Origin: Acidihalobacter sp.
GTDB taxonomy: Bacteria > Pseudomonadota > Gammaproteobacteria > DSM-5130 > Acidihalobacteraceae
Length of the DNA stretch: 64,000 nt
Reading direction: 5' to 3'
NCBI GenBank assembly: GCA_027013225.1
Contig: JALUXU010000067.1
Location: 1 to 64,000, forward strand
Shown: positions 1 through 64,000 of the stretch, piece after piece
Layout of the letters: every line of letters starts with the position of its first letter
Position numbering within the stretch: position 1 is the first letter of the stretch
Translations under genes and position numbers: made by a program
The notes under the pieces: model-generated
Told to the model about the DNA's origin: nothing
The model's database searches: none
The model's input: the letters and a program-made list of their open reading frames with translations, nothing else

Positions 1-38
1 CAGAAGGTGGTGCGGTCAGTGGTGTCGGTCGGTGCCAT
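1..38 (-). CDS. 5' end of an unidentified gene (partial)
   Basis: A minus-strand ATG (complement of 36-38) has a good ribosome binding site, AGGAGA, six bases upstream (within 39-50). It opens a frame that runs off the window edge. Only about 12 residues are visible (MAPTDTTDRTTF), too few to name a family. The gene is divergent from the kinase at 77, so the two share about 38 bases of upstream DNA. The call rests on the ribosome binding site and an open frame only. Confidence 0.4.
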   Translation of the reverse strand, partial: MAPTDTTDRTTF

Positions 39-76
39 GGGATTCTCCTGCGTTGTGGTGAGGCAGGAGAAAGTCT

Positions 77-1990
77 GTGGCAGTAGGTGATCAGAGAACA
101 GGTGTCGATTCGTGGGCGCTTACTTTGCTGGGACGCTATCAGACTGCCTCAGCCTGGCAGGTGCTCAGGAAAATGCTGGATGATCCAAGCAAAACGGTGC
201 GGCAAACAGCGCTGGAAGCCTTGTCATCCCATTCTGAACAGGGTTTGGACATGGAAACGTTATTTCGACTTTTGCATGATGCCGCTGTAAGCATCCAAAA
301 TCAGGCGGTCGACATCATCATCCAGCGTGATCACCCCGAAACGCTGAAGCATGTCATCGATGTCCTACGCGATGAGTCTGAATACGTACGCCGTGCGGGT
401 GTAGAAGTCCTCAACGGAATTTGCGACACGCGATCGATCAGAACATTGCTTCATGCGATCAAGGATGATGATTGGTGGGTACGCGCACGCGCCGCGGATG
501 CCCTCGCCGCGATAGGTGGAGGAAGGGTGATCAAGGCCGTGGTGGAACTGTTGAGTGACGAAGATGAGGACATTCGCCGGTCAGCGATAGAGATTCTCAA
601 TTCGATCAAGGATGAACGATCTTTTATCTATCTCATGAATGCGGTGCGTGATACGGATTGGTGGGTGAGAGAACGGGCGGTGGATGCCTTGGGTAATCTC
701 GGTAACAAGGCTGCTGTTCCGGCTTTGTTACCGCTGCTGAAATCGGATGCGGCCACCTGCGTGGCGGCGCTGCGCGCCTTGTCCAAATTGGGCGATGTCG
801 AAGTCCTTGCTTCCGTGTTGCAAGCACTCGATAGAAAAGAGCCGACTGTACGTAGCGAAGCCATGCTGGCGTTGGTCGAATTGACTGATGCAAATCATTT
901 TTCCAAAGTTATGGAACGTCTGCTCGACGTTGCCAAACATGCCTCCGAAGATGAAATCCGAGAAGTGGCTGAGGACAGCGCGACCCGCCTGCAGGAGCGT
1001 TTCGAGCGCCCTGATCAGTCTATTGGGTCTTTGCAATCTATGGCAGAGGGCTTGAGAAAAGCGCGTATTGAAGTTAAAGCTTCTTCGGTAAAAGAAGCTC
1101 CCTTGCCGGAAGTTCCCGTCCTGCAGTCTCGACCTCTTGTCATCGATCAACTCAGGGCCGGCGAGGTATTGGGTGACCGTTACCGTTACATTCGTCGGGT
1201 TGGACGCGGCTCGTTCGGCACCGTCCTTTTGGCCGAGGACATGGAGCGTGGCGAAGATGTCATTCTCAAATCCTTGCATTCTCACATGGCCAACGAGGGC
1301 AACATGATCAAACGCTTTCAGCGCGAACATGAACTGGCGAAAAGCGTTGAGCATCGTAATATCATCAGAATTTATGATTTTTTCATCATCGGAGGGCTTT
1401 ATACGATCAGCATGGAATATTTCGCCTCAACGCCTTTATCGGCCGACATCAAGGCAAAGGTGCCCTTGGGCGTGGACAGGAGCATAGCCATCATCCACGA
1501 TGTGGCCTCTGGGATGATGGCCGCGCATGCCCAGGGCATCGTGCATCGAGATCTTAAACCGGCCAACATTCTTATTGATGAACACAATGTGGTGAAAGTC
1601 GTGGACTTTGGGGTATCTGCGGCTGTGGACGGAGGGGATACGCGATTGACGCGTACCGGATTGCTGGTGGGCACGCCGCGTTATATGGCGCCTGAACAGA
1701 TCTTGGGTAAGCCGGTGGATGAACGCACCGACATCTATAGCCTGGGGGTGATTTTCTACGAAATGCTGACGGGAAGCCCGCCATTCAGCGGAAATGACAA
1801 TGTCTCGGTGATGTATCAACACGTCACTGGCAAGGCGCCGGCGCCGCATGAACGCAATCCGGAAATCTCCCGTATTCTCAGCACGATGGTCATGCGCATG
1901 ATGGCTAAGGAACCGGAAAAACGGTTTCAGAAGATGAAAGATGTCCGTCGCACCCTCGATGCGTTCATGTCAAAATATCACCGGCGCTGA
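77..1990 (+). CDS. HEAT-repeat Ser/Thr protein kinase (Hanks type)
   Basis: This is a cytoplasmic protein kinase of 637 residues. Residues 1 to about 310 are tandem HEAT/PBS-lyase-like helical repeats; two contain a DDDWWVRARAAD-like or DTDWWVRERAVD-like unit. Residues about 365-637 are a complete Hanks-type kinase. It has a glycine loop (VGRGSFGTV, near 374), the lysine in VILK (near 397), the catalytic loop HRDLKPAN (near 488), DFG (near 508) and the APE-type motif in GTPRYMAPEQ (near 532), so it should be active. No membrane segment is seen. The GTG start at 77 is preceded by AGGAGA at 65-70. The gene ends 15 bases before a PilT-like ATPase gene and is probably cotranscribed with it. HEAT repeats usually bind proteins, so the retraction ATPases downstream are plausible partners or targets; that is inference. 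Confidence 0.9.
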   Translation: MAVGDQRTGVDSWALTLLGRYQTASAWQVLRKMLDDPSKTVRQTALEALSSHSEQGLDMETLFRLLHDAAVSIQNQAVDIIIQRDHPETLKHVIDVLRDESEYVRRAGVEVLNGICDTRSIRTLLHAIKDDDWWVRARAADALAAIGGGRVIKAVVELLSDEDEDIRRSAIEILNSIKDERSFIYLMNAVRDTDWWVRERAVDALGNLGNKAAVPALLPLLKSDAATCVAALRALSKLGDVEVLASVLQALDRKEPTVRSEAMLALVELTDANHFSKVMERLLDVAKHASEDEIREVAEDSATRLQERFERPDQSIGSLQSMAEGLRKARIEVKASSVKEAPLPEVPVLQSRPLVIDQLRAGEVLGDRYRYIRRVGRGSFGTVLLAEDMERGEDVILKSLHSHMANEGNMIKRFQREHELAKSVEHRNIIRIYDFFIIGGLYTISMEYFASTPLSADIKAKVPLGVDRSIAIIHDVASGMMAAHAQGIVHRDLKPANILIDEHNVVKVVDFGVSAAVDGGDTRLTRTGLLVGTPRYMAPEQILGKPVDERTDIYSLGVIFYEMLTGSPPFSGNDNVSVMYQHVTGKAPAPHERNPEISRILSTMVMRMMAKEPEKRFQKMKDVRRTLDAFMSKYHRR

Positions 1991-2005
1991 CATAAGGAGT
2001 CGCTC

Positions 2006-3103
2006 TTGCCGCGAATCGACGCCTTTTTGAAACTGGGTAGGGAGCAGGGGTGCTCAGATATCCATCTGGCAGTCGGTGTTCCTCCTTTGTTGAGGATGAA
2101 CGGTGACATCATGCCAATCAAATTTCGCGAGCTGGGCGAGCGGGAGTTGCAAGGGTATTTGTTCGAATTGCTGACAGAAAACCAGAGGGCGGATTTTCGA
2201 CGCGGAGAGGATCTGGACTTTTCCTATATGTCCGAGGAAGCGGGCCGTTTCAGAGTGAATGTATTCCGTAAGTCGACCGGCATCGGTGCTACATTTCGGC
2301 ACATCCCCATGCAAACCCCTTCCCTGTCAGAACTGGGTCTGCCGCCCGTCATCAACAAACTGGCCGATCATCATCAAGGAATGTTGCTGGTTACGGGCTC
2401 GACGGGAACGGGAAAATCCACCACGCTGGCTGCGATCATCGATCACATCAATCGACAGCGGGCGGTGAATATCCTCACCCTGGAAGATCCAATTGAATTC
2501 GTCCATCAAAGCCGCAAGGCGCAGGTTGTGCAGAGGGAGGTGGGCACTCATTTGCCGGATTTCACCACCGGCCTGCGGGCCGCGCTGCGCGAGGATCCGG
2601 ATGTCATCATGGTGGGTGAGTTACGCGATCCAGAATCCATCATGATGGCCATGGTGGCGGCGGAAACAGGCCATTTGGTGCTAGGCACCCTGCATACCAC
2701 GACCGCGATCAAAACCATAGACCGGATCATCGACGCCCTGCCCGCGGAGCAACGGGAGCAGGGCAAGAGTTTTCTCTCTCAGAATCTTCGCGGAGTGGTG
2801 ACCCAGATTTTGGTTAAAACGGCCGATGGGAGAGGTCGCCGCGCCATTGTCGAGACACTCGTTATGAACCATGCCATAGGGAAATTGCTGTTGGCGGATA
2901 AAACACACCAAATCCCCTCCGTGATGCAAACAGGTCGCGATCAGGGTATGCAACTGTTGGATCAGGCCTTGCTCGAAGCCATTGGCCGCAAGGAAATCGA
3001 TCCGAACGACGCCTATCTTTACGCGCAAGACAAGAAACAGTTTCAGCGTTTCGTCACGGATGCCGAACTACTGCCGAGGATCCATACGCCAGGAGGCCAC
3101 TGA
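2006..3103 (+). CDS. PilT/PilU-like type IV pilus retraction ATPase (copy 1)
   Basis: This is a secretion-type hexameric ATPase of the PilT/PilU family, 365 residues. Family members power pilus retraction from the cytoplasmic face of the inner membrane. The N-terminal PAS-like domain carries the CSDIHLAVGVPP motif. Walker A is GSTGTGKSTT (near residue 130), Walker B with Asp box is DPDVIMVGELRD (near 197), and the His box is in GTLHTTT. TTG is taken as start because AAGGAG lies eight bases upstream at 1994-1999. The C-terminal region ends in an acidic and aromatic tail rather than the usual PilT AIRNLIRE stretch, which is only loosely kept (AIGKLLLADK). It overlaps the second copy by one base (TGATG). 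No pilin or other pilus gene is in the window, so a role in twitching is unproven. Confidence 0.85.
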   Translation: MPRIDAFLKLGREQGCSDIHLAVGVPPLLRMNGDIMPIKFRELGERELQGYLFELLTENQRADFRRGEDLDFSYMSEEAGRFRVNVFRKSTGIGATFRHIPMQTPSLSELGLPPVINKLADHHQGMLLVTGSTGTGKSTTLAAIIDHINRQRAVNILTLEDPIEFVHQSRKAQVVQREVGTHLPDFTTGLRAALREDPDVIMVGELRDPESIMMAMVAAETGHLVLGTLHTTTAIKTIDRIIDALPAEQREQGKSFLSQNLRGVVTQILVKTADGRGRRAIVETLVMNHAIGKLLLADKTHQIPSVMQTGRDQGMQLLDQALLEAIGRKEIDPNDAYLYAQDKKQFQRFVTDAELLPRIHTPGGH

Positions 3104-4164
3104 TGGCGAGAGTCGATGCATTGCTGGATGACCTCCTTGCGCGGGGGGGCTCAGATCTCCATCTGATTGCCGGACAGCCGATGCGGATGCGCATCGATGG
3201 AGAGTTGGAAGTTTGCGCGGATACGCCTCTGGATGCAGATGAAGTAGCTGAAATGGCGGGAGAAATTCTTAATGAACGTGCTCGCCGACAGTTCGACAAG
3301 GAAGACGGCGCCGATTTCTCACATGAGCTGAACGAGCGTGCCCGCTTTCGGGTCAACCTGTTCCGACATATCGGAGGCGTAGGCATGGTTCTGCGCGCCA
3401 TTCCGGCCGAAGCCCTGAGCCTCGAACAGCTCGATATGCCCGCGGCGGCGCGAAGCCTCTGTCTTTACAAGCAAGGTCTGGTTCTGGTGACCGGAAAAAC
3501 CGGTTCTGGGAAATCGACCACTTTGGCGGCCATGGTGGATGCAATCAACGAGACCCGTCGGGGACACATCCTTACAATCGAAGATCCCATAGAGTTCGTA
3601 CACCGGCGAAAACGTTGCCTTATCAGTCAACGCGAAGTCGGCCGCCATGCAAAGAGCTTTGCATCGGCCTTGCGTTCCGCCTTGCGAGAGGATCCGGATG
3701 TGATTCTGGTCGGCGAATTGCGCGATCTGGAAACGATCAGCCTGGCCGTTACAGCGGCCGAAACCGGCATACTCGTGTTTGGAACCTTGCATACCAGCCG
3801 TGCCGACGTGACCGTCGATCGAATTATCAATTCTTTCCCGGCTGGAAAACAGTCTCAGGTGCGCATCATGTTGTCCACCTCACTGCGTGGCGTCATCGCT
3901 CAACAGCTGGTACGCAGAGCGGATGGTCAAGGGCGGGTGGCAGCCACAGAAATTTTGCTCAATACCCCGGCCGTATCCAATTTGATCCGCGACGGCAAGA
4001 CTTCACAGCTTGAAAATGTAATGCAGAGCGGAGCCATGCTCGGCATGCATACCATGGATGGAGAATTGCGGCGCCTCATGGACGCGGGCATCGTCACTGG
4101 CCAAGAAGCCTATCGGCACGCAATCAACAAGGAAAATTTCCAGCCTTTTGCGGCCGGGATGTAG
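3103..4164 (+). CDS. PilT/PilU-like type IV pilus retraction ATPase (copy 2)
   Basis: This second PilT-family ATPase has 353 residues and is clearly homologous to, but diverged from, copy 1. The N-terminal domain has GSDLHLIAGQP. Walker A is GKTGSGKSTT (near residue 130), Walker B/Asp box is DPDVILVGELRD (near 196), the His box is GTLHTS, and the C-terminal AVSNLIRDGKTSQ resembles the PilT AIRNLIRE region. It starts at the ATG inside the copy 1 stop (TGATG), so the two are translationally coupled. PilT and PilU commonly occur as such pairs and form mixed retraction motors. Which copy plays which part cannot be read from motifs. It converges with the anti-sigma gene, 16 bases from its stop. 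Confidence 0.85.
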   Translation: MARVDALLDDLLARGGSDLHLIAGQPMRMRIDGELEVCADTPLDADEVAEMAGEILNERARRQFDKEDGADFSHELNERARFRVNLFRHIGGVGMVLRAIPAEALSLEQLDMPAAARSLCLYKQGLVLVTGKTGSGKSTTLAAMVDAINETRRGHILTIEDPIEFVHRRKRCLISQREVGRHAKSFASALRSALREDPDVILVGELRDLETISLAVTAAETGILVFGTLHTSRADVTVDRIINSFPAGKQSQVRIMLSTSLRGVIAQQLVRRADGQGRVAATEILLNTPAVSNLIRDGKTSQLENVMQSGAMLGMHTMDGELRRLMDAGIVTGQEAYRHAINKENFQPFAAGM

Positions 4165-4180
4165 CACAAGCGACATCTCA

Positions 4181-4927
4181 TCAGGCATTGACATAGAACC
4201 AACCCTGGCGCAAACGTTTGACGATTTCCTGAACTGCGGATGGGGCAACCCGTACCTGATGCATCAATTCGATTGGGAAACCATTTTTTGAGTTCAGGTA
4301 ATTTAGCCCGGCGCCGCAGGCGACGACATGTAAATTCGGGTATTTCTTCAAGAGGGCTTGAACCTGTTGGGCATAAGGATTATTGCCCGCGCGCAATAAT
4401 TCCAATGCCCCGCCGTTGACGATCAGTTCCACTTTCATTCCCTGCTTGCCATAGGTTGCCAGAAGTTTTTTCGCCTGATCGAGCGTATGGGTGAAAGTTA
4501 CATGGTTCTCTGAGGCCACATGCAGGAGAACCCGCTTGGGATTTGTGCTAAAGCCGGTTTTTTGCAAACCGACGGCACCCATTTGATTCAATGTCGCGCG
4601 CAAAGAAGGTGTGCCGGAGTTTTCAGTGAAGCGGCCGAGCGCAAAACTGAAAATCATCAGCAACATCACGGCCACCATGCCCGCCAGTGGCCGCCAGTGC
4701 GATAATGACGAGAATGAATCGCGTCGGAAAAGGTTATTTGCAGGCTCGGGTGGTTGCATGAATGCCTGTCGAACGAGTTCTTTGGTGTCTTGTAGTTCAT
4801 GAATCTCCGTCCGCAGGGTTTCGTCGCGGCGCATCATTTGTAGCACTTCGAGACGATCGGCGGGACTCAATTCATCATCCACATAGGCGTGCAACCAGTA
4901 CTGAGAAAAGCGATTCCCAAGATTCAT
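4181..4927 (-). CDS. anti-sigma factor fused to a DsrE-like domain
   Basis: This single-pass membrane protein of 248 residues probably controls the ECF sigma factor encoded just upstream. Residues 1-60 resemble an anti-sigma N-terminus (YVDDELSPADRLEVLQMM) but lack the zinc HxxxCxxC motif. Residues about 81-99 form one hydrophobic helix. Residues about 130-248 match the DsrE/DsrF-like fold: VLLHVASENHVTFTHTLDQA, then VELIVNGGALELL, then a single conserved-type cysteine (about C204, in VVACGAG), ending in the family-like GWFYVNA. DsrE-family proteins relay sulfur or act in redox chemistry. With one helix and a cytoplasmic anti-sigma end, the DsrE part should face the periplasm (inference). The ATG overlaps the sigma stop by four bases (ATGA). 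The fusion is unusual and the anti-sigma assignment rests partly on context. Confidence 0.75.
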   Translation of the reverse strand: MNLGNRFSQYWLHAYVDDELSPADRLEVLQMMRRDETLRTEIHELQDTKELVRQAFMQPPEPANNLFRRDSFSSLSHWRPLAGMVAVMLLMIFSFALGRFTENSGTPSLRATLNQMGAVGLQKTGFSTNPKRVLLHVASENHVTFTHTLDQAKKLLATYGKQGMKVELIVNGGALELLRAGNNPYAQQVQALLKKYPNLHVVACGAGLNYLNSKNGFPIELMHQVRVAPSAVQEIVKRLRQGWFYVNA

Positions 4928-5478
4928 TTTATCCTCCTGAGCCGTGATGTTCGCACAGGCGCTTCGCTGAGATCGGACAATGCCGTCTGTAATGCTTTGC
5001 GGGCGCGATTGAGACGGCTCATCACGGTGCCAATGGGGATACTCATGATATCAGCGACTTCCGCATAGGCGAATCCGTTGATATCCACCAAAGTCACGAC
5101 TTCCCTTTGCCCTAGCGGCAAACAGGCAATCGCGGATCGAACGGCGTCGATAGTTTGTTGGCGCTGATTGAACTTTTCCGGACAGTCTTCGCAAGGAATG
5201 ATTTCATCGTCAAGGGATGATTCTGGGCGTTTTTGGCGCAGATAGGTGCGCCAGCAATTGTGCAAAATACTGTACATCCAGCTTTCTATTCTTTCCAGCT
5301 CTCGCAACTGATCCAATTTCTGCAGTGCCTTTATGAGGGTCTCTTGGACAAGGTCATCGGCTAGAGCTGGCTCGCAGCACCACGCATAGGCCATTCGGTA
5401 AAGCCGAGGCCGGCAGGCCGCAATCCTTTTTTTGAGTTCGGATCTGATTTTATGTGATTGCATTTTTGTCAAGTTCAT
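4924..5478 (-). CDS. ECF-family RNA polymerase sigma factor
   Basis: This sigma-70 family extracytoplasmic-function sigma factor has 184 residues, the usual size. Region 2 is visible around residues 25-90 (ALADDLVQETLIKAL, then RIESWMYSILHNCWRTYLR). Region 4 lies around 115-165 (CLPLGQREVVTLVDINGFAYAEVADIM, then IGTVMSRLNRARKAL), a typical helix-turn-helix. The linker holds two cysteines (CEDC). The start has a strong ribosome binding site (GGAGGAAAG, complement of about 5485-5493). It overlaps the anti-sigma gene by four bases, the usual sigma/anti-sigma arrangement. The upstream DNA is strikingly AT-rich and would hold its promoter, but no ECF-type autoregulatory promoter could be assigned. 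Confidence 0.9.
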   Translation of the reverse strand: MNLTKMQSHKIRSELKKRIAACRPRLYRMAYAWCCEPALADDLVQETLIKALQKLDQLRELERIESWMYSILHNCWRTYLRQKRPESSLDDEIIPCEDCPEKFNQRQQTIDAVRSAIACLPLGQREVVTLVDINGFAYAEVADIMSIPIGTVMSRLNRARKALQTALSDLSEAPVRTSRLRRIK

Positions 5479-5711
5479 TGTCGTCTTTCCTCCCTATCCT
5501 GACGCTCAGGATAACCTTATTATTTCAACTTAACAAATTGATTTAATTGAAATATATCAAATTATAATAATAATCTTATATGCCTATACTTTTGATTATA
5601 GGACCGCAGTCTCCTTCGCTGTTTTCCGGCTGACTACTCTCAAGCCGAAGTTGCGCTGAATGGATCGTCTGTTTAGACTTTTCGCCCCTTTTCCTTATCT
5701 CCTGCGTTCTC
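5479..5711. other. AT-rich divergent intergenic region
   Basis: This divergent spacer lies between the sigma factor and metX. Roughly 5508-5600 is strongly AT-rich, unlike its GC-rich right neighbour, and probably holds promoters for one or both sides. I could not assign a specific -35/-10 pair, and found no RNA gene or long hairpin. Composition changes sharply at metX, which may mark an old junction. Confidence 0.4.
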
Positions 5712-6860
5712 ATGCCCGAAACCCTTCCGGACAATTCCGTTGGTTTGGTGACTCCCAAGACGCAGACGTTCGAAACGCCACTGGCGCTCGATTGCGGGCG
5801 CACGCTGCCGCGTTTCGAGCTGATCTACGAAACCTACGGCGAGCTCAACCCGGCCCGCGACAACGCCGTGCTGGTCTGCCATGCGCTGTCCGGAGATCAT
5901 CACGCGGCGGGGTATCATTCGCTCAGCGACCGCAAGCCCGGCTGGTGGGAGGCGGCCATCGGCCCGGGCAAGCCGCTGGACACCAACCGCTTCTTCATTG
6001 TGGCGCCGAACAATCTGGGCGGTTGCAAGGGCTCCACCGGCCCGGCCTCGATCAACCCCGAAACCGGCCGTCCTTATGGCGCCGACTTTCCTATCGTGAC
6101 CGTGCGCGACTGGGTGCGCAGTCAGGCGCTGCTCGCCGATGCCCTGGGTATAGCGCAATGGGCGGCGGTGGTGGGCGGCAGCCTGGGCGGCATGCAGGTC
6201 ATGCAGTGGGCCATCGACCTTCCCGAGCGGCTGCGCCATGCGGTGGTGATCGCCGCCGCGCCCAAGCTGTCGGCGCAAAACATCGCCTTCAACGAGGTCG
6301 CGCGCCAGGCGATCATGTCCGATCCGGATTTTCACGCCGGCCATTTCTACGAACATGGCACGGTGCCGCGGCGCGGCCTGATGCTGGCGCGGATGCTGGG
6401 GCACATCACCTATCTTTCCGACAGCGCCATGCGCGAGAAATTCGGCCGCGAGCTGCGCGAGGGGCGGCTCAACTTCGGTTTCGACGTGGAGTTCCAGGTC
6501 GAAAGCTATCTGCGTTATCAGGGCCAGAGTTTCGTCGATCGTTTCGATGCCAATACCTATCTGCTGATGACCAAGGCGCTGGATTATTTCGACCCGGCCG
6601 CGGAATTCGATCACGATCTGGCCGCGGCCTTTCGCCGTGCGCAGGCGCGTTTCCTGGTCATTTCCTTTACCAGCGACTGGCGCTTTTCGCCTGAACGCTC
6701 GCGCGAGATCGTGCGCGCCCTGCTCGACGCCGACCGCGCGGTGAGCTATGCCGAAATCGAGGCCACCCAGGGGCACGATGCGTTCTTGCTTCCCATTCCG
6801 CAATACATGAAAGTGCTGGGCAGCTACATGCGCGGGGTCGCCGCGGAGCGTGCGTCATGA
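5712..6860 (+). CDS. metX: homoserine O-acyltransferase
   Basis: This alpha/beta-hydrolase-fold acyltransferase of 382 residues acylates L-homoserine at the start of methionine synthesis. The catalytic triad is visible: nucleophile Ser in [10 protein letters not shown], Asp in SFTSDWRF and His in TQGHDAF. Other MetX hallmarks are [12 protein letters not shown] and [14 protein letters not shown]. Whether the donor is acetyl-CoA or succinyl-CoA cannot be told; gammaproteobacterial MetX enzymes linked to metW are often succinyltransferases. No clear Shine-Dalgarno precedes the ATG at 5712. The stop overlaps the metW start by four bases (ATGA), the common metXW arrangement. The gene is distinctly GC-rich compared with the sigma and PilT genes to its left. 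Confidence 0.95.
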
Positions 6861-7459
6861 GCCTGCGGCCGGATTTCGCTCTGATCAGTGAATGGATCGC
6901 CCCAGGTTCCCGGGTGCTCGATTTAGGCTGCGGCGATGGCACCTTGCTGCGGCACTTGCGCGAAACCCGGCAAGTGAGCGGCTACGGCCTGGAAATCGAC
7001 GACGCCAACATTGTGCGCTGCCTGGATAACGGCGTGGATGTGATTCAGAGCGACTTGAATGAGGGGCTGTCGGAATTCTTCGACGACGATTCCTTCGATT
7101 ACGTGATCATGACACAGACCCTGCAGGCCATGCGTCACCCCGACCGGCTGATCGAAGAGATGGCGCGGGTCGGCAGGGAAGGCATCGTCACCTTTCCCAA
7201 CATGGCGCACTGGAAAAACCGGCTGCAGTTGGCCGTGGGCGGGCGCATGCCGGTCAGCCGTGTGTTGCCCTATGCCTGGTATGACACGCCCAACATCCAT
7301 CTATGCACCCTGCACGATTTCGAGCGTCTGTGTGAGGAGAAGGGGCTGCGGATCCTGGAGCGGGCGGTGGTGGATGCCGGCCACCGCAAGCGGCGTCTCG
7401 CGGCTTTGCTGCCGAATCTGATGAGCGAAATCGCTGTCTACCGTTTCACGCGGGCCTGA
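6857..7459 (+). CDS. metW: methionine biosynthesis protein MetW
   Basis: This is a SAM-dependent methyltransferase-fold protein of 200 residues. The SAM-binding motif is [15 protein letters not shown] (near residues 20-35), followed by GYGLEID and an [17 protein letters not shown] motif typical of MetW. MetW is genetically linked to MetX and thought to assist its activity or homoserine acylation; the chemistry is not well defined. It overlaps metX by four bases and is presumably translated with it. Its 3' end overlaps the convergent VanZ-like gene by 14 bases, leaving no room for a terminator between them. Confidence 0.93.
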
Positions 7460-8636
7460 GCGGCACGCGCCAGGCCAGGATCCACACCACCCAACCCACC
7501 AGGGCATCGGTGATGTCTGGAATGCGTCCCGGCACCCATTGCTGATGCCATTCGAGGGCGAACCAGCCGAGAAACAGGCACACACCGCCCGCCCAGTCGG
7601 CAGCGCGCGCCCAGCGGCCGGTTCCGGCCAGCGTCCGCGCCGCTGTGGCTAGCGCCAGCGCAATCCACACCGTTGCCAGCAGACCGCCGAATCCGGGCAG
7701 CGTACCGATCTGGCGGGCGAACGGCACCCAGTTGAAGGAATAAAAATGATCACCGTGACCGCGGCGCAGTTCGTCGATGACCAGCATGCTCGCCACCGCG
7801 AGTCCGGCGAGCGCCGCACGCTGGCGCGCCGTCTGCCAGCCGAAGGACGCCAGCAGGAAGACGGCCAGCAGCGTGGCCAGCAGGTATTCGGCCGACAGCG
7901 CCTGATCCACGATTACGACCTTGAGCACGGCGACCCCAGCCATCGCCAGCGCGATCAATGGCAGCGACGGCGGGCGTAGAGCGATACGCGCCAGTAGCCC
8001 GATGCCGAACAGCTCGCAGGCATCGCAGAGAAATTTCCACATCTCGAACTGTTGCGGATGCAGGGCCGTCTCCAGCAAAGGTCGCAAACCCTGCTTAATG
8101 GTCGACATATCCGGCGAAGGCACATAGGGAAACAGCTCGGCGGCCATCCACAAGGCGGTGGCGAGCAGCGCCAGCATGGGCAGGGTGCCGGCTTCCACCC
8201 AGCCCCGGTAGATCAGCCGCAGCCAGGTACCGCTCAGCGTGTCATGGGCGAAGAACTGGGCCAGCAGCACGCCAATCAGGGCGCCCAGCGTGTTGTGCGT
8301 GATATCGGCGATCGAAGTGACGCGCCCCGGCAGGGCTTCTTGCAGGAATTCCACGCAAAAGCTCAGCCCGAAACCGGCGGCCAGCGCCAGCAGGGCAGAG
8401 GGCAGACGCCCGATCCGGCGCCAGGCGACCGCGAACAAAAAGCCTAGCGGCACATACGCCAATATATTGACCAGGATGTCCGAGCGCGCGTCATAGCGCG
8501 GCCAGGGGTAGCTAAGCGGATCGCGCCACACGAGTGGCGGATGCCAGTCCAGCGGGAACAGGCTGGCATAGGCGATCAGCAGGAGATAGAGCAGGCTGAG
8601 CCAGAACAGCGGTGAAGGCCGCCGACGGTGGATCAT
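7446..8636 (-). CDS. VanZ-like family membrane protein
   Basis: This polytopic inner-membrane protein of 396 residues has around ten hydrophobic helices. The N-terminal half matches the VanZ family: LLIAYASLFPLDW, then SDILVNILAYVPLGFLFA and VEFLQEALPGRVTSIADITHN. The C-terminal half is a further set of hydrophobic segments. VanZ-like proteins are of poorly known function; the founding member gives low-level teicoplanin resistance. I start it at the ATG overlapping the TerB stop (ATGA, 8633-8636). A longer in-frame extension upstream would lie entirely inside the TerB gene and has no family-like residues. It is probably translationally coupled to TerB. Confidence 0.8.
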   Translation of the reverse strand: MIHRRRPSPLFWLSLLYLLLIAYASLFPLDWHPPLVWRDPLSYPWPRYDARSDILVNILAYVPLGFLFAVAWRRIGRLPSALLALAAGFGLSFCVEFLQEALPGRVTSIADITHNTLGALIGVLLAQFFAHDTLSGTWLRLIYRGWVEAGTLPMLALLATALWMAAELFPYVPSPDMSTIKQGLRPLLETALHPQQFEMWKFLCDACELFGIGLLARIALRPPSLPLIALAMAGVAVLKVVIVDQALSAEYLLATLLAVFLLASFGWQTARQRAALAGLAVASMLVIDELRRGHGDHFYSFNWVPFARQIGTLPGFGGLLATVWIALALATAARTLAGTGRWARAADWAGGVCLFLGWFALEWHQQWVPGRIPDITDALVGWVVWILAWRVPLRPA

Positions 8637-9085
8637 GCCTCGTTCTGCACGCTGAGCTTGGCGCGGATGAAGTCGGAATGCGGCACATACAGCAGATCGG
8701 CAATGCGCCGGATCTGGTATTCCTCGTACTTGTCTAGCCGGCCGTCGGCGTAGGCGACGCGCCAAAGATCGCAGAGCATGCGGTATTTTTCTTCGTGGCT
8801 GCAGAATGTATTGACGATTTTGACGGAAGGATAGAGCGATAGATCCGCCTCATGCGTGTTTAACGCCTCGGCGATAAGCTCACGCACGGTCGATTTTTCC
8901 AGATCGAACGCGTTGCCAAGAGCGGCGGCGATGGATTCGAGTTCGGCCTCATCGGTATCGAAATCCGCGCGGCTGATTTCGAGCAGTAGCGTTGCTGTGG
9001 CCAGGCGCAATGCCTGCTTACGTTCGGCGTCGGGCGACTCGTCGGCGATGTGCTTTCGCAAGAATGACTTGATGTGGCCGAGCAT
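8633..9085 (-). CDS. TerB-family protein (tellurite-resistance-like helical domain)
   Basis: This soluble, all-helical protein of 150 residues has TerB-like features: an acidic segment ISRADFDTDEAELESIAAAL, then EEKYRMLCDLWRVAYADGRLDKYEEYQIRRIADLL, with conserved aspartates typical of this metal-binding helical fold. The ATG has a ribosome binding site, CGGAGAAG, four bases upstream. TerB-like domains occur in many envelope and stress contexts; tellurite resistance should not be assumed from one domain. It overlaps the VanZ-like gene by four bases, suggesting an operon with a membrane partner. Confidence 0.8.
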   Translation of the reverse strand: MLGHIKSFLRKHIADESPDAERKQALRLATATLLLEISRADFDTDEAELESIAAALGNAFDLEKSTVRELIAEALNTHEADLSLYPSVKIVNTFCSHEEKYRMLCDLWRVAYADGRLDKYEEYQIRRIADLLYVPHSDFIRAKLSVQNEA

Positions 9086-9165
9086 GGCTTCTCCGTTGAA
9101 TTAATAGCCGTGATGGTAGCCCATATTTGCGCTTTTATGCATGGATTTTCTTGCGAGTCCCCAGA

Positions 9166-9183
9166 ATGTCATAAAACAGTCAT
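9166..9183 (+). promoter_or_regulatory. Pho box (PhoB-binding site) upstream of pstS
   Basis: The sequence ATGTCATAAAACAGTCAT is two 7-base half-sites separated by AAAA. Against the CTGTCAT-N4-CTGTCAT consensus it matches 12 of 14 half-site positions. It lies about 105 bases before the pstS ATG, as expected for PhoB-controlled phosphate uptake. The -10 element was not convincingly identified. Confidence 0.75.
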
Positions 9184-9287
9184 GTGAGCATGATGAAATG
9201 GCGTTGCTTTGGACGGGATGTATCGGATAGGTGTTGTTCGAGCACCCATATTTTGGACTCTTGTATTGTCATTATAAGGAGCGATCC

Positions 9288-10337
9288 ATGAAATTTTCTA
9301 ATTTGACCAAATTCGCGGCCACGGCAAGTTTGGCCGCTCTATTGGGCGGCGCCGCCCACGCCACCTCGGTGAAGCAGATCACCGGCGCCGGTTCCTCATT
9401 CGCCTATCCGCTGTATTCGGCCTGGGCGGATCAGTACGCCAAGCAGACCGGCGTGCAGCTCAACTACCAGTCCATCGGCTCGGGCGGCGGCATTCGCGCC
9501 ATCGAGTCGCGCACTGTGGACTTCGGCGCTACCGATGCGCCGCTGAATGAAAAAGACCTAAAAAAACATTCGCTCGTGCAGTTCCCGACGGCCATGGGCG
9601 GCGTCATTCCCACCATCAACGTGCCCGGCGTCAAGCCCGGCCAGATGGTGCTTTCCGGCCCGGTGCTGGCGGACATCTTTATGGGCAAGATCACTTACTG
9701 GAACGCGCCGGCCATCGAGAAGCTCAATCCCGGCCTGAAGCTGCCCCATCTGCGCATCACCGTGGTGCATCGCTCCGATGGCTCGGGCACCACGTTCATT
9801 TTCACCAACTACCTGAGCAAGGTCAGCCCGACTTGGAAGAAGGAAGTGGGTTTTGGCAAGGCGGTCAATTGGCCTTCCAGCGGTAATGTCGGCGGCAAGG
9901 GTAACGAAGGCGTAGCCGCTTATGTTGATCGCATTCGCGGCGCGATCGGCTACAATGAATACGCCTACGTGACCCAGAATCACATGAACTATGCCGACAT
10001 GATCAACCGCGCCGGCCAGCGTGTTGCGCCGACAGCCGAGAATTTTGCGGCCGCCGCCGCCAATGCCGATTGGAAACATGCCCCTGGATATTACCTGATA
10101 CTGACCAACCAGCCGGGCGCCAAGAGCTGGCCGATCACCGGCGCAACGTTCGCTTTGGTGCCGGCAAAACCTTCCCAGCCAGAACGCACCAAGGCGGTAT
10201 TGAAGTTTTTCGACTGGGGATATACCAAGGGACGTCCGATTGCTGAGAAGCTCGAATACATTCCCATGCCCATGAGCGTGGTCAAAATGATCGAGACCAC
10301 CTGGCATCAGGACATTCACCCGACGATCTGGAAATGA
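9288..10337 (+). CDS. pstS: phosphate ABC transporter substrate-binding protein PstS
   Basis: This is the periplasmic phosphate-binding protein of the high-affinity Pst transporter, 349 residues. It starts with a signal peptide ending near AAHA. The PstS core follows: GAGSSFAYPLYSAWADQY, SIGSGGGIRAIESRTVDFGATDAPL and HRSDGSGTTFIFTNYL, which are the phosphate-contacting loops. I place the start at 9288 because AAGGAG lies just upstream (9277-9281 region) and the signal peptide begins there. Expression is probably PhoB-dependent via the Pho box at 9166. A strong hairpin between pstS and pstC suggests pstS mRNA is made in excess of the permease genes. Confidence 0.96.
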   Translation: MKFSNLTKFAATASLAALLGGAAHATSVKQITGAGSSFAYPLYSAWADQYAKQTGVQLNYQSIGSGGGIRAIESRTVDFGATDAPLNEKDLKKHSLVQFPTAMGGVIPTINVPGVKPGQMVLSGPVLADIFMGKITYWNAPAIEKLNPGLKLPHLRITVVHRSDGSGTTFIFTNYLSKVSPTWKKEVGFGKAVNWPSSGNVGGKGNEGVAAYVDRIRGAIGYNEYAYVTQNHMNYADMINRAGQRVAPTAENFAAAAANADWKHAPGYYLILTNQPGAKSWPITGATFALVPAKPSQPERTKAVLKFFDWGYTKGRPIAEKLEYIPMPMSVVKMIETTWHQDIHPTIWK

Positions 10338-10371
10338 TCGCTTAGGAGAAAATCCCTAGATGGTGGTAACT

Positions 10372-10400
10372 GACGGCGGAGAAAGCTCCGCCGTCTTTAT
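10372..10400 (+). terminator. hairpin terminator/attenuator between pstS and pstC
   Basis: A perfect 10-bp stem is seen: GACGGCGGAG (10372-10381) pairs with CTCCGCCGTC (10386-10395) around an AAAG loop, followed by TTTATTTG. This is a rho-independent terminator shape with a short T tract. It sits inside the pst operon, so it most likely acts as a partial terminator or mRNA-stabilising end for the abundant binding-protein message. Confidence 0.8.
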
Positions 10401-10430
10401 TTGCAGATTCATTTGCAGGACAATACGTGC

Positions 10431-11417
10431 ATGAGTGCAAACAGCCTGACAACGAAGGCGATTGCCTTGCGCGCAAGGCGCATGGCTTTTGGCCGACGTG
10501 CGGATTGGCTCTTTCGGGCCGGAACCCTGCTGTTCGCCTGGGGCGTTCTGCTGGTACTCGGCGCCATTATCATCGAGCTGCTGGTGGACGCCTGGCCGGC
10601 CTTCAGCCGCTTCGGTTTCGGCTTTTTCACCTCATCGGCCTGGAATCCGGTCACCGAGAAGTATGGAGCTGCCTCGTCCATTCTCGGCACTTTGGTGACA
10701 TCTTTCATTGCCATTTCCCTGGCTGTGCCGATGAGTTTCGGCATCGCCTTGTTTCTTACCGAGCTTTCGCCGCGTTGGTTGCGCCGACCCATCGGTATTG
10801 CCGTCGAACTTCTGGCTGGCATTCCTTCCATCATCTACGGCATTTGGGGATTATTCATTTTTGCGCCCTGGTTCGCCGACAATGTGCAATGGCGTATCAG
10901 CGACACGCTCGGCAACCTTCCTGTGATTGGCGTTTTGTTCCAGGGCCCGCCGATCGGCCTGGGTTGGTTGGTGGCGGGGCTGGTATTGACCATCATGATC
11001 ATTCCCTTCATCGCCGCGGTCATGCGCGACGTGTTCGACGTGGTGCCAGCAACACTCAAGGAGTCTGCCTACGCCATGGGCTCGACCCGCTGGGAAGTGA
11101 TCCGCCACATCGTGCTGCCTTACACCAGCGTTGGCGTGATCGGTGGCGTCATGCTGGGACTTGGGCGGGCGCTGGGAGAGACGATGGCGGTGACATTCGT
11201 GGTCGGCAATGCTCATGACATCCACACATCACTGTTCATGCCTGGCAATACCATTGCCTCCACCATCGCCAATGAATTCACCGAGGCTACCACGGTTCCT
11301 CACCGCTCGGCGCTCATCGCCCTGGGCCTGATTCTATTTATTATCACCTTCATCGTGCTGGCATTGGCAAGACTGCTGTTGATGCGAGTCGAACGCGGCC
11401 GGGGGGAGAAGGCATGA
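10431..11417 (+). CDS. pstC: phosphate ABC transporter permease PstC
   Basis: This inner-membrane permease subunit of the Pst transporter has 328 residues and about six helices. Family features include SAWNPVTEKYGAASSILGT and the cytoplasmic EAA-type loop with ATLKESAYAMGSTRWEVIRHIVLP and GGVMLGLGRALGETMAV, which contacts the ATPase. The ATG at 10431 is preferred over an upstream TTG because AGGA lies about ten bases before it. It follows the pstS attenuator by 30 bases and overlaps pstA by four bases. Confidence 0.95.
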   Translation: MSANSLTTKAIALRARRMAFGRRADWLFRAGTLLFAWGVLLVLGAIIIELLVDAWPAFSRFGFGFFTSSAWNPVTEKYGAASSILGTLVTSFIAISLAVPMSFGIALFLTELSPRWLRRPIGIAVELLAGIPSIIYGIWGLFIFAPWFADNVQWRISDTLGNLPVIGVLFQGPPIGLGWLVAGLVLTIMIIPFIAAVMRDVFDVVPATLKESAYAMGSTRWEVIRHIVLPYTSVGVIGGVMLGLGRALGETMAVTFVVGNAHDIHTSLFMPGNTIASTIANEFTEATTVPHRSALIALGLILFIITFIVLALARLLLMRVERGRGEKA

Positions 11418-12256
11418 GTAATCCGAAATATATGCGCCGGCGTGCGCTCAACCTCATCAATATGGGCGCGTCCATCTTCCTTACGGGTGTTGCCCTTTTT
11501 TTTCTTGGCTGGATTCTTTTCGTGCTTTTTTCAAAAGGCGTGGCCTACATTAATCCCGCCTTGTTTATCGAGAGCACGCCGGGCGCTGGAATTCCCGGCG
11601 GAGGCCTGGCCAACGCTTTCGTCGGTAGTCTTCTCATGACTTCGCTGGGTATTCTCATCGCTGCTCCTATCGGCATCCTTGCCGCCACCTATCTGGCTGA
11701 ATTCGGGCATCACACCCGAATTGCCTCGATAGTGCGATTTATTAATGATGTGCTGCTTTCAGCGCCCTCCATCGTTATCGGTGTGTTTGTCTATGGAGTC
11801 GTAGTACAGCCCACCAATCACTTTTCCGGTTGGGCCGGCACCATTGCCCTGGCCATTATCGCTCTGCCTGTCACCGTGCGTACTACGGACACGATGCTGC
11901 AACTGATCCCGGACCAGATGCGGGAGGCCGCCATCGCCCTGGGAGCACCTCGTTGGAAAGTCACGGTCTGGATCGTTTACCGTGCCAGCCTGGCCGGCAT
12001 CGTCACCGGCGTGCTCCTCGCCGTTGCCCGCATCATTGGGGAGGCTGCGCCATTGCTGTTCACTTCGCTGGGTAATCAGTTCTTCACCCTTGATCCCAAC
12101 CAGCCTATGGCCGCAGTGCCCCAGGTGCTGTTCAATTTCGCTATGGGGCCGTACGACAATTGGCACCAGATCGCCTGGGCAGGCGCGTTGATCAGCACCT
12201 TGTTTGTACTGGTATTGATGATCCTCGCCCGCCTGCTTTCTACTCGCAAGCGTTGA
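11414..12256 (+). CDS. pstA: phosphate ABC transporter permease PstA
   Basis: This second Pst permease subunit has 280 residues and about six helices. The ATPase-contacting loop is visible (DQMREAAIALGAPRWKVTVWIVYRASLAGIVTG, then ARIIGEAAPLLFT). The start overlaps pstC (ATGA). The gene ends directly against the queC start, with zero spacing. The ATPase gene pstB and the regulator phoU, which normally follow pstA, are absent here and must be elsewhere for the transporter to work. Confidence 0.95.
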   Translation: MSNPKYMRRRALNLINMGASIFLTGVALFFLGWILFVLFSKGVAYINPALFIESTPGAGIPGGGLANAFVGSLLMTSLGILIAAPIGILAATYLAEFGHHTRIASIVRFINDVLLSAPSIVIGVFVYGVVVQPTNHFSGWAGTIALAIIALPVTVRTTDTMLQLIPDQMREAAIALGAPRWKVTVWIVYRASLAGIVTGVLLAVARIIGEAAPLLFTSLGNQFFTLDPNQPMAAVPQVLFNFAMGPYDNWHQIAWAGALISTLFVLVLMILARLLSTRKR

Positions 12257-12889
12257 ATGCCCCGCGAATCGCTCAGCCTCGTGTTATTGAGCGGTGGCAT
12301 TGATAGCGCCACTGCATTGCATTTGGTTTCTCGCCGCACGCGTGTTCTCCCGCTCTACATTGATTACGGACAACGCGCCTTTGAACGCGAACGAGCGGCA
12401 GCCAATGCTGTGTGTTCCGATTTGGGCCTGGAGCTTGAGACGCTCGAATTGAGCGAGGTGGGCACCGCATTTCGCCGCGGGCATGTTTGGCAGGCGCATG
12501 TGCCTTTGCCGCACCGTAATCTCGCGCTGCTGGGATTGGCTTTCAGCTATGCTGCCGATCGTCGCGCCAGTCACATCGTCCTGGCTGTGAATAAGGAAGA
12601 CGCTGCGTCCCAGAAAAATGCTGCTCCGCCTTTCATCGACGCCTTCCGCGCACTGACGGCCACGCTCGATGAAATCAGACTCGTGACCCCATTAATCGAA
12701 TGGGACAAGGCAGAAGTCATACGTCAGGGTCATGCCCTGGGAGTTGATTACGCCCATACTTATAGCTGCCTGCTGGGTAGAGAACGCCCCTGCGGCGCTT
12801 GCCCTCAATGTGAACATCGGCGGGCCGCCTTTGCAAAGGCTGGCTTTGCCGATCCGGTTTTAGCCATAGCGGATGGGAAGAATCCATGA
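12257..12889 (+). CDS. queC: 7-cyano-7-deazaguanine synthase (QueC-like)
   Basis: This ATP-dependent enzyme of 210 residues is in the queuosine precursor pathway and turns 7-carboxy-7-deazaguanine into preQ0. The PP-loop motif is LSGGIDSAT (near residue 11), then DYGQRAFERE and PHRNLALLGLAFSYA. The C-terminal zinc site is YSCLLGRERPCGACPQC with four cysteines, followed by HRRAAF. Length and motifs fit QueC. It starts on the base after the pstA stop and overlaps the next small gene by four bases, so it should be cotranscribed from the pst promoter or an internal one. Confidence 0.88.
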   Translation: MPRESLSLVLLSGGIDSATALHLVSRRTRVLPLYIDYGQRAFERERAAANAVCSDLGLELETLELSEVGTAFRRGHVWQAHVPLPHRNLALLGLAFSYAADRRASHIVLAVNKEDAASQKNAAPPFIDAFRALTATLDEIRLVTPLIEWDKAEVIRQGHALGVDYAHTYSCLLGRERPCGACPQCEHRRAAFAKAGFADPVLAIADGKNP

Positions 12890-13131
12890 AACCCTATCAA
12901 ACCGTTGCCCCGCATGTGCGGGAGCGCTTGGAGATCGCCGTGTTGACGGCGGAAAAACTTGATCTTCAATGGGCTGATGAAGTCTCGGATCGAGCTTATA
13001 TAGGCTGCATCCAGCCTGAAGAGGTGATCGAAGATGCGGGACGTTTGTATCTTGTCGGGCAAGAAGCGGATGGAGACAAGGTGCGCATCCGCCTTGATCT
13101 GATTCGTAATCTGCCGACGCCGGTTAAGTAA
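12886..13131 (+). CDS. small protein resembling the Rho-binding antiterminator Rof/YaeO
   Basis: This small protein has 81 residues and no signal peptide. Its layout recalls the Rof (YaeO) family: an N-terminal PYQTVAPHVRERLEIAVL segment like the Rof PI-CDDYD-LELAC region, a beta-rich middle, and a C-terminal VRIRLDLIRNL like the Rof LRLDKI strand. Rof inhibits the termination factor Rho by binding its RNA site. The similarity is partial and read by eye, so the function is a hypothesis; the coding call is solid because it overlaps queC by four bases (ATGA) and is followed by argS. Confidence 0.5.
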   Translation: MKPYQTVAPHVRERLEIAVLTAEKLDLQWADEVSDRAYIGCIQPEEVIEDAGRLYLVGQEADGDKVRIRLDLIRNLPTPVK

Positions 13132-13225
13132 CAGTCGCCAAAAAAAGAGCAACTGGTCGAGGCGTGCAGCCAAGGCCCCTATTCCGTAGAATGTGCGCTT
13201 TTCGAGTCAGGCATTACAGGCGCAC

Positions 13226-14986
13226 GTGAAAAACGAAATCGAGTTTTTGATCCAATCCGCTATCATCTCACTGGTGAACGCTGGGGCGCTGCCGGAGGAA
13301 GTGGCCGCTGAGGTGACATTGAGCCGTCCTCGGGAAGCGAAACATGGTGATTACGCCACCAGTATCGCCCTGCAACTGGCCAAGCCCGCGCGCCGCAAGC
13401 CGCGCGAACTGGCAGAAGCCATCGTTGCTGTTATCGGCGAAGATGCGCGTATCGAGCGCATCGAGATCGCCGGCCCCGGATTTATCAATATTCACCTGAG
13501 TCCCGCCGCCCGCCAGGCCGTGATTGGCGAGATTCTTGCCGCGGCTGAGAACTATGGACGCAGCCGTCTCGGCGCGGGACGCAAGGTACAAGTCGAATTC
13601 GTTTCAGCCAATCCCACCGGCCCGCTGCATGTCGGTCACGGGCGCGGCGCGGCTTATGGCGCCGCGCTGGCCGAATTGCTCGCGGCGGCTGGTTTTTCCG
13701 TTCATCGGGAGTATTACGTCAACGATGCCGGACGCCAGATGGATATTCTGGCCGTCAGCGTATGGATGCGTTACCTCCAGCGGTGCGGGATAGACGTACC
13801 GTTTCCGGCCAATGCCTACAAAGGCGATTACGTACGTGAATATGCCGAGCGGCTATACACCCAGGAGGGCGATGGTTGGGCCGTCTCACGCCAACAGCTC
13901 CTTGACAACCTGCCCCCAGACGCACCCGAGGGTGGCGACAAGGAAACTTATATCGATGCGCTGATCGCGCGCGTCCGCGAGCTTCTCGGCGACAATCGTT
14001 ACCGTTTTGTCTTTGAACTCGGACTCAACCTCACCCTGGACGACATCCGCGATGATCTCGCCGCATTCGGGGTCGAATATGATGAATGGTTTTCTGAACG
14101 CTCATTGACCGAGCGCGGCCGCGTGAACAAGGTTATCGAACAGTTGCGCGATGCGAATCTGCTTTACGAAAAAAACGGCGCCTTGTGGTTCCGTTCCAGT
14201 GAATTCGGTGATGAAAAAGATCGCGTGGTGCAGCGCGACAATGGCCAAACCACTTATTTCGCCTCCGATATCGCTTATCATCTGGACAAATTCGAGCGCG
14301 GTTTCGAGCGGGTGATCGATATCTGGGGGGCAGATCATCACGGCTATATTCCCCGCGTCATGGCCGCGCTGACGGCGCTTGGCATTGAGGCGGAGCGGCT
14401 GGACGTGCTGCTGGTGCAATTCGCGATCCTCTACCGCGGAGGCGAGCGTGTGCAAATGTCTACCCGCTCAGGTTCATTCGTCACCTTGCGCGAGTTGCGC
14501 GAGGAGGTCGGCAAGGATGCTGCACGCTTTTTCTACGTCATGCGCGCGGCATCCCAGCATCTGGATTTCGATCTGGATTTGGCCAAATCCCAGTCCGCCG
14601 ACAATCCGGTGTACTACATTCAATATGCGCATGCGCGGGTGGCCAGTGTCATGCGCCAACTCGCCGAGCGCGGACTTGCCCACGATCGCGCCCGCGGTCT
14701 GGCGCATCTTGATCGACTGACAAGCACGCATGAACAAGCTCTGATCAACCTTCTGGGCCGGTATCCTGAATTGATCGAATCCGCGGCATTGGCCGCCGAA
14801 CCACATCAAATCGCTCAATACCTGCGCGAACTCGCCCAGGGTTTCCACACCTGGTACAACGCTGAGCAATTCATCGTCGAGGATGCCGAGCTGCGCGATG
14901 CGCGCCTGGATTTGTGTCTTGCCGTACAGCAGGTCATTTGCAATGGCTTGCATCTGCTGGGTGTGAGCGCGCCGGAGACGATGTAA
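13226..14986 (+). CDS. argS: arginyl-tRNA synthetase
   Basis: This class I synthetase charges tRNA-Arg and has 586 residues. The N-terminal Add-1 domain is followed by the HIGH-type motif in [13 protein letters not shown] (near residue 130), the ADHHGYIPR motif, the KMSKS-equivalent MSTRSG and a helical anticodon-binding domain ending [11 protein letters not shown] prefer the GTG at 13226, since the protein then begins [13 protein letters not shown] as in related ArgS proteins. A GTG at 13193 would add 11 residues; neither has a strong ribosome binding site. A SPOR-domain gene follows by six bases, a common neighbour of argS in gammaproteobacteria. Confidence 0.95.
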
Positions 14987-14992
14987 GCGATC

Positions 14993-15622
14993 ATGTCCAG
15001 AGACTATAAAAAACGTTCGCCTGTGAGAAAGAAACCCACGAAGGCAAAATCCGGCGCGCCTCCCTGGGCTTGGGTGAGTCTCGGCCTTGCGATTGGTTTG
15101 TTCGCAGCGTTTCTTTTGTGGCTCGGCAGCCGCCCAGGACCCGGCATGAACGCAACCAAGCCGTCTCTGGGGACAAACCACCCTGAGCGCCAGATTCACA
15201 CAACCAGGCCGCCGGTGAGTACCGCGCCGGCAGAAACCCCGCGCCAGTCGGCACCGCCGAAATACGACTTCTATACCCTGTTGCCAAAACTCGAAGTCGT
15301 CGTCCCGGGACAGAATAATCCCCCGACGAAACGGATTCACAATGCCAGTCCTCCATCCGTTCAGCTTCTTCGGAAGATAGAAAAGCCCGGCAGTTACATG
15401 CTGCAGACGGGCTCGTTCAGAACTTACGCTGAAGCCAACCGGATGAAAGCGAGTCTTGCGCTGCTGGGTTTCGTATCCACCATTTCAAAGGTCGAGGTGC
15501 GAGGGCAGACTTGGTATCGGGTGCAAATCGGCCCGTTCAACAATCTGACCAAGCTCAACGTTGCCCGCGAAACGTTGAGCAAACATCACATCGCGAGTTT
15601 GGCCTTGAAGGTCGGCGGTTGA
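14993..15622 (+). CDS. SPOR-domain cell division protein (FtsN-like)
   Basis: This inner-membrane protein of 209 residues has a basic cytoplasmic tail (RDYKKRSPVRKKPTKAK), one transmembrane helix near residues 24-45, a Pro/Thr-rich periplasmic linker, and a C-terminal SPOR domain from about 131 (YMLQTGSFRTYAEANRMKA, then WYRVQIGPFNNL). SPOR domains bind denuded glycan strands at the division septum. The architecture matches FtsN and its relatives, and the position after argS is typical of the gene often annotated as ftsN in gammaproteobacteria. True FtsN orthology cannot be proved without a search. Confidence 0.88.
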   Translation: MSRDYKKRSPVRKKPTKAKSGAPPWAWVSLGLAIGLFAAFLLWLGSRPGPGMNATKPSLGTNHPERQIHTTRPPVSTAPAETPRQSAPPKYDFYTLLPKLEVVVPGQNNPPTKRIHNASPPSVQLLRKIEKPGSYMLQTGSFRTYAEANRMKASLALLGFVSTISKVEVRGQTWYRVQIGPFNNLTKLNVARETLSKHHIASLALKVGG

Positions 15623-15629
15623 GGCAGTT

Positions 15630-18600
15630 TTGAATCCCGAAGATTCTCGGCACGCACCGCCAGAAGCATGCAAAATCCGCCGACTCAAAGAACGTCTGGA
15701 AATTCTAGGTGGCCACCGGCGCCTGGAATTTTCAAGGCGGCTGGCGGGGCTTGAGCGCCGCCTGCGCGAAAACCAGCCGATCGACCGCGGATTGGCGAGA
15801 GTGGAAGCGGACATCGAAGCGGCGTATGAGCAGATTGCGGCAAGGAAGGCGGCGCTGCCTGTACCGAACTATCCGGACGATCTGCCGATCGTGGCTAGAC
15901 GCACGGAGATCGCCCGCGCTATCGCCGCGCACCAAGTAGTCATCGTCTGCGGCGATACAGGCTCGGGCAAAACCACCCAGTTGCCAAAGATCTGTCTCGA
16001 GTTGGGACGAGGCGCCGCCGGCCTGATCGGGCATACCCAGCCGCGACGCATCGCCGCACGCAGCGTGGCTACGCGTATCGCCGAGGAACTCAAGACCGAG
16101 GTTGGCCGCGGTGTCGGCTTCAAGGTGCGTTTTTCTGACCATATCGGTACAGAAACCTATCTTAAGATCATGACCGACGGCATTCTGCTGGCCGAGATCC
16201 AAAAGGATCGTCTGCTCAGCCAGTATGACACGCTAATCATAGACGAGGCGCATGAACGCAGCCTCAATATCGATTTCCTGCTCGGCTACCTCAAGCGCTT
16301 GCTGCCGTGCCGACCCGACCTCAAGCTGATCATTACCTCGGCCACTCTCGATCCCGAGCGGTTTTCGCGTCATTTCGGTGGCGCGCCCATTATTTATGTG
16401 GAGGGACGCACTTGGCCGGTGGAGGTGCGCTACCGGCCATTGATCAGCCTCGATGACGAAGACATAGACCGCAGTCAGAGCGAAGGCATCGTCGCCGCCT
16501 GTGAGGAACTGGCGCGCGAGGGGCCGGGCGATATTCTCGTTTTTCTACCGGGTGAGCGTGAGATCCGCGAGACTGTCGAGGCGCTGGCCAAACACCACCC
16601 GCTGCAAACCGAGATTCTTCCCTTGTATGCGCGCCTGTCGGCCAGAGAGCAACAGCGCGTGTTCCAACCCCGCGGTAAAAGGCGCATCGTACTCGCCACC
16701 AACGTCGCGGAAACCTCGCTCACCGTTCCTGGCATCCGCTACGTGGTGGATACCGGCACGGCACGTATTTCCCGTTATTCTTGGCGTTCAAGGCTCCAGC
16801 GTTTGCCGATCGAACCGATTTCCCAAGCTTCCGCCGAGCAGCGCAAGGGGCGTTGCGGCCGCCTCGGGCCGGGTGTGTGCATCCGTTTATACAGCGAGGA
16901 AGATTTCACTACCCGGCCGGCATTCACGGAAGCGGAAATGCAGCGCACCAATCTCGCCTCCGTGGTACTGCAAATGAGTGCCCTGGGACTTGGCAAGGTG
17001 ACAGACTTTCCGTTCATCGACCCGCCCGAAGCGCGGTTGGTGAAAGACGGCTACCAGCTCCTTGAAGAGTTGCATGCAGTGGATAACCGCCACCGCATCA
17101 CCGAAACAGGGCGGCGTCTGGCGAGGCTCCATGTCGATCCTCGCCTTGGCCGCATGCTTCTTGCCGCTGAACGCGAAGGAGCTTTGCGCGAAGTGCTGGT
17201 CATCGTCTCTGCGCTGGCCGTTCAGGATCCGCGCGAACGCCCGCTCGACAAGCAACAGGCGGCCGACGAGGCGCATCGACGTTTTGCTGATGAACATTCC
17301 GACTTTCTCGCCTATCTCAAGCTTTGGGATTACTTCCATGACAAGGCGCGGCATTTATCGAAAACCCAATTACGCAAACTCTGCCGGCATGAATTTTTGT
17401 CGTGGATGCGTATGCGTGAATGGATAGAGACTTGGCGCCAGCTCCATGGTCAATTGCTGGAAATGGGATTTCGCGAAAATACCGAGCCGGCAGGCTACGA
17501 TGCCATTCATCGCGCCTTGCTCGCTGGCTTGTTGAGCCAGGTTGGATACAAAGATGAGCAGGAACGGAAAAAACGCAAAGGCAGCCGTGGCGTAAGTTAC
17601 CTGGGGACGCGCAATCGCCGCTTCCAGATATTTCCAGGATCGGCATTGGCAAAGCGCGCGCCGAAATGGCTGATGGCCGCCGAAATCGTGGACACCGGCC
17701 GTGCCTACGCCCGCACCGTGGCCGCCATCAAGCCGGAATGGATAGAAAAACTTGGCGCCCATTTGCTCAAGCATCACATCCATGAGCCGCACTGGGAACA
17801 AAGGGCGGCACGAGTCGGCGCCTATGACAAAATCACTTTGTACGGTTTGGTCATCCATCCGCGCAAGCGTGTCGATTACGCCCGCACGCATCCCGCCGAA
17901 GCACGTGAGCTTTTCATCCGCCACGCACTGGTTTATGGCAAGTTCAAGAGCCGTGGCGGCTTTCTCGCCCATAACCTGGCGTTGATCGAAGAAGTCGAGG
18001 CATTGGAGGCCAAATCCCGGCGTCCCGACATTCTCGTCGATGAACAGGTGATCTTCGAATTCTACGACCGCCTTTTGCCCGCAGACATCAACAATGGAGC
18101 CGCTTTCGAACATTGGCGCGAACAGACTGAACGCGAAAATCCCAAGTTGCTGTATCTCACCCGTCAAGCGCTGATGCGGCATGCCGCGGGCGAGGTTACG
18201 GCCGAATGTTTTCCCGACCAGCTCAATGTGGGGGCGGGCCTGTCGTTGCCGTTGCGATATCGCCTCGCGCCGGGCGAAGAAGATGACGGTCTTACGCTTC
18301 GCGTGCCGCTGGCCGCGCTCCGGCAGATCGATATCGCCCGTTGCGAATGGCTGGTGCCCGGCTTGCTGGAAGAAAAGCTCGTCGCTTTGCTGCGCGGACT
18401 GCCTAAAGGGTTACGCAAGAACTTCGTACCCCGGCCAGAGTTCGCCCGTGCCTGTGCTCAGGCGATGAGCTTCGGTGAAGGCGATTTGTATGCCACATTC
18501 GCACATCAACTCAAGCGCATGACCGGCGTGGAGGTGCCTTCCGATGCCTGGGATCGCGCTGCCTTGCCCGCTCACCTGCGTATGCGCTACGACGTCGTCG

Positions 18601-19565
18601 ACGCCAATCACAAGCTGCTTGCCGAAGGGCGCGATCTGGCGGCTCTGACCGATATTCTGGAAGGGCGCGTGCAGGAGAACTTCAAGGCGCTGCCCACACA
18701 GACGCTGGAGCGTGACAACATCACATCCTGGGACTTTGGCGATCTGCCCGACAGCGTGGACCTTGAACAGCGGAACCTTGCGCTCAAAGGGTTCCCTGCA
18801 CTGGTGCGTGAAGGCGATAAAATCTCTTTGCGCGTGTTGGACAGCGAGGAAAAGGCATTGGCAGCCCATCGAGATGGCGTGTTGGGGTTGCTGCGCATCG
18901 TGTTGCGCGAGCAAGTCAAATATCTCCACAAACGCTTGCCGCATGCGCAAGAGATGTGCCTTCATTTCGCCGCCGTTGGCCAGTGTGAAGAACTCAAGGA
19001 CGATCTCATCGAAGCCGTTCTCGAAGACATTTTTCTCGCAGACTCGCTGCCGCGCCGCGAGAGCGAATTCAAGGCGCGCCTCGAGGCCGGACGCACTGAA
19101 ATTGTCCCTGCCGCCACCCGCCTCGCAGAGACCTTGAACGACGCGTTCGCCGCTTTTCACCGCATTCGCCAGTGCCTTAAGGGTGATTTACCGCTGAGCT
19201 GGATCGAAGCGGCCAACGACATCAATGATCAACTCAGGCATCTGATCTATCCGGGGTTCATCCGCGCCACGCCCGCCGGTCAACGGCCGCACCTGCCGCG
19301 CTATCTCAAAGCTGTGGAGCGACGCCTGGAAAGGCTATCCCAGCAACCCGACAAGGATCGCCGCTTGCGTGGGGAAATCGAGCCCTTGTGGGCGCGCTAT
19401 AAACAGTATTTGGACGAAGGCGGCAAGCTGAGTGAGGCGCTCTATGAGTACCGTTGGCAGATGGAAGAGTTGCGCGTGTCCCTATTTGCGCAGGCTCTAG
19501 GCACGCCTCGGCCTGTCTCAGTGGGGCGGCTGGAAAAACTTTGGGAAAAGATCGGGCGTCACTAG
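15630..19565 (+). CDS. hrpA: ATP-dependent RNA helicase HrpA
   Basis: This DEAH-box RNA helicase has 1311 residues, full length for HrpA. The N-terminal leader includes RRLEFSRRLAGLERRL. Walker A is GDTGSGKTTQLPK (near 110), DEAH is IIDEAHERSLNIDFLLGYL (near 205), SAT motif is ITSATLD, and motif VI is QRKGRCGRLGPG. It is followed by HA2/OB and the long C-terminal domain specific to HrpA. HrpA acts in mRNA processing and rescue of stalled ribosomes. The TTG start at 15630 is the only early in-frame start that keeps the N-terminal leader; a GAGG lies upstream. The 8-base gap to the SPOR gene suggests one transcript. Confidence 0.95.
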   Translation: MNPEDSRHAPPEACKIRRLKERLEILGGHRRLEFSRRLAGLERRLRENQPIDRGLARVEADIEAAYEQIAARKAALPVPNYPDDLPIVARRTEIARAIAAHQVVIVCGDTGSGKTTQLPKICLELGRGAAGLIGHTQPRRIAARSVATRIAEELKTEVGRGVGFKVRFSDHIGTETYLKIMTDGILLAEIQKDRLLSQYDTLIIDEAHERSLNIDFLLGYLKRLLPCRPDLKLIITSATLDPERFSRHFGGAPIIYVEGRTWPVEVRYRPLISLDDEDIDRSQSEGIVAACEELAREGPGDILVFLPGEREIRETVEALAKHHPLQTEILPLYARLSAREQQRVFQPRGKRRIVLATNVAETSLTVPGIRYVVDTGTARISRYSWRSRLQRLPIEPISQASAEQRKGRCGRLGPGVCIRLYSEEDFTTRPAFTEAEMQRTNLASVVLQMSALGLGKVTDFPFIDPPEARLVKDGYQLLEELHAVDNRHRITETGRRLARLHVDPRLGRMLLAAEREGALREVLVIVSALAVQDPRERPLDKQQAADEAHRRFADEHSDFLAYLKLWDYFHDKARHLSKTQLRKLCRHEFLSWMRMREWIETWRQLHGQLLEMGFRENTEPAGYDAIHRALLAGLLSQVGYKDEQERKKRKGSRGVSYLGTRNRRFQIFPGSALAKRAPKWLMAAEIVDTGRAYARTVAAIKPEWIEKLGAHLLKHHIHEPHWEQRAARVGAYDKITLYGLVIHPRKRVDYARTHPAEARELFIRHALVYGKFKSRGGFLAHNLALIEEVEALEAKSRRPDILVDEQVIFEFYDRLLPADINNGAAFEHWREQTERENPKLLYLTRQALMRHAAGEVTAECFPDQLNVGAGLSLPLRYRLAPGEEDDGLTLRVPLAALRQIDIARCEWLVPGLLEEKLVALLRGLPKGLRKNFVPRPEFARACAQAMSFGEGDLYATFAHQLKRMTGVEVPSDAWDRAALPAHLRMRYDVVDANHKLLAEGRDLAALTDILEGRVQENFKALPTQTLERDNITSWDFGDLPDSVDLEQRNLALKGFPALVREGDKISLRVLDSEEKALAAHRDGVLGLLRIVLREQVKYLHKRLPHAQEMCLHFAAVGQCEELKDDLIEAVLEDIFLADSLPRRESEFKARLEAGRTEIVPAATRLAETLNDAFAAFHRIRQCLKGDLPLSWIEAANDINDQLRHLIYPGFIRATPAGQRPHLPRYLKAVERRLERLSQQPDKDRRLRGEIEPLWARYKQYLDEGGKLSEALYEYRWQMEELRVSLFAQALGTPRPVSVGRLEKLWEKIGRH

Positions 19566-19975
19566 AAAAAAGCGGTTGCTGCCGAATATCTTTGTGTTTC
19601 CGGTTGCGGATTCAAGCCCGGACAAGCCTGATTTACCCGTTGATCCAACCATCAGACGCAGGTCTCCTGCCAGGGCAGGCGCCACATGCCAGAGCACCTG
19701 AGCGTGGGTGCGCTCGCAGGGAGCGGGAAAGCGAATTTCGCAGGTAAAAGATATCCAGCCGATCGCCACTGCTGCTTGGACAGCGGGCGCCTTGAACGGA
19801 AGCTATCCCGCAGTCCATTACGTGTGCGCCATGACGAGGTGCAACTAACTTACTTTACAGCAGCAAGGATTTCAAAATGAATCCCGCCGGGATCGATGCT
19901 GCAATTTTCCCGTTCGGTGCATTGGGCGAACCGGTTTTAGTGGATCCCACCAAAACTCGGCCCGCCCTCATGGAA
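19566..19975. other. intergenic stretch without a supported gene
   Basis: These 410 bases lie between the ends of the convergent hrpA and the Gly-rich protein gene. Several short frames are open on both strands but none has a family-like sequence with a convincing start. I see no T-rich hairpin and no tRNA or known RNA. It may be decayed coding DNA. Confidence 0.4.
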
Positions 19976-20479
19976 TCAGCCGTGGCCGCCATCGCCACCG
20001 CCATCGCCACCGCCGCCGCCGCCGTGGCCACCGTGGCCGCCACCGCCGCCGCCGCCGCCGCCACCGTGGCCGCCGCCGCCGCCCATGCCGCCATGGTCGC
20101 CACCACCGTGGTCACCGCCCATGCCGCCGTAGCCGCCTCCGAAGGCACCGTGATCAGGCGAATTGTCGTTGGAGGAATGTGACGATGTGTCAGCGGAGTG
20201 GTCGGGTGAACTCGAATCAGATCCGCTCGCGGACGTATTTACGGAATGGTCGAGAGAATTCGGCCCAGATCCGGTTGCAGATGAGGAAGCATTTGCACTC
20301 GAGGCCTGCTTGACCAGATCCGGCGTATTGTCAACAGAGGGCCCTGCGCCGGATTGGGCGGCGGGCGTGTTTGACGGAATATCGGAAAACAATGATCCGG
20401 CGTAGGCCGCCCCCGCAAAGGGGAAGCCCGCGGCCAGCGCGACCGCCAACAAGGTTTTCTTTGGGAAAGTGTGATTCAT
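19976..20479 (-). CDS. secreted Ser-rich / Gly-His-rich low-complexity protein
   Basis: This predicted exported protein of 167 residues has no recognised family. The start is the ATG at 20477-20479, preceded by GAGGAG. A signal peptide (KKTLLAVALAAGFPFAGAAYA) is cut near residue 27. The next ~85 residues are Ser/Asp/Asn-rich, with three imperfect repeats around SLDHS, SPDHS and SPDHG. The last ~55 residues are nearly all Gly with His, Asp and two Met, a flexible, possibly metal-binding tail. The tail is encoded by a dense GGC/GGT-rich tract. An alanine-rich frame on the opposite strand mirrors this tract and is a shadow, since it lacks signal peptide and context. Function is unknown. Confidence 0.7.
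   Translation of the reverse strand: MNHTFPKKTLLAVALAAGFPFAGAAYAGSLFSDIPSNTPAAQSGAGPSVDNTPDLVKQASSANASSSATGSGPNSLDHSVNTSASGSDSSSPDHSADTSSHSSNDNSPDHGAFGGGYGGMGGDHGGGDHGGMGGGGGHGGGGGGGGGGHGGHGGGGGGDGGGDGGHG
19982..20145. repeat. GC-rich triplet low-complexity tract
   Basis: This is a run of GCC/CACC/GCC-type triplets on the plus strand, giving Gly-His-rich codons on the minus strand. The pure GCC runs at about 20011-20025 and 20044-20062 could slip during replication. Changes in multiples of three would alter tail length; others would change the frame near the C-terminus. Confidence 0.75.
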
Positions 20480-20742
20480 GGGTGGATCTCCTCTCATCGT
20501 CATGTGATTGTATCTTATGGTCCGGACGGTGCGGTGCCGGCCAAACGCGATACAGATCAAATTTAGTGGACGATCCCAGATAGATCAAGTTACCAAAATG
20601 ACATGTGATTGCATCGTTCTCTTCCGCCTATCGCCCGCCATCTTTTGCGCCTACGCACCCTTAGTCTCCTGCCACCCAAGCGGCAAGGCGTACCGGTTGC
20701 ACATCGATCAGGCAGGGCCCTGTCATCTAAATTCGTAAGCCG

Positions 20743-21021
20743 TTGAAAAGCGGAGCGGGTATCGACCTCTATGTGCTGCCGCCGAAACGGCCCCAGCGCA
20801 ATGGCGGGGTGGAACGGGCCAATGGCATCTGGCGCTACGCGTTCTATGCCAGCTACCCGCTACCGACCACGATACGGGCGCTTCGTCCCCTGGTGCAATG
20901 GTGGGAACAGGTCTGCAATCTGCTGCGCCCCCATCAGGCATTGAAACAGAGAACCCCAGCCGAGTATCTTCGTGAGGCCGGGTATGAGGTCCCTGAGGTC
21001 GCGGTGTCTCATATGTACTGA
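20743..21021 (+). pseudogene. C-terminal fragment of an integrase-core transposase
   Basis: About 92 codons match the end of a DDE integrase-type transposase (rve domain): LPPKRPQRNGGVERANGIWR, which holds the catalytic Glu, and LRPHQALKQRTPAEYL. The first two thirds of such a protein are missing, as are visible terminal repeats. It is a remnant of an IS481/IS3-like element, and family placement is tentative. It sits 15 bases before the atp operon promoter, so the insertion or deletion that left it defined the upstream edge of the atp region. Confidence 0.8.
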
Positions 21022-21035
21022 ACCAGGGCACTTGG

Positions 21036-21064
21036 TTGACGCAAAAAGAGTAACTCTCTATACT
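21036..21064 (+). promoter_or_regulatory. sigma-70 promoter of the atp operon
   Basis: TTGACG (21036-21041) and TATACT (21059-21064) are separated by exactly 17 bases, five of six matches in each box. Transcription would begin near 21071, about 45 bases before atpI. It lies just after the transposase fragment. Confidence 0.75.
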
Positions 21065-21115
21065 CGCCGCGGGCTCGAAGATGGCTGGATTGCCCTTGAG
21101 CATCCAGTTAATTAC

Positions 21116-21481
21116 ATGCGTAAAGCGATATTTCTTATTCAAACCGGGTTGGTATCGATAGGGGTGGGTTTGGCTATCCTCATTGCCGGAACCGGTTCGG
21201 GCGTAGCCGCGCTTTACGGTGGGGCTACTGCCCTGGTGAATACCTGGATGCTGGATCACAGAGTGGATCGGGCCAACCATGCAATGGAATACGATACTCA
21301 GCGCGGTCTAATAATTTTGTATGTCGGTGCGGTAGTTAGATTTGTTTTTGTTTTGGCTGCACTGGCAGTCGGCATGGGGGTTCTTCGTTTGTCCCCGCTG
21401 CCAATGGTGGGTAATTTCGTGGGTGCACAGATGGTATTCATGCTTGCGAGCGCGACATTCGGTCGGCGGGCTAAGATCTGA
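21116..21481 (+). CDS. atpI: ATP synthase subunit I (AtpI)
   Basis: This small membrane protein of 121 residues and about four hydrophobic segments is first in the atp operon, as in most gammaproteobacteria. It begins MRKAIFLIQTGLVSIGVGL and contains a GSGVAALYGGATALVNTWML segment typical of AtpI. AtpI helps assemble the c-ring and is not a structural subunit. The ATG at 21116 has only a weak ribosome binding site; the frame is open further upstream but those residues come from the transposase-fragment end and leader, so they are excluded. Confidence 0.85.
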   Translation: MRKAIFLIQTGLVSIGVGLAILIAGTGSGVAALYGGATALVNTWMLDHRVDRANHAMEYDTQRGLIILYVGAVVRFVFVLAALAVGMGVLRLSPLPMVGNFVGAQMVFMLASATFGRRAKI

Positions 21482-21500
21482 AAGAGCAATTAATGGATAG

Positions 21501-22736
<1,236 letters not shown>

Positions 22737-22781
22737 TCGAATCAAGTCAGTATTGGTTTTTGATCCAGCCGAGGTGAAGCT

Positions 22782-23252
22782 GTGAATATTACACTTACGC
22801 TTGTAGCGCAAATTCTGACCTTTGTACTTCTGGTTTGGTTTATAAATGCCAAACTTTGGGGGCCGCTCACGAAAATTCTGGAAGACCGGAAGGCACGTGT
22901 AGCCGAAGGGCTTGCTGCTGCTGAACGTGGGCGCCATGAGAAAGAGCTGGCGGAAAAAAGGGCGGAAGAAGAACTTCGCCAAGCCAAGCAAAAGGCCGCG
23001 GAGATTATTGCTCAAGCTCAAAAACGTGCCACTGAGATCGTCGATGAGGCGAAAACTGATGCTATCGAGGAAGGCAGTCGTCTGAAGGCCGCGGCGGAAG
23101 CCGAAATCGAGCAGGAGTTCAATCGGGCGCGTGAGCAATTGCGCGGTCAAGTTGCGCAACTCGTGGTGATGGGGGCGAGCAAGGTTCTCGAGCGCGAGAT
23201 TGATCCCAAGGCTCACGAACAGGCTCTGAAAGAGCTCGTCGCGCAGATCTAA
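22782..23252 (+). CDS. atpF: F0 ATP synthase subunit b
   Basis: This peripheral-stalk subunit of 156 residues has an N-terminal membrane helix (LTLVAQILTFVLLVWFINAK) followed by a long charged coiled coil rich in Ala, Glu, Lys and Arg that reaches to the F1 head. The GTG start at 22782 has a GAGGTGAAG ribosome binding site. Length equals the usual gammaproteobacterial subunit b. Confidence 0.95.
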   Translation: MNITLTLVAQILTFVLLVWFINAKLWGPLTKILEDRKARVAEGLAAAERGRHEKELAEKRAEEELRQAKQKAAEIIAQAQKRATEIVDEAKTDAIEEGSRLKAAAEAEIEQEFNRAREQLRGQVAQLVVMGASKVLEREIDPKAHEQALKELVAQI

Positions 23253-23270
23253 TTGAACTAAGGTGCCCGG

Positions 23271-23807
23271 ATGTCAGAACTATCAACCTATGCCAGGCCG
23301 TACGCAAAAGCTGTCTATGAACTTGCCAAAGAACAGGGCACATTAGATCAGTGGAGCGATTTTCTTCGGTCATTCGCACAAACCCTCTCGGTTCAGAGTG
23401 TTAACGCATTGATTGGTGATCCTCGGGTCGATGAAGAGCAGTTGGCCGAGTTGTTGACTGAATTGATAGGAAAAAATCCATCCGATGAGCAACGCAACTT
23501 AATCAGGTTATTGGTTCAAAACGATCGCCTTCAGGCCGCTAACGATCTGGTTGCTATATTCGAGCATATGCGTAACCAGGATAAGGGATTGATCGAAGCT
23601 GAAGTTATCAGCGCTCAAGAGCTTACCGATACGCAGCAGTCCGACCTCAAGACGTTCCTGAAAAAACGTTTGGGCGCTGAAGTTACTCTACATACCAAGT
23701 TGGAGAAGGATTTACTTGGTGGCGTTGTTATTCACGCAAAAGATCTGGTAATCGATGGCTCCTTGAAAGGTCGCTTGGAACAGCTAGCTAGAACAATGAG
23801 TCATTAA
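23271..23807 (+). CDS. atpH: F1 ATP synthase subunit delta
   Basis: This stator subunit of 178 residues links subunit b to the F1 head. It begins ELSTYARPYAKAVYELAKEQ and has the conserved C-terminal pattern LLGGVVIHAKDLVIDGSLKGRLEQL. The order and spacing in the operon (18 bases after atpF, 12 before atpA) are standard. Confidence 0.95.
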   Translation: MSELSTYARPYAKAVYELAKEQGTLDQWSDFLRSFAQTLSVQSVNALIGDPRVDEEQLAELLTELIGKNPSDEQRNLIRLLVQNDRLQAANDLVAIFEHMRNQDKGLIEAEVISAQELTDTQQSDLKTFLKKRLGAEVTLHTKLEKDLLGGVVIHAKDLVIDGSLKGRLEQLARTMSH

Positions 23808-23819
23808 GAGGAAATAAAG

Positions 23820-25361
23820 ATGCATCTAAACCCAACAGAAATCAGTGATCTGATAAAACAGCGCATCAAGAATTTCGATGCGGTGGCTGAAGCGCGTACC
23901 GAGGGGACGATCGTCAGCTCGACGGATGGGATCATAAAAATTCATGGCCTTTCTGATGTAATGGCCGGCGAGATGATAGAGCTTCCGGGCGAAACTTATG
24001 CGCTTGCCCTGAACCTGGAACGCGATTCAGTGGGTGCAGTTGTCCTTGGTGACTACAAACACATTTCCGAAGGCGATGCCGCCAAGTGCACCGGTCGTAT
24101 CCTGGAGGTGCCTGTTGGGCCAGAGTTACTCGGCCGCGTTGTAGACTCTCTGGGCAGGGCCATTGATGGTAAGGGCGTCATAGATACGAAGCTAACTTCT
24201 CCCATAGAGAAAATCGCCCCTGGCGTTATCGAACGACAATCAGTAGATCAACCACTGCAAACGGGATTGAAGGCCATTGATTCTATGGTGCCGATTGGAA
24301 GAGGGCAGCGTGAATTGATCATTGGCGATCGACAGACCGGCAAAACTGCTGTAGCGATCGATACAATCATCAGCCAGCGTAACACCGGCGTGAAATGTAT
24401 TTATGTTGCGGTGGGTCAGAAAGCCTCTTCGATTGCAAACGTCGTACGCAAATTAGAAGAATTTGGTGCATTGGAAAACACGATCATTGTCGCTGCTTCC
24501 GCTTCTGAATCTGCAGCCATGCAATACATTGCGCCTTATGCAGGTTGTACAATGGGCGAATATTTCCGTGATCGTGGAGAGGACGCTCTGATAATTTATG
24601 ACGACCTCACCAAACAAGCCTGGGCTTATAGACAGGTTTCGTTGCTTCTGAGAAGGCCACCGGGACGTGAAGCATACCCAGGCGATGTTTTCTATTTACA
24701 TTCCCGCCTCCTGGAACGGGCCGCTCGTGTAAACGCGGAATATGTGGAAAAGTTCACAAATGGAGAAGTCAAAGGCAAAACCGGATCATTGACTGCTTTG
24801 CCAATCATTGAGACTCAGGCGGGAGACGTGTCTGCCTTCGTCCCGACGAACGTCATTTCGATTACTGACGGTCAGATCTTTTTGGATACCGATCTTTTTT
24901 ACTCTGGTATTCGGCCAGCTATTGATGCAGGTTTGTCGGTATCACGAGTTGGCGGTGCGGCGCAGACCAAAATTATCAAGAAGCTGGGCGGTGGAATTCG
25001 TCTGGCCCTAGCTCAATACCGCGAACTGGCTGCATTCTCGCAATTTGCATCCGACCTCGATGATTTTACCCGCAAGCAATTGGAGCGAGGCAAGCGCGTT
25101 ACCGAGTTGATGAAGCAGAAGCAGTATGCACCCTTAAGTATTGCTGAAATGGCTTTTTCGCTGTTTGCTGCAAATGAAGGTTATCTGGATGATGTCGAAG
25201 TTGAAAAAGTCGTCGACTTCGAGGCGGCGCTTCATAGTTATATCAATTCAGAACACGCTGATTTGATTGATAAAATCAATGAGAAAGGCGATTTCAATGA
25301 TGAGATTGCTTCTGAGATGAAAAAAGCGATTGAAAATTTCAAAGCCAATAACGTTTGGTGA
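23820..25361 (+). CDS. atpA: F1 ATP synthase subunit alpha
   Basis: This is the regulatory nucleotide-binding F1 subunit, 513 residues. The P-loop is [15 protein letters not shown] (near residue 170), then the [33 protein letters not shown] signature segments. AAGAGG precedes the ATG. It is full length and shows no oddity. Confidence 0.97.
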
Positions 25362-25367
25362 CAGATA

Positions 25368-26231
25368 ATGGCCGCAGCAAAAGAGATCCGCACGAAGATC
25401 AAGAGTATAAAAAATACTCAAAAGATCACCAAAGCCATGGAAATGGTCGCTGCCAGTAAAATGCGGAAAGCACAGGAGCGCATGGAATCAACGCGTCCCT
25501 ATGCCGAGAAGATCAAGAAAGTAATCGGTCATCTTTCAATGGCGCATCCTGAATATCACCATCCCTATTTGGAAATTCGGGAGCAGGTTCGCCGTGTCGG
25601 GTTTATTGTTATTTCCACGGACAGAGGGTTGTGCGGTGGTCTAAACATCAACTTGTTCAAGAAAGCGATTTCTTCTATCCGCGATTGGCAAAACCATGGC
25701 GCCGAGATTGACCTTTGCATCGTGGGGTCGAAAGCATCAGCTTTTTTCCGCCGCTTTGGAGCAAATATTGCCGCACAGGCAACCCAGTTGGGGGATCGGC
25801 CACACTTAAGTGACATCATCGGGACGGTTGGTGTCATGTTGCAGAACTACGAAGCTGGGAAAATCGATCGCTTGTACCTTGTAGAAAATCAGTTCGTCAA
25901 TACGATGGTTCAGCGTCCCAAGCTGACACAGTTGTTGCCCGTTGAAAAAATCAAAGATGAATCTCTTAAGCATCATTGGGATTACATCTACGAACCTGAA
26001 GCGAAGGTTGTTCTGGATGAACTGCTCAAGCGCTATGTTGAATCCCAGGTTTATCAGGCTGTTGTGGAAAATGTGGCTTGTGAGATGGCTTCGCGCATGG
26101 TGGCGATGAAGAGTGCTTCGGATAATGCGGGCAGTCTCATAAATGATTTGCAGCTGGCCTATAACAAAGCACGTCAAGCAGCTATCACTCAGGAAATTTC
26201 GGAAATCGTAAGTGGTGCGGCTGCTGTTTAG
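25368..26231 (+). CDS. atpG: F1 ATP synthase subunit gamma
   Basis: This rotating central-shaft subunit has 287 residues. The conserved N-terminal helix is [42 protein letters not shown] and the C-terminal helix with [28 protein letters not shown] are both present. It begins six bases after the atpA stop. Confidence 0.97.
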
Positions 26232-27680
<1,449 letters not shown>

Positions 27681-27699
27681 CAAAAATGGATGCTAAGCT

Positions 27700-28128
27700 A
27701 TGGCCATGACCATGCATCTTGACATCGTAAGCGCTGAAGAATCCATCTTTTCCGGCCCGATCAATGAAGTATATGCATCTTCGGTTGCGGGTGAGCTGGG
27801 TATATTCCCAAGGCATACGCAATTGCTGAGCCAACTTGCACCGGGCGAAGTCAGGTTTAAGCCCGAAGGTAAACAGGAACTGGAGCACTATTACGTTGGT
27901 GGTGGGATTATTGAAGTTCAGCCCCACATCGTGACCGTGCTGGCGGATACCGTGATACGTGCCAAGGACTTGGATGAGGCCAAGGCATTGGAGGCCAAGC
28001 AAAGAGCTGAAGAAGCCATGCGCGAACGGCGGGAAGAAGAGGATTTCGCCCGTGCGCAGGCCGAATTGATTCAAGCGGAAGCACAATTGCGCCTGATCAA
28101 GAACCTGCGCAGGGAAATAAAAGGCTGA
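27700..28128 (+). CDS. atpC: F1 ATP synthase subunit epsilon
   Basis: This rotor subunit of 142 residues can inhibit ATP hydrolysis. The N-terminal beta domain is MHLDIVSAEESIFSGP, with GELGIFPRHTQLLSQLAPGEV. A C-terminal helical hairpin rich in Glu, Ala and Arg follows (ARAQAELIQAEAQLRLIKNLRR). The ATG at 27700 or 27706 could be used; neither has a clear ribosome binding site. It is the last atp gene; a 205-base gap with no strong terminator precedes glmU. Confidence 0.95.
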   Translation: MAMTMHLDIVSAEESIFSGPINEVYASSVAGELGIFPRHTQLLSQLAPGEVRFKPEGKQELEHYYVGGGIIEVQPHIVTVLADTVIRAKDLDEAKALEAKQRAEEAMRERREEEDFARAQAELIQAEAQLRLIKNLRREIKG

Positions 28129-28333
28129 GTTATTCGTCTAGTTTCAGCTCAAAGGCTTATTGATCGTCAACACAATAAAACTTTCCTGGAACCGCCAGGT
28201 GCTGAGGAGCCAGGATGCAAAGAAGCGTTTAGGCCAGTGGTTTTCGCCGGCCACCGGTCAATCCGTGCTTATTTTTTACCCCTTAAACTATCTCATCCAA
28301 AGGCGTTAATGCATCTCTTTCTGAGTTCGTACC

Positions 28334-29701
28334 GTGAATATCGTTCCAGTGATTCTGGCTGCCGGTAGAGGAAAGCGCATGCGATCCTCTCTACCGAAGG
28401 TGTTGCAACCTTTGGCGGAAAAGACTCTGATAGATCATGTTGTCGATACGGCCGAGGCTATTCAGGATCGAGTTCCAATAGTTGTTGTTGGGCATGGAGC
28501 CGACTTGGTCAAATCTCATTTGTCAGAGCGCAATGTCAGGTTCGCGTATCAGGCAGAACAACTGGGCACCGGGCACGCCGTTGCACAAGCGCTTCATCTA
28601 GTCCAAGACGATGATATCGTACTTGTTCTATACGGCGACGTCCCTCTAGTAACCACGCAAACGCTACGTATTTTGCTTGAAAATGCAAAAAATGGTGCGC
28701 TCGCTTGGTTAAGCACGCTATTGGATAATCCTTCTGGATTTGGGCGAATCGTGCGGAATGCGCGTGGTGACGTGGTTGCGATTGTGGAAGAAAAAGATGC
28801 CACGCCCGCGCAGAGGGAGTTGTGTGAAGTCAATACAGGAATACTTGCAGTGCAATGCGCTGCGCTCAAGCGATGGGCCGGGCAGCTCGACTGCAAAAAT
28901 GCCCAGCGGGAATACTACTTGACCGACTGTCTGTCCATGGCAGTGGCAGAAGGCGTGCAGGTTAAGGTGCATCGATGCACTGATTCAGAAGAAGTTTTAG
29001 GGATCAATGACAAGTCGCAGCTTTCGATCGCAGAAAGAGCATTGCAGAAAAGAAGATCTCATCGCCTGTTGAAAGAGGGCGTGACCTTGCGTGATCCCAT
29101 GCGTCTCGATATTCGTGGAGAGGTTATTGCAGGTAGTGATGTAGAGATCGATGTGGGCGTTATTCTGAAAGGTAAGGTACGGCTCGGCGACCGATGTTAT
29201 GTCGGGCCATATACCGTTCTCAATGAATGTGACATCGGGGCGGGTACACGCATAGAAGCCCATTCTATTATCGAAAACGCAAACATTGCTCCGAACTGTT
29301 CGGTCGGCCCTTTCTCAAGACTGCGCCCCGGCACCCATTTAAGTGAAGGCGCGCGTGTCGGAAATTTTGTGGAAATAAAGAATTCCAGTCTCGGTCGCGG
29401 CAGCAAAGTCAATCATCTGAGCTATATAGGCGACTCTACGCTTGGAGAGAAAGTCAATATCGGCGCCGGTACTATTACTTGTAATTATGATGGCGTCAAT
29501 AAGCATCGCACCTCCATTGGCGACAATGCTTTCATTGGTTCGAATACCGCCCTGGTGGCCCCGGTCAATGTGGGTAAGAGTGCAACCATCGGCGCCGGAT
29601 CGGTGATTAGCAAAGACGCTCCGGCAGGCAAGTTGACTCTGGCCAGGGCACCGCAGATTACCATCCCGGATTGGAAGCGACCTGGGAAAAAAGAGGGATA
29701 A
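28334..29701 (+). CDS. glmU: bifunctional GlcNAc-1-P uridyltransferase / GlcN-1-P acetyltransferase
   Basis: This enzyme of 455 residues makes UDP-GlcNAc for peptidoglycan and LPS. The N-terminal pyrophosphorylase signature is VILAAGRGKRMRSSLPKVLQ (residues 6-25), with GTGHAVAQA and LYGDVPL. The C-terminal left-handed beta-helix holds hexapeptide repeats and the acetyltransferase motif GAGTITCNYDGVNKHRT. GTG at 28334 has no obvious ribosome binding site, but the conserved motif begins five residues in. It precedes glmS by four bases, completing the route from fructose-6-P. Confidence 0.96.
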   Translation: MNIVPVILAAGRGKRMRSSLPKVLQPLAEKTLIDHVVDTAEAIQDRVPIVVVGHGADLVKSHLSERNVRFAYQAEQLGTGHAVAQALHLVQDDDIVLVLYGDVPLVTTQTLRILLENAKNGALAWLSTLLDNPSGFGRIVRNARGDVVAIVEEKDATPAQRELCEVNTGILAVQCAALKRWAGQLDCKNAQREYYLTDCLSMAVAEGVQVKVHRCTDSEEVLGINDKSQLSIAERALQKRRSHRLLKEGVTLRDPMRLDIRGEVIAGSDVEIDVGVILKGKVRLGDRCYVGPYTVLNECDIGAGTRIEAHSIIENANIAPNCSVGPFSRLRPGTHLSEGARVGNFVEIKNSSLGRGSKVNHLSYIGDSTLGEKVNIGAGTITCNYDGVNKHRTSIGDNAFIGSNTALVAPVNVGKSATIGAGSVISKDAPAGKLTLARAPQITIPDWKRPGKKEG

Positions 29702-29705
29702 GGCG

Positions 29706-31541
29706 ATGTGCGGCATCATCGGCGGCGTGGCCGAAAGGAATGTTCAAGAGGTTCTTCTCGAGGGCCTTCGGCGCTTGGAGTATCGGGGCTACGACTCGGC
29801 TGGAATGGCCGTGGTCGATGATGCCGGCAGAATCCAGCGCCATCGACGCGTGGGAAAAGTGACTGAGTTGGCTAGAGCTTTGCTTACAGAACCGTTACCA
29901 GGGCACGTCGGCATCGCCCATACCCGGTGGGCGACCCATGGCGTACCCAGTGAACAGAATGCTCATCCGCATTGCTCTACGAATCGGCTGGCCATAGTGC
30001 ATAACGGCATTATAGAAAACTATGAAAAATTGAAAGAGGAGCTCATCCAGGCGGGTTATCGCTTTCAATCCGAAACGGATACGGAAGTCGCCGCTCACCG
30101 CATCGCCTGGCATCTGGATCAAGGCGATGATTTATTGGAAGCCGTGAAAAAAGCAAGCCGTGAGTTCGAAGGAGCCTATGCCCTGGCAGTTATAGCTGTT
30201 GACGAGCCCGGTAGAATCATTGCCTGTCGTAAAGGCCCACCGTTGGTCATTGGATACGGGATTGGTGAACATTTCATCGCCTCCGACGTTCAAGCCTTGT
30301 TGCCGGTCACGCAGCGCTTTGCTTTCCCTGAAAACGGCGATGTGATCGATATTAAGCGCGAGGCAGTGACTATATATGACCTTCAAGGACGAGCCGTTGA
30401 ACGCGAGATCAAAAATTCCGCGCTTAGCCCCACAGCATTGGATAGGGGGCGCTATAGGCATTTCATGCAGAAGGAGATCTTTGAACAGCCTTATGCAGTG
30501 AGCGAAACCTTGGAGGGGCGGGTGGAAGCGGCCCGACCGTTGGCAGCGGAAATCCTTGGCAGCGCGGCGCGGGATGTGCTCTCCCGCACTCGGGGAGTGC
30601 AGATTGTTGCCTGCGGTACCAGTTATCACGCTGGCTTGGTTGCCCGCTATTGGCTTGAAGAACTGGCGGGCATTCCGTGTCAGGTCGAGGTGGCCAGTGA
30701 ATACCGTTACCGACGCCACGCGATATTGCCAGACTCCTTGTTCCTTAGTTTGTCCCAATCAGGGGAAACAGCTGACACGCTGGCGGCGGTGCAAGCCTCC
30801 AAGGAGGAGCCTTATCTGGCCAGGCTGGCAATCTGCAATGTGCCCGAAAGCTCGCTGGTACGTGAATCCGAGCTGACGCTTTTGACTCAGGCAGGCCCCG
30901 AAATCGGGGTAGCTTCAACCAAAGCGTTCACCACCCAACTCGTAGCCTTGATTGAAGTCGTGCTTTTACTCGCTCAGGAAAAGGGTGCTGACGAAAAGCG
31001 GCTGGCGGAGGTGAGGCGGGAGCTTCTTTCTCTTCCCTCTCTGATCGAGCAGGCGCTGGAATTGGATCCCCGCATCGAGCGTCTTTCCGAAGCGTTTGTC
31101 GAAAAGAGAAATGCGTTGTTTTTGGGGCGAGGAGCGTTTTATCCAATCGCCATGGAGGGGGCGCTCAAGCTTAAAGAAATCTCCTATATTCATGCCGAAG
31201 CCTATCCCGCAGGCGAGCTTAAGCATGGCCCCCTTGCCTTGGTCGATAGCGATATGCCGGTGGTGGCCGTGGCGCCTAACAATTCAATGCTGGAAAAACT
31301 CGCGTCCAATCTCGAGGAGGTTCGTGCCCGCGGTGGCGAACTTTTTGTTTTTGCCGAGCCGGGCGTCACCTTGAAGGATGGGCCGGGACTGAACCTTATT
31401 CATGTCCCTGGCGGAAGTGGATTGCTCTCTCCGGTAATTATGATCATCCCCTTGCAATTGCTGGCCTACCATGCTGCTGTCCTCAAGGGAACCGATGTCG
31501 ATCAGCCGCGCAACCTCGCCAAATCCGTCACAGTAGAATAA
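29706..31541 (+). CDS. glmS: glutamine--fructose-6-phosphate aminotransferase
   Basis: This enzyme of 611 residues makes glucosamine-6-phosphate from fructose-6-phosphate and glutamine. It begins MCGIIGG with the catalytic Cys exposed after Met removal; the glutaminase domain continues with GLRRLEYRGYDSAGMA and HTRWATHG. Two SIS domains follow (VACGTSYHAGLVARYW; LSQSGETADTLAA; GRGAFYPIAMEGALKLKEISYIHAEAYPAGELKHGP). The C-terminal DQPRNLAKSVTVE is exactly the family ending. A hairpin follows the stop. Confidence 0.97.
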   Translation: MCGIIGGVAERNVQEVLLEGLRRLEYRGYDSAGMAVVDDAGRIQRHRRVGKVTELARALLTEPLPGHVGIAHTRWATHGVPSEQNAHPHCSTNRLAIVHNGIIENYEKLKEELIQAGYRFQSETDTEVAAHRIAWHLDQGDDLLEAVKKASREFEGAYALAVIAVDEPGRIIACRKGPPLVIGYGIGEHFIASDVQALLPVTQRFAFPENGDVIDIKREAVTIYDLQGRAVEREIKNSALSPTALDRGRYRHFMQKEIFEQPYAVSETLEGRVEAARPLAAEILGSAARDVLSRTRGVQIVACGTSYHAGLVARYWLEELAGIPCQVEVASEYRYRRHAILPDSLFLSLSQSGETADTLAAVQASKEEPYLARLAICNVPESSLVRESELTLLTQAGPEIGVASTKAFTTQLVALIEVVLLLAQEKGADEKRLAEVRRELLSLPSLIEQALELDPRIERLSEAFVEKRNALFLGRGAFYPIAMEGALKLKEISYIHAEAYPAGELKHGPLALVDSDMPVVAVAPNNSMLEKLASNLEEVRARGGELFVFAEPGVTLKDGPGLNLIHVPGGSGLLSPVIMIIPLQLLAYHAAVLKGTDVDQPRNLAKSVTVE

Positions 31542-31554
31542 ATCCGGAACAAAC

Positions 31555-31583
31555 CGCGACAAGGCTGGAACCTTCGCGTTTGA
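31555..31583 (+). terminator. possible terminator after glmS
   Basis: CGCGA (31555-31559) pairs with TCGCG (31574-31578), and AGG (31562-31564) with CCT (31571-31573), with a two-base bulge. Only a short TTT follows, so termination strength is uncertain. Confidence 0.4.
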
Positions 31584-31771
31584 ACTATAGTGTTTTGTAG
31601 AGTTTTATCTCGGGCATATCCAGCATTGGGTGGAGACCTATTTCATCGAGCCTGTTTGAGGTGAAATCGGGCGCCAGACACTCGCTACACTATGCTGTAT
31701 GCAGCGGGACGACAAACGCAAAAAGAAGGTGGGGGAGAATAGAGCTAAAGAGAGAAGGCAGGCCGAAAGCA

Positions 31772-31847
31772 AAACTCTATGATTACCCATTGTCCGGTAA
31801 TTGCCACAAGGTACGTTTATTCTTGTCTTTGCTGCCTGAATTCAACC
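31772..31847 (+). pseudogene. glutathione S-transferase gene, 5' remnant
   Basis: The frame reads KLYDYPLSGNCHKVRLFL then SLL, which is the start of the thioredoxin-like domain of a bacterial glutathione S-transferase. No ATG, GTG or TTG lies close upstream in frame, so even the start codon seems lost. The gene is cut by the IS30-family element at 31848. The 3' part resumes near 32934. Confidence 0.75.
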
Positions 31848-32840
31848 AATAACTGCAACACCACCCGTTATGGTGTCTTGCCAGTGTGGTCCATCACAGA
31901 ACACCTCAATGGGTGCTCGATAGCTGAGGCATTTCCTGGGCCGTAGATTCAGCTTGCGTTCCACCTCAGCAATCTCCTCATCTGTCACCTGATCGAAGTC
32001 GGTTCCCTTTGGGAAGTACTGCCGGATCAAGCCATTCATGTTCTCGTTCGCTCCCCGTTCCCAGCTGTGATAAGGCCGAGCGAAGTACACATCGCATCCC
32101 AGCGCCTCGGCGATCTGCTTGTGATAGGCGAACTCCTTGCCGTTGTCGAGCGTCATGGTCTTCACCAGACCGTCAAATGCGCCCAAGCGATCAATAATCG
32201 CCGCTGCCGTCTGCTCCGCCGTCGCCCGTGCCACTTTCTGGATCACGACCTGACGGCTTTTGCGTTCCACCAGGGTCACCAACGCCGATTGGCCCCTGCC
32301 TCGGACCGTGTCGCCCTCCCAGTCCCCGATACGAGAGCGCTCTTCGACGACCGCTGGTCGCTCTTCGATGCCAACCCGGTCGATGATCCGTCCACGCCGT
32401 TCCTGACTGCCATAGCGCTTCCTGTAGCGCTTGCGCCGGTGCCGAAGGTGCTTGTACAGATCGCCGCCCGCTTTCTGGGCTCGTTCGATGTGACGGTAGA
32501 TCCATTCATGGCTGACCAATGGATAACCCGCCTCCTTCAATGAACCTGCGATCTGTTTCGGACTCCAGTCGTCTCTCAATCGGGCCTCTACCCAGGCGAT
32601 CAGTTCAGGGATCCGCTTGTGGCACTTGCGTGCTTCCCGTCGTCTACGATCAGCCACTCGTTGCGCCGTCTCCGCCTGGTAGCCTTCGATCCCCTGGTTG
32701 CGCCTCAGCTCCCGGCTGATGGTGCTCGGTGATCGGCCTATCTCCCTGGCAATCTGCCGCTGCGTGTAGCCCAGCCCCTTCAGTGCCGCAATCTGGTATC
32801 TTTCCTCTCGAGTCAGTTGCCTGTAGTGCCCCATGTGCAT
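31842..32840 (-). CDS. IS30-family transposase
   Basis: This DDE transposase has 332 residues. The N-terminal helix-turn-helix is MGHYRQLTREERYQIAALKG then YTQRQIAREIGRSPSTISREL. The catalytic core has Asp in RIGDWEGDTV, Asp in MTLDNGKEFAYH and Glu in ERGANENMNGLIRQYF, with FPKGTDF, the IS30 signature order. A start two codons later (MGHYRQ) is equally likely. The reading frame passes through the terminal repeat, so the last codons and the stop (31842-31844) are supplied by the flanking gene, not by the element. Confidence 0.93.
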   Translation of the reverse strand: MHMGHYRQLTREERYQIAALKGLGYTQRQIAREIGRSPSTISRELRRNQGIEGYQAETAQRVADRRRREARKCHKRIPELIAWVEARLRDDWSPKQIAGSLKEAGYPLVSHEWIYRHIERAQKAGGDLYKHLRHRRKRYRKRYGSQERRGRIIDRVGIEERPAVVEERSRIGDWEGDTVRGRGQSALVTLVERKSRQVVIQKVARATAEQTAAAIIDRLGAFDGLVKTMTLDNGKEFAYHKQIAEALGCDVYFARPYHSWERGANENMNGLIRQYFPKGTDFDQVTDEEIAEVERKLNLRPRKCLSYRAPIEVFCDGPHWQDTITGGVAVIG

Positions 32841-32919
32841 GCCTGTATGGTGTTGGTGTCAGAGCTACCCATTCTAGGCGGCAACTGACTCCCTTTCAGC
32901 CTCAGGCGTTGCAGTTATT
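31848..32919 (-). mobile_element. IS30-family insertion sequence
   Basis: This element of about 1.07 kb is bounded by matching ends: AATAACTGCAACACC at 31848-31862, and its inverted copy GGCGTTGCAGTTATT at 32905-32919 (14 of 15 matching). If the true ends start at AACTGCAAC, a 2-bp AT target duplication is possible, as is typical for IS30. It holds one intact transposase gene on the minus strand, so it may still be mobile. It interrupts a glutathione S-transferase gene downstream of glmS. Confidence 0.8.
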
Positions 32920-32933
32920 CTATGAATTCGCGT

Positions 32934-33335
32934 CTCGCCAGACGTTATGGAAATGCACACTGGTGGCCCGTCGAACCTGCCCCACTGGCAAGGGTGATGC
33001 AATGGTTGGCGGTTTCGGAAAACGAGATTCTTTATGGTTTGGCGAGAGCCCGTGTGGTTTTGCTTATGCATAGGGCCTATGACCTGGAAGCTGCGCAGGC
33101 AATGGGGATTCAGGCACTCAAATTATTGGAGAGGCGCCTGGATGATGCGCTCTGGCTGGCAGGAGGCACATTACCCGGCATTGCCGACATTGCGTGTTTT
33201 CCCTATGTGGCTTTGGCACCTCAGGGTGAAGTGTCGCTTGAGCCATTCGCTCATGTCCGTGCTTGGATCGCCCGCATTCAGGAGCTGCCGGTTTATGTAG
33301 GTATGCGCGGAATTGAAAAACACCTATCGGCCTGA
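32934..33335 (+). pseudogene. glutathione S-transferase gene, 3' remnant
   Basis: From LARRYGNAHWWPVEPAP onward the frame matches the end of the thioredoxin domain and the whole helical C-terminal domain of a glutathione S-transferase (ALKLLERRLDDALWLAGG, then LPGIADIACFPYVALAP). The frame is one base out of phase with the 5' remnant, and about 35 codons between the two parts, including the usual glutathione-contact region before LARRYG, are missing. An ATG at 32922 could restart translation, but the product would lack the glutathione site. Confidence 0.8.
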
Positions 33336-33450
33336 GCAGATTCTGCCAGATTCGGTGGATCATGACAGCATGCCCGGAAATCGCCGCGGCTTCGATGTTC
33401 TATCGGTGTGCGCCCGATTCAGATACGAATGAACCCGAACGGGTGTCGGC

Positions 33451-34017
33451 TCAGGTCTGGGGAAGGGTCACGCCGCGCTGTCCCTGGTATTTGCCGCCAC
33501 GGTCCTTGTAAGAGACTTCACACACTTCGTCAGATTCGAGGAACAACATCTGCGCCACGCCTTCATTGGCATAAATTTTGGCCGGCAGAGGAGTGGTGTT
33601 GGAAAACTCAAGTGTGACGTGGCCTTCCCATTCCGGTTCCAGCGGGGTCACATTGACAATGATGCCGCAGCGGGCGTAAGTGCTTTTGCCCAAGCAGATG
33701 GTGAGAACACTGCGAGGAATGCGGAAATATTCGACCGTGCGCGCGAGAGCGAAGGAATTCGGCGGAATAATGCACACATCCGATTGTATGTCGACGAAAC
33801 TGCTTTCGTCGAAGCTCTTGGGGTCGACGATGGCGGAATTGATGTTGGTGAAGATCTTGAATTCATTGGCGCAGCGCACGTCATAGCCATAGCTGGAGGT
33901 TCCATAAGAGACGATGCGCTGCTCTCCCTGTTCGCGGATTTGATGCGGCTCGAAGGGCTCGATCATGCCGTGCTCGGCCGCCATGCGGCGGATCCATTTG
34001 TCGGATTTAATAGCCAC
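33451..34017 (-). CDS. dcd: dCTP deaminase
   Basis: This enzyme of 188 residues converts dCTP to dUTP, feeding thymidylate synthesis. Family motifs include [12 protein letters not shown], the [31 protein letters not shown] block containing the catalytic Glu, and EGVAQMLF near the C-terminus. Length matches E. coli Dcd. It lies nine bases downstream of mrp on the same strand, so the two are probably cotranscribed. Confidence 0.95.
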
Positions 34018-34026
34018 GATTCACCG

Positions 34027-35118
34027 TCAAGTATTCTGGATGACGATGTTCGGGAACTTGCCGCTGAAATCCTTGGCCTTTTGCGCCAGTTGCGCAGCTG
34101 TCCGGCGGGCGGTTTCGCGGTAGATTTCGGTGATTCTGCTGTCTGGCTCGGCTGCTACGGTCGGTTTGCCGTTGTCCGCCTGCTCGCGGATGCGGATGTC
34201 CAGAGGTAAGGCGCCCAGCAGCTCCACGTGGTAATCCTCGGCCATGCGCTGGCCGCCGCCCTCGCCAAAAATATGTTCTTCATGGCCGCATTTGGAGCAG
34301 ATATGCAGGCTCATGTTTTCGATGATGCCGAGCACAGGGATCTCTACCTTTTCAAACATTTTCAATCCCTTGCGAGCATCCAACAAGGCGATATCCTGGG
34401 GCGTGGTGACGATGACCGCGCCGCTGACCGGGATTTTCTGCGAAAGGGTGAGCTGAATATCGCCCGTGCCCGGCGGCAGATCGATCACCAAGTAGTCGAG
34501 TTCGCCCCAGCGGGTGTCGCTTAGCAACTGTTCCAGCGCTTGAGTGACCATCGGGCCGCGCCAAATCATGGGCGTTTCCTCGTCGATCAAAAAGCCGATG
34601 GACATGGCCTTGATGCCGTAGTTCTCCATGGGTTCGAGCGTGCGCCCGTCTTTGGTTTCCGGTTTGCCTTCGATGCCAAGCATGCGTGGCTGGCTGGGGC
34701 CGTAGATATCGGCGTCAAGGATACCCACTTTCGCTCCCTCGGCAGCCAGAGCCAAAGCAAGATTCACCGCGGTGGTGGATTTGCCTACCCCCCCCTTGCC
34801 GGAAGCCACGGCAATGATGTTCTTGATGCCGGCCAGCGGTTTCAGATTGCGCTGTACCGCATGGCTGACGATGTTCGTGGAAATCGTCACATCAATAGAC
34901 TCGACACCGGGCAGACGACCGATACGTTCGCGTACCGCTCTTTCTATTTCAGGCGCATACCCTTTTACCGGATAGTCAAATTTCAGATCGACTCCCACGG
35001 TGCCGCCATCTACACGAATGTCCTTGATTTCACCAGCTGAGACCAGATCCTTTTCCAGATACCGATCTTCGATCTCCTTGAGCGCAGTTTCGATTTGCAG
35101 CCTAGACAATTCAGCCAT
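34027..35118 (-). CDS. apbC: iron-sulfur cluster carrier protein (Mrp/ApbC)
   Basis: This P-loop ATPase of the Mrp/NBP35 family has 363 residues and carries 4Fe-4S clusters to target proteins. The N-terminal MIP18-like domain (IKDIRVDGGTVGVDLKFDYPV) is followed by the deviant Walker A ASGKGGVGKSTTAVNLA (near residue 108), DIYGPSQPRMLG, PPGTGDIQLTL, and the cluster-binding CSKCGHEEHIFGEGGG. I start it at 35118, nine bases after GGAG; longer upstream frames have no family residues. It is divergent from metG, which commonly adjoins mrp and dcd in gammaproteobacteria. Confidence 0.95.
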   Translation of the reverse strand: MAELSRLQIETALKEIEDRYLEKDLVSAGEIKDIRVDGGTVGVDLKFDYPVKGYAPEIERAVRERIGRLPGVESIDVTISTNIVSHAVQRNLKPLAGIKNIIAVASGKGGVGKSTTAVNLALALAAEGAKVGILDADIYGPSQPRMLGIEGKPETKDGRTLEPMENYGIKAMSIGFLIDEETPMIWRGPMVTQALEQLLSDTRWGELDYLVIDLPPGTGDIQLTLSQKIPVSGAVIVTTPQDIALLDARKGLKMFEKVEIPVLGIIENMSLHICSKCGHEEHIFGEGGGQRMAEDYHVELLGALPLDIRIREQADNGKPTVAAEPDSRITEIYRETARRTAAQLAQKAKDFSGKFPNIVIQNT

Positions 35119-35414
35119 GTTCAAAATCTCCATGTTCGTTGAGCGCCTTTGCGCGCCTCTTACCAATGTCGGTATTGTACCTCAGAAGGAACGGCTTGAA
35201 CCGACAAAGAAGCGTTGGCCCGGCCATTCGAGATCGCATTGGCGTAGCCACGAAGCCCCGGAAACTGGTATGTTAACAGGCTGTTGAAATTTAACTGTTG
35301 AGACACGATCAGTCGTCGAACTCGTTCTTGAAATGCTCAGGAAACCAGGTGCCGGCGAGATTTTCAATAGCGCATAGATGCCAATTCAACCCTCTATCAG
35401 GATCCTTGTCTTTC

Positions 35415-37442
35415 ATGAAACGTCAGATACTCGTCACCAACGCGCTTCCCTATGCCAATGGCCCGCTGCACCTGGGGCATATGCTCGGCTACATCCAGGC
35501 GGATGTCTGGGTGCGTTTTCAACGCATGCGTGGTCACGAGGTCTATTACGTCTGTGCCGACGATACACACGGCACTCCGATCATGCTTCGTGCCCAGCGC
35601 GAAGGTATTGCGCTGGAGCAGCTAATCGCATCCATGCAGGTTGAACATGCGCGTGATTTCGCTGACTTTGGCATTGGCTTTGACAACTATTATTCCACTC
35701 ACACACCCGAAAATCGCCAGTTCGCGGAACTGATTTATACCCGCCTGCGGGATGGCGGTCATATTGAGCGCCGTGAAGTGGAACAGCTCTACGATCCTGA
35801 AGCAGGCATGTTCCTTCCCGATCGTTTCATCAAGGGTACATGCCCGCGCTGCGGCGCCGAGGATCAGTATGGCGATTCCTGTGAGGTTTGCGGCGCCACC
35901 TACGCGCCCACCGAACTGATAGATCCGCGCTCTGCGGTGAGTGGCGCCGTACCGGTGTTGCGCCGCTCCGAGCATTATTTTTTCAAGCTCGGCGATTTCG
36001 AGCGTTTCCTTCGAAACTGGCTCAAAGAGGGCGAGCATGTGCAGCCCGAGATCGCCAACAAGCTGCGCGAATGGTTTGAGGCAGGGCTTCGCGACTGGGA
36101 CATTTCTCGCGACGCGCCCTATTTCGGTTTCGAGATCCCTGATGCGCCTGGCAAGTATTTCTATGTATGGCTGGACGCCCCCATTGGTTATATGGCCAGC
36201 TTCAAAAACCTGTGCGAGCGTATCGGCCTGGATTTTGACGCCTGGTGGCGGCCGGATACGGCCACCGAGCTTTATCATTTTATCGGAAAGGATATTGCTT
36301 ATTTCCACACCTTGTTCTGGCCGGCGATGCTGCACGGCGCGGGTTTCCGTACCCCTACCGCCATCTGGTGCAACGGCTTTTTGACCGTGGATGGACAAAA
36401 GATGTCCAAATCCCGCGGCACATTCATTAAAGCGCGTACCTGGCTGGAACATCTCGCCCCTGATTATCTGCGCTATTATTTCGCCGCCAAGCTGGGCGCA
36501 GGCGTGGACGATCTCGATCTGAATCTCGAAGATTTTGTCAATCGCGTCAATGCCGACCTGGTGGGGAAAGTGGTCAATATTGCCAGCCGCACTGCTTCGT
36601 TCATCAACAAGCGGTTCGATAACCGGCTTGCCGATGAATTGCCGGATATGGGGTTGTACCGGGCTTTTGCCGATTCGCGTGATCAAATCGCCCAGTTGTA
36701 TGAACGCCGCGAATATGCCCAAGCGATGCGCCTTATCATGGGGTTGGCGGATCGGGCCAACCAATACATCGACGAAAACAAGCCATGGGTATTGATCAAG
36801 GATCCTGAGCGCCTGGCCGAGGTGCAGGCAGTTTGCACTCAGGGATTGAATCTGTTTCGCGTAATCATCGGCTACCTTAAACCCGTGCTGCCGCGGATTG
36901 CAGAGAAGGTGGAAACTTTCTTTGGAGTCGGCGAGCTGAGTTGGGATGGGGTTACAGAGCCCGTACTTGGCCGTAAGGTGGAAAAATTCAAGCCCTTGCT
37001 CACCCGCGTCGACCCGGACCGCATCAAGGCCATCATCGAGGCGTCGAAAGAAGACTTGCAGACAGCGACAGTCGCGGCGCATGAGGCCGCGCCACTGGTG
37101 GCCGACCCTATCGCCGAGCAGATCGATTTCGATGCATTCGCCAAAGTGGATCTGCGCGTGGCCCGTATCCTTAAGGCAGAAGAGGTGGAAGGCGCGGACA
37201 AGCTATTGCGCCTCATCCTCGACCTTGGTGGCGAAACCCGCCAGGTGTTCGCCGGAATCAAGTCCGCCTATGCGCCCCAGCAGCTCGAAGGCCGTTTGAC
37301 CGTGATGGTTGCCAATCTGGCGCCGCGCAAGATGCGTTTTGGCGTCTCTGAGGGCATGGTGCTGGCGGCAGGTCCCGGCGGCAAGGATATTTTCATCCTC
37401 GAGCCCGACGCCGGGGCCGAGCCGGGTATGCGGGTGAAATGA
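35415..37442 (+). CDS. metG: methionyl-tRNA synthetase
   Basis: This class I synthetase of 675 residues charges tRNA-Met. The N-terminus is [25 protein letters not shown] with the HIGH-type HLGH. A zinc knuckle ([18 protein letters not shown], near 142-159), KMSKSRGTF near residue 330, a helical anticodon-binding domain, and a C-terminal tRNA-binding dimerisation domain ([24 protein letters not shown]) follow. Translation probably starts at 35415, where the conserved N-terminus begins. The cognate elongator tRNA-Met gene lies at 50945. Confidence 0.97.
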
Positions 37443-37470
37443 CTGTCATCGCTTGTTTGCAAACAAGGTC

Positions 37471-40400
37471 TCAAAGAAGCACGCGCTCGATTCCCCCGTT
37501 CCGTATCCTGGCAACAAAACTTTCCGCCCAGTCGTCTCCAAACTGTTTGCGCGCCAGCTCGACAACGATGTAGTCGGTGTCAAGGCCCGTGTCTTCGCGG
37601 TATCGTTCCAACCCTTGTTGGCATGCTGGGCAACTGGTCAGAAGCTTCACCTTGCCGTTTTCCACCACGTCTTTGCCAGTGAGCGCGCGCACGCCCTTAC
37701 GCAGTTCCTCTTCCTTGCGGAAACGCACCTGGGCGGCAATATCCGGACGGCTGACGCCAAAAGTGCCCGCTTCGCCGCAACAGCGATCCGACAACGGCAC
37801 TTCCTGGCCCATCAACATCGACGCCACTTCGGTGGGGTTATATGTTTTTATCGGTGTATGGCAGGGATCGTGATAGAGGTATTGCTCTCCATTCACGCCT
37901 TCCAACTTGACGCCCTTTTCCATCAGATATTCGTGTATGTCCAGCAACCGGCAGCCGGGGAAGATGCGCTCAAATTCGTATTTGAGCAGTTGGTCCATGC
38001 ACGTGCCGCAGGACACGATCACGGTTTTGATGTCGAGATAGTTAAGAGTGTTTGCCACACGATGGAACAACACTCTGTTCTCGGTGGAGATGGCGCGACC
38101 TTTCTCCTCGTCACCGGCAGAGGTTTGTGGGTAGCCGCAGCATAAATAGCCGGGCGGAAGCACTGTCTGGACGCCCACCTCGTACAGCATCGCCAGCGTG
38201 GCGAGACCGATCTGGCTGAACAGGCGTTCGGAACCGCAGCCGGGAAAATAAAACACCGCTTCGGAATCCACGCTGCTTCGATCGGGGTCGCGCAGGATGG
38301 GTACCTGGGCAGCATCCTCGATACCGAGCAGGGCGCGCATGGTGCGCGCCGGCAGCTTGCCAGGCATCGGTTTTTTCACAAACTGGATCACCTGTGCGGG
38401 TAGGGGCTGCGGGCGCGGCGTGGCTGCCGGACGGCGCTCTTTTTGCAGCAGACCCAGCCGGCGAAATATCTGATGCGCTAGGCGCTGACCGGCGTAACCC
38501 CACTGGATCATGGCCTTGCGCATGGCGCGGATGGTGGCCGGGTCCTTCACATTCAAAAAAGCCATGGACGCTGCTGTGATCGGGCTCGATCGCCGCTGGC
38601 CGCGTTGTTTGAGAATGTGGCGCATACGGATGGTGACGTCGCCGAAGTCGATGTTCACCGGACAAGGCGTCAGGCACTTGTGGCAGATCGTGCAATGATC
38701 GGCCACTTCATTCATTTCCTCGAAATGCCGCAGGGAGATGCCCCGGCGTGTCTGTTCTTCGTATAGGAACGCTTCAATCATCAATCCGGTGGCGAGAATC
38801 TTATTGCGCGGCGAATACAACAGATTGGCCCGCGGCACGTGTGTTGTGCAGACCGGCTTGCATTTGCCGCAGCGCAGACAGTCTTTGATGTCATTGTTCA
38901 AATCGCCCAGCTCGCTGGCTTCGAGGATGAGCGCCTCCTGTTCCACCAGCCTGAGCGACGGTGTATAGGCGTGCTCCAGGCCTGAGCCGGGCATGAGCTT
39001 GCCCTTGTTGAAGTGTCCATCAGGATCGACGCGGCGCTTATACTCGGCGAATGCCTCGATTACTTCCGGTTGTAGATACTGAATCTTGGTGAGTCCAATG
39101 CCGTGTTCGCCGGAAATGACCCCGCCTAGAGAGCGCGCCAGATCCATGATCTCGTCGACCACTTTTTCCGCTTCATGCAGCATGTTGTAGTCATTGGAGT
39201 TGACTGGGATGTTGGTATGCACGTTGCCGTCGCCGGCGTGCATGTGGAGGGCGATGAACAGGCGGCTGGCAAGAATTTCGTCGTGTAACTTGTCAAGACG
39301 GGTGCGCAGCGCCTGATATTCCCGTCCCTCGAAGATCTCCTTCAAAGGTCGCTCGATTTCGGCGCGATAGGACACCCTGAGCTGCCGGCGGAGTAACAGG
39401 CGCATCAGCGTATCCCCCGGGGTGAGTTGGGCGCGCAAGGGCTCGGGCAACAACCCCGCATGCCGTGCCGCCGGTTCGTCGGCGTGCTCGAGCAGCGCTT
39501 CCCATCGTGATTTGACGGCATATAGATGATTCAGCGCCGCATTGCGTTTGCTGACAAATTCGGCATTGCTCTCCGCGCTGGCTCCAAAATCTGGCGTTGG
39601 GCGGCGTTCGGCCGGTTCTTCGCCGAGGCAGGCGATAATGGCCTCGATCATGCGCAGCTTGTTGCGGATCGACAAGCGGATGTTGATCCGTTCTATGCCT
39701 TCGCTGTAGGCGGCCAGATGTTCCAGAGGGATGACCACGTCTTCGTTGATCTTGAAGGCGTTGGTATGTGCGGCGATGGCCGCGGTACGTGCGCGGTCGG
39801 CCCAGAAACGCTTTCTCGCCTCGGGACTGACGGCAATAAAACCCTCGCCGCCACGGCGGTTTGTTGCTCGCACCACTTCCGCAGCCGCGCGCGCCACGGC
39901 GTCGGCGTCGTCACCCGCAATGTCTGCGATCAATACCATTTTGGGGCGTTCGCCGCGGGCGCTCTTGGGGGTATATCCCACTGCGCGCACATAGCGTTCA
40001 TCCAGATGTTCCAATCCCGACAGCACCACGTCCGGATCGGCATCCAACATGCGCTTGATTTCGACGATGGCTGAGACGGCTTCGCTCAGATCGTCGCCGT
40101 AAAACTCCATGCATAGCGTGCGGATATGCGCCGGCATGCGGTGCAGCACAAACAGCGCCGAGGTGATCAGGCCGTCGCAGCCTTCCTTCTGCACACCTGG
40201 CAAGCCGCCCAGGAATTTATCGGTCACGTCCTTGCCAAGCCCGGCCTTACGAAACATGCGTCCGGGAAATGTCAGGATTTCCGGTTCGCCGACGGGGGTG
40301 CGGCCGTTGGTTTTGTAGCGGGTGAGGCGAAATCGCACTGTATCCTGTTCGTGAATTTTGCCTAGGTTATGGCCGAGGCGTTCAACTTCCAGCCAGCTGC

Positions 40401-41313
40401 CATCGGGCGTGATCATGCGCCAGGACACCAGATTGTCCAGCGTGGTTCCCCATAGCACCGCCTTTTTACCGCCGGCGTTCATGGCCACGTTGCCGCCGAT
40501 GGTGGAGGCATCCTGAGAGGTCGGGTCGACCGCAAACACGAGACCTTCGGTTTCGGCCAGCTCGGCCACCCGCTTGGTGACCACGCCGGCCTCGGCGCGT
40601 ACCGTAGGTACTTTTTGCCCCGCTTCCGGCAGGGTGCGCCACTCTATGGATGACAAATCTTCCAGTTTTTCCGTATTGATCACTGCACTGTCAGCAGTCA
40701 GCGGAATAGCGCCGCCGGTGTAACCGGTACCGCCACCGCGCGGAATCACGGTAAGGCCGAGGGCGATGCAGTCCATCACCAGTTTCGCCATCTCTGCCTC
40801 GCTATCGGGAGTGAGCACCACGAACGGCAGCTCTACTCGCCAATCGGTGGCATCAGTGACATGCGAAACCCGCGCCAGTCCACCAAAATCAATGTTGTCA
40901 CGGCGGGTATGGCGTGAAAAACGCCGCAAGGCGCGCGCCCGCCGTTTACGTTGTGCGCGCAAATCCGTTGCGAACGATTCCACCGCTTCGCGCGCCGCTT
41001 GCGCAAGGCGCAGCGCATCGGCGTTGCTTTCTGCGCGGCTCACAATCTGCTCGAGGCGGTGATACATCGCCTCGACGAGTTCTTTTAGGCGCTTGTCATT
41101 TTCAAGAAGATCGTCCTGGATATAGGGATTTCGCGTCACTACCCAGAGATCGCCAAGCACCTCGAACAACATCCGCGCGGAAATGCCGGTGCGGCGTGAG
41201 CCGCGTAGGCGGTTTAGGGTGTCCCACATTTCTTCTCCAAGAAACCTGAGGACGATTTCGCTGTCGGAGAAAGATGTGTAGTTGTAGGGGATTTCGCGCA
41301 GGCGCTCAGTCAT
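37471..41313 (-). CDS. giant FAD/Fe-S oxidoreductase (GlcD-GlcF-like fusion, DUF3683)
   Basis: This fused oxidoreductase has 1280 residues. The N-terminal ~150 residues ([25 protein letters not shown]) match the DUF3683 type found on such fusions. Residues about 165-700 are a FAD-linked oxidase of the GlcD/D-lactate dehydrogenase class ([54 protein letters not shown]). Then come two 4Fe-4S motifs near 807 and 870 ([11 protein letters not shown] and [12 protein letters not shown]) and two CCG cysteine-rich domains ([31 protein letters not shown]). The substrate is probably a 2-hydroxyacid such as D-lactate or glycolate; which one cannot be read. It is convergent with metG. Confidence 0.9.
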
Positions 41314-41402
41314 CGCAATACGGACTCAATCGAATGATGATAATGAGCGCATAGGATAAGTCCTAGGCATCAGTATATAAAAGCCGAGCTGGACCATGGT
41401 AT

Positions 41403-41957
41403 TCAGCGACGTCCGAACAGACGGGACCACCAACGCCCGCGCCCGGCGCCCTGGATCTCTGGCCGGGCGGGTTTTTGTGTTTGTGTTAATGCATCGATGA
41501 GGCGGTCGATTTCCGTAAATAGGCGCTCGATCTGTTCTTGGCTCTTCAATGTGCTTTGGAGTTGTTCGATGCGCTGCGCATCCCAGAGGCCGCGATAGGG
41601 CGCATTTCCGTGCGTCTCCATATGCGGCGCCAGCACCAGGAAATGGGCGTCGGGGGTAAATGCATTGAATTCTATGACTAGAAAAGTGGCGAAAACGACC
41701 ACGGCGTAGGGCCGCCCAGTTTGAGCGCCGTCGTAACGGCTCAAAAAAACGCCATCCTCTTGAAAAAAGTCCTGGGCCGATGCCCTCATCGAATCGTGTG
41801 CATCCCTGGTGAGAGGGCGGGAGAGGCGATAGCCGCCCACATAATCGGCAACGCGCATCTCTTTGAGCAGAGTGAAATCTTGTCCGCACAGGCGATCCAG
41901 CGGCAGGCGTTCGTCGATGGCGTGTTGCAGGTTTTTCGTCGCTAGGCGTGGAAACAT
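41403..41957 (-). CDS. uncharacterised protein
   Basis: A frame of 184 residues with no family I recognise. It has no signal peptide. A mixed alpha/beta N-terminal two thirds (YAVVVFATFLVIEFNAFTPDAHFLVLAPH) is followed by a helical segment (QEQIERLFTEIDRLIDALTQ) and a basic Arg/Trp-rich tail ending RGRWWSRLFGRR, which might touch membrane or nucleic acid. No clear ribosome binding site precedes the ATG at 41957. It is divergent from the glycine-zipper gene and 89 bases from the start of the giant oxidoreductase. Confidence 0.6.
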   Translation of the reverse strand: MFPRLATKNLQHAIDERLPLDRLCGQDFTLLKEMRVADYVGGYRLSRPLTRDAHDSMRASAQDFFQEDGVFLSRYDGAQTGRPYAVVVFATFLVIEFNAFTPDAHFLVLAPHMETHGNAPYRGLWDAQRIEQLQSTLKSQEQIERLFTEIDRLIDALTQTQKPARPEIQGAGRGRWWSRLFGRR

Positions 41958-42042
41958 AGGAATGTTCAGCGTCGGTTCAGGATAAGGGCGTTAATCTGAT
42001 CGCGGTTTCGAGAAAACCGTAATTGATTAGGAGGACATCGCA

Positions 42043-42597
42043 ATGAACGCAAAGCATAACTTGATTACCCTCGGTATGGCGAGCGCGCTTTTGGCGCTGC
42101 CGGCAGCGCCGGCCTTTGCCTGGTCCAGCGTGGAATATGTAAAGGCCCGGGTGGTGAATGTGGAGCCCATTATGCAAACGGTGCAGGTGCGTGGCCCGGG
42201 GCGACGTGTTTGCTGGACACAAGAGCAAACCCGCCAAATCAGACGACCGGTATCGAATCCGGATTCGATTGGCAATACTGTGATCGGCGCCGTCCTGGGC
42301 GGGATTGCCGGTTATCAATTCGGTCATGGCCACGGCAGAAATGCGCCGGCCGTGGCAGGCGCGCTTCTGGGTGGAGCCATCGCCAATAATATGTCGAATG
42401 GCTATTCCCAGAGCTACACGGAAACCATTCCGGTGGAACGCTGCAAGATCAAGCATCGTTACCGCACAGTGGAGCAAATCGTAGGTTACCGCGTGAGTTA
42501 TCTCTATCAAGGCGAAGTGTTCACCACACGCATGAATCATCGGCCGAAGCGGTTCATTCGCTTGCGGGTCAGCGAACGCGTAACTCCAGTAAACTAA
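42043..42597 (+). CDS. glycine-zipper 2TM envelope protein (SlyB-like)
   Basis: This exported protein of 184 residues has a signal peptide (ITLGMASALLALPAAPAFA). A central glycine-zipper segment, around residues 86-112 (IGNTVIGAVLGGIAGYQFG, then AGALLGGAIANN), is like the 2TM glycine zipper of SlyB and related outer-membrane proteins. There is no lipobox Cys at the cleavage site, so it is not an obvious lipoprotein. A strong ribosome binding site (TAGGAGGA) precedes the ATG. It heads a four-gene run with a PepSY protein and a PhoP/PhoQ-like pair; in enterobacteria SlyB is PhoP-regulated and restrains PhoQ, so feedback control is plausible (inference). Confidence 0.8.
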   Translation: MNAKHNLITLGMASALLALPAAPAFAWSSVEYVKARVVNVEPIMQTVQVRGPGRRVCWTQEQTRQIRRPVSNPDSIGNTVIGAVLGGIAGYQFGHGHGRNAPAVAGALLGGAIANNMSNGYSQSYTETIPVERCKIKHRYRTVEQIVGYRVSYLYQGEVFTTRMNHRPKRFIRLRVSERVTPVN

Positions 42598-42603
42598 GCC
42601 GCC

Positions 42604-42921
42604 ATGAAAAGGCATTACTTGATTTTGCCGGCGCTGTTGCTGTCCGGCCTGTTGTCAGCGGCGCCTGCCGGCGCTGCTTGGTTGCCTTCACTTTTGTCGC
42701 CCGCGCAACATGTCGACAGCGTCGACGCGGGCTGGCGGATGCAGGAAGTGGGCCAGATCAGAGCAAAAGAAGCGGCCCGCCTGGCCCGTGAAGCCTTTGG
42801 GGGCCGCGTGCTTGCCGTCAGACGGGGAGTGAACAAACATCGCTGGCGAGTGAGATTACTGCGCGATGGCGAAGTGTTCGTGGTCTTCGTCGATAGCCTA
42901 AACGGGCGGGTGTGGCGATGA
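42604..42921 (+). CDS. exported PepSY-like domain protein
   Basis: This is a protein of 105 residues with a signal peptide ending near PAGAA. The mature part fits the PepSY fold: AKEAARLAREAFGGRVLAV followed by WRVRLLRDGEVFVVFVDSLNGRVWR. PepSY domains often inhibit or sense periplasmic proteins, and such small PepSY proteins are frequently encoded with two-component systems. It lies six bases after the glycine-zipper gene and overlaps the response regulator gene by four bases (ATGA), so it is likely to work with that system. Confidence 0.8.
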   Translation: MKRHYLILPALLLSGLLSAAPAGAAWLPSLLSPAQHVDSVDAGWRMQEVGQIRAKEAARLAREAFGGRVLAVRRGVNKHRWRVRLLRDGEVFVVFVDSLNGRVWR

Positions 42922-43616
42922 GGGTGTTGGTCGTCGAGGACGATCCCCAGTTGCGCGGTCAGTTGACCGGCTTGCTGCAAGATCAGGGCATGGTGGTCGA
43001 TGCCGCCGAGGATGGCCGTGAAGGGTTCTATCAGGCGACCGAATACCCCATTGATCTGGCCATTATCGACCTGGGCTTGCCGGTGCTGGATGGAGTGGAG
43101 GTGGTACGCGGCGTTCGCGCCCGCGGCAAACGTGTTCCGATTCTGGTGCTGACCGCGCGCGGGCGCTGGCAGGACAAAGTGGCTGGTCTGGAGGCGGGTG
43201 CGGATGATTATCTGGTCAAGCCGGTTCATCCGGAAGAACTGCTCGCACGGGTGCGCGCTCTGCTGCGCCGGGCCGGTGGGTGGTCTCAGCCGAGGATGGT
43301 TTGCGGCCCGATCTCGCTTGATCCTGCGACTCAGCAAGTGAGCTTGGCCGATACGCCCGTGGAGCTGACGGCTTATGAGTACCGAGTGCTGGAGTATTTG
43401 ATGCTACGTGCCGGCGAAGTGGTTTCCAAGGCGGCGCTGGCGGAGCACATCTACGCCGAGGAGGAAGAGCGGGACAGTAATGTAATCGAGGTGTTCATCC
43501 GCCGCTTGCGGCGCAAGCTCGATCCTGACGATCGCCTGCGCCCCATTGAAACTCTGCGCGGCAGGGGATATCGCCTGACCCTGGATCGCCGACCTCTTCC
43601 TGCCGACAGCAGATGA
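42918..43616 (+). CDS. OmpR-family response regulator (PhoP/QseB-like)
   Basis: This response regulator has 232 residues. The receiver domain shows VLVVEDD (acidic pocket), the phospho-acceptor Asp near residue 51 (AIIDLGLPVLDG), the switch Thr (VLTARG) and Lys (LVKPVHPEELLAR). The C-terminal winged-helix domain is ELTAYEYRVLEYLMLRAGEVVSKAAL with VIEVFIRRLRRKLDPD and ETLRGRGYRL. It starts at the ATG overlapping the PepSY stop and overlaps the kinase by four bases. Its closest named relatives are the PhoP/QseB type of the OmpR family. Confidence 0.92.
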   Translation: MRVLVVEDDPQLRGQLTGLLQDQGMVVDAAEDGREGFYQATEYPIDLAIIDLGLPVLDGVEVVRGVRARGKRVPILVLTARGRWQDKVAGLEAGADDYLVKPVHPEELLARVRALLRRAGGWSQPRMVCGPISLDPATQQVSLADTPVELTAYEYRVLEYLMLRAGEVVSKAALAEHIYAEEEERDSNVIEVFIRRLRRKLDPDDRLRPIETLRGRGYRLTLDRRPLPADSR

Positions 43617-44974
43617 GCAGGGCGTTAACTCCTATCCGGATGATGTCCATCAGACAAAGGCTGTTGATTGTCGCGGGTGGCGTGCTGACGGTGTTTGTGC
43701 TGGCGACCGGCTTTGCTCTGGAACGGGCGTTTGTGAAGGCCGCCACTCAAGGTGAGCAGGACAAACTGAAAGGTTTGGTCTATGCTCTGCTCGGCGCGGC
43801 CAACATCGGCGCGCAAGGCGTGACGGTGGATCTTTCCCAGCTTGGGGAACCGCGATTGCTGCAACCAGGATCAGGGTTGGACGCGATGATCATCTCCAGT
43901 GATGGTTCGGTGGTGTGGCGTTCGCCTTCGATGCTGGAACGGCCGCCGCCTGCGTCATTGCCGCCTCCCGGGGAGTGGGCGTTCGATCGCATCGTCTGGA
44001 ATGGACGGGCATGGTTCCGCCTGAGCTTTGGCGTGCGCTGGGCCGCGGGGGAGCCCGTCGGCGCTTATGATTTCATGGTCATTGAAAGCACGGGTGATTT
44101 TTCCCGGCAGATGGCTGGCTATCGGCACGTATTGTGGTACTGGCTGGCGGCGGCGGCTTTGCTTTTGTTACTTGCTTTGCTTGCCGTGATGCAATGGGGG
44201 TTGGCGCCCTTGAAGCGGGTTTCGGATGAGTTGCGGCGCATAGAAAGCGGAGACGCAGAGATATTGAGCGGCGATCATCCGCGTGAATTGCAGCCCTTGG
44301 TAGAAGCGATCAATGCGCTGTTGGCGCATGAAAAGGCGCGACGCGAGCGCAGCCGCCATGCGCTCGATGATCTTGCCCACAGCCTCAAAACGCCGCTTGC
44401 CGTGCTGCGGGGTCTTCGGGCGGAAGACGGCCTCGGCGGTGCAGCGGCGAAGACCGTGGGCGAGCAGGTCATGCGCATGGACAAGATCGTGGCCTTTCAC
44501 TTGCAGCGAGCCGAAGGTGCGCGTGTACAGGCGCTGCTGCCGCCACTGGCGCTGGCACCGGTTGTAGATCGTTTGGCGGCGGCACTGGAGCGTGTTTATG
44601 TGCAAAAAGGGATCAGGATCCGCTCCGAAATTCCGCCTTCGCTGCATGCCCGCATCGATGAAAATCAGCTAATGGAGCTGGTGGGCAATCTGCTCGACAA
44701 TGCGGCCAAGTGGGCAAGCGTGCGGGTGCGGGTATCGGCCCGGCGAACCGATATCGGATTGCATCTGTGGGTCGAAGATGATGGTCCTGGCATGGTAGCG
44801 GCCGATGCGGAACGTTTGCTTGCACGCGGCGAGCGTGCCGATTCATCGCATCCGGGGCAAGGGATCGGACTTGCGGTTGTGGTGCAAATCGCTGCTGATT
44901 ATGGCGGTGACGTGCGCATCGATCGTTCCGAACTAGGAGGCGCGAAAGTGAAGGTGTCTTTGAGAACTGCTTGA
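43613..44974 (+). CDS. sensor histidine kinase (PhoQ-like)
   Basis: This inner-membrane sensor kinase has 453 residues. Two transmembrane helices lie near residues 15-35 and 170-195 and bracket a ~130-residue periplasmic sensor. HAMP-like residues follow (GLAPLKRVSDELRRIESGD). The phospho-acceptor His is near 256 (LDDLAHSLKTPLAVLRGL). The ATP-binding domain has the N box (ELVGNLLDNAAKWA) and G boxes (EDDGPGM, GQGIGLAVV). The HSLKTP form of the H box is typical of PhoQ-type kinases. The periplasmic domain is not acidic enough to claim Mg2+ sensing; the signal is unknown. Confidence 0.92.
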   Translation: MSRALTPIRMMSIRQRLLIVAGGVLTVFVLATGFALERAFVKAATQGEQDKLKGLVYALLGAANIGAQGVTVDLSQLGEPRLLQPGSGLDAMIISSDGSVVWRSPSMLERPPPASLPPPGEWAFDRIVWNGRAWFRLSFGVRWAAGEPVGAYDFMVIESTGDFSRQMAGYRHVLWYWLAAAALLLLLALLAVMQWGLAPLKRVSDELRRIESGDAEILSGDHPRELQPLVEAINALLAHEKARRERSRHALDDLAHSLKTPLAVLRGLRAEDGLGGAAAKTVGEQVMRMDKIVAFHLQRAEGARVQALLPPLALAPVVDRLAAALERVYVQKGIRIRSEIPPSLHARIDENQLMELVGNLLDNAAKWASVRVRVSARRTDIGLHLWVEDDGPGMVAADAERLLARGERADSSHPGQGIGLAVVVQIAADYGGDVRIDRSELGGAKVKVSLRTA

Positions 44975-45171
44975 GGGCCCTGACGCTCGCATTTTGCGCG
45001 GGCATACAACAATCAAGGTGTTTCCCAATGGCGACGCTTGACAGAGATGGTGTCTCCCCTGTTAGTGTGGCGGAGGGGCTGGATCGTACTTGGTGCGGCG
45101 GTTGGAAAAGGAAGATGCGCTCCGGGCGCCGAAAAAGATGTTTTTTAATCTATTTATTCATGGAGAGTTCA

Positions 45172-45765
45172 ATGAAATCGATGTCTATGACTCAATTCAG
45201 GCTGGCGCGCGTTGCCGGCGCGATCACTTTGCTGGCCTGCGCCGCGTTGCCTTTGAGGGCCATGGCGCAGACGCCTTCGGCCCCGGCGGCAAAGGCGCAG
45301 CCAAACAGTAATGTGGCCCAGTTGGAGCAAAAATATCTCCAATTGCGCAACGAACTGGGCCAGATCGCCGCAAAAGCGGAACGCAGCGATCCGGCCTTGA
45401 TCAAGCAGCAAGAAGCATTCCGCAAGCAGTTGATGGCCGTAATGAAGAAAAATGGCAATGATCCGCAAAAGATGCTGGATACCTTCAAGAGCCTTATCAA
45501 GCAGCTGCAGGATAAAACCCTGCCCCCCGCAAAGCGCCAGGAAATCATGACCAAGCTTCAGCAGACTCAGCGCGCGTTGGTGGCCGCCGAGCGCAAAGCC
45601 ATGCAAGATCCCGCCTTGCAACAGGCACGCAACAAGCTTGAAGCCGCCATCATGGCGGCTATGCGCAAGATCAATCCGGCCACCGACAAGCTGCTCGCCG
45701 AGATGCATGCGCTTGAACGCCAAATCATGCAGGCGCGCGCCAGCAAGTCTCAGCCGATGAAATAA
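45172..45765 (+). CDS. secreted helical/coiled-coil protein
   Basis: This exported protein of 197 residues has no recognised family. The start is the ATG at 45172, seven bases after GGAG; the open frame continues upstream but those residues are not signal-peptide-like. A signal peptide (LARVAGAITLLACAALPLRAMA) is followed by long charged helices rich in Gln, Lys, Ala and Leu (VAQLEQKYLQLRNELGQIA; MTKLQQTQRALVAAERKAM), predicted coiled coil. It may act as a periplasmic chaperone-like or structural protein. A TTGACA box at 45038-45043 could be a promoter, but its -10 is weak. It lies after the two-component genes, 197 bases from their end. Confidence 0.75.
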   Translation: MKSMSMTQFRLARVAGAITLLACAALPLRAMAQTPSAPAAKAQPNSNVAQLEQKYLQLRNELGQIAAKAERSDPALIKQQEAFRKQLMAVMKKNGNDPQKMLDTFKSLIKQLQDKTLPPAKRQEIMTKLQQTQRALVAAERKAMQDPALQQARNKLEAAIMAAMRKINPATDKLLAEMHALERQIMQARASKSQPMK

Positions 45766-45846
45766 TGCCTCGGCGCCCTTCTGAGGAAAAGATGGGCGCA
45801 CAGGGTTTCGGCTTGGCTTTCGGTTGGATGCGAAAGTAATAAGGTA

Positions 45847-46145
45847 TTGGCGGGAAAAACGCTGGCGGAGTTGATCGTTGCGTCCCAAGCCGGGGCGCAG
45901 CGTATCCATGTGGAATAGTTGCATGTATGGCAAGAGAACGATGAGCCCTTGCTCCTCGTGGCTGTCCGCGAATCGGAGGAATACGCTGCGGGCCACCTTC
46001 CGGGTGCCTTGTATTGTGACTGACCCCCTGGAGCGCGCGCTTTTTTAGCGCCTGCACATTGCGGGAGATGGGTTTTCGGCGGGTTTACTACTTGGCTGGC
46101 GGATCGGCATGTGGGTCGCCGAGGGGTTTTCGCTGGAAACGGGTC
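45847..46145 (+). pseudogene. rhodanese-domain pseudogene
   Basis: The plus frame from a TTG at 45847 reads AGKTLAELIVASQAGAQRIHVE, a TAG stop (45916-45918), then LHVWQENDEPLLLVAVRESE and EYAAGHLPGALYCD, then TGA (46021-46023). The AVRESEEYAAGHLPGA stretch is the rhodanese DVREPEEYxxGHLPGA motif. About 45 bases later another frame gives FGGFTTWLADRHVGRRG, like the rhodanese C-terminal GGFxAW motif. The middle part with the active-site cysteine is missing. Two stops and an internal deletion mark a dead sulfurtransferase gene. Confidence 0.7.
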
Positions 46146-46265
46146 TAATGGCGGGTTTGTGTTACCGACGTCAGGGCCGTAAGCCCCTAGATGATGATAT
46201 TTGGAATAACGTAAACTTTGATGGCTTCCTAAACACCCCAGACGCGTAAACGAAGGAGAAAAACC

Positions 46266-46523
46266 ATGCCAGATCTTAGCGCGCTTTCATATCCGAAAGG
46301 TATCACCTACAACTTTTCTTTGTGGGGCTACGATCAACCTGTGAGCCTGGTCTATGAAGGACAACATTATTACGGTTATCTGCGTGAACCCCAAGAAGAT
46401 GGCAAGTATCACATTATGCTCACGGAACGATTCGAGGACGGCGTAAGCCATAGAATCAAACCACATGAAATCGTATTGGACGACTTGTCCGTTGTGTCCT
46501 TCCTTCATGCCCATGCGCATTGA
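46266..46523 (+). CDS. small uncharacterised protein
   Basis: A soluble protein of 85 residues with no signal peptide and no family I recognise. It is rich in aromatic residues (YNFSLWGYDQPVSLVYEGQHYYGYL), mostly beta-like, ending in VVSFLHAHAH. It has an excellent ribosome binding site (GAAGGAGAAA) and a strong terminator right at its stop, so it is probably a well-expressed single-gene unit. The His-rich tail could bind a metal (speculation). Confidence 0.75.
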   Translation: MPDLSALSYPKGITYNFSLWGYDQPVSLVYEGQHYYGYLREPQEDGKYHIMLTERFEDGVSHRIKPHEIVLDDLSVVSFLHAHAH

Positions 46524-46554
46524 GCGGCAGGAAAATCCAATGCGCGGGTTTTTT
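46515..46554 (+). terminator. rho-independent terminator of the small-protein gene
   Basis: GCGCATTG (46515-46522) pairs with CAATGCGC (46538-46545), an 8-bp perfect stem around a 15-base loop. It is followed by GGG and TTTTTT (46549-46554). The stem overlaps the stop codon of the gene it ends. Confidence 0.8.
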
Positions 46555-46562
46555 CACCGGGC

Positions 46563-47015
46563 ATGACCCGCTCTGTTAGATTCATCTGTGTGGCCGGCAT
46601 GGCGACTCCCGTTATTGCTTTGGCGGTAGCGCTATGGTGGCAATATCATGATGGACTGCAGCCATGCTCCCTGTGCTGGATTCAGCGGGCTGAAGCCGCG
46701 ATCGTTTTGGTCGGCTTCGGCGCGTTTCAGCGGTGGCGCGCGGGGGCCGGTTTGGCTCTACTGGGTGCTGTGAGCGGCACGGTAACGGCGTTGATGCAAC
46801 TGGCCGAAGTGCAGGGTACGGCGCCCGGGCTCTTCAATGTGTGCGCGATCACCACATCGGGAGTTCCCTCCTGTGCGGTGGCCGGCGCGCATCCTTTCCT
46901 GGGAATGCGTCTCGTTGATTGGTCTCTGTCCGCTTTCGTCTTCTGGTTTCTGCTGGCACTGTCGGCAATTTATTTATCACGCAACGCAAAATCCGAACGC
47001 GAAACGATGACTTGA
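46563..47015 (+). CDS. dsbB: disulfide bond formation protein DsbB
   Basis: This inner-membrane quinone-linked oxidase of 150 residues reoxidises DsbA in the periplasm. It has four hydrophobic helices. The first redox pair is CSLC (in LQPCSLCWIQRAEAA) and the second is in NVCAITTSGVPSCAVAG. Both pairs lie in periplasmic loops, as needed. The length and the CSLCWIQR motif are diagnostic. It begins eight bases after a strong terminator with no obvious promoter between, so its transcription must come from inside the upstream region or from read-through. Confidence 0.92.
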   Translation: MTRSVRFICVAGMATPVIALAVALWWQYHDGLQPCSLCWIQRAEAAIVLVGFGAFQRWRAGAGLALLGAVSGTVTALMQLAEVQGTAPGLFNVCAITTSGVPSCAVAGAHPFLGMRLVDWSLSAFVFWFLLALSAIYLSRNAKSERETMT

Positions 47016-47067
47016 TGGGGGCGGCGCGTGTGGCCGCATTCTACCTGCATCGGCGCGGCATGAGGCC

Positions 47068-47379
47068 TCACTCATCACTGCTCGCATCGAGACGCGATAG
47101 CAGGCGTAAGCCGCCGATCATCCCCCTTACGCGCCGTGAGATATCGTCTTTGCAGGCAACGGGCCAGTGCTTGTGCCGGGTAGTCGCCGGCAAGGGCGGC
47201 AAGCTTTCGCGGGCCGATTGATCTAGGGTGACGACAAGATCCGCCCAGCCGTAAACAGCTTTTTCCGGTTCGCCTGTTTGTATCCAGTCGGCGCCTTCGC
47301 GGGCCGCAGCCTCGCACGCCAACGCGACTTGTTCGGGTGTTCCAAGAAAAACCACACGGGCTCGGCGTTTATACGGCAT
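47068..47379 (-). CDS. low-molecular-weight phosphatase/arsenate reductase-like protein lacking the catalytic loop
   Basis: A protein of 103 residues. The second half (WADLVVTLDQSARESLPPLP, then TTRHKHWPVACKDDISRRVRGMIGGLRLL) resembles the low-molecular-weight tyrosine phosphatase / ArsC fold, where an ADLVVTM-type strand precedes the HW and RRVRDEI elements. The N-terminal strand VVFLGTPEQVAL replaces the usual VLFVCTGNSCRSQ loop, so the catalytic Cys and Arg are absent. It is likely a non-catalytic relative. It follows emrB on the same strand by 71 bases and could be the end of the emr operon. Confidence 0.55.
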   Translation of the reverse strand: MPYKRRARVVFLGTPEQVALACEAAAREGADWIQTGEPEKAVYGWADLVVTLDQSARESLPPLPATTRHKHWPVACKDDISRRVRGMIGGLRLLSRLDASSDE

Positions 47380-47449
47380 TGTTGCGATTACTTCCTTGAT
47401 TGGCTTTCAGTCATGGGGAACGGCCTAGGTTCCGGTCTCCGCCGACCTG

Positions 47450-48982
47450 TTATTCTTGCACGGGAGCTGGTGGTTTGTGATTCTTTAGCCCGGCGCGGCG
47501 CATCAATAACAGCAGGGGGAAGATGACGATAAAACTCCAGGTAATGAACATGAAGCTGTCGTTGAAAGCCACCATGTTGGCCTGCTGGTAGAGCACATGA
47601 GCAAGCACTGCGGGCGTCACTGCCTCATGCAGGTTCAAGCCGATATGCTGTAGATAGGAATAGAGCGCGGGATTGAAGACATTGATATGGCCGCCGAGCT
47701 GGTTCCAAGCGATCTGCGTATGCTGGGTGAGCACCATGGTGACCAGCGAGATGCCTATGGATGAACCGATGGTGCGGAACAGGCTGAACATGCCGGCGGC
47801 TTCGGCGGAATCCTGGGGAGGCAAGGTGGCATAGGCGAGGGTGGCGATAGGTACGAAGATCAGTCCCATTCCCAGTCCCTGAATGACGATCGGCAGAATG
47901 ACCCAGAAAAAATCGATATTCAGGCTGTACCAGGTCATCATCCACGAGCCAGTTGCCGCCAGGGCCGCCCCCACGGCGATCAGCAGGCGCGCATCGACCT
48001 TGCCGATCAGCCGGCCAACGGCAAACATGCTAATCATGCTGGCGATGCCGCGCGGCGCCATGACCAGGCCGGCGGTCAATGCCGGATAATTGAGCAGTCC
48101 CTCGAGCATTTCGGGTTGCATCAGGGCTGCGCCGAACATTCCCAGCCCCATCGTGGCCATGACGATCGAAGCCGTGGTGAAATTGCGGTCCCGGAAAATG
48201 CGCATACGAAACAGCGCATTTTCGCCTTTGCGGATTGAGTGGTCGATATAGGCGAGAAAGCCCAAAAGTGATATCACCGTCATGGCCACGATGATGCGTG
48301 AGCTGAACCATCCCAACTGGTTGCCGCGGTCGAGTATATATTGCAAAGAGGCGATGGCGATGGCGAGAAAGATGAATCCAGTCCAATCCAATCTGCGCTC
48401 TCGTTTCTCAGAATCCGGCACGACTCTCCACCCCAGCGCCAGTGCGAACAGGCCGACCGGCACATTTATGAAAAAAGTCCACCGCCAACTGAATGCCTGC
48501 GTGAGGTAACCACCCAGGGTCGGCCCCAGGATGGGGCCGACCATGATGCCAAGACCCCATATCGCCATCGCCTTGCCGCGCTCTTCCAGCGGGTAGGTTT
48601 TCACCATGATCGCCTGTGAAAGCGGCGCTAGAGCCGCGCCGAACGCGCCCTGGGATAATCTGAATAAAATGATTTCATTTAGATTCTGGGAAAGGCCGCA
48701 GAGTGCCGAACTGATAATGAAGCCGGCGATCGAGAGCAGTAAATAGCGCTTCTGGCCGAACTTATCGGCAAAAAAACCGGTGAGCGGCATGAAGATGCCA
48801 GAAGACACGAGATAGCTGGTCAAGACCCAGGAGATTTCATCCCGATTCGCTCCCAGCTGACCCTGCATGTGGGGGATTGCTACGTTGACGATAGTAGTGT
48901 CGATCACCTGCATCACCGTAGCAGCCATCACCGCCACGGTGATCAGCAGGCGGGCATGTTTGCTCGTAACCTCGCCATTCAT
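47450..48982 (-). CDS. emrB: EmrB/QacA-type MFS drug efflux transporter (DHA2 family)
   Basis: This inner-membrane proton antiporter has 510 residues and about 14 helices. Motifs include DTTIVNVAIPHMQGQLGA (motif D1 type, near residue 27), GFFADKFGQKRYL (motif A) and IMVGPILGPTLGGYL (motif C). It pairs with the membrane-fusion protein encoded immediately upstream (four-base overlap) to pump drugs through an outer-membrane channel such as TolC, which is not in the window. MarR-type control is likely. Confidence 0.93.
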   Translation of the reverse strand: MNGEVTSKHARLLITVAVMAATVMQVIDTTIVNVAIPHMQGQLGANRDEISWVLTSYLVSSGIFMPLTGFFADKFGQKRYLLLSIAGFIISSALCGLSQNLNEIILFRLSQGAFGAALAPLSQAIMVKTYPLEERGKAMAIWGLGIMVGPILGPTLGGYLTQAFSWRWTFFINVPVGLFALALGWRVVPDSEKRERRLDWTGFIFLAIAIASLQYILDRGNQLGWFSSRIIVAMTVISLLGFLAYIDHSIRKGENALFRMRIFRDRNFTTASIVMATMGLGMFGAALMQPEMLEGLLNYPALTAGLVMAPRGIASMISMFAVGRLIGKVDARLLIAVGAALAATGSWMMTWYSLNIDFFWVILPIVIQGLGMGLIFVPIATLAYATLPPQDSAEAAGMFSLFRTIGSSIGISLVTMVLTQHTQIAWNQLGGHINVFNPALYSYLQHIGLNLHEAVTPAVLAHVLYQQANMVAFNDSFMFITWSFIVIFPLLLLMRRAGLKNHKPPAPVQE

Positions 48983-49989
48983 GGATGATTATCGGCCTTG
49001 GACGGGTGCAGAGTATCTATGGTCACCTCCGCAGAGGTGCCCACTCGTAGTGGATACTTTGGTGAAGGATCAAGGATTTCCACCCGTACCGGTACCCGCT
49101 GGGTGACCTTGACCCAGTTGCCGGTGGCGTTTTCCGGCGGTAGTAGCGAAAATGCCGTGCCACTGGCCGGATCGATGCTGATTACCCGCCCCTTGAAGAC
49201 ATGGCCTCCGTACATATCGATCTTGATTTTGGCGGGCTCGCCGGGGTGGATGCGTGCCAGCATAGTTTCTTTGTAGTTGGCATCCACCCACCATGCGCCG
49301 TCGCAGACCAGGGCGAAACCCGGCTGTCCCTGGACGACATAATCTCCCGGGCGCAATTTCATGGCGGACAGCCGGCCGCTGCAAGCGGCCTTCTCCGAAG
49401 TGTCGGCGAGCCGGATTTCGGCCAGTTTCAGCGCTAGGCGATCGAGTTGAACCTGATGGTTTGCTTCACCGGGCTTGCCAAGCGCCGCTTTGGCCTGGGC
49501 AAGGCGGGCTTGTGCAACTTTGACAGCGGCCCGTGTTTCTGCGGCTGCGGCTGCGGCGTCTTGCGCCGCTTGCACGGAGGTGGCGCCCTTTTGCAGCAAA
49601 CGCTGCTGGCGTAATGCCTGACGTTCGGCATTGGCTGCCTGCACCTGCGCCTGTTCAAGCGCGGCTTTGGCGGCGATTACGTCCGCTTCCAGTTCCGCAA
49701 CCTGCTGTAGGGCCAGTTTCAGGCGTACTTTGGCCTGCTCCACGGCAATGCGGAAAGTGCGCGGATCGATCTGGTAGAGAATCTGCCCCTTTTTTACATG
49801 CTCATAATCATGCACGGGCACGGCCACGAGGTGACCTGAAACCCTGGGCGCGACCCTCAGCGTATGAGCGCCGACGTAGGCATCCGCCGTAGAAGGGAAA
49901 TAAGTCGTGTTATACCAATACCACAGGCCGCCGAGAGTCAAGCCAATGGCGATAAGCGCAATGACGGCGTAGCGAGTCAGGCGTTTCAT
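48979..49989 (-). CDS. emrA: EmrA-type membrane fusion protein (HlyD family)
   Basis: This periplasmic adaptor of 336 residues has an N-terminal transmembrane anchor (YAVIALIAIGLTLGGLWYWY), a biotinyl-lipoyl-like half motif (RVSGHLVAVPVHDYEHVKKGQILYQID), a long coiled-coil hairpin rich in Ala and Gln, a matching second half-motif region (PGDYVVQGQPGFALV) and a beta-barrel. This is the EmrA/HlyD order. It overlaps emrB by four bases and lies 25 bases after the MarR gene. Confidence 0.93.
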   Translation of the reverse strand: MKRLTRYAVIALIAIGLTLGGLWYWYNTTYFPSTADAYVGAHTLRVAPRVSGHLVAVPVHDYEHVKKGQILYQIDPRTFRIAVEQAKVRLKLALQQVAELEADVIAAKAALEQAQVQAANAERQALRQQRLLQKGATSVQAAQDAAAAAAETRAAVKVAQARLAQAKAALGKPGEANHQVQLDRLALKLAEIRLADTSEKAACSGRLSAMKLRPGDYVVQGQPGFALVCDGAWWVDANYKETMLARIHPGEPAKIKIDMYGGHVFKGRVISIDPASGTAFSLLPPENATGNWVKVTQRVPVRVEILDPSPKYPLRVGTSAEVTIDTLHPSKADNHP

Positions 49990-50014
49990 GATCTGTTTCC
50001 CGAAGCTCGGCGAA

Positions 50015-50440
50015 TCACCCGGTCTGGGTGCGCAAAAGAATGTGTTTTAATACCCGTTCGCAACTCAAGATGTCGGCCTCGCTCAATCCGGCGAGCAACT
50101 CTTTCCGCAAGCTAGCGGCGGTACGAGCGATCTGTTTGGAAAGCTCTTGAGAGCGTTTACTCAAAATCAAAAGCTTGCAACGGCGGTCATATTCGTGAGG
50201 GCGGCGTTCCAGCCAACCTTCACGCTCCATGCGATCGACCTGCACGCTGAGACTGGCCGAGCTAATTCCCAAGCGATTCGCAAGTTCGTTTTGCGACAAA
50301 CCATCCGGATGTTTGGATAGATGCAAGATCACCAGCCAACGCGTTTGGCTCAAGCCCAGCGGCCTGAGCCGTTCGTCCAGTTGCGCGCGCCAGGCGCGGG
50401 CGGTTTCCGCCAACAATGCTCCAAGTTGTTCACCAGCCAT
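50015..50440 (-). CDS. MarR-family transcriptional regulator
   Basis: This dimeric winged-helix repressor has 141 residues. The core is LGLSQTRWLVILHLSKHPDGLSQNELANRLGISSASLSVQVDRMEREGWLERRPHEYDRRCKLLILS, with the recognition helix around residue 60. The start is placed at the ATG at 50438-50440, preceded by AGGTGGC. It is the first gene of the marR-emrA-emrB operon. A palindromic operator overlaps its promoter (50480-50508), so it should repress its own operon and be released by a phenolic or hydrophobic ligand, as in EmrR. Confidence 0.92.
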   Translation of the reverse strand: MAGEQLGALLAETARAWRAQLDERLRPLGLSQTRWLVILHLSKHPDGLSQNELANRLGISSASLSVQVDRMEREGWLERRPHEYDRRCKLLILSKRSQELSKQIARTAASLRKELLAGLSEADILSCERVLKHILLRTQTG

Positions 50441-50479
50441 TTTTCGCAAGCCACCTGTCGATCAGTCAAGGCATCACAT

Positions 50480-50508
50480 ATTATGTTACCTAACATTTAG
50501 GAGTTTAA
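50480..50508 (-). promoter_or_regulatory. promoter and MarR operator of the emr operon
   Basis: On the minus strand, TTAAAC (50503-50508) and CATAAT (50480-50485) form -35 and -10 boxes with 17-base spacing. Inside lies a perfect palindrome, ATGTTA-GG-TAACAT (50483-50496), overlapping the -10 box. This is the expected site for repression by the MarR protein encoded 43 bases downstream. Confidence 0.65.
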
Positions 50509-50944
50509 CTATGTTATATGCAGGTCGCAAGACGCTTGGCTTATGTGGTCACCCGGATGGATTAAGTTGGACGACGCGATGAACTTGCCGAGTTAGACGT
50601 TCTCTGGCGGCTTGGCGAATTGATTTGATAAGGTGGGAAATATCGCTTGAATACGCCAGATTGGCACGAGCGCTCATGAAGCGTCCAGTTCGGCGACATC
50701 CCATTACGCTGGAATGCGACTGATGAATGCTTGAATCCTCCGATGTAAACAAGGCGGTGCATGCAGCACATCAGCGGCGAACAAGAAACCGCTTAAAAGG
50801 TTCTTGGACTGTCGGTTTTGCAAATTGGAGTAGTCTATGCGGCATGTGCAAGGCTCTCCGAGAACAAACCTACTCCCCACGTCACCATGGAATTGCAGGA
50901 ACAATCAACGCATTATACTGAGAAGTTGCTGGAAGACGGGGGTA
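50509..50944. other. intergenic stretch without a supported gene
   Basis: About 435 bases lie between the emr promoter and tRNA-Met. Several short open frames exist on both strands. None has a plausible start plus family sequence. A frame around 50549-50752 on the minus strand (SDISHLIKSIRQAARERL) looks like decayed coding DNA of unknown origin. No hairpin of note was seen. Confidence 0.4.
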
Positions 50945-51021
50945 TGGTGGCTATGGTTGGATTCGAACCAACGACCCCAGCATTATGAGTGCTGTGCTCT
51001 AACCAGCTGAGCTACATAGCC
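50945..51021 (-). tRNA. tRNA-Met (elongator, anticodon CAT)
   Basis: The minus strand gives a complete cloverleaf of 77 bases, including encoded CCA (complement of 50945-50947). The acceptor stem is GGCTATG paired with CATAGCC, the D arm has AGCTCAGCTGGTTAGAGC, the anticodon loop is CTCATAA (CAT), and the T arm contains GGTTCGAATCC. It closely matches E. coli elongator tRNA-Met. The T-loop, D-loop and stem pairings are all consistent. Confidence 0.95.
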
Positions 51022-51038
51022 AATGGCAAGAATTGTGT

Positions 51039-51067
51039 ATTTTCAGCAACGGGATAACTCAAGTCAA
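51039..51067 (-). promoter_or_regulatory. promoter of tRNA-Met
   Basis: On the minus strand, TTGACT (51062-51067) and GAAAAT (51039-51044) are separated by 17 bases. The -10 is four of six to consensus. Position, about 18 bases before the tRNA, fits direct tRNA transcription. Confidence 0.5.
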
Positions 51068-51473
51068 GGTCTGTAGGATGGGAAAGTCACCAGCATTCAG
51101 TCCTTTTAGTAGCGCTCCAGGATGCTGGCGCGTTCTTTTATGTGCAACATCTGCAAGCCGGCGGGCGTGTTTATGAATTTTTTCAAGATGCTTATGCACA
51201 AGAAGTAGTGCTACTAGCAAATCGAATAAATTTTGTCCGTAGCAAGCGGCGTTATTTTGGAGAATATTATTAATCCATTGAAACAAAACAAATTTTTTGA
51301 TTGATCAAGATTTGATCAGGTTAACAAAAATGTAGCATTCAAGCGGCTCAGAATAGTTTTTATGCAAATTTTCCACAAAGTTATCCACAGGATGTGTGAA
51401 TATCTGGGAAAATCGTTTTCATCGCTTGGGGTTATGGGTAAAAGCACAACTGTGTATCAGGAGTTACGCCTAA
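51068..51473. other. AT-rich region upstream of priA
   Basis: About 400 bases between the tRNA promoter and priA. The 51200-51420 part is AT-rich and holds two TTGATCA copies near 51299-51317 and two DnaA-box-like 9-mers (51369-51389). A short minus-strand frame at 51059-51286 has no recognisable product and overlaps the tRNA promoter, so I do not call it. Confidence 0.45.
51369..51389 (+). promoter_or_regulatory. two DnaA-box-like 9-mers upstream of priA
   Basis: TTATCCACA (51381-51389) is a perfect DnaA box. TTTTCCACA (51369-51377) differs at one position and is in the same orientation, 12 bases away. The pair lies about 85 bases before the primosome gene priA. Two boxes are too few for an origin, but could link priA transcription to DnaA. 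Confidence 0.45.
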
Positions 51474-53693
51474 GTGAGCTCTAATCCCGAAGGCTTCCGC
51501 GTGGCCGTACCGGTACCACTTCGGCAAGCCTTGGATTATCTAGCCCCGACTGGAAACAATCCTGTTTTGTTGCAAGCGGGGATGCGTGTGCGCGTTCCCG
51601 TCGGCCGCAGGCATCTGGTCGGTGTGGTTATGGCCCGGGGCCTGAGTGGAGAAGTATCCGGGCATCGGTTGCGCCGCATCGAGGCCATACTCGATGCGGC
51701 GCCCCTTCTGGATGAAGTCACGCTGGATCTGATCCGTTTCACGGCCAGCTATTACCATCATCCGCTTGGCGAGGTCGTAGCGACGGCCTTGCCGAAACTC
51801 TTGCGCGCAGGCGGCCCGGCGCGGCTTTCAATTATGGAGCACTGGCGTATTCGAAGCGATATTTCATTGGATGATGCCGTGCTTGCGCGGGCTCCGCGCC
51901 AACGCGCCCTGTTGGATTTCATGCGTTCTCTGGAGACAGGGGGTCAGCCCGTGAGTAGCGAGACTCTGGCGGGATTCGGCCCCAGCTGGCGAACGCTTGC
52001 GCACGCCCTTGCGGCAAGGGGCTGGATCGAACGCATCGAAAAATCGCCTTGCACCTTGGCGTCTGGAGGCGAATCGCCACCGCCACTCAATTCCGAACAA
52101 CTCGCTGCCGTCGGCGGGATTTGGCCTGCATCCACCTGTTCTGGCTTCGGCGTTCATCTGCTCGATGGAGTGACCGGCAGTGGCAAGACCGAGGTCTATA
52201 TGGGTTTGATTGCCAAAGCGCTGGAAGACGGGCGTCAGGTCCTGGTACTGGTGCCAGAAATCGGTTTGACGCCGCAGCTGCTCAAGCGTTTTCAACGCAG
52301 ATTCAGCGTGCCGATTGCGAGTCTGCATTCAGGCTTGAGCGAAACAGCGCGGCGTGATGCCTGGCTGGCGTCCCAAAGCGGAGAGGCGGCCATACTCATA
52401 GGCACCCGCTCGGCAGTGTTCACTCCAATGCCAAGGCTTGGCCTGATCGTGGTCGATGAGGAGCACGACGCTTCCTTCAAGCAACAGGATGGATTGCGTT
52501 ATCACGCCCGCGATCTGGCCGTTTGGCGTGCCCGCCGCCAGCAGGTGCCGATTGTCCTGGGCTCGGCCACGCCTTCTCTGGAAACATTGCGTCACGCGCT
52601 CGAGGGCCATTATCGGCACCATCGTTTGACCCGGCGCGCAGGCAATGCGCGTCCGCCACGGCTTCGCGTCCTCGATATCCGTCACAATCGCCTTGAAGCG
52701 GGTCTGTCGGCTCAGTTGATGAGCGCCGTGAGAGAACGGGTGGAGCAGGGTGAGCAGGTATTGCTGTTTCTGAATCGACGCGGTTATGCGCCGGTCTTGA
52801 TCTGCCATGAATGTGGTTGGACGGCGTCCTGCCCGCGCTGCGATGCGCATCTAACCTGGCACGCCGCTTCGTACCGCTTGCGTTGTCATCACTGCGGTCA
52901 CGAAACCACGGTGCCGGCTTCATGTCCCGAGTGTGGCGCTGAAAAACCGCGTCCCCTGGGCGAGGGTACCGAACGCGTAGAGCAGCAGTTGAGCACGGCT
53001 TTCCCCGGTGAAGGCATCTTGCGCATAGATAGAGATACCACACGCTGGCGCGGCGCGCTGGATGCGTCGCTGGAAGCGGCCCATGGCAAGAGTTTTCCTA
53101 TCCTGCTTGGCACGCAGATGTTGACCAAGGGGCATCACTTTCCCCGCGTAACGCTGGTGGGGGTGCTCGATGCCGACCAGGGGCTGTACAACGTCGACTA
53201 TCGCGCGCACGAGCAGTTGGCTCAATTGCTCGTGCAGGTGGCTGGCCGGGCCGGGCGGGCCGAGCGTCCCGGTGAGGTGATCATTCAGACGCACCAGCCT
53301 GAACATCCCTTGTTGCAAACGCTGTTGCGAGGCGGCTACGAGGCGGCCGCTGTAATGCTGCTGGAAGAACGCCGCATCTCAGGTATGCCGCCATACGCGA
53401 ATCTGGCGCTGGTGCGTGCCGAAGCGGTCCGTCCGGAGGCGGCGATGCGGTTTCTCGAAGCGGCGCGCGAGGTGTTTTCAGCCGAACAGCGGGAAGGCGC
53501 AGATGTGCTCGGACCGGTTCCCGCCCCTATGGAGCGGCGCGCGGGACGCTACCGGTTTCAATTATTATTGCGGGCCACCGAGCGTGCAATTCTGCATCGG
53601 TGGCTGGCGCGCGCCCTACCGGTGCTGGATGCTTTGCCTGAATCCCGAAGGACGCGGTGGTCGCTGGATGTCGATCCGATTGATTTGTACTGA
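51474..53693 (+). CDS. priA: primosomal protein N' (replication restart helicase PriA)
   Basis: This helicase of 739 residues reloads the replisome at stalled forks. Its Walker A is DGVTGSGKTEVYMGL (near residue 231), and DEEH is IVVDEEHDASFKQQ (near 328). Two zinc clusters lie near residues 443-490 (CHECGWTASCPRC, then CHHCGHETTVPASCPECGAEKP). The helicase C-terminal motifs are QMLTKGHHFPRVTLVG and VAGRAGRAERPGEV. The GTG start at 51474 has AGGAG upstream. It is followed by proC after 64 bases. Confidence 0.96.
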   Translation: MSSNPEGFRVAVPVPLRQALDYLAPTGNNPVLLQAGMRVRVPVGRRHLVGVVMARGLSGEVSGHRLRRIEAILDAAPLLDEVTLDLIRFTASYYHHPLGEVVATALPKLLRAGGPARLSIMEHWRIRSDISLDDAVLARAPRQRALLDFMRSLETGGQPVSSETLAGFGPSWRTLAHALAARGWIERIEKSPCTLASGGESPPPLNSEQLAAVGGIWPASTCSGFGVHLLDGVTGSGKTEVYMGLIAKALEDGRQVLVLVPEIGLTPQLLKRFQRRFSVPIASLHSGLSETARRDAWLASQSGEAAILIGTRSAVFTPMPRLGLIVVDEEHDASFKQQDGLRYHARDLAVWRARRQQVPIVLGSATPSLETLRHALEGHYRHHRLTRRAGNARPPRLRVLDIRHNRLEAGLSAQLMSAVRERVEQGEQVLLFLNRRGYAPVLICHECGWTASCPRCDAHLTWHAASYRLRCHHCGHETTVPASCPECGAEKPRPLGEGTERVEQQLSTAFPGEGILRIDRDTTRWRGALDASLEAAHGKSFPILLGTQMLTKGHHFPRVTLVGVLDADQGLYNVDYRAHEQLAQLLVQVAGRAGRAERPGEVIIQTHQPEHPLLQTLLRGGYEAAAVMLLEERRISGMPPYANLALVRAEAVRPEAAMRFLEAAREVFSAEQREGADVLGPVPAPMERRAGRYRFQLLLRATERAILHRWLARALPVLDALPESRRTRWSLDVDPIDLY

Positions 53694-53757
53694 CGGGGAG
53701 ATGACTTGCTATCATTCGTGAAAATCATCACTAGGCCCGATCGAGGGAGCATCAGAA

Positions 53758-54579
53758 ATGGACTCGCCAAACACGCTCGCATTTATCGGCGGCGGTAATA
53801 TGACCACAGCACTTGTACTCGGTTTGCAGCGCGAACCGACACCACTCTCGGTGATGATCGCCGAGCCCTCGGACCTCCGACGGGAGCAGCTCGCCGCCTT
53901 GTTTCCAAATGCTCGGGTGGTTGCCGACAACCGCGAGGCCGTGCGCCATGCGGATGTCGTGATCCTCGCAGTGAAGCCCCAGGTTTTGCCGGATGTTGCA
54001 CGTGATTTGCGCTCGGTCTTGTCGCATCAGCCCTTGATCATTTCGATTGCCGCTGGCATCACCACCAGCCGGCTTGCAGATTGGCTGGGAGAAAATCAGC
54101 CTATCGTGCGGGCTATGCCCAACACGCCGGCGTTGGTTGGCAGCGCGGCTACAGGGCTGTTTGCCACGCCCCGAGTGGATGCGTCCGGGCGCGATCTGGC
54201 CGAACGTGTCCTGCGCAGCGTCGGTTTGGTCACATGGCTCGAGGATGAGTCCTTGTTGGATGCCGTGACGGCCCTTTCCGGCAGTGGGCCGGCCTATGTG
54301 TTTCTGCTTATGGAGGCGATGGAGGCGGCGGGTGAGCAACTCGGTTTGAAATCCGACGATGCCCGTTTGCTTTGTTTGCAAACTGTCTTCGGGGCGGCCA
54401 AGCTGGCGCTGGAAAGCGAGGATGGCCCTGCCCGATTGCGGGAAAAAGTGACCTCGCCGGGAGGAACCACGCAAGCTGCGATTGAAGTGTTGGAGCGAGC
54501 GAATTTCCGTGAATTGATGGAGCATGCCATGCAGGCGGCCGCCAATCGCGCCCGCGAACTGGGCGGGGACGAGACATGA
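53758..54579 (+). CDS. proC: pyrroline-5-carboxylate reductase
   Basis: This enzyme of 273 residues performs the last step of proline synthesis, reducing P5C with NAD(P)H. The Rossmann motif is FIGGGNMTTALVLGL, then VILAVKPQVLPDV, VRAMPNTPALVG and the signature segment LSGSGPAYVFLLMEAMEAAGEQLGL near residue 180, plus TSPGGTTQAAIEVLE. It overlaps yggT by four bases; the proC-yggT-yggU order is widely conserved in gammaproteobacteria. Confidence 0.95.
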   Translation: MDSPNTLAFIGGGNMTTALVLGLQREPTPLSVMIAEPSDLRREQLAALFPNARVVADNREAVRHADVVILAVKPQVLPDVARDLRSVLSHQPLIISIAAGITTSRLADWLGENQPIVRAMPNTPALVGSAATGLFATPRVDASGRDLAERVLRSVGLVTWLEDESLLDAVTALSGSGPAYVFLLMEAMEAAGEQLGLKSDDARLLCLQTVFGAAKLALESEDGPARLREKVTSPGGTTQAAIEVLERANFRELMEHAMQAAANRARELGGDET

Positions 54580-55130
54580 ACGTCGGCATACAAATTGGCC
54601 TGTTTTTGGTCGATGCGTTTTTTTCTTTCTATATCGTCGTGGTAATGCTGCGCATGCTGTTCGCGCTGGTGAGGGCGGATTTCTACAATCCTCTGTCGCA
54701 ATTCGTCGTGACTCTGACCAATCCGCCGCTGAAGATACTGAGGCGATTCATTCCCTCTGTCGGCCGAGTGGATTCCGCTTCCATTGTCTTGATGGTGGGA
54801 CTGGAACTCGCCCAGATATACCTCGAGGGATTGCTGCAGGGGTTCGTGCCCTCGCCCTTGCTTGCGATTGTGGTGGCTGTGCGTAATTTGCTGATATTGC
54901 TGATATACATTTATATTGGCGCGATTATTGTGCAGGCCGTGATGAGCTGGTTCGCTGCGGCTGGCCGGGGCTACAATCCCGTCATGAGTCTTCTCGACAG
55001 GCTCACCCATCCCCTTCTTGAACCCATCCAGCGCGTGGTTCCGCCGATTGGCATGGTCGATCTGTCGCCCCTGATCGCTCTGTTGTTACTCAATGTTGCG
55101 CTGATGTTGGTTAGCAGTTTCTTGGCCTGA
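54576..55130 (+). CDS. yggT: YggT family membrane protein
   Basis: This integral membrane protein of 184 residues contains two YggT repeats, each two hydrophobic helices. The first repeat has VVMLRMLFALVRADFYNPLSQFVVTLTNPPLKILRRFIPSVG, the second GYNPVMSLLDRLTHPLLEPIQRVVPPIGMVD. The family has been linked to division, shape or osmotic protection, but function is unsettled. It overlaps proC by four bases and yggU by one. Confidence 0.92.
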   Translation: MNVGIQIGLFLVDAFFSFYIVVVMLRMLFALVRADFYNPLSQFVVTLTNPPLKILRRFIPSVGRVDSASIVLMVGLELAQIYLEGLLQGFVPSPLLAIVVAVRNLLILLIYIYIGAIIVQAVMSWFAAAGRGYNPVMSLLDRLTHPLLEPIQRVVPPIGMVDLSPLIALLLLNVALMLVSSFLA

Positions 55131-55441
55131 TGCCTGATGCTTCCGCGGCGTGCCGTTGGCAAGGCGATACCTTGGTTGTGCGTTTAAGGGTGCAGCCACG
55201 CGCAAGCCGCACCGCCTGGGGCGAGTTGCGTGACCGGCACATCAAACTCTACCTCACCGCCCCGCCAGTGGACGGCAAGGCCAATGCCGCTCTCACCGCC
55301 TTCCTGGGCAAAGAGTTCGGGGTAGCCAAAAGCCGCGTCGAATTGTTGCGAGGGAAAAGCGGGCGGGAAAAGGTGGTGGCCATTCATGCCCCGCCCAAAA
55401 TTCCCAGCGTAATTCAGGAGATTATCCGTGCTTCGGGTTAA
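55130..55441 (+). CDS. yggU: YggU family protein (DUF167)
   Basis: This small soluble alpha/beta protein of 103 residues has the DUF167 signature: LRVQPRASRTAWGEL, then IKLYLTAPPVDGKANAALTAFLGKEFGV and KSRVELLRGKSGREKVVAI. Its function is unknown, though it is nearly universal with yggT and proC. It starts inside the yggT stop (TGATG), so the two are coupled. Confidence 0.92.
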   Translation: MPDASAACRWQGDTLVVRLRVQPRASRTAWGELRDRHIKLYLTAPPVDGKANAALTAFLGKEFGVAKSRVELLRGKSGREKVVAIHAPPKIPSVIQEIIRASG

Positions 55442-55458
55442 TACCACGATTAAGTTGG

Positions 55459-55489
55459 TGTTTACATGTCTTACAAAGCCATGTAAACA
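55459..55489. repeat. 10-bp inverted repeat upstream of aapJ
   Basis: TGTTTACATG (55459-55468) is followed 11 bases later by its exact reverse complement CATGTAAACA (55480-55489). No T tract follows, so it is not a standard terminator. It lies 75 bases before the aap operon and may be an operator for a dimeric regulator or an mRNA structure. Confidence 0.6.
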
Positions 55490-55563
55490 GTAATAAGCGC
55501 CGCTAAAAGACCGCAAGAGTCGGTGGCGCGGGCAAATAATGAGTCAACTTGAAGGGGTACATT

Positions 55564-56586
55564 ATGAAAATCATCAAGATCCTGGCCGCGAGCGCGGCTA
55601 TTGCCAGTTTGAGCATGGCAGCAAACGCCCATGCGGGCAAGACCCTGGATGCCGTCAAGGCAAAGGGCTATGTGCAATGCGGCGTCAATACCGGACTGCC
55701 CGGCTTTTCCAGCGTCAACAGCCAGGGTAAGTGGACTGGATTGGACGTGGATGTATGCCGTGCCATCGCCGCTGCCGTGTTCGGTGATGCAAGCAAGGTG
55801 CATTACACGCCGTTGACGGCCAAGGAGCGGTTCACCGCCCTGCAATCGGGCGAGATCGATGTGCTGTCGCGCAACACCACCTGGACCATGACCCGCGATA
55901 CTTCGCTCGGTCTGAGCTTCACCGGCGTTAACTATTACGATGGTCAGGGCTTTCTGGTAAAGAAATCGCTAGGCGTTAACAGTGCCAAACAGCTCAACGG
56001 CGCCACCTTCTGTATCCAGGCGGGCACCACCACGGAGCTGAATCTAGCCGATTACATGCGCTCGCATCACATGAAATATCAGGCGGTGACCTTTGATACC
56101 TCCGACGCCACGGCCAAGGCCTTCGACAACGGCCGTTGTGATGTATTGACCTCCGACCAGTCCCAACTCTATGCGCTTCGTACTCAGCTCAAAAATCCCG
56201 CCAGCGCCGTTGTTTTGCCCGAGGTGATTTCCAAGGAGCCTTTGGGTCCGGTGGTGCGCTCCAACGACATCGAATGGTTCAACCTGGTTAAATGGGTTGG
56301 CTTTGCCATGAAAAACGCCGAGTGGCTGGGTGTGACCTCGAAGAACGTGGCCGAGATGAAAAAGAGCTCCAACCCGAATATCCAGCGCTTGTTGGGGGTG
56401 TCGGGCGACTTCGGCAAAATGATAGGGGTATCCAACGACTGGGCCTACAACATCGTCGCCCAAGTGGGCAATTATGGTGAGTCCTTCGAGCGCAACGTAG
56501 GCATGGATTCTCCGCTCAAGATCAAACGCGGACTGAATGCGCTGTGGACTCAAGGCGGTATTCAGTATGCACCGCCGATCCGCTGA
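55564..56586 (+). CDS. aapJ: general L-amino-acid ABC transporter substrate-binding protein (AapJ)
   Basis: This periplasmic binding protein has 340 residues and a signal peptide (IIKILAASAAIASLSMAANAHA). The mature part fits the AapJ/BztA group: GVNTGLPGFSSVNSQGKWTGLDVDVC, SRNTTWTMTRDTSLGLSF and RCDVLTSDQSQLYALR. A good ribosome binding site (AAGGGGT) precedes the ATG at 55564. The complex takes up a broad range of amino acids including Glu and Asp. It is followed by two permease genes and an ATPase, so the transporter is complete. Confidence 0.93.
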   Translation: MKIIKILAASAAIASLSMAANAHAGKTLDAVKAKGYVQCGVNTGLPGFSSVNSQGKWTGLDVDVCRAIAAAVFGDASKVHYTPLTAKERFTALQSGEIDVLSRNTTWTMTRDTSLGLSFTGVNYYDGQGFLVKKSLGVNSAKQLNGATFCIQAGTTTELNLADYMRSHHMKYQAVTFDTSDATAKAFDNGRCDVLTSDQSQLYALRTQLKNPASAVVLPEVISKEPLGPVVRSNDIEWFNLVKWVGFAMKNAEWLGVTSKNVAEMKKSSNPNIQRLLGVSGDFGKMIGVSNDWAYNIVAQVGNYGESFERNVGMDSPLKIKRGLNALWTQGGIQYAPPIR

Positions 56587-56635
56587 TCAGGCATTGTCGC
56601 CCACCGTCGTTTACCACTGAATAATTCAGCGATCT

Positions 56636-57811
56636 ATGGCGGATGGAGTGACTGATAAGACGCCATGGTGGTTGAACCAACGCCTGCGCGGTTTTTTTGC
56701 ACAGGCGTTGGTCATCGCCGTGACGGCGGGGTTTCTGGCCTTTCTGGCCTACAACACGCAGGTCAACATGCAGGCCCGGGGAATCACCAATTCCCTCGAT
56801 TTCTTCAGTCAGGAAGCGGGCTTTGGCATCATCCAGTCGCTGATACCCTACAGCCCGACCTCGACCTATGCCCAGGCCTTTCTCGTCGGCCTGACCAACA
56901 CCTTGTTCATTTCCGCCGTCGGCATCGTGCTCGCCACGCTGCTGGGGCTGCTGGTCGGCATCGCCCGCCTGTCATCCAACTGGCTGGTGTCCCGGCTCGC
57001 CGGCGCGTATGTGGAAATTTTCCGCAATACGCCCCTTTTGCTGCAGATATTCTTCTTCTACTTCGCCGTCATGCAGGCGCTGCCCGCGGTGCGCCAAAGC
57101 CTCGATGTCGGCGGGCTGATGTTCGTCAACAACCGCGGCGTCTATCTGCCAAGGCCGGTGCCGGAGCCCGCCTTCTGGGCGGTGGTCGGCGCCTTGTTCA
57201 TCGCTATCGCCGCCAGCTTGTGGCTGGCGCGCTGGGCCCGCCGCCGCCAGGAAGCGACCGGCCAGCCGTTTCCGGTGTTCTGGAGCGGGGCGGCGCTGGT
57301 CATCGTTCTGCCGCTGGTGGTGTATTTCATCGTCGGCCAGCCCCTGCGCTGGAGCGTGCCGCACCTGGCCGGCTTCAATTTCCGCGGCGGCATGGTCGCC
57401 ATCCCCGAGTTCACCGCCTTGCTGCTGGCGCTCACCATTTACACGGCCGCCTCCATCGCCGAGATCGTGCGCTCTGGCATTCAGGCGGTGAGCCACGGCC
57501 AGACCGAGGCCGCGCTGTCGCTGGGGCTGCCGCAATGGCGGGTGTTGCAGCTGGTGGTGCTGCCCCAGGCATTGCGGGTGATCATCCCGCCCATGACCAG
57601 TCAGTATCTCAATCTGACCAAGAACTCTTCCCTGGCCACTGCCGTGGGTTACCCCGACCTGGTCTCCGTGTTCGCCGGCACCACCCTCAACCAGACCGGA
57701 CAGGCCGTGGTGATCATCGGCATCACCATGGGGGTGTATCTGACTATCAGCTTGAGCATTTCCCTGCTGATGAATCTTTACAACAAACGCGTACGTCTGG
57801 TGGAGCGCTGA
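56636..57811 (+). CDS. aapQ: amino-acid ABC transporter permease (AapQ)
   Basis: This inner-membrane permease of 391 residues has about eight hydrophobic segments, with the HisMQ-type permease fold (NTPLLLQIFFFYF; ASIAEIVRSGIQAVSHGQTEAALSLGLPQWRVLQLVVLPQALRVIIPP; EAA-type loop). The large size and N-terminal extension are typical of the AapQ/BztB branch. The stop overlaps aapM by one base. The gene is strongly GC-rich. Confidence 0.93.
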   Translation: MADGVTDKTPWWLNQRLRGFFAQALVIAVTAGFLAFLAYNTQVNMQARGITNSLDFFSQEAGFGIIQSLIPYSPTSTYAQAFLVGLTNTLFISAVGIVLATLLGLLVGIARLSSNWLVSRLAGAYVEIFRNTPLLLQIFFFYFAVMQALPAVRQSLDVGGLMFVNNRGVYLPRPVPEPAFWAVVGALFIAIAASLWLARWARRRQEATGQPFPVFWSGAALVIVLPLVVYFIVGQPLRWSVPHLAGFNFRGGMVAIPEFTALLLALTIYTAASIAEIVRSGIQAVSHGQTEAALSLGLPQWRVLQLVVLPQALRVIIPPMTSQYLNLTKNSSLATAVGYPDLVSVFAGTTLNQTGQAVVIIGITMGVYLTISLSISLLMNLYNKRVRLVER

Positions 57812-58914
57812 TGGCTTACGTGCTCAAAGAGCGTCATCCCGATCTGCCGCCGCCGCGCAGCGAGGTCGGCGTGCTCGGCTGGTTGCGGCGGAATCTGTTT
57901 TCGACCTGGTACAATACGCTGTTCACGCTGGTCACGGCCTATCTGCTGTGGCTTGCGCTGCCGCCGTTTTTCGAGTGGGCCGTCCTCCATGCCCATTACG
58001 CTGGCGAAGGGCGCCAGGCCTGCGCCGGTGGTGGCGCCTGCTGGGTGTTCATCGGCGACCGCCTGCCGCAGTTCTTCTATGGCTTCTATCCTGCCGCTGA
58101 GCGCTGGCGCGTGGATCTGGGCTTTGCCCTGTTCGTGCCGCTGATCGCCTATCTGCATTTGCCGCGCGTGCGGTTCAAGCTGTGGGTGGGCGCATTCACG
58201 CTGTTCGTCTACCCCGTCATCGCCTATTACCTCTTCGCCGGCGGCGTGTTCGGCCTGCCGGCGGTGCCCACCAGCCAGTGGGGTGGCCTGATGCTGACCC
58301 TGATCCTGGCTTTTACCGGCATCGTTGGTGCCCTGCCGCTGGGTGTGTTGCTGGCTCTGGGAAGGCGCTCCAGCCTGCCGGTGCTGCGCAGTGTCTCAGT
58401 GGCCTTCATCGAGCTGTGGCGCGGCGTGCCCCTGATCACCGTATTGTTCATGTCCTCGGTGTTGCTGCCCCTGTTCCTGCCGACCGGGGTGGAGATAGAC
58501 AAGCTGTTGCGGGCACTGATCGCCATTGCCTTGTTCCAGGCCGCCTATATCGCCGAGGTGGTGCGCGGCGGTTTGCAGGCCATCCCCAAGGGTCAGTTCG
58601 AGGCGGCCCAGGCGCTGGGTCTGACCTATCCACAGTCCATGGCGCTGGTCATCATGCCGCAAGCCCTGAAGATCGCGATTCCCGGCATAATCGTGACCTT
58701 CATCGAGCTGTTCAAGGACACCAGCCTGGTGGTGATCATCGGCCTGATGGATCTGCTCGGCATTACTCAGGCCGCGCTGAACGATCCCAAATGGCTGGGC
58801 TTCGCCGCGGAGGGCTACTTGTTCGCCGGCCTGATCTACTGGATTTTCTGTTTCGGCCTGTCGCGTTACGGTCTCTATCTCGAGCGCCGTTTCCATACCG
58901 GCCATAGACGCTGA
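57811..58914 (+). CDS. aapM: amino-acid ABC transporter permease (AapM)
   Basis: This second permease subunit has 367 residues. The HisMQ-type loop is [43 protein letters not shown], followed by [19 protein letters not shown]. The N-terminal half contains extra hydrophobic segments and a loop with two cysteines (ACAGGGAC), as in AapM/BztC. It starts inside the aapQ stop (TGATG). A longer frame upstream exists only as a shadow of aapQ and is not part of the gene. Confidence 0.92.
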
Positions 58915-58924
58915 GGGTTTTCGC

Positions 58925-59689
58925 ATGAACGCGGATGCACGCAACGCCGCCGCCGCCGAAGTCGTAATCGACATAGAAGGGCTGCACAAGTGGTATGGAG
59001 AATTCCATGTCCTCAAGGACATCAATCTCAAGGTAAGCCGCGGCGAACGCATTGTCGTGTGCGGTCCCTCCGGTTCGGGCAAATCCACCCTCATCCGCTG
59101 CATCAACCACCTGGAAATCCACCAGAAAGGCCGTATCGTGGTCAATGGCGTCGAACTCAACGAAAACCTGAAAAACATAGAAACCATCCGCCGCGAGGTC
59201 GGGATGGTTTTCCAGCACTTCAATCTGTTCCCGCATCTCACCGTGCTCGATAACTGCACCCTGGCGCCGATCTGGGTGCGCAAGTTGCCCAAGAAGGAAG
59301 CGGTTGATACGGCCATGCATTATCTCAAGCGGGTCGGCATCGCCGAGCAGGCGAGCAAATATCCGGGGCAGCTGTCCGGCGGGCAGCAACAGCGGGTGGC
59401 CATCGCCCGCGCCCTATGCATGAAGCCGGAGGTGATGTTGTTCGACGAACCCACCTCGGCGCTGGATCCGGAAATGATCAAAGAGGTGCTGGACGTGATG
59501 GTGGGGCTGGCCGAGCAGGGCATGACCATGATCGTGGTGACCCACGAGATGGGCTTCGCCCGCCAGGTGGCGGATCGGGTGATCTTCATGGACCGCGGCG
59601 AAATCGTCGAGGAAAACGCGCCCGAGCCGTTCTTCACGCATCCGCAGTCGGAGCGCACTCAGCTATTTCTGAGCCAGATCTTGCACTGA
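58925..59689 (+). CDS. aapP: amino-acid ABC transporter ATPase (AapP)
   Basis: This ATPase of 254 residues powers the Aap transporter. Walker A is [14 protein letters not shown], the Q-loop region is [13 protein letters not shown], the signature is [15 protein letters not shown], and Walker B is [13 protein letters not shown]. The closing H-loop is [11 protein letters not shown]. It starts 10 bases after aapM and ends three bases before the stop of the convergent gene. Confidence 0.95.
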
Positions 59690-59692
59690 ATT

Positions 59693-60316
59693 TTATTCGT
59701 CCAGGAACCTTGCCAAGGCGGCTTTGATCATCTCGCTGGCACCGGGTCCGTAGCGCGTATGGCCGGGTTCGAACACGTCGGTAAAGGCGTATTCGAAAGC
59801 AAGGTCCTGAACACCCAGCGAGCCGAATAGACGGTTCTCCGCGCTGTAGTCCTCGGCGTGTGGAACGAGCGTTGGCCAACCATCATCGCCCGGCTCCAGG
59901 GCGGGGCCGAAGAACATCACGCCAGGCTTGTTTTTCAGGCGTAGCGCACAGGTGCCGACAGTTACGCCGGACATGGGAAGAAAATCAATGGTGCGGGTCA
60001 GTTTGTTGCGTTTGCTGTCCAGGGTTATATCCACATGCCCCTCGATGAGAGCGGCTTCTGGCTCGCTGCTGATGCTTTCTGCGCCGCTGGCCGTGCGCCA
60101 GAGGTCGAGGTCCCGGGCGCCACGATGGCTGGGCAAAAAAATGTATTTAAGCGGCGAGATCGCTTGCAGCCTGGCCAGCAAAGGCTCATCGAAACCGGGC
60201 GTGTTGACCAAAATCCCTTCGGCCTTGTGGTCGGTGATGTAATACACCGCTGGCCCTGACGCATCCAGAATGCGCCAGAGAGTACGGTCACGCAATTCCA
60301 GGAGTTTCTCAAGCAT
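59693..60316 (-). CDS. degenerate metallo-beta-lactamase-like protein
   Basis: A soluble protein of 207 residues. Its beta-strand pattern (YITDHKAEGILVNTPGF, then LKYIFLPSHRGARDLDLWR, then a glycine-rich end) recalls the metallo-beta-lactamase fold, but the metal-binding HxHxDH is replaced by SHRGARDLD. It is therefore probably non-metal or non-catalytic. The start at 60316 is preferred because AAGGAAAAG lies upstream; a longer frame would overlap the acyltransferase gene. The gene overlaps plsC by eight bases. Family assignment is weak; the gene call is firm because of its position and ribosome binding site. Confidence 0.5.
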   Translation of the reverse strand: MLEKLLELRDRTLWRILDASGPAVYYITDHKAEGILVNTPGFDEPLLARLQAISPLKYIFLPSHRGARDLDLWRTASGAESISSEPEAALIEGHVDITLDSKRNKLTRTIDFLPMSGVTVGTCALRLKNKPGVMFFGPALEPGDDGWPTLVPHAEDYSAENRLFGSLGVQDLAFEYAFTDVFEPGHTRYGPGASEMIKAALARFLDE

Positions 60317-61037
60317 TTTCTTTTCCTTGTGCTTCGAGTTCAGCCGTGCGTTTTTTGATCCAGGCTTCGGCTTCGGCATTGATTTCCTCGGCATTGCGCC
60401 CGCGACTTTCGATCACCGGGCCAATGGAAACGGTGATCGTCCCGGAGCGTTGCGGTAAGCTTTTGCGAGGCCAGAATAAACCGGCATTGTGCGCGACGGG
60501 TACCACCGGTGCTCCTGTATGCTCGGCCAGCCGCGCCGCGCCCCCCTTGAATCGTTTGTGCTCGCCCACTGCGGCGCGGGTGCCCTCGGGAAAGATAATC
60601 AACCAGATGCCACGGCGCAAACGCTCGGCGCCCTGGGCCAATAACTGCTCTCCCGCCTTGCGTCCTTTGGAGCGATCTATGGCGATGGGGTCCAGTAAGG
60701 CCAAGCCCCAGCCGAACAGAGGCAGGCGCAGCAACTCGCGTTTGAGAACCCAGGTTTGCGGTGGGAACATCTTCTGGAAGGCGAAGGTTTCCCATGCGGA
60801 CTGATGCTTGGCCATGACAATGGCCGCTTCCTGGGGAAGATTCTCTTCGGTTTCAATGCGGTAACGGATGCCACACAGCCGTTCGAGCAGCCACAGTGAA
60901 AAGCGCGTCCACTGGGTGATGACGCGGTAGCGGGTATAAAAATCCGTAAAAGGGCGCATGATCAAGCCGGCGGTGACAAAAGGGACGGTCGCGCCGAGAA
61001 TCACGACGAGCCATACCCAAGCGCGCAGACGCCTCAT
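60309..61037 (-). CDS. plsC: 1-acyl-sn-glycerol-3-phosphate acyltransferase (PlsC family)
   Basis: This membrane-associated acyltransferase of 242 residues adds an acyl chain to lysophosphatidate or a related acceptor. Motif I is AKHQSAWETF, where Glu takes the place of the Asp in the family HxxxxD. Motif II is LKRELLRLPLFGWGL and motif III is IIFPEGTRAAVGE. The N-terminus has a membrane helix (VWLVVILGATVPFVTAGLIM). The start overlaps the gmhB stop by four bases (ATGA). Longer frames upstream are shadows of gmhB. Confidence 0.9.
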   Translation of the reverse strand: MRRLRAWVWLVVILGATVPFVTAGLIMRPFTDFYTRYRVITQWTRFSLWLLERLCGIRYRIETEENLPQEAAIVMAKHQSAWETFAFQKMFPPQTWVLKRELLRLPLFGWGLALLDPIAIDRSKGRKAGEQLLAQGAERLRRGIWLIIFPEGTRAAVGEHKRFKGGAARLAEHTGAPVVPVAHNAGLFWPRKSLPQRSGTITVSIGPVIESRGRNAEEINAEAEAWIKKRTAELEAQGKENA

Positions 61038-61579
61038 GTCTGTGCTCCCAAAATGAGATGATCGGCAGCCGCTGAAAGATCGTCGAACACCAGCACATCG
61101 CTGGGAAGTTTCCCTGAAGCCAGCGTGGATTTGCCCTTGCCGGTACGAACCAGCATCGGACGGGCATTGGCTTTGCGTGCGGCTTCGATATCCCGCAAGG
61201 AATCTCCGATCGCCGGCACACCGCTCAGATCGAGGCCGTAGTGTTTTGCGATCTGTGTGAACAGACCCGTATTCGGCTTGCGGCAATCGCAACCTTCCCC
61301 GGGGCCGTGGGGACAAAAGAACACGGTATCGAGACGCCCATTGCATTGGGCCAGCAGATGATTCATTTTTTCGTGCATGGCGGCGAGCGTTTCCAAATTG
61401 AAGAAACCGCGTGCGATCCCGGATTGATTGGTGGCGACGACCACCGTGAAGCCCGCTGAATTGAGTCGCGCAATGGCTTCCAGGCTTCCGGGGATAGGTA
61501 TCCATTCCTCGGGGGATTTTATGTAGGCATCGGAGTCCTGGTTGATGACGCCGTCGCGATCGAGAATGACGAGTTTCAT
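61034..61579 (-). CDS. gmhB: D-glycero-beta-D-manno-heptose-1,7-bisphosphate 7-phosphatase
   Basis: This HAD-superfamily phosphatase has 181 residues and acts in LPS heptose synthesis. Motif I is VILDRDGVINQDSD, then VVATNQSGIARG, and the zinc loop CPHGPGEGCDCRKP. Further motifs are IGDSLRDIEAA and the C-terminal end. This is the GmhB signature. It sits between glyS and plsC with four-base overlaps on both sides, as found in many gammaproteobacteria. Confidence 0.94.
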   Translation of the reverse strand: MKLVILDRDGVINQDSDAYIKSPEEWIPIPGSLEAIARLNSAGFTVVVATNQSGIARGFFNLETLAAMHEKMNHLLAQCNGRLDTVFFCPHGPGEGCDCRKPNTGLFTQIAKHYGLDLSGVPAIGDSLRDIEAARKANARPMLVRTGKGKSTLASGKLPSDVLVFDDLSAAADHLILGAQT

Positions 61580-63654
61580 GTTTGCAGGCGAGCGATGTCA
61601 GCGGTACTCAGAAACAGTTCGGACAATCTGGCCAGGATAGCCAAGCGGTTTTCACGCTCGAGATCATCTTCGCTCATGACCATTACCTCATCGAAAAAGG
61701 TATCGATCGGTTCTCGCAAGGCAGCTAGGCGGTGCAGGGCCTGCTCATAACGTCCACTGGTAAATAGAGGCGCGGTATCGGCTTCAGCCTCGCGCAAGGC
61801 TTCAAACAGGCGTCGCTCGGCGGGTTCTTTCAGGATCTCGGCGCTTATCCCTCGTTCCCTGACGCCGCCTGCCTGACGCAGGATGTTGGCGATGCGCTTG
61901 TTTGCAGCCGCCAGACTTTCGGCTTCGCGCAAGGTGCGGAAGCTCTTAACGGCCTGTACCCGTCGATCGAAATCGTTGAGCTTCAGAGGACGAACCGCCA
62001 GAACAGCCTCGACCACATCGGCAGGAATGCCACGCTCGGCATAGTACCCAGGCAGTCGCTCCATGATGAAATCGAAGACTTCATCTATGGCAGGCTCGGT
62101 ATCGGCGCGATCGGCCAATTGAGATGCAGCAAGGCCAAGCAGTTCGTAGAGATTCAGATCGAGGTTGCGTTCGATGAGGATGCGCACCACACCAAGGGCC
62201 GCGCGGCGCAGGGCAAAGGGGTCTTTTGTGCCACTCGGACGCTGGCCGATGGCAAAGATGCCAATCAAGGTGTCCAGTTTTTCGGCTAGGGAAAGCGCTT
62301 GGCCGATAGGTTGGGTGGGCAGCGCGCCGCCGGCATGCGCGGGCCGGTACTGATCTTCGATGGCTTGTGCCACCACTTCAGATTCGCCGTCATGCAAGGC
62401 GTAATAGCGCCCCATCGTGCCTTGCAGCTCGGGGAACTCGAATACCATGCTGGTGACCAGGTCGCATTTGGCCAATTCACCAGCCCGCCGCCCGCTTGCG
62501 GGATCGGCCCCAAGGCGATCAGCAATGGCGGCGGCCAGTTTGGCCAAGCGTTCGCTTTTGTCGAACAGTGTGCCCAGACGTTTTTGAAATACCATGCCTT
62601 TGAGTGCCGCGCGCCGGGACGCCAGCGAAGCGCGCCTGTCTTGCTGCCAGAAGAATTCGGCATCCTGCAGGCGCGGCCGGATGACGCGCTCATTGCCTTT
62701 ACGAATCTGATCGGGGTCGCGGCTTTCGATGTTGGCGACGGTGATAAAGCGGGCTATGAGGCGGCCGGCCGCGTCCAGTACGGGGAAATAGCGCTGATTG
62801 TCGATCATGGTCGTAATCAGCGCTTCTTGAGGCACGTCCAGAAAACGCTCATCGAAACTGCCGGCCAAGGCGACCGGCCACTCGACCAGAGCAGTGACCT
62901 CGTCGAGGAGATCTTCGTCGAGCATCGGGTGCCCGCCAAGTTCCTCGGCCAATGCCTTGACCTGCGCCTCGATGGATTCGCGCCGCATGTCGAAATCAGC
63001 TAGAACCCGGCCTTCGGTTTCCAGGGTGCGCGCATAGTCTTGCGGCGAGCGGATGGGCAGTGGGCCCGGGTGATGAATGCGGTGCCCCTGGGTTTCGCGG
63101 CGGGGGGTTACTCCCAGAATGTCACATTCGATGAGGGTCTCGCCCAACAGCAGCACCGCCCAGTGCACGGGGCGTACGAATTCGATCGTACCCGCTCCCC
63201 AGCGCATGCGTTTGGCAATGGGCAGCCGAGCCAGTGCCTGAGTGAGAATCTCGGGAAGCAAGTCGGCGGTTTCACGGCCTGGCTCATGCACCTTGGCGCC
63301 CAGCCAAGTGCCCTTGGGCGTTTCCAGACGTTCGAGTTGCGAAACATCCAGACCCAGTGATGCCGCGAATCCACGCGCCGCCTGAGTGGGATTGCCCTTG
63401 GTGTCGAAAGCGGCTTTCAGCGGCGGTCCGCGGCGCTCGATGTGGCGGTCGGGTTGGCGCAGACCAAGGTTTTCGATGTGTATCGCGAGACGGCGTGGGG
63501 TAGCGTAGACATGGCGGCCGCCAAAGGGTAGGCCGGCCGATTCCAGGGCAGTGGCGAGTTCGTGGTCAAGCGCCTCCGCTAACGGCTTGAGTGACTTCGG
63601 CGGCAGTTCCTCGGTGCCGATTTCGAACAATAGGTCGGCGTGCGAATCAGGCAT
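61576..63654 (-). CDS. glyS: glycyl-tRNA synthetase beta subunit
   Basis: This beta subunit of the alpha2-beta2 type GlyRS has 692 residues. The N-terminus is [19 protein letters not shown], with [15 protein letters not shown] in the middle and a C-terminal anticodon-binding domain. I start it at 63654; an upstream extension lies inside glyQ. The ATG overlaps the glyQ stop by eight bases, and its own stop overlaps gmhB by four, so the whole set is one operon. Confidence 0.95.
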
Positions 63655-64000
63655 TGGCCGACTCCTTTTCATCCTTGAGCAAGGGAAAGCCCAACGCTTC
63701 GCGGGTGGCCAGGTAGCGTTTGGCGATGGCGCGGGCAAGGGTACGGACGCGAAGTATGTAGCGCTGGCGTTCAGTCACTGAAATGGCCTGGCGCGCATCA
63801 AGCAGATTGAAGGTATGAGACGCTTTTAGCATTTGCTCGTAGGCGGGCAGTGGCAATCCTGCTTCGATCAGGCGCAGGCTTTCCCGCTCGCAGGTGTCAA
63901 ACCAGGTGAACAGGGCATCAGTAGCGGCGATTTCGAAGTTATAGCGCGATTGTTCGACCTCGTTCTGATGAAACACATCGCCGTAAGTGATGATTCCATG
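63647..64000 (-). CDS. glyQ: glycyl-tRNA synthetase alpha subunit (partial)
   Basis: This catalytic alpha subunit is cut by the window end. The readable ~117 C-terminal residues contain [19 protein letters not shown] then [79 protein letters not shown], each stretch typical of GlyQ. An internal Met at 63976 is not the start, because the family sequence continues upstream to the window edge. Confidence 0.95.

Follow-up and report, generated by a model that had tools for sequence, protein, structure and literature searches.

An ECF sigma/anti-sigma pair with a DsrE-like candidate sensor domain and a predicted sulfur oxidation regulon in Gammaproteobacteria

RESULTS

An ECF sigma factor gene overlaps the gene of a predicted anti-sigma factor with a DsrE-like domain

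The stretch of DNA analyzed here, called the window, is 64,000 nucleotides long and carries on its minus strand a gene for an ECF sigma factor together with a gene for an anti-sigma-like protein. Anatomy, conservation, topology bias, the shared promoter, and regulon content were computed from sequence. The features are as follows.

4924 to 5478, minus strand: ECF sigma factor, 184 amino acids (Pfam Sigma70_r4_2, 1.7e-15; Sigma70_r2, 2.6e-14; TIGR02937, 1.2e-25)
4181 to 4927, minus strand: predicted anti-sigma factor, 248 amino acids, DsrE-like in its C-terminal half (full-length homologues in many Gammaproteobacteria)
4760 to 4900, minus strand: predicted cytoplasmic N-terminal anti-sigma domain, residues ~10 to 56, without zinc motif (weak profile matches, helices of the model)
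4634 to 4690, minus strand: single transmembrane helix, residues 80 to 98 (hydropathy 2.19; positive-inside bias in 68/74 homologues)
4184 to 4540, minus strand: DsrE-like domain, residues 130 to 248 (last ~119), predicted periplasmic (profile, Foldseek, pLDDT)
4316 to 4318, minus strand: codon of Cys204, the only cysteine of the protein, invariant (74/74 homologues)
4199 to 4204, minus strand: codons of Gly242-Trp243 in the last part of the DsrE domain, both invariant (74/74 homologues)
5500 to 5526, minus strand: predicted ECF promoter of the sigma gene, GAAATAAT-N14-CGTCA, 21 bases before the start codon (score 11.6)

The first-pass annotation had reported that the two genes share four bases, and indeed, they overlap by an ATGA at the positions listed; an AGGAGG ribosome site lies ahead of the start of the anti-sigma gene. 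Both Pfam matches of the sigma protein were far over the cut-off, as for an ordinary ECF factor. It has only sigma-70 regions 2 and 4, falls into the class of ~180 to 200 amino acids, and is adjoined by an anti-sigma gene, and is thus an ECF member. In the window, metX and then metW are divergent to the sigma gene (5479-5711), where relatives carry genes for a secreted DsrE and a porin.

The anti-sigma protein is predicted to span the membrane once

The N terminus gave a subthreshold match to zf-HC2 (0.0015), from which it appears to be of the anti-sigma type, with sigma binding predicted. The NCBIfam antisigma model matched with 3.8e-5 and RseA_N matched weakly in 2 of 13 members, and the region is helical in the AlphaFold model. 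The HxxxCxxC zinc motif was found in none of the 74 homologous fusions, and therefore, the protein does not belong to the zinc-binding anti-sigma (ZAS) factors. A single hydrophobic helix was present at residues 80 to 98, in agreement with the one membrane helix noticed at first pass. Lysine and arginine residues averaged 3.5 before the helix but only 0.7 after it, and their number was higher before than after in 68 of the 74 homologues. By the positive-inside rule, and given that the sigma factor has to be retained in the cytoplasm, the DsrE domain is expected on the periplasmic side. This is the orientation that had been proposed for it, and the charge bias argues against a cytoplasmic C-terminal part.

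The C-terminal half is DsrE-like and contains one invariant cysteine

In a single-sequence search, the window protein alone gave only weak matches to ST0148 (E, 0.02) and MTH1491 (E, 0.2); by itself, it was below the Pfam cut-off for DsrE and likewise under the cut-off of the PDB search, and as a query of the genome contigs, it gave no match. For the fusion set, full-length homologues were gathered as relatives from 56 genomes. A profile of 13 fusions matched MTH1491 with an E value of 2.9e-18 and ST0148 with 4e-12, and 5 of its 13 members matched Pfam DsrE. The AlphaFold model had a pLDDT of 89 to 97 across the domain, and the top Foldseek matches were 1l1s (MTH1491; TM 0.89 by target), an engineered relative, and 2pd2 (ST0148), followed by weaker matches to Swol_2425 DsrE, SSO1126, and DsrEFH. 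Judged from profile and predicted fold, the domain is real and DsrE/DsrF-like (PF02635 superfamily) and belongs to the MTH1491/ST0148 branch, which is its only sequence kin among DsrE/DsrF-like proteins. The early reading of the C-terminal half as DsrE-like is borne out, and the domain search did not place it in an unrelated family. To our knowledge, MTH1491 and ST0148, the closest solved relatives, have no known function, which counts against the explanation favored below.

Three residues of the domain, C204, G242, and W243, are invariant in the alignment of 74 fusions; the single cysteine that had been singled out at first pass is thus conserved throughout. The fused domain shares with MTH1491 (1l1s) and ST0148 (2pd2) the same fold and a conserved cysteine where a strand ends and a helix follows. 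However, MTH1491, ST0148, DsrEFH, and TusBCD are soluble cytoplasmic proteins, whereas the domain studied here forms part of an anti-sigma protein and is predicted to lie in the periplasm. Alignment with Escherichia coli TusD and TusC gave no usable sequence match to the domain. Because of the missing match to TusD and the predicted periplasmic position, the domain is not counted as a member of the DsrEFH/TusBCD relay, and since it is related to classical DsrE/TusD only distantly, by fold, sulfur relay as such should not be assumed. That C204 is the counterpart of the active cysteine of TusD is a lead.

A secreted DsrE and a porin are encoded divergently in relatives

Relatives carry, divergent to their sigma/anti-sigma operon, a small DsrE gene with a signal peptide-like start, and a porin gene (Porin_O_P) follows it. 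When the alignment of secreted DsrE proteins was used as the query of the genome contigs, 80 loci were obtained, including those of Sedimenticola, Thiolapillus, Halothiobacillus, Thiomicrospira, Thiomicrorhabdus, and Thiotrichaceae. Sigma factor, full fusion, and DsrE, nearly always with the porin, were arranged as a divergon in 61 of these 80, and several of the remaining loci end at contig edges. The 61 loci come mostly from sulfur-oxidizing or vent Gammaproteobacteria. Since the partner outer-membrane gene encodes a Porin_O_P-like porin and not a TonB-dependent receptor, the system is not of the FecR cell-surface signaling type.

The cysteine of the secreted DsrE partners that aligns with C204 is also invariant, and in a comparison of the fused and secreted DsrE profiles (E, 1e-18), the cysteines were aligned. 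A tree of 151 domains resolved the secreted DsrE proteins as a group of their own (support, 0.989); the fused domain did not, therefore, arise by recent copying of its neighbor. In the window genome, the secreted DsrE and porin genes have moved to contig C57 (L116, 5345-7333), with the promoter kept (TGGGAATAAATCGATCATCCTTTGCCTCTAA); a rhodanese gene (7613-8041) adjoins the pair there. Assignment of this secreted DsrE as a thiosulfate dehydrogenase was rejected, since the NCBIfam match was weak (2.8e-5) and did not recur with nine homologues.

Variant loci also occur: in L045, L049, L051, L052, L056, and L059, genes for a secreted thioredoxin-family protein (CPPC) and for a secreted DsrE of a second branch are inserted in the space that separates the sigma promoter from the DsrE-porin pair. 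A DUF302 protein that is encoded near the fusion and a secreted DsrE in another family (L026, 6215-6871) may belong to this sulfur module as well. In G084, G136, G208, G047, G013, and G005, the fusion was present as two or three paralogues; these possibly sense different sulfur compounds, and some (L030, L032) have targets other than DsrE-porin.

Both directions of the divergon share one ECF-type promoter

The divergon has a predicted promoter of one ECF type for both directions, GGAATAAA-N14-CRTCT. GGAAT-N17-CGTC was present in 40 of 59 intergenic regions, while no pair of this kind exceeded 8 in shuffled sequence, and in most loci each of the two directions, toward sigma and toward DsrE, has its own site. 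A promoter matrix was built from divergon sites of other species and applied to 199 upstream regions; the best 18 were all those of sigma, DsrE, or porin genes, with several of the scored loci having contributed to the matrix, but not three in-family relatives, L026, L031, L032, L116, or the window. The next after the best 18 was glmU of the window (10.6), and then none was above 4.4. The sigma promoter of the window matched most weakly (GAAAT in place of GGAAT; score, 11.6), which counts against the explanation favored below. The motif is thus found ahead of the sigma genes in most loci and, weaker and correctly spaced, in the window, and autoregulation of the sigma factor via a GGAA-type -35 and a CGTC-type -10 element is predicted. 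A further match in the window at 39322 (minus strand), inside a gene for a 1,280-amino-acid protein, was treated as chance.

The predicted regulon includes sox genes

A pattern search of the whole window genome gave seven matches versus none for the reversed pattern; since the pattern had been slightly widened for two sites already seen in this genome, only the remaining five matches count as independent. The matches were the sigma promoter, DsrE-porin, soxX-soxY, soxB, a ResB gene (cytochrome c biogenesis), an HbpS-like gene, and a site within an RND gene, which was taken as chance. In the three in-family relatives, a site was present ahead of both soxB and soxX, in two of them also ahead of a PF04143 (Sulf_transp) sulfur transporter gene, and in one ahead of a periplasmic thioredoxin gene. 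From this predicted gene content, a sulfur signal becomes much more likely than could be known at first pass. As a separate observation at L119 (1192-1491 and 2-499), the HbpS-like gene encodes a short secreted protein, has the motif ahead of it, and adjoins a sulfide:quinone reductase-like gene; it is possibly another member of the regulon.

The DsrE domain could instead sense the periplasmic thiol/disulfide redox state or oxidative damage and not a sulfur substrate. One invariant cysteine would suit a redox switch, and so would the secreted thioredoxin-like protein of the variant loci and the in-family site ahead of a periplasmic thioredoxin gene. However, the protein has no second cysteine for an intramolecular disulfide, and the predicted targets (soxXY, soxB, Sulf_transp, DsrE) serve sulfur uptake and oxidation, not redox repair, and we regard this explanation as unlikely compared to sensing of a sulfur compound.

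Association of the fusion with soxB

The full fusion was found in about a sixth of the sampled Gammaproteobacteria, while a draw of 399 genomes outside this class gave DsrE-only matches and no full fusion. Among 30 soxB loci of Gammaproteobacteria, the motif (counted if it scored at least 12, just upstream and in the right direction) preceded soxB in 8 of 17 genomes with the fusion versus 0 of 13 without it (P = 0.004), and it was present ahead of soxB in several families besides that of the window. The soxB gene itself was found in about 49 of 62 fusion genomes versus 60 of 277 others, with the reservation that the two genome draws may differ slightly and that related genomes are not independent. 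A genome of the same genus without the fusion had neither soxB nor soxY.

No soxB was detected at threshold in 13 of the 62 fusion genomes, which counts against the favored explanation. Moreover, the soxB motif was missing in about half of the fusion genomes, and outside the family of the window, the core regulon comprises sigma, DsrE, and porin only. Since about half of the fusion genomes have sox without the site, sigma, DsrE, and porin appear to be the constant core, to which sox was recruited in some lineages, including that of the window. If the system served mainly outer-membrane/porin homeostasis or an envelope response, the DsrE domain only docked the secreted DsrE, and the sox linkage was local to the family of the window, one would expect just this: a porin that is, with DsrE, the most constant target and sox promoters that often lack the motif. 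Yet the co-occurrence with soxB is strong class-wide, the motif precedes soxB in several other families, and two DsrE proteins with an invariant cysteine point to sulfur. Such a role therefore seems quite improbable.

DISCUSSION

We consider it probable that the ECF sigma/anti-sigma pair switches on the uptake and oxidation of thiosulfate (reduced sulfur) by means of a periplasmic sensor of sulfur compounds. The identity of the signal, the chemistry at C204, the contact with the secreted partner, and the step that releases sigma are inferred. The N terminus of the anti-sigma factor would hold the sigma factor at the inner membrane, and the single helix would place the DsrE-like domain in the periplasm. 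There, a reduced sulfur species, be it thiosulfate, tetrathionate, polysulfide, or a persulfide, may be loaded onto C204 or modify it, either directly or via the secreted DsrE partner. Such a modification is plausible, since DsrE homologues elsewhere are known to carry thiosulfate or sulfane sulfur on a cysteine (Liu et al. 2014, as cited in PMC6335251). The change at C204 would then release sigma, and free sigma would read the GGAATAAA-N14-CRTCT promoters, that is, its own, that of the secreted DsrE and porin, and in the family of the window those of soxXY, soxB, and others. Delivery of the sulfur could be the task of the secreted DsrE, and the reset that of the thioredoxin in the variant loci.

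A bolder version, which we put forward tentatively, is a new sensor class in which the DsrE domain of the anti-sigma factor and the secreted DsrE swap sulfane sulfur or thiosulfonate between their invariant cysteines, such that loading of C204 would free sigma for thiosulfate uptake and Sox across chemolithotrophic Gammaproteobacteria. An anti-sigma factor normally receives its signal through its extracytoplasmic domain. With that, and with a separate secreted DsrE already there for the role of a carrier, it is very improbable that the fused DsrE acts as a sulfur carrier or enzyme tethered to the membrane and sits on the anti-sigma chain by chance while another signal releases sigma, even if DsrE homologues elsewhere do carry sulfane sulfur or thiosulfate (Liu et al. 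2014, as cited in PMC6335251).

Control of sox and of sulfite oxidation by ECF factors is already known. In Arcobacter butzleri, ECF sigma-2 is controlled by a membrane anti-sigma factor and raises sox expression and sulfur oxidation, and deletion of the anti-sigma factor activates (PMC3445524). This resembles what is predicted for the pair in the window, a membrane anti-sigma-controlled ECF factor acting on sox, but A. butzleri belongs to another phylum, the signal is not known, no DsrE domain, DsrE partner, or porin is reported, and the effect on sox is part of a network that includes nap (PMC3445524). RpoE1 and RpoE4 (ECF26) of Sinorhizobium meliloti respond to thiosulfate/taurine metabolism, control the periplasmic SorT, and are autoregulated (PMC3511301). 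Common to both systems are ECF factors and, as predictions for the window, anti-sigma control, a periplasmic sulfur oxidation target, and autoregulation; however, the signal proposed in S. meliloti is sulfite made inside the cell, the target is a sulfite dehydrogenase, and a DsrE fusion is not reported (PMC3511301). A one-helix anti-sigma factor with a secreted partner is known from RseA/RseB (PMC8103513). RseA of the RpoE system of E. coli has, as predicted for the window protein, a cytoplasmic anti-sigma domain, one helix, and a periplasmic sensor, and RseB is the secreted partner that contacts it, but the putative sensor described here is DsrE-like, no DegS-type signal is known for it, and the predicted targets belong to sulfur metabolism. 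TspS/TspR of Acidithiobacillus caldus also leads from membrane sensing to sox in an acidophilic sulfur oxidizer, but it is, as reviewed in PMC6335251, a Sigma-54-dependent histidine kinase/response regulator and not an ECF/anti-sigma pair.

A literature search for DsrE with anti-sigma, porin, or sox did not find the fusion described, in line with the first-pass statement that it was not known as a described system; subscription journals were outside the scope of this search, and an earlier description is possible, above all in papers on ECF classification. Within this scope, what is new is the putative DsrE sensor, the secreted DsrE partner, and the porin divergon. Sulfur sensing and Sox induction are largely open in free-living and symbiotic sulfur-oxidizing Gammaproteobacteria, for which a widespread candidate sensor, its promoter, and a predicted regulon can now be named. 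The proposal also offers a possible role for secreted DsrE proteins and the neighboring porin, and the sensor might serve as a ready-made detector of sulfur compounds in reporter strains.

Elsewhere in the window, the gene at 77-1990 encodes a protein with a serine/threonine protein kinase domain and, in its N-terminal half, HEAT repeats, and it adjoins pilT/pilU-like genes; a similar gene adjoins pilT/pilU in the family members L021-L023.

Follow-up and report, generated by a model that had tools for sequence, protein, structure and literature searches.

A complete open reading frame (ORF) on the minus strand, here called P0001, most likely encodes an orphan protein of a familiar type, exported and low in complexity. 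It lies at positions 19976–20479 of the window, that is, the whole 64,000-nucleotide stretch of DNA that was analysed. P0001 is probably a real gene, and the reading we favour is that its product is a disordered polyelectrolyte of the cell envelope or matrix. More specifically, and tentatively, we take it for a lineage-restricted gene whose exported, intrinsically disordered, low-complexity product binds its partners through charge. If this holds, P0001 would exemplify a recently arisen exported gene, confined to its lineage and assembled from simple repeats, in a group that is of interest for saline bioleaching, where contact with mineral surfaces matters; secreted low-complexity orphans otherwise offer no sequence handle on function.

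Anatomy and coding status of P0001

P0001 runs for 167 codons from an ATG at 20479 to a TGA at 19976–19978 and specifies a protein of 167 aa. The first-pass annotation had bounded the feature exactly but left its strand unsaid, and the design that it described, a signal peptide followed by SxDH repeats and a Gly-rich tail, agrees with the protein sequence. The features of the gene are as follows.

20507–20512, minus strand: possible −10 box TACAAT without a matching −35, from sequence reading
20488–20492, minus strand: Shine-Dalgarno (SD) sequence AGGAG, 8 bases ahead of the P0001 ATG
19976–20479, minus strand: P0001, putative gene for an orphan exported low-complexity protein, from the ORF, its anatomy and a start-site scan
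20399–20479, minus strand: Sec-type signal peptide, residues 1–27, with the predicted cut between AYA and G, from sequence reading and a simple rule
20225–20272, minus strand: repeat copy 1, residues 70–85 (GSGPNSLDHSVNTSAS)
20177–20224, minus strand: repeat copy 2, residues 86–101 (GSDSSSPDHSADTSSH), matching copy 1 in register at 36 of 54 bases
20150–20176, minus strand: partial repeat copy 3, residues 102–110 (SSNDNSPDH), with 21 of 54 bases identical to copy 2 and the SPDH core kept
19979–20149, minus strand: Gly-His-Asp tail, residues 111–167, coded by GGC-rich triplets

The signal peptide, read straight from the sequence, is MNHTFPKKTLLAVALAAGFPFAGAAYA followed by G; two lysines precede a hydrophobic run and the AYA-G site. 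A rule-based test together with the AXA site classifies it as a Sec signal peptide, and the predicted export of P0001 is well supported by sequence. On the P0001 strand, a consensus scan found neither promoter nor terminator. From residue 29 onward, the protein (139 residues) contains 47 Gly, 25 Ser, 13 Asp, 10 Ala and 10 His. The 57-residue tail is 74% Gly (42 G, 6 H, 4 D, 2 M and one each of A, F and Y), its Gly codons being 32 GGC, 9 GGT and 1 GGA, and Tandem Repeats Finder reported within it a 33-bp tandem unit (20005–20083; 2.4 copies at 93%).

The linker between signal peptide and tail carries the words SLDH, SPDH and SPDH, whose Asp residues (77, 93 and 109) follow one another at intervals of exactly 16. 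Three SxDH words were thus observed in the middle of the protein, where at least two arose in 113 of 20,000 composition-preserving shuffles. The best 14-mer self-match of P0001 is weak alone, being equalled by 136 of 2000 shuffles. At the DNA level, the identity between copies 1 and 2 was reached by none of 20,000 random window pairs, although the copy 1–2 pair was chosen by its SxDH register and the random pairs received no such optimisation. A genuine duplication of DNA seems to have produced copies 1 and 2, and copy 3 is mostly eroded (it matches copy 1 at 19 of 54 bases). To judge from these repeats, both tail and linker may have been lengthened by slippage of triplets and short tandem duplication. 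Differences between copies 1 and 2 number 3, 5 and 10 at codon positions 1, 2 and 3 (P ~0.04); those between copies 2 and 3 number 10, 9 and 14 (pooled with copies 1–2, P ~0.03). This third-position excess is a modest sign of coding.

A start test placed P0001 in a small group. Among 667 stop-to-stop stretches (80 codons or longer) drawn from 124 kb (the window plus three more 20-kb stretches of the same contig), four pair a signal-peptide-like N-terminus with an SD sequence of at least 5 bases, P0001 among them, under a rule composed after P0001 was seen. The other three are a protein that we take to be PstS-like, a glycine-zipper protein and one in L049; the first two resemble exported proteins. 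All 501 coding bases are open in minus frame 0 only, among the six frames, and the frame of P0001 stays open over 202 codons.

Codon usage gave a mixed picture. Scored across the full interval, minus frame 0 ranked first of the six frames (10.5 bits; next −7.1). However, the codon score of P0001 is weak, at 0.06 bits per codon versus 0.21–0.39 in eight printed genes of the window. Within the tail, the P0001 frame (19.9 bits) is exceeded by a plus frame (46.9) and by another minus frame (24.5); outside the tail it scores −9.4 bits, against 4.3 for a plus frame with two stops. The first-pass annotation had named preference for an opposite-strand frame as grounds for doubt: by codon score the preference goes to P0001 over the interval as a whole, and to the opposite strand possibly in parts. 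Two plus-strand ORFs overlap the gene.

20163–20405, plus strand: ORF with a TTG start and no SD sequence seen upstream; its frame has a stop inside repeat copy 3
19877–20182, plus strand: Ala-rich ORF of 101 aa with an ATG start and AAGGA 7 bases upstream

The third-position excess suits the ORF at 20163–20405 equally, because its third positions coincide with those of P0001. The ORF at 19877–20182 is probably a shadow of the GGC tract; it is hard to dismiss entirely because of its ATG and the AAGGA upstream. Because of the signal peptide, the SD-preceded start and the repeat duplication, a real gene is the most likely reading of P0001 despite its weak codon score.

Distribution and genomic setting

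P0001 looks like an orphan known so far from one genome, where it is a single copy; the second place found by the search of that genome (40 bases, C5) lies in what we take to be a flavoprotein-like gene. A search of relatives returned 1 of 37 genomes, its own alone. The class search returned 6 of 369 genomes including its own, with no credible homologue among the 368 others, and the phylum search with residues 1–116 returned 4 of 398 including its own, with none among the 397 others. Nor was a credible homologue present in IMG/VR, GTDB contigs, plasmids or phages, the plasmid collection being queried with DNA of the P0001 region as well. These collections may omit records very near the P0001 genome, and the whole-genome sets are samples. 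P0001 matched nothing in Pfam (E ≤ 1), NCBIfam (E ≤ 10) or Rfam, and among the papers searched none joined Acidihalobacter with glycine-rich. Lack of homologues was one half of what the first-pass annotation had named as speaking against the feature, and that half is what we found in the collections, the class and the phylum.

In the five nearest genomes, a search at E ≤ 10 gave the P0001 genome itself and weak, stop-containing matches (G004, E 0.64; G001, E 1.67); the latter lies inside the hrpA gene span. All eight other class and phylum matches were inspected and fall in or across other genes: four (L051, L052, L054, L055) are Gly-rich stretches of other proteins, that of L054 presumably DnaK-like; one (L170) is the signal-peptide region of another protein; and three (L053, L169, L171) have stops in the matched frame and lie over or beside ordinary genes. 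Eight PDB sequences, of which six are antibody-type or fusion constructs, matched at E 0.018–0.68, and a PHROG match at E 0.52 was taken as chance. A GGHGG-type pattern occurs 16–23 times in each of the five nearest genomes, mostly little above the reversed control, and its count is uninformative. The longer word GGHGGHGGG is common to 3 of the 368 other class genomes; in two (L160, L162) it sits in an unrelated Gly-His-rich protein whose N-terminus looks export-like, and in the third it lies outside any ORF of at least 70 aa.

P0001 is flanked on one side by a gene that we take to be hrpA and on the other by an insertion-sequence (IS) remnant followed by atpI-atpB. No P0001 match was found next to atpI (6 genomes) or next to hrpA (4 genomes), the hrpA search showing a 19-residue Gly match in L043 at E 0.22; the four nearest relatives, apparently acidophilic Acidihalobacter, lack P0001 at both flanks. 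The atpB product is 69–78% identical to those of G001–G004 and at best 57% identical among 80 matches listed in a collection that omits near records. In the four relatives, a presumed parB-like gene is followed by atpI. In the P0001 genome this order is broken: parB is on another contig, adjoining what is presumably a prmC-like gene, and the order here is hrpA, P0001, IS remnant and then atpI. The remnant has two parts.

20713–20759, plus strand: left arm of a dispersed MITE-like element
20754–21038, plus strand: 3′ portion of an rve_3 insertion sequence with an internal deletion

It joins 47 bases of the MITE-like element to the final 285 bases of the IS, the two overlapping by 6 bases. The MITE-like element occurs at 25 other places in the genome, one of just 23 bases, and in C42 a complete element stands side by side with a longer IS copy. 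As read from the sequence, the remnant marks a chromosomal rearrangement breakpoint between P0001 and atpI. The accessory role that the first-pass annotation drew from a neighbouring transposase fragment is weakened accordingly by what the neighbour is: a deleted IS fused to a dispersed-repeat arm at a breakpoint, with no sign that P0001 moves. P0001 as a mobile passenger of the IS was likewise rejected: the IS has other copies, which lack P0001 because P0001 is single-copy in the genome.

Several further observations were made in the same DNA. The MITE-like element is ~165 bp long with inverted ends CAGGGCCCTGTCATCTAA and TTAGATGACGTGGTCCTG (for example in L036, L037 and L038), and in 9 of its 25 places read by eye, three copies showed 10-bp flanking duplications, as for a MITE. 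The IS remnant (20754–21038) abuts a sigma-70-like promoter match, TTGACG-17-TATACT at 21036–21064, ahead of the atp operon. Elsewhere in the window, a plus-strand gene at 42043–42597 encodes a 184-aa protein with an export-like start, a strong SD sequence and a glycine-zipper 2TM domain.

P0001 might instead be non-functional: an ORF that is spurious, decaying or newly born in a GC-rich slippage tract near the breakpoint, with little or no function; we consider this unlikely, though it deserves a serious hearing. It would account for a codon score under gene level, for the absence of a homologue from the collections searched, for the two overlapping plus-strand ORFs and for the adjoining breakpoint. 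Against it, a signal peptide, an ATG and an SD sequence are rarely found together (4/667), and no frame other than the 202-codon open frame of P0001 spans the interval.

Calculated charge, possible disorder and possible binding

The host appears to be Acidihalobacter-like, with an acidophile habit inferred from its relatives. Rusticyanin-like matches, all below the family cut-off, occurred in 5 of 5 nearest genomes versus 1 of 14 control genomes; this is consistent with, but no proof of, a lifestyle of iron or sulfur oxidation in acid. The genome is 2.27 Mb and the GC content of the window 56.6%, whereas the Acidihalobacter strains of PMC6396713 have larger genomes (3.36–3.57 Mb) and higher GC (59.9–64.5%).

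The calculated charge of P0001 is +11.8 at pH 2, +3.9 at pH 4, −1.8 at pH 5 and −11.1 at pH 7, crossing zero between pH 4 and 5. Since Arg, Glu and Cys are absent from the mature part and only one Lys is present, its charge is set almost wholly by His and Asp. A single-sequence structure model had a mean pLDDT of 48 and no secondary structure, a weak result. Under the reading that we favour, a disordered polyelectrolyte of the envelope or matrix, Sec export would remove residues 1–27, and a linker rich in Ser, Asp and Asn, containing a duplicated unit of 16 residues, would bear a flexible Gly tail with spaced His and Asp. The mature protein could then act as a charge-based binder in the periplasm or in a cell-surface matrix. 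In acid its contacts may be a polymer, a mineral surface or anions, with metal possible if the pH rises.

The composition of P0001 makes metal or mineral binding only a possibility, and binding of metal would be less likely at acid pH because His is protonated. A specific form of this idea, which we regard as doubtful, is that P0001 is an exported, SilE-like sponge that captures periplasmic metal ions through its His/Asp tail. Low-complexity regions enriched in His and Asp go with Co/Ni-binding proteins, according to PMC6821194, and SilE itself is a precedent, described in PMC5008109 as a disordered periplasmic metal (silver) sponge with His and Met motifs, belonging to the sil efflux operon. 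The P0001 tail does offer 6 His, 4 Asp, 2 Met and, by eye, one HGGM. However, its His are sparse (6/57) and unclustered and would be protonated in acid surroundings, the neighbours hrpA and atpI/atpB include no metal-efflux gene, and no Pfam or NCBIfam match was obtained.

A bolder elaboration, which strikes us as improbable, would make P0001 a species-specific gene born or remade by triplet slippage and short tandem duplication; its product would be an exported polyelectrolyte charged almost solely through His and Asp, strongly cationic in acid and anionic near neutrality, serving as a pH-switched polymer of the matrix or of mineral contact.

Comparison with known systems

An RTX-like calcium binder, in which GGxGxD-like words of the tail would bind Ca2+ outside the cell, is very improbable: two such words, GGMGGD and GGGGGD, are visible by eye in the tail, but poly-Gly plus Asp yields them easily, and no tandem GGxGxDxUx nonapeptide array was found by eye or by Pfam at E ≤ 1. 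Staphylococcal Sdr surface proteins combine a long SD dipeptide array with an LPXTG anchor. P0001 shares with them a Ser/Asp-rich repeated linker, but both the array and the anchor are absent from its sequence, and the Sdr proteins belong to a different kind of cell envelope.

Like SilE, P0001 is small and is predicted to be exported and disordered, with His and Met in its chain. PMC5008109 places SilE in an efflux operon and gives it His/Met motifs, whereas P0001 has no such neighbours and is mostly Gly with sparse His. No metal-efflux gene adjoins P0001, and no curated family match (Pfam, E ≤ 1; NCBIfam, E ≤ 10) places it with SilE/PcoE.

Gly-His-rich ORFs also occur in other gammaproteobacteria, one of 84 aa in L162 (1383–1637) and one of 262 aa in L160 (838–1626), the latter ending C-terminally in a membrane-like segment. 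Both resemble P0001 in an export-like N-terminus (by eye), GGH low complexity and the word GGHGGHGGG; unlike P0001, they lack the SxDH block, and by eye they have no other sequence in common with it. Neither was matched in the P0001 class search. As unrelated Gly-His-rich, exported-like proteins, the two are a sign of convergence.
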